The notes under the pieces: generated by a model
Told to the model about the DNA's origin: nothing
Seen by the model: the letters and a program-made list of their open reading frames with translations, nothing else
Databases searched by the model: none
Assembly (NCBI GenBank): GCA_001818155.1
Contig: MHJU01000019.1
Coordinates: 1 to 44,098, forward strand
Direction of reading: 5' to 3'
Length of the DNA: 44,098 nt
Origin: Candidatus Jacksonbacteria bacterium RIFCSPLOWO2_02_FULL_44_20
GTDB taxonomy: Bacteria > Patescibacteriota > Patescibacteriia > UBA9629
Made by a program: the position numbers and the translations under genes
Shown: one piece after another, positions 1-44,098 of the stretch
Layout: each line of letters begins with the position of its first letter
Numbering within the stretch: the stretch's first letter is position 1

Positions 1-4
1 ATGA

Positions 5-1831
5 CTATAAGTCGGTTTCGCTTGTCGCGGTTTTTTTCTTTCCAATGAGGCACACAGCCTGCCATGGTTTGTACGCTGATAAAAATGATTGTTCTTTCAC
101 TGTGCCGTCCGGATATTCCACCTTGTAGTCAAATTTCGTTTTTGCCCCGTCATGCGCCCGTTCGGTGCATTTTTTTTCGCCTTCAGGAATATCATCTGTT
201 TCAACAAAAAGAGTTGAGGGCGGTTTTGCAACATCATATATGATAGGTTCGGTCTGCGTTACCTTTCGCCCATCTTTAGCCCCCCAAAATTCAAAGATAA
301 GTTCGTCTTTGTCCGTCATGCGAGTTTGGAGAAGTATATGGCTTCCAGTATCATTAAAAAATTTGCAGTCAGGGTGCGGCGGATAGATCGTGCAATCTGT
401 GCCGGCCGGTTCATAATAACGCACGCGGTAGCTGTGAGCGCGCCGTTCTGTGATGGGGAGTCCGCTTGAAAGCGCTCCGCGAAAAAGCGTTGTGCCGATC
501 TGGCATAGCCCTCCTCCGTATTCCGGAATTGTTCGGTTGCCTTTAATAACAAGTTCAGGAAGATACCCGTGTTCTCCGTCAATTTGTCCCAAAGCCTTGA
601 CAAGAGAAAATTCCTCGCCCGGAGGAATGAGAATGCCGTTTAATGTGTCTGCGCCGATTTTAATATTATGGCGCCGGTTTTGCGGGCTCCCGTCAAATCG
701 CGACACTCCTTGTCCGATAATTTCTTTAATGCCAAGAGTATTTACAGATTCGGTTGTATACTCCGGGAAGACTTGTTCTGTGATTATATCAATCGGATCA
801 TTTTTTGGTGTGTGAAAAAATGCGGCAGTAGTCTGCTCCACTGTTGCATCGTAGGCAATCCTTCGCCCTTCGCGGCTTGGTTTGAACTCAACGACGCGCC
901 TCGCTTCTGTCAGTTGAAACCGCGCTTCCTGCGCTGATTCTTCCACTTGGGGCGCGATTTTTTTTTTGATATATTCAGCAAGTCCGTCAGCGAACGCGAG
1001 ATTCCCTCCGTTTACCGCGATCCAATCTTTATAAACATTTTTATCTATAGCCCATGTTTTGTCATTATAGCGAAATGTCAGTGTTGCCTTTGATGTAAAT
1101 AAAATTTCTATCTCCTTTTTTTTTGGCGCAAGATCAGCCATTATAATCGCTGGAATATCTTCTTTTGCGTGAACTATGAGCGCATCATGCGATAAAGAAA
1201 AAATGCCTTTGCGCAGTTCCTCAATCGCTAAGTCATAGTCCGGAACAATGCCGCGTTCTTCCGGGATGATAACTGCCAGAAGATTGTCTGTTATTAATAG
1301 TTCCGCATTGCGCGCCGGTTTTTCAAGATCTTTGAAGTGATCCTGAAGTGTTTTTTTGATAATATCTTCAAAAAATACGATCCTTGGCGAGATAGATTTT
1401 GTCTTAAAAAAAAGCTTTCCATGCGTGAGGATGTTTGCAAATATCCCTCTTTCGCGGCCAATGCCCCAAATGTCGGAAGTTGTTCCTTCAGAGTCAAAAG
1501 CAAAAAGTTCATAGGCAAGATCAGGATCATCTGCAGAAATAACATGAGGGAAAATCGTTACTTTTTTATTCTGATATTCTGCGACGATGCCTTTGGACTC
1601 AAGCTCATTTATAAATTTTGCGAGCTGATCTTTGAGTTTCCGTTCTGTAATGCCCGAAACTGAACGATTTGAAAGTAAAACACCTGGATATACGCGCGTT
1701 TTGTAGTAGAGCTCAAATAAAAAAACGCTCGCTCCGATTGCCAAAAACAACCCACCAATAAAAAAAAGAGCGACTCGTCCGCGTCGCCTTTTTTTATCAG
1801 GAGACGGTATCGTTTTTGTTGAAAATTTCAT
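5..1831 (-). CDS. VanW family protein, membrane anchored, with peptidoglycan-binding-like N-terminal region
   Basis: N-terminal TM segment; VanW-type core 'GVSRFDGSPQNRRHNIKIGADTLNGILIPPGEEFSL...GGGLCQIGTTLFRGALSSGLPITERRAHS'. Confidence 0.9.
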   Translation of the reverse strand: MKFSTKTIPSPDKKRRRGRVALFFIGGLFLAIGASVFLFELYYKTRVYPGVLLSNRSVSGITERKLKDQLAKFINELESKGIVAEYQNKKVTIFPHVISADDPDLAYELFAFDSEGTTSDIWGIGRERGIFANILTHGKLFFKTKSISPRIVFFEDIIKKTLQDHFKDLEKPARNAELLITDNLLAVIIPEERGIVPDYDLAIEELRKGIFSLSHDALIVHAKEDIPAIIMADLAPKKKEIEILFTSKATLTFRYNDKTWAIDKNVYKDWIAVNGGNLAFADGLAEYIKKKIAPQVEESAQEARFQLTEARRVVEFKPSREGRRIAYDATVEQTTAAFFHTPKNDPIDIITEQVFPEYTTESVNTLGIKEIIGQGVSRFDGSPQNRRHNIKIGADTLNGILIPPGEEFSLVKALGQIDGEHGYLPELVIKGNRTIPEYGGGLCQIGTTLFRGALSSGLPITERRAHSYRVRYYEPAGTDCTIYPPHPDCKFFNDTGSHILLQTRMTDKDELIFEFWGAKDGRKVTQTEPIIYDVAKPPSTLFVETDDIPEGEKKCTERAHDGAKTKFDYKVEYPDGTVKEQSFLSAYKPWQAVCLIGKKKTATSETDL

Positions 1832-2027
1832 GGAGGAGCGCTTCTGCTAGTTCCTGGTTGCTCTTTTCCGTATCCTCTTCGCGAGTTATACGGATTGCAA
1901 ACGCCATGCCCGCGTCCGTTCCGGGCGGCAGATCATCGCGGTGTATTCTCATTGTCTGCCCGTCTTCAAAACAAAGGATCGCGTACGGCTCTTCAAAACG
2001 ATCCAAAACAGCTTTTTTATACATCAT
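1797..2027 (-). CDS. DUF3006-like small protein
   Basis: 76 aa, 'AVLDRFEEPYAILCFEDGQTMRIHRDDLPPGTDAG' resembles DUF3006; overlaps the next gene start. Confidence 0.65.
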   Translation of the reverse strand: MMYKKAVLDRFEEPYAILCFEDGQTMRIHRDDLPPGTDAGMAFAIRITREEDTEKSNQELAEALLHEIFNKNDTVS

Positions 2028-2452
2028 AAAGTTTCTTCCTGTACTGTTATTGGAATTCTATGAGTCTCAATAATTTTTGGCAATCGTACAGTGAGAATTC
2101 CGCGCGTAAACTCCGCGCGCGCTGAATCTTTATTGATTTGACATGGGATAAGAATTGAGCGTGAAAATGGCCCCCAATAATATTCCTGATAATGATGGCG
2201 CATAATCGCCTCGTCAACCGATCGCGATCGGACCCCGCGAATCACAACAATATCGTTTTCTATTGTGATTTCCATACGTTCCGGGTCAACTCCCGCAAGC
2301 GCTGATACAATAACCACATCATCTTCAGTTTCGTACATATCAACCGCAAGTTGCCCTTCGCGGGTTTGTTCAATCCAATTTTCAAGTTCCGCATAGTCTC
2401 TGCCAAGTGCCGCATCAGCTTCAGTAGTTTTTATAATAGGAATCGTTTTCAT
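2024..2452 (-). CDS. Hsp20/alpha-crystallin family small heat-shock protein
   Basis: 'GQLAVDMYETEDDVVIVSALAGVDPERMEITIENDIVVIRGVR...GILTVRLPKI' alpha-crystallin domain. Confidence 0.93.
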   Translation of the reverse strand: MKTIPIIKTTEADAALGRDYAELENWIEQTREGQLAVDMYETEDDVVIVSALAGVDPERMEITIENDIVVIRGVRSRSVDEAIMRHHYQEYYWGPFSRSILIPCQINKDSARAEFTRGILTVRLPKIIETHRIPITVQEETL

Positions 2453-2476
2453 AAATCGGCGACAGTTATGGCTGTA

Positions 2477-2608
2477 TTATAAGGTACGTAAAAATTTTGT
2501 AAACCCCGCGATAAATAAAATAAGGGCACAAACGGTCGTCCTTTTGAAATATAGTTTCATGACGTCCCTAGTGCCCTTAAGTGGGCTCTTGTTGAGACCA
2601 CAGGGCAT
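2477..2608 (-). CDS. Possible 43-aa small protein (MPCGLNKSPLKGTRDVMKLYFKRTTVCALILFIAGFTKFLRTL)
   Basis: Good Shine-Dalgarno (AAAAAGGAGAAAGAATC-ATG on minus strand), hydrophobic C-terminal half; below the ORF-track cutoff. Confidence 0.35.
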   Translation of the reverse strand: MPCGLNKSPLKGTRDVMKLYFKRTTVCALILFIAGFTKFLRTL

Positions 2609-2630
2609 GATTCTTTCTCCTTTTTGTGGA

Positions 2631-2774
2631 TTAAGTTGAAAGGATCACTTCCCTGAATGTGAATCTCAATTTTTGAGCCTGGAAGAAAATTTCTCTACCA
2701 TTCTCGGGTAACGCTTGCTCGTATTTTTTGCCCGTTTTTATTTTTATGAACGAGCGCGAGCAGGAGTTCCCCAT
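2631..2774 (-). CDS. Possible 47-aa small protein
   Basis: Internal ATG of the 70-aa ORF: MGNSCSRSFIKIKTGKKYEQALPENGREIFFQAQKLRFTFREVILST; no clear family. Confidence 0.3.
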   Translation of the reverse strand: MGNSCSRSFIKIKTGKKYEQALPENGREIFFQAQKLRFTFREVILST

Positions 2775-2813
2775 GTTTGTTATTTTTCCAAACAAGATTT
2801 GTGGAACAGTAAA

Positions 2814-2891
2814 GAATCTAGATACTTTAACGATTCTTCTCACTACCTTAAAGTAATAAGAAGATTTGTGGGCGTTAAAGTATCGAGATTC
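2814..2891 (-). repeat. Long inverted repeat / nested hairpin
   Basis: 19-nt arms GAATCTAGATACTTTAACG (2814-2832) and CGTTAAAGTATCGAGATTC (2873-2891) with one mismatch; inner arms pair on the minus strand using G-U wobbles. Confidence 0.75.
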
Positions 2892-2929
2892 TCTGCTGAA
2901 ATTGTCAAAGATCTTTGATTTAGCTTGCC

Positions 2930-2966
2930 TATATTATATCATTCACCACTCTCACTGGTCAATGGT
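2930..2966 (-). promoter_or_regulatory. Putative sigma70-type promoter, minus strand
   Basis: Minus strand TTGACC-N18-TATAAT (TTGACCAGTGAGAGTGGTGAATGATATAAT). Confidence 0.55.
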
Positions 2967-3036
2967 TATGGAGCGGTTCTTGCAATGCGCGATTTTGTTT
3001 TGAAATAAAGGTTTTTAATTGTGAGGGAAAAATATG

Positions 3037-3107
3037 TGTGGATAACTTTTTATTAAGAACAAAAAGAAATTTTAATCAATGGATTATTTATCCACAAGTT
3101 ATTAACA
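3037..3107. promoter_or_regulatory. DnaA-box cluster, candidate replication origin or DnaA-regulated site
   Basis: TGTGGATAA (3037-3045), TTATCCACA (3088-3096), near-box TTATTAACA (3099-3107) in AT-rich DNA between divergent genes. Confidence 0.5.
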
Positions 3108-3202
3108 AACCTTTTTACAGTACATCACATTATTTTTTTACAAAAACATATGGTTTATTTGTTGATTTTTGGGAAAGGTGTACAATATCATTATTATTAT
3201 TT

Positions 3203-5950
3203 ATGATTTTAATCTGCTCACAATGCAAAGGCGCCGGGCTTATCAGCGGGGCCGCGTGTCCAACGTGCCGCGGCAACGAGGAACAGGCGCTTTCGGCAAC
3301 GCTTTTGAATACGCGTCTATTTTTCAATTTTGAAAAAGTTACAGAATGGAACATCGCCGCGCGCAGGGCGGCTTTCACTGTGGATACAGTGATCAATTTT
3401 TCACTGCGCTTGATTGGCGGCGTTGGAATTTTGTTTTTAGCGTTTTATATATATCGGCAGATCCTTTCTCTCAATATAAACATTCCTTTGGGGCTGTTTT
3501 CGTCTGATGTCTGGAATTTACAAAGTCCATATTTGCGCGTATTTTTGGCGACGTTTCTTATTGATCTTTATACTGTCTATCGGACGATGCGCGCGCAAGA
3601 GTTGGAAATGTATGTGATAAAAAAAGAGTATCAGAAAAATGAAAAAAGGGACGCGCAGATTCGTTCGGTTTCTATAAACCGCGCATTTTCTCGTTTTGCG
3701 CTTGAAGTAATAGAAAACGCCTATCTCTTCGCATTACAAAATCATTACAGCGAAGTTCTTCCGTTGCACCTGCTTGCTGTTTTAATCGCGCATCCGCACT
3801 CAAACATTATTTTATTTCGTCTCGGAATTAATCCAGGCGCGCTCGCCGGAAAAATCAAACATGGGCTTCAAGGGTTGCTATATCAGGAACAGCAAAGCGG
3901 GCAACCAAAACGCATGGCGCATTTTTCGCCGGAGACAAAGCTCGTGATTCTGAATGCCTATATGGAAGCGCATGAACGCGGCGGAGAAAAGGTTCAAGTA
4001 TGGGATCTTTGGACGCCGATTGCGGATATTGAAGGATACGCAAAAGAAATTTTATACGATTTAGATATTGAAACGTATAAAATGCGGCATGTTGGGCAGT
4101 GGGTTCAGGTTGAAGAGGACTTGCGGCGCAAAACCGCATTTCGCCGCGCGCATTCTCATGGGGGATTTTTCGCGCGCCACGGCATGGATCGGGCGATGAC
4201 CGCGGTTGAGACAAAAACGTTAAATAGTTTCAGCACCGATCTTACTTACATGGCATCTCGCGGAGCGCTTCCGCCTTCGCTCGGACGCGCAAAAGAAATT
4301 GAGCAGGTCTTTACGATTTTGCAAAGCGGAGCGGCGGGTGTGATGCTTGTTGGAGGGATCGGCGTTGGCAAAGAAAGCATTGTGGACGAGATCGCCGCGC
4401 GCATGAGCGCTGATATGGCGCCAGATATTCTGCGCGATAAACGACTGGTCGCGCTTTCGGTTGCAAGCGTCCTTGCCGGAGGTGGCGCCGAGGGATCTGC
4501 CGAGCGCCTGTACCGCGCGTTATATGAGGCGGCGCATTCCGGAAACATTCTGCTCTTTATCAAAGACATCCATTATCTTGTTGGCGTTGGTTTGAAGGGC
4601 GAGGCGGGAGCAAGCACTGTCGGCATGGACGCGGTTTTGACCGAGGCATTGCAATCGCGCAGATTTTTTGTGATCGGCACGACAGATTACAAAAATTATT
4701 CGCTTCATATAGAACACTCGCCTTTGCGCAACGTTCTTACTCGTATTGAAGTTTTGGAGCCGAATCTTGAAGATACGGTTCTTATGCTTGAGGCGCGCGC
4801 TCCGTTTATTGAAGGAAAACATGGCGTATTTTTTACATATCAAGCTCTTACCGCGGCCGTGGAATTTTCAAACAAGCTCATCCACACTGAACATCAACCT
4901 GAAAAGGCGGAAACGATTTTACGGGAAGTCGCATCCAGTGTCGCAACGTCTCGCGGAAGACGCGCGGTTGTTACTGATCAAGATGTCGCAAAAACGATTG
5001 CGCAAAAGATAAACATGCCGATCGCGCGCCTTGAGAAGTCGGAGAGCGAGAAACTTCTGCGCCTTGAGGAGGAGATTCATAAGCGCTACATCAATCAGGA
5101 TTACGCTGTTGTACAGGTTTCCGCGGCGCTCCGGAGAGCGCGGGCAGAGTTGCGCGACGAGCGCCGGCCGATCGCGAATTTCCTGTTTGTGGGGCCGACC
5201 GGAGTTGGGAAAACTGAACTGGTCAAGCGCATCGCCTCTGTGTATTTTAATTCAGAAAAAGACATGGTGCGGCTGGACATGTCCGAGTTTCAGGAAATCG
5301 GTGGCATCACTCGGCTTATCGGAGAAGGAGAGACGCCCGGACTTTTAACCGAGAGCGTGCGCATGAATCCATATAGCGTGCTTTTGCTTGATGAACTTGA
5401 AAAGGCGCATCCTAATATTTTAAACTTATTTTTACAGGTGATGGACGACGGACGTCTGACAAGCGGCGAGGGTGAGGTTATTGACTTCACGAATTTAATT
5501 ATCGTTGCGACAAGTAACGCAGGCACTAAAAAGGTGCAGGAATATCTTGCATCCGGGAAACGCATTGAGGATATTCGCGAGCAGTTTGTAAAAAAAGATT
5601 TGCTGGAATGGTTTAAGCCGGAGTTTATAAACCGATTTGACGATGTAATTGTTTTTAAGCCGCTCTCCGAGGAAAACATTCAGGCTATCGCGCAGTTGAT
5701 TTTAACTGATATTGCGGGGAAACTTGAGTCTAAAGGGATTAAGCTTCGTATTGCGCCTGGAGCGGTCGTGGAACTTGCCAACTTTGGTTTTGACCCACTG
5801 TTTGGCGCGCGCCCATTGCGCCGCGCGATTCAGGATCATGTGCAAAACGCGCTTGCGAATTATCTCATTGCGGGCCAAATCGGGCGGCGCGACACTGTGC
5901 ATCTAGAGCCGGGCGGCGTGATTCGCATTGAGAAAGCGGCGGAGTTGTAG
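3203..5950 (+). CDS. ClpC/ClpA-like AAA+ ATPase with N-terminal zinc-ribbon and TM segments
   Basis: Clp_N-like region, two AAA modules, ClpB_D2 C-terminus; ATG at 3203 gives MILICSQCKGAG...CPTCRG; the track's 3038 GTG start would overlap the DnaA boxes. Confidence 0.88.
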   Translation: MILICSQCKGAGLISGAACPTCRGNEEQALSATLLNTRLFFNFEKVTEWNIAARRAAFTVDTVINFSLRLIGGVGILFLAFYIYRQILSLNINIPLGLFSSDVWNLQSPYLRVFLATFLIDLYTVYRTMRAQELEMYVIKKEYQKNEKRDAQIRSVSINRAFSRFALEVIENAYLFALQNHYSEVLPLHLLAVLIAHPHSNIILFRLGINPGALAGKIKHGLQGLLYQEQQSGQPKRMAHFSPETKLVILNAYMEAHERGGEKVQVWDLWTPIADIEGYAKEILYDLDIETYKMRHVGQWVQVEEDLRRKTAFRRAHSHGGFFARHGMDRAMTAVETKTLNSFSTDLTYMASRGALPPSLGRAKEIEQVFTILQSGAAGVMLVGGIGVGKESIVDEIAARMSADMAPDILRDKRLVALSVASVLAGGGAEGSAERLYRALYEAAHSGNILLFIKDIHYLVGVGLKGEAGASTVGMDAVLTEALQSRRFFVIGTTDYKNYSLHIEHSPLRNVLTRIEVLEPNLEDTVLMLEARAPFIEGKHGVFFTYQALTAAVEFSNKLIHTEHQPEKAETILREVASSVATSRGRRAVVTDQDVAKTIAQKINMPIARLEKSESEKLLRLEEEIHKRYINQDYAVVQVSAALRRARAELRDERRPIANFLFVGPTGVGKTELVKRIASVYFNSEKDMVRLDMSEFQEIGGITRLIGEGETPGLLTESVRMNPYSVLLLDELEKAHPNILNLFLQVMDDGRLTSGEGEVIDFTNLIIVATSNAGTKKVQEYLASGKRIEDIREQFVKKDLLEWFKPEFINRFDDVIVFKPLSEENIQAIAQLILTDIAGKLESKGIKLRIAPGAVVELANFGFDPLFGARPLRRAIQDHVQNALANYLIAGQIGRRDTVHLEPGGVIRIEKAAEL

Positions 5951-6174
5951 GCGATTATGGCTTCAGTAAGTGATACAAAGGCTTTGACTTTTCTCCATAT
6001 CTTTGTTATCCTCGGGTGGTAATACTCACGCCTTAATTAGGAACCCAAACATTATTTATGTTTTTTTGCCAGTCTTCTTTTAACTATTTTTTGAGAACTC
6101 TTACAATTGCATAAGAAGAACGGTATATTACGAAAAAAGTGCGCGGGCATTCTAATTACGGATGAAAACAGAAG

Positions 6175-7695
6175 ATGCTTATTACTATTGTATTTATTAT
6201 TATAGCGCTTGCGATCGGCGTTATCTTCGGTTATAGCGTTCGCGCGTTTATTGTCGCAAAACAGATTGGAAGCGCTGAAAGAAAAGCCAAGGACATTCTT
6301 GACAACGCAAAAGATAAGGAAAAGGAAATCCTTATTAAAGCGAAAGAAAAGGCAATCGCCGCGATTGATGAAGTAAAGCGGGAGGAATCAGAATTAAAGC
6401 ATGAATTGCGCGTTCGTCAGGAACGGTTAGAAAAACGCGAAGAGGTATTTGACGCGAAACTTTTAGAGCTTGAACGTTCTAAGGAAGAGTATCAGAAAAA
6501 ACTGGCCGATGTTGATGAACTGAAAGCAAAAGCACTGGAAGTCAAAGAAGAGCAGGTGAAAAAATTGGAGAAAATCGCAGGCCTCACGATTGACGAGGCA
6601 AAAGAGGTGCTATTCAAAAACACCGAAGAGCGCATCAAAGACGAACTCGCTACGCGCATTCGCAAACTTGAGGCTGAATCATCATACGAAGTTGAGAAAC
6701 GCGCAAAGCATGTTATCGCAACAGCCATGCAAAGAGTCGCAAGTTCTGTTGCGCAGGAAACTACAATCACGTCAGTTGTGATTCCAAGTGAAGAGATGAA
6801 AGGGCGCATCATCGGGAAAGAGGGCAGAAATATAAAGACAATTGAAAGATTGACCGGCACAGAAATCGTGATTGATGAAACTCCAAACACAATTTGGATT
6901 TCCGGCTACAGCCCGATCCGCCGTCATTGGTGCAGAATTGCTCTTGAAAAACTTATTTTGGACGGCAGAATTCACCCCGGACGTATTGAAGAAGCGGTTT
7001 TGGAGGCGAAAACAGACCTCGCGCGCGATATTCAAAAAGCCGGAGAGGAAGCGGCGTATCAGGCAGGAGTTGTCGGGCTTGATCCGAAACTTATCCGTAT
7101 TTTAGGCCGCCTGAAGTATCGCACGAGTTACGGACAGAACGTTCTCCAGCACTCGGTTGAGGTTGCGCTCATTTCAAAGATGCTTGCGGAAGAACTTGGC
7201 GGGGATGTGGCTATGTGCACAAAAGGCGGACTTCTTCATGATATCGGCAAAGCTGTTGACCACGAGGTTCAGGGCGCGCATCCGGAGATCGGGTACGAGA
7301 TCATGAAAAAATTCAATCTCCCCGAAGAGATTGCGTACATGGCGATTTCGCACCACGAGGATAATCCTAAAACTTTGGAGGGGATTATAAATAAAGTCGC
7401 TGATGCGATTTCCGGCTCTCGTCCAGGTGCTCGTAAAGATACATTTGAAAATTATGTCCAGCGCCTGCAGGAGCTTGAGGACACGGCAAAGCAGTTTAAG
7501 GGCGTTTCTCATGTGTATGCGATTTATGCGGGCCGGGAAGTGCGCGTGTTTGTAACGCCAACAGAGATTGGGGATTTAGAGGCCATAAAACTTGCCCGCG
7601 ATATTGCCGATAAAATTGAAACAGAGTTAAAATATCCGGGTGAAATTAAAGTTACAGTGATTAGAGAAACGCGGGTGGACGAGTATGCAAGATAA
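6175..7695 (+). CDS. rny: Ribonuclease Y
   Basis: N-terminal TM, coiled coil, KH ('GRIIGKEGRNIKTIERLTGTEIVIDETP') and HD ('GGLLHDIGKAVDHE') domains. Confidence 0.97.
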   Translation: MLITIVFIIIALAIGVIFGYSVRAFIVAKQIGSAERKAKDILDNAKDKEKEILIKAKEKAIAAIDEVKREESELKHELRVRQERLEKREEVFDAKLLELERSKEEYQKKLADVDELKAKALEVKEEQVKKLEKIAGLTIDEAKEVLFKNTEERIKDELATRIRKLEAESSYEVEKRAKHVIATAMQRVASSVAQETTITSVVIPSEEMKGRIIGKEGRNIKTIERLTGTEIVIDETPNTIWISGYSPIRRHWCRIALEKLILDGRIHPGRIEEAVLEAKTDLARDIQKAGEEAAYQAGVVGLDPKLIRILGRLKYRTSYGQNVLQHSVEVALISKMLAEELGGDVAMCTKGGLLHDIGKAVDHEVQGAHPEIGYEIMKKFNLPEEIAYMAISHHEDNPKTLEGIINKVADAISGSRPGARKDTFENYVQRLQELEDTAKQFKGVSHVYAIYAGREVRVFVTPTEIGDLEAIKLARDIADKIETELKYPGEIKVTVIRETRVDEYAR

Positions 7696-8521
7696 AAACC
7701 TAAAATTCAAAACTCAAAACTCAAAACTGTTGAAAGTTTTATTTATCGGCGATGTTGTAGGGAAATCTGGCCGCAGGGGCGTAAAAGAGATACTGCCCGC
7801 TCTTCGCAAAGAACGCGGCATTGATTTAGTGATTGCCAATATAGAAAATATAGCCCACGGCAAAGGTATAAGCGAGCCGACCGTGCGCGAGATGATGGGA
7901 GCTGGAGTTGACGCGTTTACATCAGGCAATCACGTTTGGGCTAAAAAAGAAGGGATTTTTCTTCTTGACAATCCAGAGTTTCCAATTCTTCGCCCGGCAA
8001 ATTACCCGCCAGGCGTTCCTGGTCGCGGCATGCTTGAAATGAGCGTAAAGAAACAGCCGGTTGTTATCATAAATCTCATTGGACGGGTATTTATGAAGGA
8101 TGATTTTGACGATCCGTTTCGCGCCTTTGATTCGTTGCTAAAAACTGCGCCGAAAAATGCAATTATTATCGTTGATTTTCACGCCGAAGCAACAAGCGAA
8201 AAGCGCGCATTCGGATTTTATGCCGGAGATCGGGCGCATTTAATTTGCGGCACGCACACGCATGTCGGAACAGCGGATACAGTTATTGTGAACGGACGCG
8301 CAGGATATGTAACCGACGCCGGAATGACAGGAGCCGAGGACAGTATCCTTGGAGTCGCAAAAGATGGTATTATCGCGCAATTCTTGACACAGCTTCACGC
8401 TCGTCATACAATGGTTGACGCTGGGGCGGTTATTTTCAACAGTGTTTTAGCGGAAATAACAGTTGGGAAGTGCGTAAAAATTGAACGATGCGATATGATA
8501 TTAAATAAAGAAAGGGGGTGA
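7685..8521 (+). CDS. YmdB family metallophosphoesterase (TIGR00282)
   Basis: 'KVLFIGDVVGKSGRRGVKEILPALRKERGIDLVIANIENIAHGKGI...GNHVW...GTHTHV'. Confidence 0.93.
   Translation: MQDKNLKFKTQNSKLLKVLFIGDVVGKSGRRGVKEILPALRKERGIDLVIANIENIAHGKGISEPTVREMMGAGVDAFTSGNHVWAKKEGIFLLDNPEFPILRPANYPPGVPGRGMLEMSVKKQPVVIINLIGRVFMKDDFDDPFRAFDSLLKTAPKNAIIIVDFHAEATSEKRAFGFYAGDRAHLICGTHTHVGTADTVIVNGRAGYVTDAGMTGAEDSILGVAKDGIIAQFLTQLHARHTMVDAGAVIFNSVLAEITVGKCVKIERCDMILNKERG
7702..7728 (+). repeat. Heptamer tandem repeat (AAAACTC)n
   Basis: AAAATTCAAAACTCAAAACTCAAAACT at the 5' end of the YmdB-like gene. Confidence 0.85.
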
Positions 8522-8525
8522 TACT

Positions 8526-8801
8526 ATGACAAAAGCAGATTTAGCTCAAAAAGTTGCAGGTGTTTTAGGCACTTCTAAAGTAGATGGGGAAAGAGCCGTG
8601 AACACCGTTGTTGACGAGATTATAAAGGCATTAAAGCGCGGGGAGGAGGTTGCGCTTACAGGATTTGGAACCTTTAGCGTCTCAAAACGAAAACCGCGGA
8701 TGGGCGTTAATCCGCAGAATCCGTCCATAAAGATTCAAATTCCCGCTATGCAGGTGCCAAAGTTTAAGGCAGGCAAGGCATTGAAAGAAGCAGTGAGGTA
8801 A
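8526..8801 (+). CDS. hup: HU family DNA-binding protein
   Basis: MTKADLAQKVAGVLG...ALTGFGTFSVSKRKPRMGVNPQNP; SD GAAAGGGGGTG. Confidence 0.96.
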   Translation: MTKADLAQKVAGVLGTSKVDGERAVNTVVDEIIKALKRGEEVALTGFGTFSVSKRKPRMGVNPQNPSIKIQIPAMQVPKFKAGKALKEAVR

Positions 8802-8834
8802 AAATAAATATATTTAATTTTACTAAACATCAAT

Positions 8835-8874
8835 AAATCCAGCCCAACGATAATTCATCGGGCTGGATTTTGTT
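8835..8874 (+). terminator. Intrinsic terminator downstream of HU gene
   Basis: AAATCCAGCCC - 14-nt loop - GGGCTGGATTTTGTT. Confidence 0.85.
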
Positions 8875-8876
8875 AA

Positions 8877-9005
8877 AAAATACCTCGCGGAAAAAATCGC
8901 CTCAAGATATTAGAGGCATTTACCACTCGCCATGACGCAGAGTATTTTGCCAAACTCGTAGACAATAAAACCATTGCCGATGCAGATATCAACAAAATAG
9001 GCTAA
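8877..9005 (+). pseudogene. Relic of HsdM (type I N6-adenine methylase) C-terminus
   Basis: Readable without a start: KIPRGKNRLKILEAFTTRHDAEYFAKLVDNKTIADADINKIG*, resembling the 'ILxAFTxRxDxxYFxKLVxNxxIAxND(Y/F)NLSVS' tail of HsdM proteins. Confidence 0.6.
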
Positions 9006-9030
9006 AAGTCGATGTTTCCCGTCTTTATTC

Positions 9031-9080
9031 CCTGTAGGGCGTATATTGACACAAACACGCTCTACAGGTAAACTAGCAAT
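9031..9080 (+). promoter_or_regulatory. Promoter with embedded inverted repeat for the ATPase/STAS pair
   Basis: TTGACA (9046-9051)-N17-TAAACT (9069-9074); inverted repeat CCTGTAGGGCG (9031-9041)/CGCTCTACAGG (9058-9068); ATG at 9081. Confidence 0.7.
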
Positions 9081-10052
9081 ATGAAAGCGACATTATCAAA
9101 TTCAGATTACTTACGCAATTTTGACCGTTTTATTAGCAGTCTGGATTTTTCTGATCATGAGCATCTTTATATTTATTCTCATCCAAAGTGGATCAATGTA
9201 CATCCGGCTGTTTTAGCTTTAATTGTAGCAATGGCAATGCGGGCAGGTAAACAGAATGTTATGTTTGAAAATATCACAGCAACTTCCGGTTCATATCTTG
9301 ATCGTATGGGGCTTTTTGAATTCACACATCAAAAGTCGCCATATACTATTAACAAGAAAGAAGAATCGGGAAGATTTATACCCATCACGATTATCAAAAA
9401 TTCTACCGAGCAGTCAAAATTTATTACAGACATGATTCCTCTTTTGCATTTACCTGCTAATAAAACGGATGCTATTAAATATACGATCGGGGAACTGCTT
9501 CGTAATGTATTGGAACACTCAGGAAGTACGGATGGAGCTATTGTCGCGGCTCAATACTATAAAAAATCAAACACAATTCGTATTGGTATTTGTGATGGTG
9601 GTATCGGTATTAAAAAGAGTCTGCAACACTATTGGGCTTCCCGGTCAAAGACAGATATAGAAGCAATCAAATGGGCAATGGTTCCCGGTATTTCTGGAAC
9701 AACGCGAAAAGAAGGCGGAACGGAAGATAATGCTGGTGCCGGATTATTTTTCATTAAATCTATTGCGCAAGTAGCACGTAACTATTTCATGATTTACAGT
9801 GGATCCGGTATTTACAAACTGCTACTTCACGATAAGAGAATAGAGAAACCACGGCTCCATCCCGATCCGGATGATGATCGTCATTCCGAACGCGACGACG
9901 CCCCTTATTTTCAAGGGACACTGGTGGCAATAGATTTATCCCTTGAAAACAAATCTGAATTTACGCACCTTCTCTCTGCGATACGAGAAGTTTACGGCAA
10001 GGCGGTTAGAGATCGTAAACGAAAGAAATATAAAGAACCAAAATTTATATGA
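9081..10052 (+). CDS. GHKL/HATPase_c ATP-binding protein with STAS-like N-terminal region
   Basis: N box 'IGELLRNVLEHSG', G1 'ICDGGIGI', G2 'DNAGAGLFFIKSIA'. Confidence 0.85.
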   Translation: MKATLSNSDYLRNFDRFISSLDFSDHEHLYIYSHPKWINVHPAVLALIVAMAMRAGKQNVMFENITATSGSYLDRMGLFEFTHQKSPYTINKKEESGRFIPITIIKNSTEQSKFITDMIPLLHLPANKTDAIKYTIGELLRNVLEHSGSTDGAIVAAQYYKKSNTIRIGICDGGIGIKKSLQHYWASRSKTDIEAIKWAMVPGISGTTRKEGGTEDNAGAGLFFIKSIAQVARNYFMIYSGSGIYKLLLHDKRIEKPRLHPDPDDDRHSERDDAPYFQGTLVAIDLSLENKSEFTHLLSAIREVYGKAVRDRKRKKYKEPKFI

Positions 10053-10363
10053 GAATACTAATCAAGATTAAAGATCTTGCCGGTGATTTTGCAGAAAATA
10101 AAGATGTAGCAAAAGACTTACGGATCACCAAGATTATGCCGACCTTAGCAGATGGTAAAGAGGTTGTATTAGATTTTTCTGGAGTCAGCGGTACAACTCA
10201 ATCATTTATCCATGCATTGATTTCTGAACCAATTCGGCAGTTTCGTGATGTGGCCTTAGAAAAGATGCACCATAAAAATTGCTCTGATGTTGTAAAGGAA
10301 GTTATTAAAACTGTGTATGAATATATGCAGGAAAGTCTTGATTCGGAAAATTATGAAGAATAA
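10049..10363 (+). CDS. STAS-like DUF4325 domain protein
   Basis: 'LADGKEVVLDFSGVSGTTQSFIHALISEPIRQF' typical of DUF4325; ATGA overlap with upstream gene. Confidence 0.8.
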   Translation: MRILIKIKDLAGDFAENKDVAKDLRITKIMPTLADGKEVVLDFSGVSGTTQSFIHALISEPIRQFRDVALEKMHHKNCSDVVKEVIKTVYEYMQESLDSENYEE

Positions 10364-10520
10364 CAGTAATAAATACAATCTGGTTGCGCAGAGTCCACAA
10401 AGCACACTTGAACGTGCGTTCATTGAGCAGTTAGGCGCGCAGGCGTATGAGTATTTACATATCACATCTGAAACCGAGAGGTGTTTTCTCCGCTCCGCTC
10501 CGAAAACGATTTATTTATAA
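10353..10520 (+). pseudogene. Relic of HsdR (type I restriction subunit) N-terminus
   Basis: MKNNSNKYNLVAQSPQSTLERAFIEQLGAQAYEYLHITSETE... resembles HsdR N-termini (NKYNLVAxxPxST...E..LExxFIxxLxxQGYEYL) with an internal deletion after 'QST' and truncation at the C-terminus. Confidence 0.7.
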
Positions 10521-10565
10521 GGGGAAAACGGATATAATAAAACTGTTTAACTTGGATATAAAACT

Positions 10566-12944
10566 ATGGCAAAAATTAACGAAGCAACGGATACAGATTT
10601 AAAAATCATAGAAGAACTAAAAAAACTCAGCTGGAAAGTCGGAGATACTTTGTTGTATCAACAAGAATACGCATTAACCCCAGAGCAACAAAAATTATTT
10701 GAAGGGAAGAAAAGTGTTAAACCAGATATTACACTTTTAGATTTAAATCATAATATAGTCGCAATCTTTGAGAATAAATTTGAAGATGAGAAAAAGGCAC
10801 TTACAAAACTTCGCACACTTTACGCAGGGGTTTTGAAACCGCGCTTTTTGTATACTTGTTCACCAGAAAGAATCCTTTTTTATGATACCGAGTGGAAAGG
10901 TCTTGAGGCTGGCGAATTTCGTCAAGTCAACAGTTTGATGTCGCTTGAAGAAATGCAACTCAAAATAGAACAGGCAAGAAAAATAAATCTTGATCGAGAA
11001 ATAACGATTGATAAGGGTATTGCAGGAGGAATTAACCCAAGCTGCGGCAAAGAAACCTACTATCAAGCCGAATGTATTCAAGCGCTTATTCAAAAATACA
11101 AAGAAGGCAAACAAAAAATGCTTGTGCATATGGCGACTGGGCTGGGTAAAACCAGAACAATGGTCGCTTTTACTAAAGCACTTTTGGAATACAACATGGC
11201 AAAGCGAGTTTTATTTGTAGTTGATCGCGTTATGCTTGCCGAGCAAGCTATCAATGACGGATTTTCGCTCATCAGTAAAGAATATTCAGCCGTTCGTATT
11301 ACTTCCGGTAATTACAAACAATACAAAAACGCGCAAATTCATGTTGTGGTTATTGATACGCTAGAGAATATTTATCAAAATATTCCAAGCACTTTTTACG
11401 ACTTAATTATTGTTGATGAATGTCATCGCTCAATCAATATCAACCGCAAACTTATTTTTGATCATTTCCTATGTCCGCGCGTTGGATTGACTGCTACCCC
11501 AAGAACAGCAGTCGCCAAGAATAGTGCAACAATTCCTGACGAAGATTTGGCAATTTTAGATACATACAAATTATTTGGCTGTGAAACTGGCGAGCCGGAT
11601 TATCAATTCGACCTTACTCGCGGTATTGACGAAGGATTTTTAGCTCCTTATTCGGTGCTATCCATTGAAACCGAGTTAATCAAAACCGCTAAAGAAATCG
11701 GTGTAGAATTTGACCATTATATCGACCCGGAAACCGAGGAAGTGGTAAATCTTGAAAGCTCAAAAAAAATAAAACTGGAACAGTTAAACCGTAAATTTAT
11801 TGCATGGAATAACTGCTTAAGAATTGCCGAAGAACTGAAAGCCAATACGGAATATGGCGAAAAAGTAATTTTGTTTGGCGTAAGTCAAGCGCACGCCGTT
11901 CAATTGGTTAAAGCCATAAATCAGGTCTTTAAAACAAGCGAGGACGAATTATCGCCTCGTTATGCAGAAGCAATTATTTCAGAAAACGACGAGCTTAACG
12001 CCATATTTAAGAAATGGTTCAAAGATCAAAATCACAAGCCTTTTGTTGCGGTGTCAGTAGATATTATGAGTACCGGCGTTGACATTCCTTGTGTCCGCTA
12101 TATTGCTTTTGCCAATCTTACAAAATCGGTCGGCAAATATATTCAAATGCTCGGGCGTGGAACTCGCCTTGATCCTAAAACCGGAAAATTCAGTTTTAAG
12201 GTTTTGGATTTCGTCGGTCTGTGCCAAAAAATGGAAGATAATGGCAAGGGCACGGCTAAAGAAAATAAGAAAATTATTTCAATGGCTGGTGGCACAACAA
12301 GTCAAGGTACTGGTTCAGGCACACATGGCACAGGTCATTCCGGAATAATTGATAATCCGGATCCGGCACATTTAATACAGCGTGTTTATTTACACGGCGA
12401 TAGCATAAAAGTAATAGACAATATTCCTATTGAGAAAGCCAAAGAAATTTTTGAGGAAGAAATAAATACAAATGCTACGCCGGAAATAGTTGAAATAAAA
12501 GAGAAAGTAAAAGCAGATGCAAATTACGAACCAAGTGAGCAAGAAATTGATGAAATAAAAGTTTGGTCCAAAAATCCAAATGTCTATCTTGACGAGGGGC
12601 AATTGCAAAAGGCGTATGACTTTGAACAAGGTTCGATTTGGGATTTCTTTTTACACGCGCTCAAAATCAAAAAAATTCCAACCCCCAAAGAACGAGTCGA
12701 GAAAGGTTTTGATTCTTATGTTCAAACATACAATTTTAACGACAAACAAATTCAGATTTTGCGCGATATGAAAGATATTGTTTCGGCAAATATTGCTGAG
12801 AAAAAGAGGATTTCACCGCAAGATGTGTTTAATAATCCGGTATTTGTAAGAATTATCGGTGCGGATTATCAGGAGGTAAATCAAACTTTTGATAACCGTT
12901 TCCCTCAAGTTTTTGAGGAATTACAATCAACATTTAAGGTATAA
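10566..12944 (+). CDS. hsdR: Type I restriction enzyme R subunit / DEAD-DEAH helicase-nuclease
   Basis: PD-(D/E)XK-like 'KPDITLLDLNHNIVAIFENK', Walker A 'MATGLGKTRTM', 'DECHRS', 'LTATPRT', 'GRGTRLDP'. Confidence 0.93.
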   Translation: MAKINEATDTDLKIIEELKKLSWKVGDTLLYQQEYALTPEQQKLFEGKKSVKPDITLLDLNHNIVAIFENKFEDEKKALTKLRTLYAGVLKPRFLYTCSPERILFYDTEWKGLEAGEFRQVNSLMSLEEMQLKIEQARKINLDREITIDKGIAGGINPSCGKETYYQAECIQALIQKYKEGKQKMLVHMATGLGKTRTMVAFTKALLEYNMAKRVLFVVDRVMLAEQAINDGFSLISKEYSAVRITSGNYKQYKNAQIHVVVIDTLENIYQNIPSTFYDLIIVDECHRSININRKLIFDHFLCPRVGLTATPRTAVAKNSATIPDEDLAILDTYKLFGCETGEPDYQFDLTRGIDEGFLAPYSVLSIETELIKTAKEIGVEFDHYIDPETEEVVNLESSKKIKLEQLNRKFIAWNNCLRIAEELKANTEYGEKVILFGVSQAHAVQLVKAINQVFKTSEDELSPRYAEAIISENDELNAIFKKWFKDQNHKPFVAVSVDIMSTGVDIPCVRYIAFANLTKSVGKYIQMLGRGTRLDPKTGKFSFKVLDFVGLCQKMEDNGKGTAKENKKIISMAGGTTSQGTGSGTHGTGHSGIIDNPDPAHLIQRVYLHGDSIKVIDNIPIEKAKEIFEEEINTNATPEIVEIKEKVKADANYEPSEQEIDEIKVWSKNPNVYLDEGQLQKAYDFEQGSIWDFFLHALKIKKIPTPKERVEKGFDSYVQTYNFNDKQIQILRDMKDIVSANIAEKKRISPQDVFNNPVFVRIIGADYQEVNQTFDNRFPQVFEELQSTFKV

Positions 12945-12947
12945 ACT

Positions 12948-15938
12948 ATGGGAAGATCAACAACACATTACGCGGACAGCGAAACAAATAATATCCTAAA
13001 AAGGCTTCATAATAAGCTCCGCCCTGCTGGTACGCCAGTTGAAAGAGTGGAATATATTATCGAGCTTCTTTTGCTTCGCATTTTTGAGGCCAAGCTTAAA
13101 CAAGAGGAATCATTTAAACCGCTTCGCAATCTTTTTTCCGGTGAAAATTATCGTCTGCTTTTTTCTCATTTGCTTTCTCTAAACGGCGAACAAATTTTGT
13201 CAGAGCTCAATAAAAACATTTTTCCTTTTTATTCCACGATTCTTTCCAAAGCGCGCACGGTGGTAAGCGGTAATCTTCCACAAAAAATGCAAGACCAACT
13301 GGTTTTAATGGAAGAAGTTTTTGCCAATTCCAACTTTACCAACAATGTCAAAGGCGGAGTGATTGCCGAAGTGATCGGCATGGTGAACGAAATTGACGAA
13401 AAATATATTTTAAAAACAGATTTACTAGGAGATGCAATAGAATCGGCTCTTTCTGAAACAGGCGGAACCAAAGATTTAGGACTTTACCGAACACCTGATC
13501 ATATCCGTCAAATGATGGTAGAAATGGTTGATCCGGATTTTACCGATACTATTTTTGATCCGGCTTGCGGTACCGCCGGTTTTCTCTTTGACGCTTACGA
13601 TTATGTGATAGAAAAAGCGCGTCAAACACGCCAGTTTCCAGCCGAGAATATCGCCAACATGTTTTATCGCACCGGAATCTGTGGAATTGAATATCAAGGC
13701 AGAATCCGCAAAATGGCGGCGGTAAATATGTATATTCGCGGACTAAATCCGCACAATATCGACCAAGGCGACAGCCTCAAGATGTATGACCCATCGCGCG
13801 ATGGAGGAAGTAAAAGCGTAGTGATTGCCAATCCGCCTTTTGGAGCTGAACGAGATCAGCCGGCATATCCAAATGTTTGGGAGGAATACTCTAAAGAAAC
13901 CGAAACTACCATTTTGTTTGTAAAATTGATGTTTGATTTGCTCAAAGACAAAGGACGATGTGCCGTTGTTGTTTCCGAAGGCTTTTTGACTTGGGGGCAA
14001 AACAGCGCCTGTGCACTTCGTAAAACGCTCTTGAATGAAGCCAATTTACGAGCGGTTATTTCACTTCCTCAAGGCGTGTTTGTGAGCAAAAGCGGTCAAG
14101 GCGCCAAAACCTCAATTTTTTATTTTGAAAAAGGTCAGCCAACTGATTTTGTCTGGTATTACAAAATAGAAAATGACGGCTTCTCAATTGGAACTAACAG
14201 AAAACTGATTGAAGGCAATCAAATTCCAGAGCTTTTGAAATTATTTAAAGAAGTAAAACAAGGCAAAAAACTACACGACACCAAACACAGCTTTTGCGTA
14301 TCCAAAGAGCAAATTGAAACGCTAGATCCAAGAATTGCCAAGAGAATTAAAAAAGACGTAAGCGAAAAGACCAAAGAGAAAAATGCCAAAAAGCGCGAAA
14401 AACTGGTGGCGGATCTAGATAAGAAATTGGAAAGCAAAAAAATCAGCAAGGAAATGTATGACGAGAAATTGTGGCAATTTGATAATATCATTGACGGACA
14501 AATTGACAATGAAGTCGCCAAGGCGATTGAAAAAGCGCATAGTTATCATTTTAACCTGCAAAATTACCGCAGTAGCTTGTCTGATGAACAGATAAAAGAT
14601 TGGCAAGAAACCTTAAAAGGCGTGGAAATAAAAAACGGCTCCAAGATTGATAAACACTATCAAGAATTGCAAAAAGCTGACCCAAAAACCGCTTTGCAAA
14701 TACTCGCTTCGTTTGACGCGCAAAACGCTCTACAAATGGATATTGCGCGGGAGTATTTGAGCAAGCTGGATAAAAAGATTTTAGAGGGTGATAATAAACT
14801 TGCCAAACTTTTTGAGATTTTGAAAGAAACAAAAGTTTTTTCATTCGTTCCCCTTTCTGAAATTATTACTGAGTATAAGTTGCCAATAACCATTGAAGAT
14901 GAAACTCAATATAAACAAGTATCCGTAAGACTTTATGGAAATGGAGTGTCTTTAAGAGAAATTCAAAAAGGTACAGAAATTCTTACAAAAAAACAATTTT
15001 TAGTAAAAAGCGGAACTTTAATTTACGGAACTCAGAATTTAGCAAGAGGAGCTATTGGAGTTTTGCCAGCGGAATGTGATGGCGCGGTTATTACTCAAAA
15101 TATGAGAGTGTTTGAAACAAGCGATTTCGTAAATCAAAAATACTTAGAGTATATTTTACAATCAAAACGCTTTGTTTCTATTGTTGAAGAATTAGAGCAT
15201 GGTGCGGCTAGGGCTTATATTTATCCTGAAAGTTTTTTGCCAATCCAAATCCCACTCCCACCACTTGAAGTCCAAAACGAAATCGTGGAAAAAATCGAAA
15301 AGCAAAAGCAGATTATTGAGGGGGCTGAGAGGATTGAAACTTTCTCAACAATTGCTAAAAGTGTTTTTGTTGGTGAAAAAACCTACCTGAAAGAAATAGC
15401 AAGCATTCAAAGAGGAAAATTTTCAATTCGTCCCAGAAATGACCCAAGTTATTACAACGGGAAATTTCCGTTTATTCAGATAAATGATATTCCTAGAAGC
15501 TTTGAAAAGATAATAAAAAGTTATTCTCAAACCTTAAATGAAAAAGGAATTACTGTTAGTAAAAAGTTTGAAAAAGGAACATTGGTGATGAGTATTGCGT
15601 CATCTATTGGAGAAGTTGGCATTTTAGATTTTGACTCATATTTTCCTGATAGCATTGTTGGGATTCGAGCAAATGAAAAAACTACAAATGATTATTTATT
15701 TTGGTATTTTAGAGCATTCCAAAATGAGGTTGATGCATTATCTTCTATTGCAACACAAAAAAATATCAATGTTGAAAAATTAAATGAATTTCAGGTAATT
15801 CTTCCCCCTCTCAAAACCCAACGCCAAATCGTGGAAAAACTGGACAAGCAAATGCAAGCGTTAGAAGGCGTGCAACTGCTCAAATCAGAAGCACAAAAAC
15901 GAATTGAAGAAATTTTGGCGGGATTATGGGGAGAATAA
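12948..15938 (+). CDS. hsdM: HsdM-HsdS fusion: N6-adenine methylase with C-terminal specificity subunit
   Basis: 'DPACGTAGFLFDAYDYV', 'NPPFGAERD'; two HsdS conserved segments 'LPPLEVQNEIVEKIEKQKQIIEGAE' and 'LPPLKTQRQIVEKLDKQMQALEGVQ' in one 996-aa frame. Confidence 0.92.
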   Translation: MGRSTTHYADSETNNILKRLHNKLRPAGTPVERVEYIIELLLLRIFEAKLKQEESFKPLRNLFSGENYRLLFSHLLSLNGEQILSELNKNIFPFYSTILSKARTVVSGNLPQKMQDQLVLMEEVFANSNFTNNVKGGVIAEVIGMVNEIDEKYILKTDLLGDAIESALSETGGTKDLGLYRTPDHIRQMMVEMVDPDFTDTIFDPACGTAGFLFDAYDYVIEKARQTRQFPAENIANMFYRTGICGIEYQGRIRKMAAVNMYIRGLNPHNIDQGDSLKMYDPSRDGGSKSVVIANPPFGAERDQPAYPNVWEEYSKETETTILFVKLMFDLLKDKGRCAVVVSEGFLTWGQNSACALRKTLLNEANLRAVISLPQGVFVSKSGQGAKTSIFYFEKGQPTDFVWYYKIENDGFSIGTNRKLIEGNQIPELLKLFKEVKQGKKLHDTKHSFCVSKEQIETLDPRIAKRIKKDVSEKTKEKNAKKREKLVADLDKKLESKKISKEMYDEKLWQFDNIIDGQIDNEVAKAIEKAHSYHFNLQNYRSSLSDEQIKDWQETLKGVEIKNGSKIDKHYQELQKADPKTALQILASFDAQNALQMDIAREYLSKLDKKILEGDNKLAKLFEILKETKVFSFVPLSEIITEYKLPITIEDETQYKQVSVRLYGNGVSLREIQKGTEILTKKQFLVKSGTLIYGTQNLARGAIGVLPAECDGAVITQNMRVFETSDFVNQKYLEYILQSKRFVSIVEELEHGAARAYIYPESFLPIQIPLPPLEVQNEIVEKIEKQKQIIEGAERIETFSTIAKSVFVGEKTYLKEIASIQRGKFSIRPRNDPSYYNGKFPFIQINDIPRSFEKIIKSYSQTLNEKGITVSKKFEKGTLVMSIASSIGEVGILDFDSYFPDSIVGIRANEKTTNDYLFWYFRAFQNEVDALSSIATQKNINVEKLNEFQVILPPLKTQRQIVEKLDKQMQALEGVQLLKSEAQKRIEEILAGLWGE

Positions 15939-15956
15939 TTTTGTTTACTAGTCTTA

Positions 15957-17002
15957 TGAATACAGATTTTCACAACAGCGACGAATACAAAAAGATATTT
16001 TTATTCCACGAAACAATCGCGGACAGAATAATCTCGCGCGAAAGCGGCTGGCTTGAATTCAAAGAATCGTTTCACTGGAACTCTAAAGATAAATACGCCA
16101 AAAGCATGGTTGCTTTTGCCAATAATAAAGGCGGATATATTGTTTTTGGTATCAAAGACAAACCGCGTGATCTTGTCGGACTACAAAGTAATAATTTTGA
16201 AGAGGTGGATGAAGCTAAAATTACCGCGTATCTAAACAGTGTTTTTGCCCCAGAAATAATTTTTGAAAAATTTGTAATAACCGTAAATACCAAAAAAATT
16301 GGATTATTATATACGCAACAAGCAAAGACAAAACCGATTGTGTGTCTAAAAAATGATGGCGAATTAAAAGAGGCGGATATTTATTATCGCTACAATGCAA
16401 GAAGTGAAAGGATAAAATATCCGGAAATAAAAGCGATGTTTGATTTTGTTAAAGAAGAGGAAAGAAAAGGCTGGTTGGAGCATTTTGAAAAAATATCAAA
16501 AATTGGCCCAACAAATGCGGCAATTATGGATACTATCGGCGGAGAAATAACCGGGAAAGGTGGAACGCTTGTCATAGATAAAAAACTGATTCCAAAATTA
16601 AAATTTATAAATCAGGGTAATTTTCAAGAAAAAGGAAAACCTGTATTAAGACTTATTGGAGATGTCAAACCAGTTTCAATAATTGCAGGAAAAAGTAAAA
16701 ACGGTTTAGGCGTTCAAATAACAGATGATCCAAATGCGCCAGCCATGAGGCTTGAAGAGGAAGAAATTTTAAAGGAAAAATATCCGCTTGATTACAGAGC
16801 GTTAGTCAAAGAACTTTCAAAAACATACTCTGATTTTAAAATCAATAGTAAATTCCATAAATTAAGAAAGGAATTGATGAAAGATGAAAAATTGAGCAGG
16901 ACGCGTTATCTTGATCCTAATAATACAAAAAGTTCCAGAAAAGATTTTTATAGTCCGAATATTGTGAAAAAGTTTGAAAATGACTATAAAAAAAATAAAT
17001 AA
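15957..17002 (+). CDS. AlbA_2 (Schlafen-type) DNA-binding domain protein associated with RM operon
   Basis: 'ESGWLEFKESFHWNSKDKYAKSMVAFANNKGGYIVFGIKDKPRDLVGL'; ATG at 15957 preferred over 15926. Confidence 0.8.
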
Positions 17003-17095
17003 GATGTTTTCGGTCGGGGCAATTCACCCCTAACCCATCTGCCCAAAATCAAAAACAGAAACCAAGATCAGCGGCGATCTGGATGAGATTTTTAA

Positions 17096-18397
17096 TTAGT
17101 GTAATCTGTGAAAATTTTTACTTCTATCAAAGTCGTGTTCGCGAGCCACAGAGACTGCGATAATGATCCAAAATAAAAGCGAAAGATCGTTTTTTAAGTA
17201 CGGCGTATCAACAAATCCATGGAGAAGAATGCTTGTCATCGCGGCGGCGCTCGGAAGAATAAGAGTATTATTTTCCTTAAAGTAGGAGCGGAGCGTTTCG
17301 GAATAAAAAATGAGAATAATCCAAAGAAATGCCGCAAGCGAGAGAACTCCATTTTCAACTAAAAGCGCGAGATAAATATTATGCGGCCATAAAACATCTT
17401 TTTCAATCGGCTGTTTTTCGCGCGGAAGTTTTTCTATATGCGAGATGTATTCGTCATGAAATCCCCCGAGCCCGGAACCTGTAATTGGTTTATAAGTTAT
17501 CATACGAAGCGTATGAGCCCATACTTCGAGCCTTGTTTCAAACGAGTTTATGTTCCAAAACGAGTTATAGTGCGTTTTTGATTTTTGGTATCCATAGAAC
17601 CCCAGCGTGATGAGAGCTAGAGAAATGAAGACAAGCATGACGAGTTTTTTTGCCGTTATTTTTTTATGGAAGAGAGCTAAAAATATGATTCCGCCTCCTG
17701 CCGCAAACCAGCCGCCGAATGATTTGGTTAAAATGATAGTCGCGGCTGATCCGATAAGCCACAGAATACAATAGATTTTTTGCCATCGGGCAATGGCTGG
17801 TCGCGAGGTAACGAGATAACCCAAAATCAGAAGCGAGAGCGGCACAAGATACATTGAAACGTAATTCGGGGATTCAAAAAAACTGTCCAGTCTGCCTGGT
17901 ATTGAAAGCCCGACGCCTAGAGCGTATTCAAAAATGCCGTAGAGCATAATTGGCATAGAGGAGAATGAAAGCGCGTATAACATTCGTTTCAGCACTTTTT
18001 CGCAAGTGAGTTTGTCAAGGAGGAGAATTGAAAAAAGCAACGGATCAAAAAACCACGCTTTAATAATGCCGAGCGCGCGCATTTGATCCGGAGATGCGAG
18101 AACCGAAACAAGCGCGGCAAATAAAAAGATCAGCGCGGGGATAATGTAGTGTTTGGCGCCGTGAAGCGCGTAGTACCAGTGCGGCGCGAGCGTTTTTTTT
18201 CGGACGTGTTTGTAGAGCGATATTGCAGAAACAGTGTATATTGCAAGTTCAAGCCAAGTTGTAGGGACGAGCCATACATTTCCCCGCAATAGATATCCAG
18301 GGATAGTCGCTAAAATTACATAAATACCGTAGTTCGTGTTGCGATACGCAAGATATGCAAGAATGAGTAAAGGTGGAATGAAGAATATGATGTTCAT
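17096..18397 (-). CDS. O-antigen ligase-like (Wzy_C) membrane protein
   Basis: Multiple TM segments; 'RLEVWAHTLRMITYKPITGSGLGGFHDEYISH...WPHNIYLALLVENGVLSLAAFLWII'. Confidence 0.8.
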   Translation of the reverse strand: MNIIFFIPPLLILAYLAYRNTNYGIYVILATIPGYLLRGNVWLVPTTWLELAIYTVSAISLYKHVRKKTLAPHWYYALHGAKHYIIPALIFLFAALVSVLASPDQMRALGIIKAWFFDPLLFSILLLDKLTCEKVLKRMLYALSFSSMPIMLYGIFEYALGVGLSIPGRLDSFFESPNYVSMYLVPLSLLILGYLVTSRPAIARWQKIYCILWLIGSAATIILTKSFGGWFAAGGGIIFLALFHKKITAKKLVMLVFISLALITLGFYGYQKSKTHYNSFWNINSFETRLEVWAHTLRMITYKPITGSGLGGFHDEYISHIEKLPREKQPIEKDVLWPHNIYLALLVENGVLSLAAFLWIILIFYSETLRSYFKENNTLILPSAAAMTSILLHGFVDTPYLKNDLSLLFWIIIAVSVAREHDFDRSKNFHRLH

Positions 18398-18405
18398 ATA
18401 TCTTT

Positions 18406-20508
18406 TCAGCGTTTTGATTTTGCAAGCGGCATGGAGATGAAAAAGGTTGTTCCCTTCTCCTCTGCCGAATGGAACCATATTTCCCCGCCCTGTTTTTCAA
18501 TCAGCATCTTTGCATACGCGAGGCCCAAGCCGCTTCCGTCAGGGCGCAAAGAAAGCGCATTTTTTGCCCGGAAAAATTTCGTGAAAATATGCGCGTGCGC
18601 GTATTGCGGGATGCCGATACCAGTGTCGCTGATGCGGATAACAGCGCACCGCCGATCTTTTAATTTTTCAATTGCGCATGTGATTGCTCCGTTAATAGGG
18701 GTGTATTTGACAGCGTTGTCAAAAAGTATTGAAAGAGCGGTTGTCAGATACTCTTTATACGCCATTACAGAAATTTGATTTTCAGGCAGTTTCATATCGC
18801 ATCTTTGTTTTTTACGATCCATGCCTGGCCCGTATATTGCCCGCACTTGGGTTAAAAGTTCGTTAATTTGCACCGGCGCAAGCAAGATTTTTTTTGACTC
18901 TCCTTCTATGCGCGCGATTTCAAGTAATTGATTGATCGTCGTTGTCATCTGTTCAACTGAACTATCCATTGTGTTTAACAGATCTTGCGCTTCCGGGTCT
19001 GTCGGCTTGAAGATGTTTTGCAAAAGCGATAACGACCATTTGATCACTGTAAGCGGGGTGCGAAGCTGATGCGACGAGATTGAAACAAAATCATCTTTTA
19101 GTTTGCCTGCATTTTGCACTCTCTCATACAATTTCGCATTTCCCCATGCGATACTAAACGGCACGCTTAGGTGGTTCAAAGCAAGCGTTTCGCGGAGGGA
19201 ATACTCTTTAAGTGAACTATGTTTTCCTATTATAATAAATCCGATGAATGCGCTGTGGTGCGCGAGAGGAAGCGCGAGGCGTCCGTTGTAGCTTTGGAGC
19301 AGTTTGTTTATTTTAGCGAGTATAGAATTTGTTTTCGACTCTGGAGTCAAGTCGCGTATGTCAAGGAGTTCAGGATGCTCAATAAAAAATTTTTGAAATT
19401 CGCGTGAAATAGTAGCTTCTGTAGTTTGTATACGCAAAATATCGTCGTTTTTATACACGTTCCAACGCATTTCTTGCGGCTGAAATATCAAAACAACGCT
19501 TGATTCAATCCGCAATTTTTCTTTGAGAAATATAAAAATAGTCGTAAGCAGAGTTTCAGGATGGGTTAAGTTGCGCAATTCTTTGTTGAATTCTGATATT
19601 TCGGACTGGAAGTTAATTTTTTCTCTGAAAAAGAGCCGATCGATAAGCGATTGGCTTTTATTTTTAAGAAACGCAAATCCGTAGAGCGTGCCGATAAAAA
19701 GCAAAGCGCGCGTAAAAAATACGCGCGTGTTTTCATTTGGCGGAGACAGAGTAAGAAAAATGCTTACATAAATAAGAAAAAGAACAGCTGTTAATAGAAC
19801 GTAGCCGATCGTTTTCCCGAGAATAATTGTTATGTCCGAGAGCCGATGTCGGATGATAAAATACCCCATCAGAGTTATGAGAGTTCCGACAAATAAGAAC
19901 CCTGGCGGCGGGAACGGAAAAGGAATTCCAAACGATGGAAGAAAATCCATAGCCGCGAGAAATGCTAGCGATCCGGAAATGAGCGCCATCAAGCGCCATC
20001 GCCGTTCTTTTAGCTCCGCGGTTTTGTACTGGATGAAAAGATTATATGTGAATGCAAACATTGCGCATGCAAAAAGGGCGACAACAGCAAATCCAAGCGG
20101 TCCGAGCGAGATGTAATAACCCCATTGATACAGGGTGACGCCGGTAACTAAAATTGGATTATTGATGAAAGTGGCAATGAGAGCGGTTATGATCCACCCC
20201 GCATACATGATTTTTTTTTGATTCCATCGTTCCGTGTAATAAATAGAAAAAGTGTATGCGACTATCGGGATGCATGTTACTCCCAAAAAACCGATTTTTG
20301 CGAGCAAAAGCGCGGTTTTCGCATCTTGCGTTGAATAGGAGGCGATGCCCATGCTTGTAAGCCATAGAAATACCGGAAATTGCATAATGAAAAAGGCGCG
20401 ATGGAGCGGAGAACGCGGATTTTGGATCAAAATTACAATTCCCTGAATTAGGAGAAAGAGTCCGACCAGGAATTGAGGAACAGAAAAAAGCATAATAATA
20501 TCATACAC
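18406..20508 (-). CDS. Sensor histidine kinase with N-terminal multi-TM region
   Basis: H box 'DDFVSISSHQLRTPLTVIKWSLSLL', N box 'ALSILFDNAVKYTP', G boxes 'ISDTGIGIP', 'GSGLGLAYAK'. Confidence 0.93.
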   Translation of the reverse strand: MYDIIMLFSVPQFLVGLFLLIQGIVILIQNPRSPLHRAFFIMQFPVFLWLTSMGIASYSTQDAKTALLLAKIGFLGVTCIPIVAYTFSIYYTERWNQKKIMYAGWIITALIATFINNPILVTGVTLYQWGYYISLGPLGFAVVALFACAMFAFTYNLFIQYKTAELKERRWRLMALISGSLAFLAAMDFLPSFGIPFPFPPPGFLFVGTLITLMGYFIIRHRLSDITIILGKTIGYVLLTAVLFLIYVSIFLTLSPPNENTRVFFTRALLFIGTLYGFAFLKNKSQSLIDRLFFREKINFQSEISEFNKELRNLTHPETLLTTIFIFLKEKLRIESSVVLIFQPQEMRWNVYKNDDILRIQTTEATISREFQKFFIEHPELLDIRDLTPESKTNSILAKINKLLQSYNGRLALPLAHHSAFIGFIIIGKHSSLKEYSLRETLALNHLSVPFSIAWGNAKLYERVQNAGKLKDDFVSISSHQLRTPLTVIKWSLSLLQNIFKPTDPEAQDLLNTMDSSVEQMTTTINQLLEIARIEGESKKILLAPVQINELLTQVRAIYGPGMDRKKQRCDMKLPENQISVMAYKEYLTTALSILFDNAVKYTPINGAITCAIEKLKDRRCAVIRISDTGIGIPQYAHAHIFTKFFRAKNALSLRPDGSGLGLAYAKMLIEKQGGEIWFHSAEEKGTTFFISMPLAKSKR

Positions 20509-20536
20509 CCTCTCCGAGAATTACAAAAGTTTTTTC

Positions 20537-20587
20537 TTGACAAATAATTTTATCTATTCTACAATATGTACATAAATTGTACACATT
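20537..20587 (+). promoter_or_regulatory. AbiE promoter with palindromic operator
   Basis: TTGACA (20537)-N17-TACAAT (20560); TGTACA-taaat-TGTACA (20567-20583) between -10 and ATG. Confidence 0.7.
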
Positions 20588-21199
20588 ATGAAAGCAGACG
20601 TCCCTTATTTTAGAATATCTCATTTAGAGGTGTTTTTGCCCAATGTAAAAAGAACTTCACTATACAGGGCAATTACCAGGTGGACAAAAAAGGGCATCAT
20701 CATTAAGTTAAAAAAAGGATACTATGTAACAAAAGAATATGTGGAAAAACATCGTATGGAGAAAGAGTATTGGTACTACCTTGGGAATATTTTGCGATAC
20801 CCCTCTTACGTCTCTGGTGTCTATGTGTTGCAGCATTATCATATACTTACTGAAGTTACCTATCCCATTACTTCTATAACCACAAAATCAACGCGCGCAT
20901 ATTCCAACCCTTTGGGAGATTTCATTTATTACTCCATAACCCCGTCGCTTTATACTGGATACGAGCGGCTTTTTTATTATAACGAGCCCATTTATGTTGC
21001 GACAAAAGCAAAGGCGTTATTTGATTATTTGTATATGAAGTATGGTAAAAGCAAAGCGACGAGAGAACACATAATTGTCAAAGAGCGTTTAAATTTAGAA
21101 AGCTTTACCGTCGCTCAAAAAAAAGAATTCAAAAGTTACTGCGTTATGTCTCGAAAAAAAGTTTTGCAAACACTCGCCCTTGAAAATTTCCAGGGCTAA
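20588..21199 (+). CDS. AbiEi-like antitoxin / transcriptional regulator
   Basis: wHTH N-terminus 'SLYRAITRWTKKGIIIKLKKGYYV', 'YPSYVSGVYVLQHYHILTEV', 'ATKAKALFDYLYMKYG'; precedes AbiEii. Confidence 0.82.
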   Translation: MKADVPYFRISHLEVFLPNVKRTSLYRAITRWTKKGIIIKLKKGYYVTKEYVEKHRMEKEYWYYLGNILRYPSYVSGVYVLQHYHILTEVTYPITSITTKSTRAYSNPLGDFIYYSITPSLYTGYERLFYYNEPIYVATKAKALFDYLYMKYGKSKATREHIIVKERLNLESFTVAQKKEFKSYCVMSRKKVLQTLALENFQG

Positions 21200-21204
21200 C
21201 AAAC

Positions 21205-22500
21205 ATGAACAATCTGCTTTTAGAATTAAAAACAATCGCGGATCAGGCAAGGCACGAAGACGCCTCTTTTGATAGTATTCGCGTCCGCTTAAAAGAAGTG
21301 CTGCATTATTTTGTCTTGGACTGTATTTACAATTCCGAGTTTAAGGACATGATATTTTACGGAGGCACTTGTTTAAGGATAGTGCATAATTTAGGGCGCA
21401 TGTCGGAAGATTTGGATTTTGAGTGGAGCAGAAACGACTTTGAGAAGTTGGCGGCTGCACTGGAGAGCTATTTTAAAAAGGATATACAAGTGCATACAAA
21501 AACGCAAGTGAACACGGAAAACGCGATTTGCCGCATTACACTTTCTTTTGCAGTTTTGCGCGAACTGGGGTTGTCATCTTTCAAGGAAGAAACTTTACGG
21601 ATTAAAGTAGAAATACGGTTCGTAACCGCTGATTATCTAGTTTCTATTACGCCAGTACATACACCAAAAACAGCATACGGGAAATCGTTTGTGCTCAAGC
21701 ACTACGATTTACCTACGCTATTTGCAGGCAAACTCTCTGCAATTTTAGATCGCCCTAAAAAAGGATTCACTGCCGGTGATCCGCAAGAGGGCATAAATTT
21801 TAAGGGGCGCGATTTTTTTGATCTTTTATGGTATATGGAGAAAGGAATTATCCCCAACAAAAAAATGCTTGAAGCAAACGGCCATGCCATGAGCATTGGA
21901 GAAGTGTTTGATATAATCAGTATTTTTATAGCGCAAAGGGATATGGAAAATGGATTGAGGAAAGATCTTGAACCGTTACTTAAAAATCAGCGATTTGTGG
22001 CAAATTTTGTTGAGACATTTCGTGATGTGTTTACGCGGTTAAAACAGGAACGGTATACTTCAAGGAAGATAGAGCGGTTGGAGCGAGTAAAGGTAAGCCA
22101 AGATTTTCACAATGATAATCATTCTTTTATTTTTCAGTACAATACCGTAGATAGCTCTATGTTGATTACATTTACTTTTATGCTCACTTGGGAATTTTTG
22201 CAATATAGCGGTAGCGGTAAAGCAGGTGTTCCACTGGATTCCGTAAACCAAGATATCATTTTTACTCAAGGATCAGTACACAAAAATGCAAACCAATATG
22301 TTCCACTCTTGAACCGCAAAATAGATGAATATCTGAAACAGCACAATAATGAGGTTTATTTTGAGCAGTGGAAATCAAAGCTTATTCGAACTTCAACCGG
22401 TAACAATTTTAATCCTGAAAAAGAGATTGTCTTTACAGATGCTAATGAGCTTTTGAATAAAGCAGTAACTTTAGAAGAACTTGCCATGACGGCGCAATAG
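21205..22500 (+). CDS. AbiEii/AbiGii-type nucleotidyltransferase toxin with extended C-terminus
   Basis: 'MIFYGGTCLRIVHNLGRMSEDLDFEW' NTase motif and 'GRDFFDLLWYME'. Confidence 0.87.
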   Translation: MNNLLLELKTIADQARHEDASFDSIRVRLKEVLHYFVLDCIYNSEFKDMIFYGGTCLRIVHNLGRMSEDLDFEWSRNDFEKLAAALESYFKKDIQVHTKTQVNTENAICRITLSFAVLRELGLSSFKEETLRIKVEIRFVTADYLVSITPVHTPKTAYGKSFVLKHYDLPTLFAGKLSAILDRPKKGFTAGDPQEGINFKGRDFFDLLWYMEKGIIPNKKMLEANGHAMSIGEVFDIISIFIAQRDMENGLRKDLEPLLKNQRFVANFVETFRDVFTRLKQERYTSRKIERLERVKVSQDFHNDNHSFIFQYNTVDSSMLITFTFMLTWEFLQYSGSGKAGVPLDSVNQDIIFTQGSVHKNANQYVPLLNRKIDEYLKQHNNEVYFEQWKSKLIRTSTGNNFNPEKEIVFTDANELLNKAVTLEELAMTAQ

Positions 22501-22504
22501 TCAT

Positions 22505-22533
22505 TTGACAAATTTTAATCTGTAGATTATTAT
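22505..22533 (+). promoter_or_regulatory. his operon promoter
   Basis: TTGACA (22505-22510)-N17-TATTAT (22528-22533), 5 nt after AbiEii stop. Confidence 0.7.
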
Positions 22534-22556
22534 CGTAATATGTTAATATACATGTT

Positions 22557-22628
22557 ATGAAAGCACAGTTTGCGCAAATTCATCATCATCTCTTAATCCC
22601 CTATATGCTCTTAAAGAAGCGGCAATAA
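22557..22628 (+). CDS. His leader peptide MKAQFAQIHHHLLIPYMLLKKRQ
   Basis: 23-aa ORF with three consecutive CAT His codons (22581-22589) between promoter and terminator, upstream of hisG. Confidence 0.75.
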   Translation: MKAQFAQIHHHLLIPYMLLKKRQ

Positions 22629-22651
22629 TGAGTTTGTGATCAGTAGTTTAT

Positions 22652-22688
22652 AAATATCCCTTCTTTAAACGAGAGGGGATTTTTGTTT
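22652..22688 (+). terminator. his attenuator terminator hairpin
   Basis: AAATATCCCTTC-TTTAAAC-GAGAGGGGATTTTTGTTTG; competing leader segments TTAAAGAAG (22611-22619) and AATCCCCT (22595-22602). Confidence 0.72.
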
Positions 22689-22705
22689 GTATAGAGCGAA
22701 AAAAT

Positions 22706-23581
22706 ATGAAACCAAACGGCAACAACGTAAAAATTGCGATTCAGAAAGATGGAAAACTTGCAGAAGATTCGTCGCAACTTTTGAAACAGGCGGGATTTAT
22801 TTTTGAAGCGGGGAAAGGCAAGCTTCTTGCATCGTGCGAAAATTTTCCGCTTGATATTTTATTTGTGCGAGATGACGATATTCCAGAATATGTACGCGAT
22901 GGCGTGTGTGATTTAGGCATAGTGGGGCAGGATATTTTAAGACAAGGCAATTTTCAACTTACAACAATTACGGAGCTTGGCTTTGGCAAATGCCGGCTTT
23001 CTATCGCGGCGCCAAAGGAAAGCGGTATCGCAGATGTCCGCGAACTTGAAGGGAAAACGATTGCGACATCTTTTCCAGCCATCCTTGCCGAATATCTAAA
23101 AGCTAACGCAATTCAGGCTCATGTCATCACCATTTCCGGATCAGTTGAAATTACGCCGGCATTAGGAGTTGCAGACGCGATTTGCGATCTTGTTTCAACT
23201 GGAAGCACATTAAAGATCCATGAATTAGTTGAAATTACAACTATATTTAAATCAGAGGCAGTGCTTGTCGGGCAAACTAAATCATCTAGAAACGAAAGAA
23301 AAGCGCAACTCATTGAAAATTTTACCCGCCGCATTCGCGCTGTCCTTACCGCTCAAAAAACCAAGTATATTCTTCTCAATGCCCCGAAAGATAAGGTGAG
23401 CGAGATTGCGCAGGCGATTCCGGGCGTAAAAAGTCCAACCGTACTGCCTCTTTATGATCCAGATTGGGTTTCAATTCACTCTGTGGTGAGCGAGGATGTT
23501 TTTTGGGAAACAGTTGATAAATTAAAATCACTCGGCGCGCAGGAAATTCTTGTGCTCCCGATTGAAAAAATGATTCTATGA
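22706..23581 (+). CDS. hisG: ATP phosphoribosyltransferase (long form)
   Basis: 'VKIAIQKDGKLAEDSSQLLKQAG...DLGIVGQDIL...DAICDLVSTGSTLK', C-terminal regulatory domain. Confidence 0.95.
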   Translation: MKPNGNNVKIAIQKDGKLAEDSSQLLKQAGFIFEAGKGKLLASCENFPLDILFVRDDDIPEYVRDGVCDLGIVGQDILRQGNFQLTTITELGFGKCRLSIAAPKESGIADVRELEGKTIATSFPAILAEYLKANAIQAHVITISGSVEITPALGVADAICDLVSTGSTLKIHELVEITTIFKSEAVLVGQTKSSRNERKAQLIENFTRRIRAVLTAQKTKYILLNAPKDKVSEIAQAIPGVKSPTVLPLYDPDWVSIHSVVSEDVFWETVDKLKSLGAQEILVLPIEKMIL

Positions 23582-24924
23582 TAAACGAAAAAAATAATAC
23601 TTTTGAAAAAGCATCGCGAAGCGGTATTCAAGTGTATGAATGGGCAAAAGCGCCAGAGGAGATTAAGGAAAAAATTATGCGCCGCGCGCAAGCTGATATG
23701 GGGGCAATAGAAAAAGAAGTGGCGCAGTGGATTGCAAAGCTTGTGCAAGGAGGAGACAAGGCGATGGTTGAATATGCGCAAAAATATGATGATCCGAAGT
23801 TTGCGCTTGAAAAACTCCGGGTGAGTGATGCGGATATAAAAGAGGCATACGAAAATACAGATACCAAAGTATTGCAGATGATCCGCGAACAAATCCGCAT
23901 CTCCCGCGCGTTTCATGAGGAGCAGGCGAAACGCATAGAAAAAATATGGCAGATAGAAACTGTTCCGGGCGTAATCACTGGCGTAAAAAAAACGCCTATT
24001 GAGTCTGTCGGGCTGTATGTTCCGGCTGGGAAAGCGCCGCTTCCAACAGTTGCGCAGATTTTAACGGTTGCGGCAAAAACCGCTGGAGTTCCGCGAATAG
24101 TTGTATGTTTTTCGCCTACAGACAAACACTATGAAATTATCGTAGCGGCAAACCTCGCAGGGGCAGACGAAATATATCGCGTGGGCGGCATTGCGGCGAT
24201 CGCGGCGCTTGCTTATGGAACAGAGACCATCAAGCCAGTCTGTAAAATTGCGGGTCCGGGAAGTCCGTATGTGCAGGCGGCAAAACTCCAAGTTGCTGGG
24301 CGCGTTGGTATTGATATGCTTTCTGGTCCATCAGAAGCTTTGATAATGGCAGACGAAACTTCTAATCCAGCATATTTGGCCGCAGACATTTTAGCGCGTG
24401 CTGAACATGGAGGAGATTCTGCCGGAGTTCTAGTAACGTATTCTTACGAAATCGCGCGAAAGACTAAAGAGGAAGTGGAACGACAATCCCCGACTCTCTC
24501 GCGGCAAAAGTACATTCAAGAGGCGCTTGCAAAGTATTGCGCGATTATTGTCGTTTCAAGCGAGGAAGAGTTGATTGAATTCGCAAATGAATACGGAGCC
24601 GAACACCTTGAGATACAAACAAGGGAGCCGGAGCGAATTTTTGCCCTTGTTAAGAATGCGGGCTCGGTTTTCTTGGGGGCTTACGCGCCGGTTGCGGTTG
24701 GCGATTACGCAAGCGGCACCAATCATTGTTTGCCAACTGGCAGGGCAACAAAATTTTCATCGCCCATTGGAATTGAAACGTTTATGAAAACAATTCAGTT
24801 TCAACGATTAAGCCGTAACGGACTTAAAACCTTGCAACCGATCGTGCAGGCAATTTCTCGAATTGAGGGATTAGACGCGCACGAGAGGTCGGTAAATATA
24901 CGATTTGACGACTATGACAATTGA
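23578..24924 (+). CDS. hisD: Histidinol dehydrogenase
   Basis: 'PIESVGLYVPAGKAPLPTVAQILTVAAKTAGVPRIVV...GPGSPYVQAAK...GPSEALIMADE...GTNHCLPTG'. Confidence 0.97.
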   Translation: MINEKNNTFEKASRSGIQVYEWAKAPEEIKEKIMRRAQADMGAIEKEVAQWIAKLVQGGDKAMVEYAQKYDDPKFALEKLRVSDADIKEAYENTDTKVLQMIREQIRISRAFHEEQAKRIEKIWQIETVPGVITGVKKTPIESVGLYVPAGKAPLPTVAQILTVAAKTAGVPRIVVCFSPTDKHYEIIVAANLAGADEIYRVGGIAAIAALAYGTETIKPVCKIAGPGSPYVQAAKLQVAGRVGIDMLSGPSEALIMADETSNPAYLAADILARAEHGGDSAGVLVTYSYEIARKTKEEVERQSPTLSRQKYIQEALAKYCAIIVVSSEEELIEFANEYGAEHLEIQTREPERIFALVKNAGSVFLGAYAPVAVGDYASGTNHCLPTGRATKFSSPIGIETFMKTIQFQRLSRNGLKTLQPIVQAISRIEGLDAHERSVNIRFDDYDN

Positions 24925-26296
24925 ACGAGTACAAAACAAAGAAACTGATTTTTTATCCATGAGTGCCCCCCAACTTAAAGACGAGCTTATTGCCGTAACA
25001 GTTGGCGGGGCAACAGGAGAGATTGATAATAGTAAACGCGCTCTGCTGTTTTGCGAATATGTGCAACGCGCATTTCCGAAGATTGCCATTTCTTCTCTTA
25101 CCCCTTTTGACACCGCAGTGGCGCTGAATTCTATTTTTGCCACGGCAGAAGTAGTGAAAGAAGGAAAACCTATTTCAGTATTTGTTAAAATTCATATTGA
25201 ATCTGGAACCAAAAGTGTGAGCGCCGTTGGTGTAGAAGGGGAGTATCAAAATGCGCGCTGTCTTATAGATGCGGGACTGCCTGTTCTTGCGCCTATTGCA
25301 ACGAGCGAGAATAAAAATTATCCACTGCTCATGTATCCAAAGGTGGAATCTCAAACACTGTTTACCCTTTTGGAGGCCTCGTATGCGGAAAACAAAGCGC
25401 GTCTTGGGTATGATGATTTTGCGCTCTTGGCTGAAATGGATAAAAAAATTCAAGAATCAGACAAGGAGTCGTTTCAGTATATTACTCCAGAGAACGCGCG
25501 CGAAAGTATGGTGCAAACGCTTTTTTTAGAGAGGTTTGGGCAAGGGAAGCGCGTTGATGAATGGTATTCCAAAGACGCTAATTTTTTCTTGCCGGGCATT
25601 GAGGGTGGAATAGATTTTGGCGCACTTCGCATGGCTTCATGGAATATAAACGGAGTGCGGTATGTGGAGACGCTGGAAGGCATAATTGCGCATGCGCGCC
25701 GTGTTCTTTCTTATGATGGCGAGGATAAAGTTGCGGCGATTATTTCTCATGGAGACGATCACGCGGGGAATGTGTTTGTAGACCGCGCGGAAAAACGCGC
25801 TTTCGTGTTTGATCCGGCCTTTGCCGGCATTAATCCCGCGTGCCTGTCGCATCTAAAAGCTTTTGCGCACACGGGGTTTCTTCCTATGGGAGGGATGTAT
25901 TATAATTCGCGCTTGAAAACCTGTTCCTATGAGTTTGACAGGGGAAACAATATGATGAAGGTGATGATTGATTTTAGTTCCGCTCCCGCGTATGAAGCTC
26001 ATAGCGCGATAGCGAAAAGTATTTTAGAGAAACGCATTGTGCCGCTTTTTGAACGCGCAGTTGAGGGTGGTATTGATGGAGAGAAAGAAAAACAGCGTAT
26101 CGCGCTTGGGCTTGCCGGGTGCGCGCTTCTTACTATCCACATCGGACAACTTCTTGAAAGAGGAGATGGCAGAGGTGTCGGGCTATTGCCAATGACAATA
26201 CTGTGCGCGGAGCTTCAGGGGCTACCGATCCTTGACGAGTTGCGGTTACGATTGCAAGAAGCGCGAGGGGTAAAGAGACCATTGACCATGTCATAA
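24905..26296 (+). CDS. APH/choline-kinase-fold protein embedded in his operon
   Basis: 'ISHGDDHAGNVFVDRAEKRAFVFDPAFAG' resembles HGDxHxxN catalytic and metal-binding loops. Confidence 0.65.
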   Translation: MTTMTIERVQNKETDFLSMSAPQLKDELIAVTVGGATGEIDNSKRALLFCEYVQRAFPKIAISSLTPFDTAVALNSIFATAEVVKEGKPISVFVKIHIESGTKSVSAVGVEGEYQNARCLIDAGLPVLAPIATSENKNYPLLMYPKVESQTLFTLLEASYAENKARLGYDDFALLAEMDKKIQESDKESFQYITPENARESMVQTLFLERFGQGKRVDEWYSKDANFFLPGIEGGIDFGALRMASWNINGVRYVETLEGIIAHARRVLSYDGEDKVAAIISHGDDHAGNVFVDRAEKRAFVFDPAFAGINPACLSHLKAFAHTGFLPMGGMYYNSRLKTCSYEFDRGNNMMKVMIDFSSAPAYEAHSAIAKSILEKRIVPLFERAVEGGIDGEKEKQRIALGLAGCALLTIHIGQLLERGDGRGVGLLPMTILCAELQGLPILDELRLRLQEARGVKRPLTMS

Positions 26297-26360
26297 AACA
26301 CAAAGGCGTGATTGTGGAAGTAAAAGATGCGATAGACTAATTTCTAATTTCCAAATCTCA

Positions 26361-26948
26361 ATGATCAAACCGTCTGTAACAATTCTGTATTATGGAGCAG
26401 GTAACATTAAAAGCGTTACAAACGCGCTTGATATGATTGGCGCGAAATGGAAAGTAACGAGCAATTCGCGAGAAATCGTCGAGGCGTCAAAAATAATTAT
26501 GCCTGGAGTAGGATCTGCGAAAGCGGCGATGGAGGAGTTGCAGAAGCGTTGGCTTGTTGAAACGATACGCAATGTTAAAGCACCGTTTTTGGGGATTTGT
26601 TTGGGGATGCAGTTATTGTTTGATTATTCAGAGGAGAGGGATGTGGCATGTTTGGGGATTATAAAAGGGCGCGTGAGGAGATTTCAAGGTAAGGGGTTAA
26701 AAGTGCCGCAGATTGGATGGAATAGAGTTAAAAATGAAAAGTTAAAAATGAAAAGTGGATCGTACTTCTACTTCGTCCATTCATATTATTGTGTTCCGGA
26801 AGATGGCGGAGTAGTTACGGCAACGACAGAGTACGGCGTAGAGTTTGCCTCCGCGGTTCAATATAAAAATTTTTACGGCGTACAGTTTCATCCGGAAAAA
26901 TCAGGGGAAGCGGGGTTGGAGGTGTTAAAAAATTTCTGTGAATTATAA
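26361..26948 (+). CDS. hisH: Imidazole glycerol phosphate synthase glutaminase subunit
   Basis: 'ILYYGAGNIKSVTNAL...PGVGSAKAAMEEL...APFLGICLGMQLLF...GVQFHPEKSG'. Confidence 0.95.
   Translation: MIKPSVTILYYGAGNIKSVTNALDMIGAKWKVTSNSREIVEASKIIMPGVGSAKAAMEELQKRWLVETIRNVKAPFLGICLGMQLLFDYSEERDVACLGIIKGRVRRFQGKGLKVPQIGWNRVKNEKLKMKSGSYFYFVHSYYCVPEDGGVVTATTEYGVEFASAVQYKNFYGVQFHPEKSGEAGLEVLKNFCEL
26727..26754 (+). repeat. 14-bp tandem duplication (GTTAAAAATGAAAA)x2
   Basis: Exact duplication inside hisH encoding KNEKLKMK. Confidence 0.85.
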
Positions 26949-26953
26949 AATCT

Positions 26954-27676
26954 ATGACAATCATTCCCGCGATTGATTTGCTTCGCGGCCAAGCGGTTCG
27001 CTTAAAGCAAGGCGATTACAATCAGAAAACCGTGTATTCAGACGATCCTGTATCAGTGGCAAAAAAATTTGTCTCGCAAGGAGCGCGGTTTTTGCACGTT
27101 GTTGACTTAGACGGTGCGCGGACGGGCAAAATGAAAAATCTGACATTGATTTTAGAAATGCGCAAATGCGCGGCGGTTCCTATGCAAGTTGGCGGCGGTA
27201 TTCGATCCATAGAAAGTGTGGAGTACTTGTTGAAAAGTGGTATTGATAGGGTTGTGCTTGGCACGCGGGTACTTGAAGATACGATATTTTTGCAAAACGC
27301 GATCAAGCAATTTAGTTACGAAAAAATCGCCGTGAGCCTTGATGTTAAAAACGGGACTCCAATGGTAAATGGATGGAGAGAAAAGGGTTTGAAAAGTGTT
27401 GAATCACTGTTGCAGTTTTTTAAGGACGCCGGAGTTTCGTATCTTATTTATACCGATATTGTCCGCGACGGAATGCAAACAGGTCCGAATTTTCAGGCGA
27501 TAAAAAAAATCATCCCCTTCGGATTTCAACTTATCGCTTCAGGCGGAGTGTCGCGTTTGGCAGATGTGGAGAGGCTTGAAGAAATGGGTTTGTATGGATG
27601 TATTGTGGGACGGGCGATGTATGAAGATAAAAATTTTTTAAACAATGCTAACCAAACGAATTATCCCGTGTCTTGA
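26954..27676 (+). CDS. hisA: ProFAR isomerase
   Basis: 'TIIPAIDLLRGQAVRLKQGDY...VGGGIRSIESVEYLL...YTDIVRDGMQTGPN'. Confidence 0.95.
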   Translation: MTIIPAIDLLRGQAVRLKQGDYNQKTVYSDDPVSVAKKFVSQGARFLHVVDLDGARTGKMKNLTLILEMRKCAAVPMQVGGGIRSIESVEYLLKSGIDRVVLGTRVLEDTIFLQNAIKQFSYEKIAVSLDVKNGTPMVNGWREKGLKSVESLLQFFKDAGVSYLIYTDIVRDGMQTGPNFQAIKKIIPFGFQLIASGGVSRLADVERLEEMGLYGCIVGRAMYEDKNFLNNANQTNYPVS

Positions 27677-28400
27677 CATTAAAGACAACCGCATCACAAA
27701 GGGAGTACAATTTAAGGACCACAAAGATATGGGCGATCCGGTAGAACGAGCGCGGTTTTACTATGAACAATGCGCAGACGAGCTGGTGCTCTACGACATC
27801 ATGGCAAGTCCGCAAAAACGCGGACCAAATTTTTCTTTGATAGAACGAGTGGGAAAGAGAATTTTTATTCCCTTTGCGATTGCTGGCGGCGTTCGCTCGG
27901 TTGAAGACGCAAGAAGGGCGCTTAACGCCGGCGCGGATAAAGTTTCTATAAATACGCCGGCGCTTGAGAATCCAGATTTAATCAATAAATTGGCAGAGAA
28001 CTTTGGCTCGCAGTGCGTAGTTATTGGAATTGATGTCAAAGATGGGTGGGTTTATAAAAATACCGGCAGCGCGCGCGAGACACAAAAAACGAAGTGGAGT
28101 GTAATTGATTGGGCAAAAGAAGTAGAACGCCGCGGCGCCGGCGAGATCGTATTGAACACAATGCAAACCGACGGCATGCGGGCGGGGTACGATATAAAAA
28201 CGTGCCGCTCGGTTGCGAAATCAGCGCGCATTCCAGTCATTGCCTCTGGCGGAGCGGGAACACGCGAGCATTTTTTAGACGTGTTTACAAAAACAGAAGT
28301 GAGCGGCGCGCTTGCGGCAACGGTCTTTCATACAAACGCGATTAAAATACCGTCGCTTAAAAAATATCTGCAAAAATGCGGATTGCCTATACGAATATGA
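27645..28400 (+). CDS. hisF: Imidazole glycerol phosphate synthase cyclase subunit
   Basis: 'MLTKRIIPCLDIKDNRITKGVQF...AGGVRSVEDARRALNAGADKVSINT...ASGGAGTREHF'. Confidence 0.96.
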   Translation: MLTKRIIPCLDIKDNRITKGVQFKDHKDMGDPVERARFYYEQCADELVLYDIMASPQKRGPNFSLIERVGKRIFIPFAIAGGVRSVEDARRALNAGADKVSINTPALENPDLINKLAENFGSQCVVIGIDVKDGWVYKNTGSARETQKTKWSVIDWAKEVERRGAGEIVLNTMQTDGMRAGYDIKTCRSVAKSARIPVIASGGAGTREHFLDVFTKTEVSGALAATVFHTNAIKIPSLKKYLQKCGLPIRI

Positions 28401-29008
28401 ATTTAAACTTCAAAAAACAAAACGGGTTAATCCCCGCAATCATCCAAGATGCAAATACTTGCAAAGTGCTTATGCTAGGGTTTATGAATAAGGAAGCCTA
28501 TCAAAAAACGCGTCGCGTAAAACGCGTTACATTTTACAGCAGATCAAAAAAGCGGCTTTGGACAAAAGGAGAAACGAGCGGCAATTATTTAGAAGTCATA
28601 GACATCAAACCCGATTGCGATCGTGACGCGATACTTATTAAAGCGATTCCAAAAGGGCCGACTTGCCACAGTGGCGCGTATTCGTGCTTTGGAGAAGAGT
28701 CCGGAAACAATATTATTTTTTTTGAATCTCTCCGCGCTCTTGTAGAAAAACGTAAACACGACATGCCGCTTGTCCCGTCTGCGGGGGAAGGTTCTTATAC
28801 CGCATCCCTCTTTCGCGCCGGTATTTCCAAAATCGGCGCAAAAGTTACTGAAGAAGCGGAAGAAGTCGCGCGCGCGGCAACAAGCGAGGGGAAAGCGCGA
28901 GTAATAGAAGAAATAAGCGATTTATTGTATCACCTCACTGTTTTAATGGCGGAGACAAAAGTAGACTGGATGGATATAGAGCAGTGTCTTATTCTGCGGA
29001 GAGGTTAG
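28397..29008 (+). CDS. hisIE: Bifunctional phosphoribosyl-AMP cyclohydrolase / phosphoribosyl-ATP pyrophosphatase
   Basis: 'VLMLGFMNKEAYQKT...FYSRSKKRLWTKGETSGN...DCDRDAILI' plus HisE 'TEEAEEVARAA...EEISDLLYHLTVLMAE'; ATGA coupling. Confidence 0.95.
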   Translation: MNLNFKKQNGLIPAIIQDANTCKVLMLGFMNKEAYQKTRRVKRVTFYSRSKKRLWTKGETSGNYLEVIDIKPDCDRDAILIKAIPKGPTCHSGAYSCFGEESGNNIIFFESLRALVEKRKHDMPLVPSAGEGSYTASLFRAGISKIGAKVTEEAEEVARAATSEGKARVIEEISDLLYHLTVLMAETKVDWMDIEQCLILRRG

Positions 29009-29054
29009 CCGTACTTGTTTTTTCCGCTGGTTTTTCTATACTAGAAACCGCATC

Positions 29055-29732
29055 ATGAAAGTTATTTTACAGAAAATCAGCGCGGTAATTTTTGACATGG
29101 ACGGCGTGCTTGTTGACACAGAACGCGCGTGGTTTCAGACAACAAAAGAATGGTTATCCGGCTTAATAGGAAAAGAGTGGGACGAGGAGGAAGAAGCCCG
29201 CATTACAGGAAAAAGCGTGCCTGATATTTATCGTTCTTTGAATGAACTTTATCATTTTTCAATAAGCGGCCAGCAATTTTTTGATAAGTATAATGCGCTC
29301 GCAGAATATGTGTATATGGTGCATGCGGAGCTAAATGGGCATGTCAAAGAAACGCTTGAGGCGATACGCGGTTCTAAAATTCCTATTGCTCTTTCTTCTT
29401 CATCGCCGCATTCATGGATTAACATGATGCTCTCTCGTTTCTCACTTGCGCAGTATTTTTCTGTAGTCGCAAGTTCTGAAGACGTCGGTTTTGTTGGGAA
29501 ACCCGCGCCGGATATTTACCTTTATACAGCGAAACTGTTGAATATAGCTCCAAGAGAATGCGCCGTTATTGAGGACTCAAGAAACGGCGTTCTTTCAGCC
29601 GTATCCGCGGGAATGATCGCAATCGGCTATCGGACGCTGTATAATCCAAACCAAGATTTAAGCAAAGCCCGCGCAATTATCACTGATTTAATGGATATTG
29701 CATCGTATCTTCATGAGAATAACCACACTTGA
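29055..29732 (+). CDS. HAD-superfamily hydrolase (subfamily IA)
   Basis: 'VIFDMDGVLVDTE', 'ALSSSSPHSWI', 'GKPAPDIYLYTAKLLNIAPRECAVIEDSRNGV'. Confidence 0.92.
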   Translation: MKVILQKISAVIFDMDGVLVDTERAWFQTTKEWLSGLIGKEWDEEEEARITGKSVPDIYRSLNELYHFSISGQQFFDKYNALAEYVYMVHAELNGHVKETLEAIRGSKIPIALSSSSPHSWINMMLSRFSLAQYFSVVASSEDVGFVGKPAPDIYLYTAKLLNIAPRECAVIEDSRNGVLSAVSAGMIAIGYRTLYNPNQDLSKARAIITDLMDIASYLHENNHT

Positions 29733-31011
29733 CATTAAACACTACAAAACCATAGAAGACCATCTTGCGATTACATGTTTTTCTGATCTTCAAATTTTAA
29801 TCGGGCCCAATAACGCCGGAAAAACAAATGTTCTGGACGCAATAGAACTTTTCTTCAGCCCTAACCTGAACCCGGAACGATTTTACGATTCTCATTCTAA
29901 TCTTTCAGTATCAATTCTTTTAGATGACGGCGCGGAGCTTGATGTTTCTTATAAAAACGACGAACGGAGCTACTCTTTGTTCGGTTCGCCAGTTTCCGGC
30001 GCCGATGAACGAGTGGCTGTCGCGAGTAAACGGTTTATGCGCGTCCGAACAGAGATTTCAGTGCGCCGGCTCATCACGCACGACCTTCGCGCGTTTGCCG
30101 AGCATAATCGGGAGAAGTATAAAGAATTTTGCGCGACTCTTGAACAATACTTTGAAGACATTGAGCTTTCGGAAAAATTGTTCCTTGACAACGTGCGCAT
30201 GGATCGCCACGATCGCCCGATTGGCCGCCTTGGCGACGGATTCCGGCGGCTCTTTATCATGCTTTTTTACATATTTCATCCGAGTTACGACATCATTCTC
30301 ATTGACGAGGCGGAATTGCATCTTCACCCCACAGTTATCAAGCGATTTCTTAAAATTCTTTCAGACGCGCGTTACGGAAAGCAGATTTTTTTAACAACGC
30401 ACAGTTCTGTTTTTGTTCAGCCATCTACAGTGCCGCATGTGTGGCGCATTTCCCGAGACGAACATCAAAATACGAAAATATACGGGCTCCGAAATTGCGG
30501 CATAGAGTATGAGGGCGATCGGCTCGCGCAGGAGTTGAACGCTGACAACACAGAGATGTTTTTTGCAGATTTAGTATTGCTAGTTGAAGGCGTTTCTGAT
30601 AGGATCCTTCTACGAGGCCTGATTGATCGGTTTTATCTTGGCAAAAGCGACATTAAGGTGATTTATGCAGGAGGAAAAGGGAATATTGATGTTTATGCAA
30701 AGCTCTGCGACGAGTTTCACATTCCCTACCGCATTCTTCTTGATAAAGACGCGCTTCAAGGCGTGTGGTCCGGGCACATCCGTCGCGCGCTTGATGGCCA
30801 TAACGCAGATTCAACAGAGCAAAAAGTGCGGATTCTCAAAGAGCGAGGTATTTATATTTTAGAAGGCGCGCTTGAAAACAGTTATCCGAAAAAGTATCAA
30901 AAAAAAGACACCAAACCCTTGAACGCTCTCTACGCCTCGCAGTTGATAACAAAAGAGGATTTGTCGTCGCCTAAGATGAGGGTGATAAGGGAGGTGGTTG
31001 AAGCTTTGTAA
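29713..31011 (+). CDS. OLD-like AAA ATPase with TOPRIM domain
   Basis: Walker A 'IGPNNAGKTNVLDAIELFF', 'IILIDEAELHLHPTVIKRFLKIL', TOPRIM 'LVLLVEGVSDRILLRGLIDRF...RILLDKDAL'. Confidence 0.85.
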   Translation: MRITTLDIKHYKTIEDHLAITCFSDLQILIGPNNAGKTNVLDAIELFFSPNLNPERFYDSHSNLSVSILLDDGAELDVSYKNDERSYSLFGSPVSGADERVAVASKRFMRVRTEISVRRLITHDLRAFAEHNREKYKEFCATLEQYFEDIELSEKLFLDNVRMDRHDRPIGRLGDGFRRLFIMLFYIFHPSYDIILIDEAELHLHPTVIKRFLKILSDARYGKQIFLTTHSSVFVQPSTVPHVWRISRDEHQNTKIYGLRNCGIEYEGDRLAQELNADNTEMFFADLVLLVEGVSDRILLRGLIDRFYLGKSDIKVIYAGGKGNIDVYAKLCDEFHIPYRILLDKDALQGVWSGHIRRALDGHNADSTEQKVRILKERGIYILEGALENSYPKKYQKKDTKPLNALYASQLITKEDLSSPKMRVIREVVEAL

Positions 31012-31021
31012 AAACATTATT

Positions 31022-31444
31022 ATGAAGCGAAGGAAATTCATTATTTATATCCTATTCTTCAGTATTATTATAGTACTTGGCTTTTTGTTAGAACACTATA
31101 GAATTTTACCGTTATCACGAGTAAGTTCTGTGTTATTTTGTGAAGCTCGAGGCGGAGAATATCAATATGTTTTTGGATATGGAAAGTGGGTTTGTAATTT
31201 CAGGACATCTGATGCACATAAATCCTGTTTTGATGGTGAAGAGTGTGAAGGAGGCTGTTTCGCTACAAGAGAAACAATAAAGGAAATCAATGATGAAGAA
31301 ATGAAAGGGGATGGTAAAGGTTGGGGTGAAATTACTCCTTTCCAATATGTAGGTGAATGCGGTGCATGGAGGTATGCACATAGTGGGTGTTTTCCATTCT
31401 TATCAAATGGTAAAATAATTAATGTAAGCAGTTTTACTTGTTAA
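31022..31444 (+). CDS. Hypothetical membrane-anchored/secreted Cys-rich protein
   Basis: N-terminal TM 'FIIYILFFSIIIVLGFLLEHY' and several Cys. Confidence 0.55.
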   Translation: MKRRKFIIYILFFSIIIVLGFLLEHYRILPLSRVSSVLFCEARGGEYQYVFGYGKWVCNFRTSDAHKSCFDGEECEGGCFATRETIKEINDEEMKGDGKGWGEITPFQYVGECGAWRYAHSGCFPFLSNGKIINVSSFTC

Positions 31445-31731
31445 GTTTTACGTTTTTTAAGATAGTTTCCGCGTTACTTGCGGTAAAAGGGATTATTCCA
31501 AAAACACACAAAGGCGGATTACAGCAATTTTCTCTGCATTTTATAAAATCTGATCTTGTTGATAGAAAGTATGCGAAGATTATGGCGCAACTTATGGAAA
31601 AGCGAGGAGAAGCAGATTATGAATTTTACAGCGTTATAACCCAAAAAGAAGCGCGCGAAGCGATTAAAAATGTTAAAGTATTCAAACAGACTGTAGAAAA
31701 AAGTATCAATATATTGTTTGGCAAAGTGTAA
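31438..31731 (+). pseudogene. HEPN-domain protein, N-terminally truncated
   Basis: 'SALLAVKGIIPKTHKGGLQQFSLHFIKSDLVDRKYAKIMAQLMEKRGEADYEFYSVITQKEAREAIKNVKVFKQTVEKSI' matches the C-terminal part of HEPN (UPF0332-like) proteins; first helix missing. Confidence 0.65.
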
Positions 31732-31735
31732 GAAT

Positions 31736-32755
31736 ATGCGGAAATCAACCATTGTAAAAATTATAGTGACGTTGATTCTTCTTGGCGGAGTCATTGTTGT
31801 TTTTAATCTATATAATGATGGGGATGAAAATGTGCCGGAAAAAAAGTTGCGATCAATAGAAGTTGTCTCCGTAGAACCGGAAAGAGTTGCCCCTGGAACA
31901 GTGAGTGTTATTACTTTTGTGACTAAAGGGTCTGATAAGGCATTATGGTTGAAAGACAACGATTCTATTATATTGCCTAATAAGTATGGATTGTTGGAAG
32001 GAAGCTATTTCACTATACGGCCTAATATGAGTGGAGGGAAAATACTATCAATAGAACGTGGGCAAAAGCCAGGGTATTATATTGTCCAGTACCAATCTCC
32101 AACGAACCCCTTTTTTACTAGTTCTTATCCAGTAAAGATTTCTATTGGTTTGGAACGTTATCGTGGGTATGAACGCCGTGGGCGTGTATTTGTCGCATTA
32201 GAAGATGTAGCTACAGTTACCGTATTAAATCCAAGTGCCGTTGAAGATGTTGATATTACTTTGAAACGAACAGGAGATTTAGGATATACAGGAGGAGGTG
32301 TGAGTTTATATAAAGGAGCGTGCGAAAAAACAGAGGACTGCAAAGCCATGTATAATTTTGTGCCATGGAATACAAAAGACGGCGCGGCGATTCAAGAGCA
32401 AGATGCGGTGCAACTGGAGTGCACAGCCAACCAATGTATTTTGCCAGCTACATACAGAGCAATTGGCGTGTGGTGCAATGCAAAATCACAATGCGATACA
32501 AGACGAATAGTAAAGAAAAATTTAGCAGAATATCCTGAATTGACTTGTGATACTGATAATGAACGTTGTATTGGAGCTGATACTGGTGTTAATTGTATTA
32601 TATTCAATCGCGATCAATTTGTAGGCCCGATTGATATTCCAGCAGTAGAAAGATGCGACATTGGATTATTATGTGATGATGAACGTGGGGCATGTGAGTA
32701 TGATTTTGGCATCTCTGATTATCCTCACAAAGATAGTTTTAAGGTATACGATTGA
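31736..32755 (+). CDS. Hypothetical membrane-anchored extracellular protein, Cys-rich C-terminus
   Basis: N-terminal TM 'IVKIIVTLILLGGVIVVFNLY', multiple Cys pairs. Confidence 0.55.
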   Translation: MRKSTIVKIIVTLILLGGVIVVFNLYNDGDENVPEKKLRSIEVVSVEPERVAPGTVSVITFVTKGSDKALWLKDNDSIILPNKYGLLEGSYFTIRPNMSGGKILSIERGQKPGYYIVQYQSPTNPFFTSSYPVKISIGLERYRGYERRGRVFVALEDVATVTVLNPSAVEDVDITLKRTGDLGYTGGGVSLYKGACEKTEDCKAMYNFVPWNTKDGAAIQEQDAVQLECTANQCILPATYRAIGVWCNAKSQCDTRRIVKKNLAEYPELTCDTDNERCIGADTGVNCIIFNRDQFVGPIDIPAVERCDIGLLCDDERGACEYDFGISDYPHKDSFKVYD

Positions 32756-32820
32756 TAAACTGTGAAATTTTAATAACATGTGCCGAGGCAAAAGTTTTCG
32801 GTTCCATGTTTTACAAAAAT

Positions 32821-33381
32821 ATGACGACATTTTTATACATCATCATCGGCGCCATAGTGCTCATAGTATTATGGCTCGTCGCCGCGTATAACGGCTTGAT
32901 CACAAAGCGAAATCGCGTTGACGAAGGATGGTCGGATATTGAGGTTCAACTCAAACGCCGTCACAGTTTGATTCCGAATTTAGTGGAAACAGTGAAAGGG
33001 TACGCGTCGCACGAAAGCGGCGTGTTTGAAAAAGTAACCGAGGCGCGCTCCAATGCGATTTCCGCCAAAACCCCGCAGGAGCACTTGCAGGCGGAAAATA
33101 TGCTATCAGGAGCTTTGAAAACTTTATTTGCTGTGACAGAGGCTTATCCGGAGTTAAAAGCAAACCAAAATTTTGCAAAACTGCAAGATGAGCTCACCGA
33201 CACCGAAGACAAAATCCAGGCCGCGCGGCGGTTTTACAACGGACAGGTGCGGGACTACACAACCGCGATTCAGCGTGTGCCGACAAACATCGTAGCCAAT
33301 TTTTTTCACTTCACTGCGCGCGAATTTTACGACCTTGACGAAACTCCTGAAGCGCGTGAAGATGTCAAAGTAAAATTTTAA
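32821..33381 (+). CDS. lemA: LemA family protein
   Basis: 'WLVAAYNGLITKRNRVDEGWSDIEVQLKRRHSLIPNLVETVKGYASHE...FAKLQDELTDTEDKIQAARRFYNGQVRDYTTAIQRVPTNIVA'. Confidence 0.96.
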   Translation: MTTFLYIIIGAIVLIVLWLVAAYNGLITKRNRVDEGWSDIEVQLKRRHSLIPNLVETVKGYASHESGVFEKVTEARSNAISAKTPQEHLQAENMLSGALKTLFAVTEAYPELKANQNFAKLQDELTDTEDKIQAARRFYNGQVRDYTTAIQRVPTNIVANFFHFTAREFYDLDETPEAREDVKVKF

Positions 33382-33390
33382 TCGCTCGCT

Positions 33391-33519
33391 ATGGAACCAT
33401 TCGGCATCCCAAAATGGCTCACCACACTTTTTTTTGTGATGGGCGTACTCATTATTGTGCCTATCGTGTATTTTATTCTCTTTATGATTTTTGTTGCGTC
33501 AGACACTAAAGGCGTGTAA
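33391..33519 (+). CDS. 42-aa single-pass membrane small protein between lemA and htpX
   Basis: MEPFGIPKWLTTLFFVMGVLIIVPIVYFILFMIFVASDTKGV; fits exactly between flanking genes; below ORF-track cutoff. Confidence 0.6.
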   Translation: MEPFGIPKWLTTLFFVMGVLIIVPIVYFILFMIFVASDTKGV

Positions 33520-33522
33520 TTT

Positions 33523-34413
33523 ATGTACAAACCAATTGTTGTCAACAAACGCAAAACATGGAGTTTAATCACTGTGTTTCTGATTTTTATAATCGGGCTT
33601 GGGTGGCTGTTTTCGCGCGTTTACCCGGAATATTCTTTTATTCTGCCCGTGGCGGTAATTTTTTCAGTGATCTCAAGCTGGATAAGTTACTTTTATTCCG
33701 ACAAAATCGTGCTTGCCATTTCGCGCGCGAAAGAAATTAAAAAGCAAGACAACCCTTACCTGTATCGCATGGTAGAAAATTTGTGCATTACTTCCGGCTT
33801 GCCAGCGCCTCGCGTTTACATTATAGACGATACCGCTATGAACGCGTTTGCAACCGGCCGCGATCCTAAACACGCAACAGTCGCCTTTACTAAAGGAATT
33901 ATAGATCGTTTAGAAAATGAGGAGCTGGAAGGCGTTGTAGCGCACGAGCTTTCGCATATTAAAAATTATGATACGCGATTGCAGACGATTGTCGTAACGT
34001 TGGTCGGAGTAGTTGTATTGATGTCTGATTTTTTCTTGCGCATGACATGGTTTGGGCATCGTCGGCGGGATTCTGATCGCGGTGGCGGCCAACTACAGGC
34101 AATTTTTATGATTCTCGCGCTTATTCTTGCTATTCTCGCGCCTCTTGCGGCGATACTCATTCAACTTGCAATCTCCCGCAAGCGTGAATTTTTGGCAGAC
34201 GCCGAGGGTGCGCTTCTTACCAGATATCCTGACGGGCTTGCGCGAGCGCTTGAAAAAATTTCCCATGATGCTGAACCATTAGAAGTTGCAAATAAAGCAA
34301 CAGCGCATCTGTATTTCGCAAACCCGTTAAAAGGCGGTGTTGTTTCTAAACTATTTTCCACACACCCGCCAATTGAGGAGCGAGTGCGGGCGCTTCGGGG
34401 GATGACGAGGTAA
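33523..34413 (+). CDS. htpX: HtpX-like M48 zinc metalloprotease
   Basis: 'VVAHELSHIKNYDTRLQTIV', 'FSTHPPIEERVRAL', multiple TM. Confidence 0.95.
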   Translation: MYKPIVVNKRKTWSLITVFLIFIIGLGWLFSRVYPEYSFILPVAVIFSVISSWISYFYSDKIVLAISRAKEIKKQDNPYLYRMVENLCITSGLPAPRVYIIDDTAMNAFATGRDPKHATVAFTKGIIDRLENEELEGVVAHELSHIKNYDTRLQTIVVTLVGVVVLMSDFFLRMTWFGHRRRDSDRGGGQLQAIFMILALILAILAPLAAILIQLAISRKREFLADAEGALLTRYPDGLARALEKISHDAEPLEVANKATAHLYFANPLKGGVVSKLFSTHPPIEERVRALRGMTR

Positions 34414-35749
34414 AATTTGTGGCTCTTAGTTTCAAAAGCTCTTCTCTCGCGACTTTGCGATCATCCCACATAATAAGCCCATCTTTAACCGCCATCGCTT
34501 CTTCACAGCCCTTGCCTGTTAAGGCAATCGTGCCGCCGTCGCATGAAAGCGCGACGGCTTTTTTAATTGCTTCGCGGCGGTCAAGAATTTTCCAATAATT
34601 GCGATTGATCGCGCGAGACGGATCCGTCTTCATCCCTTCTTCAAGTTGATCCATAATTTCCTCCGGGTCATCATCATAAGGATCTTCGTTTGTGAAGATG
34701 ACATATTTTGCGTGCTGTGAAGCAAGTTTGCCTAAGATTGGGCGTTTTGCTTTGTCTCGTCCTCCTCCGCAAGCGCCAAGAACAGCGACTAAAACAGGCT
34801 TCTCTCCGTTTCCATGCAATTCTCTGATCGTCTTGTAAACCGCGCTAAGCGCCGCCGGATCATGCGCGTAATCAACTACGATCGTTATATTGCGAATGGA
34901 ATTGCGTATAATTTCCATCCGTCCCGGAAGCGGTTCAAATGAGGAGACCGCGCCTTGTATCACTTCCATCTGAACTCCAAGCGAAAGCGCCGCGGAAATC
35001 GCCGCCGCCGAGTTGTAGACGTTAAAAAGCCCGAGCAGTTTTGTAGTGAAAACATATTTTTTTCCATCAAATTCTGCCTCAAATTCCGAACCTTGCTCTG
35101 ATAAATGATATTCTCTTATCTGCAAAATCTTCAACTCTGAACCGTAGTTTTGAGTTTTGAGTTTTGAGTTTTGAGTTTTATACACCCATTTCTCTCCAGC
35201 CTTAAACTTCAAAAAATACTCTGCCGCAGAGTCGTCTCCGTTTACAACGCTCCCTCCTCGCTCGTTTAGCGTAGAAAATAACTTACCCTTGGCTTCCCGG
35301 TACTTTTCAAACGAACCGTGGGACTCAATATGCTCTGGCGTGAGATTCGTGAAAACAGCGACGCTATAGCGAATTCCAAAATGGCGATACTGCTTAATGC
35401 CCTCGGAAGTAGTTTCAACAACCGCGTGCGTGCAACCCTCGGAAACCATCTCGCGCAAAAGCCGTTGTAATCCAAACCGCCCCTGCATGCCCTGTTTTGT
35501 GCGATTGCTCCAAACACGATCTCCTATTTTGAAGTTGATCGTCGTCGTAAGCCCGGTCTTATATCCTGTGGCTGATAGAATATGCGCGATCAAGTTGCAG
35601 ACAGTCGTTTTTCCGTTTGTGCCTGTAACACCGATAACAGTGAGACGGCGCGATGGGAAGCGGTACCATAAATTAGCCAAGACAGCTAATAATAGATGAT
35701 AGAGCGCAATAAATGATTCAGGTAAATGAGAACGGATAAACTGTTTCAT
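34346..35749 (-). CDS. murE: UDP-N-acetylmuramyl-tripeptide synthetase
   Basis: 'VIGVTGTNGKTTVCNLIAHIL', 'FTNLTPEHIESHGSFEKYREAKGKLF', 'VDYAHDPAALSAVYKTI', 'TNEDPYDDDPEEIMDQL'. Confidence 0.93.
   Translation of the reverse strand: MKQFIRSHLPESFIALYHLLLAVLANLWYRFPSRRLTVIGVTGTNGKTTVCNLIAHILSATGYKTGLTTTINFKIGDRVWSNRTKQGMQGRFGLQRLLREMVSEGCTHAVVETTSEGIKQYRHFGIRYSVAVFTNLTPEHIESHGSFEKYREAKGKLFSTLNERGGSVVNGDDSAAEYFLKFKAGEKWVYKTQNSKLKTQNYGSELKILQIREYHLSEQGSEFEAEFDGKKYVFTTKLLGLFNVYNSAAAISAALSLGVQMEVIQGAVSSFEPLPGRMEIIRNSIRNITIVVDYAHDPAALSAVYKTIRELHGNGEKPVLVAVLGACGGGRDKAKRPILGKLASQHAKYVIFTNEDPYDDDPEEIMDQLEEGMKTDPSRAINRNYWKILDRREAIKKAVALSCDGGTIALTGKGCEEAMAVKDGLIMWDDRKVAREELLKLRATNFTSSSPEAPALAPQLAGVWKIV
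35146..35180 (-). repeat. Heptamer tandem repeat (AGTTTTG)x5
   Basis: AGTTTTGAGTTTTGAGTTTTGAGTTTTGAGTTTTA inside murE. Confidence 0.9.
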
Positions 35750-35759
35750 ATTTAAGAAG

Positions 35760-36803
35760 TCATGCGTATTTCTCACGCAACATACGCGCCACAGCAACCT
35801 CATTTTTTAGCTTCTCGTATGCCTCGTCAAGAGGAATTTCGGCTTGAGAGGAAGGCGCAAATCCACAGTCCGGATTTAACACTATTCTTTCAGGCGGCAC
35901 AAAAAGCAACGCTCTCTCAACTCTCTGCGCGATTTCCAAAGGAGATTCAATATGTTCAAATCGGCAATCAACGCATCCAAAACCGATTGTAAACCGCTCC
36001 GGCAACTTCGCAAGAGCTTGAATATCTCCTGCAGAGGGAATGCTGTACTCTAACACAAACTGGTCAAGATCAATTTCGCTGATAAATGGAATAATCGCGT
36101 CATAACTTCCCTCGCCGATCCATCCTCTTCGTCCTTTATTTCTTCTGCAAAGATGCAAAGCTCTTTCAACTCCTCCAATCCCTTGCGTCACCTCATGCAC
36201 AGCGCGGCACGCGTAGCGCAATTCATCGTCCGGATTTTTATACTCTGCGCGCGTTTTAGGATCAACAAAAAGGCAGATATGAGGATCGTCAATTTGAATG
36301 ACATCCGCGCCTGCGTCTTTTGCGAGCAGTAATTCTTTCCGAAGAATCGGAATAAGCGCTGTAATAAAATCTCTTCTTAAAGGATACGCGTCTCTTGATC
36401 GTTCAGCATCCCACATCCGCACGCCTAAAAGATACGGCGACGGCATGCAAACTTTCACTTTTTTATTCGTATGCTGTTTCAAAAATTTAACCTCGCGCGC
36501 AAAAAAGCCGGGAGAAATATGCTCTAAACGCGTTGTTACTATATGCCACGTTCTGCCGTCATCAAAATAATGCTCAAATCCGCTTGCAATTTGCGCGATG
36601 ACGCCAATGTAAGATTTTCTGCGCCACTCGCCGTCTGAAATAATATCAACTCCTGCATGCTCCTGAAGAGCGATAACATACTGCACAGCCGTATCCATCA
36701 AAGATGAAAATGGATCGCTGTCAGAAAGAATAATATCCTGCACAAATTTCGGCCTTGGCAGACTGCCAACCACGCTTGCGGGAAATAAAAGTGATTGCGC
36801 CAT
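35760..36803 (-). CDS. MetE C-terminal-like (core-MetE type) methionine synthase family protein
   Basis: 'VVGSLPRPKFVQDII', 'IQIDDPHICL', 'GFGCVDCRFEHIESPLEIAQRVERALLFVPPERIVLNPDCGF'. Confidence 0.85.
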   Translation of the reverse strand: MAQSLLFPASVVGSLPRPKFVQDIILSDSDPFSSLMDTAVQYVIALQEHAGVDIISDGEWRRKSYIGVIAQIASGFEHYFDDGRTWHIVTTRLEHISPGFFAREVKFLKQHTNKKVKVCMPSPYLLGVRMWDAERSRDAYPLRRDFITALIPILRKELLLAKDAGADVIQIDDPHICLFVDPKTRAEYKNPDDELRYACRAVHEVTQGIGGVERALHLCRRNKGRRGWIGEGSYDAIIPFISEIDLDQFVLEYSIPSAGDIQALAKLPERFTIGFGCVDCRFEHIESPLEIAQRVERALLFVPPERIVLNPDCGFAPSSQAEIPLDEAYEKLKNEVAVARMLREKYA

Positions 36804-36824
36804 AAAGTATTGTTTGGAACGCTG

Positions 36825-37577
36825 TTATACGTTCACAACGGTTCTCCAATGTATATTCGCATACTGGTAATCTTCTAAAGTGTCAACCTCAATATACTCG
36901 CCGTCTGTTGTTACGCAATGCACCGGCACGCCGTCCTGAATCATATAATCAAGTAGGTGAATAAGATACGCCTTCCGCAGAGGAGCAGAAAACGCGCCTT
37001 CGTCATTCATCGCGCGCGCATAATAACGTTTTAATAAATTCGCTCCGCGCGTGGAAAATCGCGCAAGACCTATAAACTCTCCATGCGCCTCGCTCGGCGT
37101 TATTTCTCTTGTTACAGATAACACCTGATCTCCCGTTACTATTACCTTTTCCGCGTCGGATGGCGGATGAAGGGAACGATGTTTGTAGCGAATCTCCCAT
37201 GCTGTGTCAATCGCGATCGTAATGTCATTATTGCTGTCTTGTAGTTTACGAACCAGCTTGGGTGTATAGAGAATGTCCGCATACGAGGAAATAAATCCTC
37301 CATCCATATCTCCTTCCGCGTAAAATAACGACTGCAAGATATTGTTATTAGCCCATTCTGTATTATGCCTGAAACGTAAATTTTTATACCGGCGCTTCAC
37401 AATATCAATAAGATATCCGCCGACAAAAACTATGTCGCGCATGCCGTTTTCAGAGAAGGCATTGAGAATCCAATCTAAAATGCTCCTGCCGCAGATTTGT
37501 GTAAAACATTTTGGCTCGTTTTCTGTGAGATGTTCTAAACGCCGTCCTCGTCCGGCTCCAATAATAATTGCTTTCAT
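36825..37577 (-). CDS. Sugar-phosphate/phosphocholine-type nucleotidyltransferase
   Basis: 'MKAIIIGAGRGRRLEHLTENEPKCFTQICGRSILDWIL...NNILQSLFYAEGDMDGGFISSYADILY'. Confidence 0.85.
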   Translation of the reverse strand: MKAIIIGAGRGRRLEHLTENEPKCFTQICGRSILDWILNAFSENGMRDIVFVGGYLIDIVKRRYKNLRFRHNTEWANNNILQSLFYAEGDMDGGFISSYADILYTPKLVRKLQDSNNDITIAIDTAWEIRYKHRSLHPPSDAEKVIVTGDQVLSVTREITPSEAHGEFIGLARFSTRGANLLKRYYARAMNDEGAFSAPLRKAYLIHLLDYMIQDGVPVHCVTTDGEYIEVDTLEDYQYANIHWRTVVNV

Positions 37578-38130
37578 TGTGATTTGAATTTAACTGCTCT
37601 GCTCGCTCGCCGCCATGAGGAAGTGGAGTGTTAACGCGTACCGGATTGCCAGATGTAAGATCACGACCAATATTTGTTGTTGAACGCACGGATATAATAC
37701 ACGGAGCGTTTTCTTTTAGCGTGCGGTGTATTTCCGCAAGCGCCGCCTCTATTTTCTCTAAACTGCTCAAATTATGCAATACCCGCCAACAAAGCGCACC
37801 GTCAATGCTTTGATCTTGAAATGCGATATGTTCTAAATCCATTTGGAGAAACTCTGCTTGAGGATTCTTTTGCCGAGCAATTTTGAGCTCATTTTCCGCC
37901 GCGCCTATATCAGTTCCAATCACAGTCGCCTTCCGCGCAATATCCTGCAAAGCGGGAATATTGCGACCGGTGAAAGTTCCAAAGTCAGCGATAACAGGAT
38001 CACCGCTTTGCGGCTCGCGAAGATTGTTGCGAAGAAACTCAATAATTTCCGCTTGATGCGGAGAATGATCGCCTATAGAATATCTGTCTTTTTTTGATTG
38101 ATCAGTCCAAAAACTATATTCTTTTGACAT
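37450..38130 (-). CDS. Class I SAM-dependent methyltransferase, C-terminus overlaps next gene
   Basis: 'VIADFGTFTGRNIPALQDIARKATVIGTDIGAAE', 'MDLEHIAFQDQSIDGALCWRVLHNL'; last ~45 aa read out of frame into 36825-37577. Confidence 0.75.
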   Translation of the reverse strand: MSKEYSFWTDQSKKDRYSIGDHSPHQAEIIEFLRNNLREPQSGDPVIADFGTFTGRNIPALQDIARKATVIGTDIGAAENELKIARQKNPQAEFLQMDLEHIAFQDQSIDGALCWRVLHNLSSLEKIEAALAEIHRTLKENAPCIISVRSTTNIGRDLTSGNPVRVNTPLPHGGERAEQLNSNHNESNYYWSRTRTAFRTSHRKRAKMFYTNLRQEHFRLDSQCLL

Positions 38131-38150
38131 GGTTTTATGCACATCAACTA

Positions 38151-38178
38151 AAAACAACCCCCAAACGAGGGCTGTTTT
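38151..38178 (-). terminator. Attenuator terminator hairpin
   Basis: Minus strand AAAACAGCCC-TCGTTTGG-GGGTTGTTTTTAG. Confidence 0.75.
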
Positions 38179-38209
38179 AATGTTGGTGATTTTAGATTAT
38201 TGCAAACAC

Positions 38210-38257
38210 TTATCCAGCCGCCGTTTGGTGGTCTTCACGCATCATTCCCATCATCAT
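38210..38257 (-). CDS. Met-rich leader peptide MMMGMMREDHQTAAG
   Basis: 15-aa ORF with five ATG codons among its first six, between promoter and terminator, upstream of the operon encoding a MetE-like protein. Confidence 0.65.
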   Translation of the reverse strand: MMMGMMREDHQTAAG

Positions 38258-38295
38258 GACTACTGTAAAATGGATAGTGTTCATAGAACGGTGGG

Positions 38296-38324
38296 AGTAT
38301 AAAGTAAATAAGGTATGATGTCAA
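38296..38324 (-). promoter_or_regulatory. Promoter of the methyltransferase/NTase/MetE-like operon
   Basis: Minus strand TTGACA-N17-TATACT overlapping the pabB stop codon. Confidence 0.72.
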
Positions 38325-39505
38325 ATTTTGGCAAAAAACGGTGCGGCTTTGTCAAAAGTTTCTTTCCATTCACGGTTCATCTTTGAATCATAAACTATTC
38401 CGCCGCCGACGTTTAGATACACGCAATCGTTTTTTTTGATGAGCGAACGAATGATTATCGCCATGTCAGAATCTCCGGAAGGTTCAATGTATCCTAAAAC
38501 GCCTGTATAAAAACCGCGCGCGCGTGGCTCAAGTTCGGCAATAATTTCCATTGCGCGTTTTTTCGGGCATCCGGTAACTGATCCGCCGGGAAACATTGAA
38601 ATAATCGCTTCAGCAGAACTCATATTTTTTCGCAAACATCCTTGCACATGCGAGTTTGTATGCCAGACTGACCTATGCGCTGTAACGCCTCTCTGTTTAA
38701 CAATTTCCACAGAGCCGATTTCGGAGACTTTTCCGATGTCGTTGCGTAAAAGGTCTGTAATCATCATCAGTTCCGCGCGCTCTTTTTCGCTCTCAAGTAA
38801 ATCGCGCTTTTGCCGTTCATCTTCGGCGCGCGTCTGCCCTCGCGGGCGAGTTCCTTTAATGGGATACGTTTCAATCACGCCTTTGCGCACACTGACGAAT
38901 CGCTCCGGAGAACTTACAAGTATCGTAAATCCGTCTCCTTCTAAATATCCGAGAAACGGCGCGGGGTTTGCGCTCATGAGAGATGTAAAAAGCGAGCGCG
39001 GATTTTTCTCCGTACGCGCTTCCAGCCGATGCGTGAGATTGATTTGATAAATGTCCCCGGCGCGGATGTGCTCTCTCGCGCGCGTGTATGCGGTTTTGTA
39101 CCATGATTGCGTAAATGGGCTTGATTCTTGAAAATTCAATCCGAGAAATTTCGCATTACTTTTCACTGGACTTACAGCTTGGTCATCGCGCAAGATGTAG
39201 TCATCAAAACTGTAAAAAAATATGTCTGGAAGATTAAGATCATCGCACGGTTCACGCGATATAGACATTAATTCGTATCCAAGATCATAGCTGATCGCGC
39301 CGACGAGCAGTCGCCCGAGCGCCAGTTGTTTTTTTGAAAATGAGAGAAATTGCTCCGCGCCGTTTGTTTTACCAACCCCGCGAGTATAGGAAAATGTCTC
39401 TGCCGGATTCCGCGCGGCAATCGTTTTCCAGCCGTTATTACAAGCGCTTGTTAAAAAGCAAACCAGCGATTCTTGTTTTGTCAACCGTTCAAATATGGTG
39501 TTCAT
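38321..39505 (-). CDS. pabB: Aminodeoxychorismate synthase component I
   Basis: 'AREHIRAGDIYQINLTHRLEAR...SSPERFVSVRKGVIETYPIKGTRPRG...ELMMITDLLRNDIGKV...FPGGSVTGCPKKRAMEII'. Confidence 0.93.
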   Translation of the reverse strand: MNTIFERLTKQESLVCFLTSACNNGWKTIAARNPAETFSYTRGVGKTNGAEQFLSFSKKQLALGRLLVGAISYDLGYELMSISREPCDDLNLPDIFFYSFDDYILRDDQAVSPVKSNAKFLGLNFQESSPFTQSWYKTAYTRAREHIRAGDIYQINLTHRLEARTEKNPRSLFTSLMSANPAPFLGYLEGDGFTILVSSPERFVSVRKGVIETYPIKGTRPRGQTRAEDERQKRDLLESEKERAELMMITDLLRNDIGKVSEIGSVEIVKQRGVTAHRSVWHTNSHVQGCLRKNMSSAEAIISMFPGGSVTGCPKKRAMEIIAELEPRARGFYTGVLGYIEPSGDSDMAIIIRSLIKKNDCVYLNVGGGIVYDSKMNREWKETFDKAAPFFAKI

Positions 39506-40019
39506 ATAGTCTAACTATTTCGTGATTGGCCGGGAGCGCCCGCATAAGTTCTAAAATAGTTTTGTTCAATTTCGGATGCGATACTCCGGGCGCGATTTCC
39601 GCAAGTGGAATGAGCACAAACGCCCTGTCGCTCATCTTTTGATGCGGGATTGATAGCAGGCGTGTTTGAATTACCCGCGTTCCGTAGAGGAGGATATCAA
39701 GGTCAATTGTTCGCGGTCCGTAGCGCGCAGTTTGCTCACGTCCAAGCAGTTTTTCCGTTGCCTTTAGAGCTACAAGAAGCGCATGCGGAGAGAGATGCGT
39801 TTCAATCTCAACTGCCATGTTCAAAAACCATCCCTGATTCGTATAGCAAACCGGTTCGGTTTCGTAGAGAAGAGAGCGCTGTTTTATGCGCGCGTATCGC
39901 CGCAGTTTTCTAAGCGCACGGTTGAGATACCGCGCCCGGTCGCCGACGTTTCCGCCAAGCGATACAAATACACCTTCAACGTTCGCCGGAGTATTCAACA
40001 TATGTGTCTTCGGTTTCAT
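39489..40019 (-). CDS. folK: HPPK, 6-hydroxymethyl-dihydropterin pyrophosphokinase
   Basis: 'VFVSLGGNVGDRARYLNRAL...NQGWFLNMAVEIET...YGPRTIDLDILLYG...PHQKMSDRAFVLIPLAEIAP'. Confidence 0.96.
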   Translation of the reverse strand: MKPKTHMLNTPANVEGVFVSLGGNVGDRARYLNRALRKLRRYARIKQRSLLYETEPVCYTNQGWFLNMAVEIETHLSPHALLVALKATEKLLGREQTARYGPRTIDLDILLYGTRVIQTRLLSIPHQKMSDRAFVLIPLAEIAPGVSHPKLNKTILELMRALPANHEIVRLYEHHI

Positions 40020-40329
40020 GGAGCGTGATTTTTACAAGCGGCAATTTCCCATTGAGCCGCTCCCAAATCCAGATTGCAATATGTTCCGCAGTCGGATTTT
40101 CAAAGCGATCGTTCAGGTGCGAGTGATCAAGCTCGGTCATCACTTCACGTTGAACCGTCTCTTCTATAATGTGAAAATCTATGACCATGCCGTCGGGCTT
40201 TACCGCGCCCTGTACGGTAACGGTAAGTTTATAGTTGTGTCCGTGCAAATTTTCACACTTGCCGCGGTATTTGGTGAGAAAGTGAGCGGCGGCAAAGCGA
40301 AAGGCGCATGAAACGTTTAAGGATTGCAT
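39976..40329 (-). CDS. 6-pyruvoyl-tetrahydropterin synthase family (COG0720) protein
   Basis: 'FRFAAAHFLTKYRGKCENLHGHNYKLTVTVQG...MVIDFHIIEETV...LDHSHLND...PTAEHIAIWIW'. Confidence 0.93.
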   Translation of the reverse strand: MQSLNVSCAFRFAAAHFLTKYRGKCENLHGHNYKLTVTVQGAVKPDGMVIDFHIIEETVQREVMTELDHSHLNDRFENPTAEHIAIWIWERLNGKLPLVKITLHETEDTYVEYSGER

Positions 40330-40341
40330 ACGGAGATTTTT

Positions 40342-41196
40342 TTATGAAATCGTCTGCAAAAGATCGTATAATTTTTTAACCTCGTGCGTCCGGAGAATTC
40401 GCGCGCCATTTAGCGCGGCGATCACTTGTATTGGTAGTCCGCGCTCGTCGCGTGAATCAATCTCGCCTCCAAGAAACGATTTGCGCGAAATGCCGATAAG
40501 AATTTGGTAACCGAGATATGTTAATTCATGGAGCCGCGCGATGATTTCAAAACTGTATTTCGGAACCGCGCTTACAAAATGCCCGAGACCGGGGTCAAGA
40601 ATAATTTGCGGTTTTTTAATTCCGTGTGTTCGCGCGTACGCAATGCGTTTTTTCCAAAACTCGCTGATCGTCTGGATAATATCCGCGTACCGTTTTTTCT
40701 TGAGAGTTGTCCGCGGGGTTTTATCTTTTGCGTACATAAGAACAACCTGACAGCGATAACGCGCAATTATCTCTCCCATCCTCGGATCTCCGCGAAGCGC
40801 TGTTACGTCGTTAATCATATTTGCTCCGGCTTTTAGCGCGGCCTCTGCGATGTCGGACTTATACGTATCAATTGAAATTGGAATCTGCGATCGTTTCCGA
40901 ATAGCGCGGACAACTGGAATTATCCTACTATACTCTTCCTCAACACCAACCAGTTTGCTTTTCGGGCCCGTTGATTCCCCTCCGATATCAATAATGTCCG
41001 CTCCTTCGCGCTCCATTTCTTTTGCGCGCGCGAGCGCTTTTTCCATACCCATAAACTGCCCGCCGTCCGAGAACGAGTCCGGCGTTACGTTTAGGACTCC
41101 CATAATGAGCGGTTTTGTCATACGGCTATACATTAGGCGATTTTTCCGCTCGGCGCAAGCCTGCCGGTAGGCAAGTGGGCGCGTGGCAGTTTTCAT
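40342..41196 (-). CDS. folP: Dihydropteroate synthase (start probably an internal ATG near 'MTKPLIMG')
   Basis: 'LIMGVLNVTPDSFSDGGQF...GADIIDIGGESTGP...ISIDTYKSDIAEAALKAGANMINDV...ILDPGLGH'. Confidence 0.96.
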   Translation of the reverse strand: MKTATRPLAYRQACAERKNRLMYSRMTKPLIMGVLNVTPDSFSDGGQFMGMEKALARAKEMEREGADIIDIGGESTGPKSKLVGVEEEYSRIIPVVRAIRKRSQIPISIDTYKSDIAEAALKAGANMINDVTALRGDPRMGEIIARYRCQVVLMYAKDKTPRTTLKKKRYADIIQTISEFWKKRIAYARTHGIKKPQIILDPGLGHFVSAVPKYSFEIIARLHELTYLGYQILIGISRKSFLGGEIDSRDERGLPIQVIAALNGARILRTHEVKKLYDLLQTIS

Positions 41197-41237
41197 TGAA
41201 ATTTTTTCTGTATGTCGTATGATGGCGATATACCGAT

Positions 41238-42404
41238 ATGCGCTACTTTTTCATCTTCGGCAATCATCCCATGCTTTCCTCTGCAGAACTTACAGCGGTT
41301 TTGGGTGGCGGCGGTTTTATTTTTGAAATGGGCTATTGCGTTTTTGAGCGCGAGCAAGAGCTTGATCTTACAGATTTGCAAGAACGCCTGGGCGGGGTTG
41401 TGAAGTGCGGCGTTGTTCTAAAGAATACGTCTCGGACATCACTCTTTGACGATGCGTATCAGGATATTCACGCATCGGCGCAGTGGAACCAAAAAATTTC
41501 TTTTGGCATAAGCTCGTACGGAGTTTCGTTGCCTATTAAACAACTTGGACTATCTTTGAAAAAAAGGTTTAAAGATGAAGGCGTCTCGTCCCGGTTTGTT
41601 ACATCCAAAGAGCCAAATCTTTCCTCTGTTATTGTTAAAACTAATAAACTTTTAACCGATCGCGGACGCGAACTGGTTCTCATGCAAACGAGTGGCGAGA
41701 TCGTGATTGGTAGAACGCGCGAGGTTCAGCCATTTACAGAATTATCTTTGCGCGATTACGGTCGGCCGATACGAGACGCAAAGTCCGGCATGATTCCGCC
41801 GAAGCTCGCGCGGATGATGATTAACATGGCTCGCGTCCCGCATGGCGGAACGATTTTAGATCCATTTTGCGGATCGGGCACGATTTTGCAAGAGGCGCTT
41901 CTTATGGGGTATAAAAACGTGATCGGCGCGGACGTTTCAAAAAAGGCAATTGACGGCGCAAAAGCAAATCTTGCATGGCTTTCATCAGTCATACCGTCAG
42001 CGAATTCCAATACAGCGCGGCTTATAACTACAGATGCCCGCGCTCTTGAGAGTGTCATTCCTCCACATTCAATTGACGCGATCATTACCGAGCCGTATCT
42101 TGGTCCGCCACTTACCGGAAAAGAGTCAGAGAATGTAATCCAGAACATAATAAATGAACTGGAACAGTTGTACAAATCAGTTTTTACAACATTTCACCAG
42201 ATTCTTTCTTCAAACGGCAGACTTATCATTATCTTTCCCATTATTCATCACAAACGAATTTCCATTGAGTGTTTTGTAAAGAGCGGTTTTACTCAAGACA
42301 AATTTTTTGCAAAATTATACGATGACAAAAAGCGAGGTTCTCTTCTGTATCAACGAGAGAGGCAAAAAGTGCGTCGGGAGATTTTTGCGCTAAATAAAAT
42401 ATGA
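41238..42404 (+). CDS. THUMP/TRM11-like RNA (guanine-N2) methyltransferase family
   Basis: 'LDPFCGSGTILQEALLMGYKNVIGADVSKKAIDGAKANLAWL' and 'DAIITEPYLGPPL' with N-terminal THUMP-like region. Confidence 0.82.
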   Translation: MRYFFIFGNHPMLSSAELTAVLGGGGFIFEMGYCVFEREQELDLTDLQERLGGVVKCGVVLKNTSRTSLFDDAYQDIHASAQWNQKISFGISSYGVSLPIKQLGLSLKKRFKDEGVSSRFVTSKEPNLSSVIVKTNKLLTDRGRELVLMQTSGEIVIGRTREVQPFTELSLRDYGRPIRDAKSGMIPPKLARMMINMARVPHGGTILDPFCGSGTILQEALLMGYKNVIGADVSKKAIDGAKANLAWLSSVIPSANSNTARLITTDARALESVIPPHSIDAIITEPYLGPPLTGKESENVIQNIINELEQLYKSVFTTFHQILSSNGRLIIIFPIIHHKRISIECFVKSGFTQDKFFAKLYDDKKRGSLLYQRERQKVRREIFALNKI

Positions 42405-43456
42405 AACTATCGCTTAAATTATCCGAATCACTGCTCATTACTTCCCGGCCAAATATCTTTTATTTTTCAGGCATTGATATTTCTGGCGGCGTGTTTTTAC
42501 TGATAACGCGCGAGAAAAAAATTATATTTGGAGACGCGCGGTTTATCAAAGAGGCCGCTCGTATCGCAAAAGGATGCGAGGCGGTTGCTGTTTCAAAAGA
42601 GAGTGATGCGTGGTGGCGGGAGACACTGCAAAAACACCGCATCAAAACCCTGTATTTTGAACCTCACGATTTAACATTTGCAAAATTGAAAAGGTTTAAG
42701 CTGTTATCTCGCGGAGTTGTGAGAGTAATGCCTTCCAAAATAAACCTTCGCGAATTGCGGAGCATCAAACGAAGCGATGAACTCGCCGCAATTAAAAAAG
42801 CGATTTCTGTTACTGAAGATATTATGGACGAGACTGTTCAACAAATTCGCGCGGCTCTTCGCGGCAGAAAACATTTGAGCGAACGCGACTGCGCGCTTTT
42901 TATTCGTTCCCGCGCCCTTTATTACGGATGCGAGGAACTTTCTTTTGATCCGATTATCGCGTTTGGAAAAGCGAGCGGCGTCCCTCACCATCTTCCATCC
43001 CGCGCGCGATTTTTGAAAAAAGGCGATATAGTGTTAATTGATATGGGAGTAAAATATCGCGGATACTGCGCGGACATAACGCGGACATTTTTCACAGCTC
43101 CGCCGACAGCGCAACAAACAGAAATTTATAATCGCGTGCTTGCGGCGCAAACTGATGCGATCTCGCTCATAAAACACGGAGTCCGCGCGAGCGAGGTGTA
43201 TGAGGCGGCTGTAAAAAAACTTGGGAGTTTTGCGTCTCACTTTACTCACGGCTTGGGACACGGGGTTGGCTTGGAAATCCACGAACACCCTAACTTAAAA
43301 CTAAAAAGCCCTGACATATTGCAGTCAGGGCAAGTTATTACAGTTGAGCCAGGATTGTATTTCTCGTGGGGCGGTGTGCGGATTGAGGATATGGTTTTAG
43401 TTGTAAAAAATAGCTTTTCGCTTGTTACGCGATTCACAAATCCACTATTATTTTAA
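42401..43456 (+). CDS. M24 Xaa-Pro aminopeptidase family
   Basis: 'FDPIIAFGKASGVPHHLPSRARFLKKGDIVLIDMGVKYRGYCADITRTFF...HGLGHGVGLEIHEHP...VEPGLYF...GVRIEDMVLV'. Confidence 0.95.
   Translation: MKLSLKLSESLLITSRPNIFYFSGIDISGGVFLLITREKKIIFGDARFIKEAARIAKGCEAVAVSKESDAWWRETLQKHRIKTLYFEPHDLTFAKLKRFKLLSRGVVRVMPSKINLRELRSIKRSDELAAIKKAISVTEDIMDETVQQIRAALRGRKHLSERDCALFIRSRALYYGCEELSFDPIIAFGKASGVPHHLPSRARFLKKGDIVLIDMGVKYRGYCADITRTFFTAPPTAQQTEIYNRVLAAQTDAISLIKHGVRASEVYEAAVKKLGSFASHFTHGLGHGVGLEIHEHPNLKLKSPDILQSGQVITVEPGLYFSWGGVRIEDMVLVVKNSFSLVTRFTNPLLF
43302..43331 (-). terminator. Intrinsic terminator for the pepA gene, inside the M24 coding sequence
   Basis: Minus strand GCCCTGAC-TGCAATAT-GTCAGGGC-TTTTTA, perfect 8-bp stem. 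Confidence 0.7.
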
Positions 43457-43479
43457 TCCATTTTTCCCATATCTTGACT

Positions 43480-44098
43480 TTACCGATTCGCGCAATACTC
43501 CGCCAGCGTCCTCACTCCAAAACCCGTGGCTCCTTTGCCTATATAAAGGTTCATGGGTTTATCAACCCAGGCCGGGCCAGCGATGTCCAGATGCGCCCAA
43601 GGAATTTTGCCGACAAAATGCTCCAAAAAAATCGCGCCCATAATCGCTCCGCCGCCTTTCAAAATTGAGATGTTGCGAAGATCAGCGACATCGCTCCTCA
43701 TCGCTTCTTTGTATGACTCCTCAAGCGGCAGTTGCCAGATTTTTTCGCCTGCAACGCGTCCGGAGGCAATAATGGCGTTCCCAAGTTCTTCATTATTTCC
43801 GATTAAGCCTGCAACGGCATCCCCAAGCGCAACAATGCACGCGCCGGTTAAGGTTGCAAGGTCAATGATCGCGTCTGATTTATTTTGGAGCGCGTATGTA
43901 ATTGCGTCTCCTAAAATAATCCGCCCCTCGGCGTCGGTGTTCAACACTTCAACTGTTGATCCGTTTCGCATAGTGATGATGTCGCCGGGCCGGATTGAAG
44001 AGGCTGAAACCATATTTTCGCAAGTTGCGATAATACCGTGAATTTCGCGCGGAACCCGCAATTTTGGCAAGATTGAAAAAAGCCCGAGAACTGTTGCG
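43480..44098 (-). CDS. pepA: M17 leucyl aminopeptidase, C-terminal part (runs off window)
   Basis: 'NTDAEGRIILGDAITYA', 'IDLATLTGACIVALG', 'HLDIAGPAW', 'GATGFGVRTLAEY'. Confidence 0.95.
   Translation of the reverse strand, partial: ATVLGLFSILPKLRVPREIHGIIATCENMVSASSIRPGDIITMRNGSTVEVLNTDAEGRIILGDAITYALQNKSDAIIDLATLTGACIVALGDAVAGLIGNNEELGNAIIASGRVAGEKIWQLPLEESYKEAMRSDVADLRNISILKGGGAIMGAIFLEHFVGKIPWAHLDIAGPAWVDKPMNLYIGKGATGFGVRTLAEYCANR

Follow-up and report, generated by a model that had tools for sequence, protein, structure and literature searches.

The window analysed here is a stretch of 44,098 nucleotides from Candidatus Jacksonbacteria (a genome of 1.07 Mb in 41 contigs, with an estimated completeness of 100%), and it carries a histidine biosynthesis operon on the forward strand, on which all features described below are located. 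The first gene under control is hisG (22706-23581), encoding the long form of HisG with the HisG_C domain (PF01634, 2.9e-51; PF08029, 1.3e-27). For the rest of the operon (23578-29732), the domain search identified hisD (23578-24924), a gene for an APH-fold-like protein of 463 aa (24905-26296; PF01636 at 6e-4, below the cut-off), hisH (26361-26948), hisA (26954-27676), hisF (27645-28400), hisIE (28376-29008) and, as the last gene, one for a HAD phosphatase (29055-29732) [note that hisA and hisF both belong to PF00977, and that the two labels were assigned by gene order]. For comparison we used G001, the one further genome of the same family in the set analysed, also of Ca. Jacksonbacteria, a member of the Patescibacteria (CPR) group; its hisG locus is referred to as L002, and HisG of the window and that of G001 are 57% identical. 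Apart from L030, a contig identical to that of L002, the scan of genome contigs turned up no close relative.

Two differences in gene content are observed between these loci. The place between hisD and hisH, taken by the APH-fold-like gene in the window, is occupied by hisB in G001, and IGPD (PF00475) was not found in the window genome; the APH-fold-like gene could be a replacement, or the pathway may be broken. Upstream of the leader described below, the window has an AbiEi-like/AbiEii toxin-antitoxin pair (20588-22500), while G001 has at this position, directly upstream of the leader, a hisR gene (TrpR-family, PF01371, HisR-like). HisG was identified in 28 of the 381 genomes of the class and in 27 of 380 in the phylum sample, and viral contigs with HisG yielded no relatives.

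Sequence elements in front of hisG

The initial annotation of this region had proposed a histidine attenuator composed of a promoter, a short leader, a terminator and a competing hairpin, and each part was recovered at the coordinates given. The sigma-70-type promoter TTGACA-N17-TATTAT (22505-22533; TTGACA at 22505-22510, TATTAT at 22528-22533) carries 11 of the 12 consensus bases; promoter-like matches of at least 11/12 occur 8 times in the 44-kb window, both strands included. The leader ORF of 23 aa, MKAQFAQIHHHLLIPYMLLKKRQ (22557-22628), contains three CAT histidine codons of predicted regulatory role (22581-22589), and an equivalent leader, with HH retained, is present in L002. An obvious Shine-Dalgarno sequence was not found at the leader start, and a mini-ORF overlapping the leader starts at 22540/22552. 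The intrinsic terminator, which was picked up by the terminator scan, consists of ATCCCTTCTT-TAAAC-GAGAGGGGAT followed by TTTT(G) (22656-22684), with a stem of 10 pairs (22656-22680) and a predicted energy of -12.5 kcal/mol.

The segment TTAAAGAAG (22611-22619), located within the leader ORF, is the predicted antiterminator 5' strand, and its pairing with CTTCTTTAA (22660-22668), noted in the initial annotation, was verified at 9 of 9 positions. Since CTTCTTTAA represents both the antiterminator 3' strand and the terminator 5' arm plus loop, and both structures use 22660-22668, antiterminator and terminator are mutually exclusive. The complementarity between leader and terminator is far above the level of dinucleotide shuffles (z = -4.4; none of 300 shuffles as good), while the fold of the whole leader is by itself ordinary (z = -1.45). 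The longer competing hairpin that had been drawn around this core was a minor over-reading: its outer strands, AATCCCCT (22595-22602) and AGGGGATT (22674-22681), do pair at 8 of 8 positions in the window, but this nested helix is not kept as such in G001, and should be taken as an optional part of the antiterminator. In addition, the fold prediction suggests a possible hairpin of the ribosome-free RNA, 22573-22583 with 22628-22638 (22573-22638), which might keep the leader segment away from the terminator.

Conservation and the modelled switch

In L002, a TTGACA-N17-TAGTAT promoter is followed by a 20-aa leader, MLIKSIIQSHHLSPAFLKKR, a terminator and hisG, and thus the leader ORF and the pairing, on whose conservation before hisG the initial annotation had staked its reading, are both retained in the family relative together with the terminator. 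The antiterminator pairing extends to 12/12 positions in G001, as compared with 9/9 in the window, and the leader-terminator complementarity reaches z = -5.6 against dinucleotide shuffles. The two leader peptides have diverged except for the His codons and the Leu-Lys-Lys-Arg (LKKR) codons, at which the sequence TTAAAGAAGCGG (22611-22622) is identical; TTAAAGAAGCGG and its complement are kept in both family genomes. As a pattern, TTAAAGAAGCGG-N20-50-CTTCTTTAA is present once in the window genome and once in G001, each time before hisG, with no match in the 379 other genomes of the class, and the reversed control pattern gave no match. Judging from these sequences, constraint is distributed as an attenuator would require, and not as would be expected of a functional peptide. 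No covariation can be read from the 9-bp core itself, which is invariant in the only two orthologues available; the covarying antiterminator of a related system (family f157, see below) is counted as support for the window attenuator.

That the terminator merely ends transcription coming from the AbiE-type genes, with no promoter downstream of them and a His-rich ORF arisen by chance, is very improbable. The AbiEi/AbiEii-like genes do end at 22500, directly upstream of the leader, but the relative has hisR in that position and yet the same leader, pairing and terminator, and the leader is the sole ORF of 7-45 aa with HH and a terminator within 100 nt on both strands of the 44-kb window.

In the proposed mechanism, transcription would start some 15-20 nt upstream of the leader ATG, and the 23 codons of the leader would be translated by a ribosome that trails the polymerase. 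With charged His-tRNA in short supply, this ribosome would stall on the CAT codons, its footprint ending near 22594-22600, and TTAAAGAAG would be left free to pair with CTTCTTTAA once the latter is made; this pairing would take up the 5' arm of the terminator, and the polymerase would continue into hisG. If His-tRNA is abundant, the ribosome would proceed to the stop codon (22626) and cover 22611-22619, the terminator would form, and transcription would end. We modelled these states by folding the RNA left free by the ribosome, whose 3' edge was set at a distance of 16 nt, measured from the first nucleotide of the codon in the P site, and the geometry postulated in the initial annotation, that a stall frees the antiterminator strand and a ribosome at the stop covers it, held in the model.

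Once the full terminator is made, the antiterminator is predicted with a probability of 0.995 if the ribosome has stalled at His codon 1, and of 0.925 if at codon 2. At codon 3 this drops to 0.001, and the terminator prevails (0.999) when that codon occupies the A site. Before the 3' arm of the terminator is transcribed, the antiterminator is predicted at 0.998 for all three His codons. The terminator is predicted at 1.0 with the ribosome at the stop codon and at 0.81 without ribosome. In the model, it is the outer helix AATCCCCT/AGGGGATT that accounts for how strongly the equilibrium shifts at codons 1 and 2, and this helix is free only with a stall at one of the two. In L002, with the 3' arm present, the terminator is favoured at equilibrium whatever the state of the ribosome (0.993 and 0.827 at its two His codons). 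The antiterminator is the first to form there, at 0.997 as long as the 3' arm is still to be made, and the switch would have to act kinetically.

Taken together, the sequence, conservation, complementarity and modelled switch give good in silico support to the interpretation as his attenuator, and we estimate at about 90% the probability that this element controls the his operon by ribosome-mediated transcriptional attenuation; from these data we infer the translation of the leader, the stalling and the response of hisG expression.

Control of the window promoter by a HisR (TrpR-family) repressor, with the leader as a relic, is about as improbable as the chance ORF. HisR, a repressor of the TrpR family (PMC9413887), is encoded upstream of hisG in G001 and in many relatives, and the palindrome TGTRTTA-N6-TAAYACA, a candidate for the HisR operator in Patescibacteria on sequence grounds, is found with 13-14 of 14 positions near the promoters of L002, L004, L014 and L167. 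In the window genome, however, estimated as complete, no PF01371 (HisR/TrpR-type) protein was found, and the best operator match at the window promoter is 10/14, a level attained by 20% of shuffles. Because neither the HisR repressor gene nor its operator was found, this genome appears to have no his-specific control besides the attenuator.

Even less probable is a His-responsive T-box or a small-molecule riboswitch in place of the leader-ribosome switch. The position and the terminator would be compatible with any attenuator, but Rfam families are absent from the window at the gathering threshold, a permissive search giving one chance match (E 2.9), and neither the His codons nor the distance that separates them from the antiterminator (9-22 nt across many unrelated loci) would have a role in such a device. 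It is similarly improbable that leader translation works mainly through reinitiation of ribosomes at hisG and not through a terminator switch. Leader genes near structural genes can boost translation in this way (PMC4833913), but here the leader stop and the hisG start are separated by 77 nt with the terminator in between, and the leader segment has been kept complementary to the terminator.

Stand-alone His leaders in other genomes

We searched for an ORF with a doubled residue followed by a terminator at 56 hisG loci, taken from the sample of the class and that of the phylum. An HH ORF with terminator was identified in 18 of the 56 loci, as compared with QQ in 2, NN in 1 and DD, YY and FF in none, while the other doubled residues in the same control gave EE 4, KK 9 and RR 15, the highest count apart from HH. 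About three of the 18 HH loci are ambiguous, namely L010, L110 and L111, which were rejected as HH leaders: in these the HH is part of the TrpR domain, and the pairing does not exceed the level of shuffles. Some of the other HH loci are of the HisR-tail form described below. In L004, L013 and L014, a His leader and a terminator are present, and no antiterminator beyond chance was detected by the simple duplex test.

Strong leader-terminator pairing on the same plan before hisG, with unrelated sequences, was identified in other families (L005, L018, L022, L026, L122 and others), and in those loci the pairing starts 9-22 nt past the last His codon, as the ribosome footprint would require. In addition, His-run leaders with terminators precede hisG in most of the loci fetched from Bacteroidota, Ignavibacteria and Calditrichota (L033-L096). 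These resemble the window in the short leader, the His run and the strong terminator before hisG, but differ in the sequences of leader and terminator, and their HisG is mostly 44-52% identical; a paper describing such leaders in Bacteroidota or the other phyla was not found. Since leaders of this type stand before hisG across families of Patescibacteria, Bacteroidota, Ignavibacteria and Calditrichota, the stand-alone type is common. The window element is very probably a real and conserved his attenuator, ordinary in kind.

The plan, as the initial annotation had pointed out, is that of enterobacterial hisL (Rfam His_leader), in which hisG is preceded by a short leader ORF carrying tandem His codons and by a terminator with which an antiterminator competes (PMC9413887). 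The covariance model of Rfam His_leader gave no match in the window at the gathering threshold or at E<=5. The window leader has three His codons, as against seven in hisL, and two helices suffice in the window because its competing segment is part of the leader ORF, which is a further difference. The His leaders of Firmicutes (B. cereus group, relatives of C. difficile, Erysipelotrichales), which are independent and carry three to five His codons (PMC9413887; for hisS/hisZ, PMC2965389), follow the same logic as the window; they belong to another phylum, and the likeness is one of plan.

The 3' end of hisR as a putative leader

Many Patescibacteria appear to use no separate gene for the leader: within the last 15-40 codons of hisR, which encodes the TrpR-family regulator, a run of His is followed by the antiterminator strand, directly before the terminator and hisG or other genes. 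Examples of such C-terminal tails are ...KNVVHHHKSASSGKRVT* in L103, ...RLTHHSNPSFGKGLS* in L024 and ...ERHHHSSALRGERMASMRSR* in L167. This arrangement was identified at the hisG loci L024, L103, L105, L106, L108, L112, L124 and most of L144-L168, and also at L194, L207, L211, L233, L237, L243, L245, L248, L250, L262 and L274.

Covariation was analysed for family f157, in which HisG is present in 31 of 74 genomes, using 22 sequences (18 with a HisR tail plus four with stand-alone leaders). These share a helix of 20 bp that joins the tail to the stretch reaching through the terminator 5' arm, with 90.9% of cells paired and 10 of the 20 pairs changed on both sides. The helix contains 42 cells with double changes, as compared with 16.8 (sd 3.5) in shuffled controls, which leave the relatedness of the sequences in, and with at most 8 in slid controls, which remove it. 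Only one of the two strands is coding, and constraint on the protein is therefore not sufficient to explain the helix.

For a sample independent of hisG, we collected 110 PF01371 genes from 380 genomes of the phylum, and the tails gave HH in 26, QQ, DD and YY in 1 each, NN in 6 and KK in 37. Among the PF01371 genes followed by a terminator, to which the pairing test was confined, tail-terminator pairing at p<0.05 against shuffles was observed for 15 of 19 His-tailed but 4 of 21 untailed genes (Mann-Whitney p = 8e-5). We believe the HisR-tail form to be real mainly because the His and the pairing criteria are independent of each other. A single hisR gene thus probably provides both the repressor and, through its translated 3' end, the sensor of an attenuator, and the window lineage, which is without hisR and keeps a stand-alone leader, would represent one end of the series.

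Besides hisG, HisR tails are followed by genes for an M20 peptidase (L207, with L211 similar in appearance) and a SLOG-type protein (L218). The gene after the HisR-tail attenuator of L243 (475-1270 as oriented) is histidine-racemase-like (NF052224, 4e-29; CntK, 2e-21; both below the curated cut-offs), suggesting, as far as sequence similarity indicates, that D-histidine or a metabolite derived from His is used by this member of the CPR. A family of about 290 aa ('LLFTCSTINS..F'), without Pfam match, is encoded directly after the HisR-tail attenuators of L247 and L274, and perhaps also at L194, L196, L222, L250 and L262.

The closest known arrangement is trpRBA of C. trachomatis, with a gene for TrpR and a putative Trp leader attenuator between genes (PMC6504234, PMC7755916). 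As in G001, a gene for a TrpR-family repressor is followed by a proposed attenuator and then by biosynthetic genes; this system responds to Trp and not to His, and its leader lies between genes, whereas that of the HisR-tail form is the 3' end of the regulator gene. In the open-access literature, we found no description of the HisR-tail form and nothing relevant on attenuation or leader peptides in Patescibacteria/CPR, in agreement with the initial annotation, which knew of no description in this lineage; a report on the control of the few biosynthetic operons kept by Patescibacteria was likewise not found. The use of a regulator gene 3' end as attenuator sensor is apparently an undescribed form, and it is the part that should surprise the specialist.

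Patescibacteria have small genomes. The findings indicate control by coupled transcription and translation in this group, and predict the codons that matter. The His run with its competing pairing offers a signature for spotting His-regulated genes of unknown function. The HisR-tail form, if true, would represent a leader peptide arising from, or captured by, an ordinary protein gene, and would make the origin of leader peptides testable.
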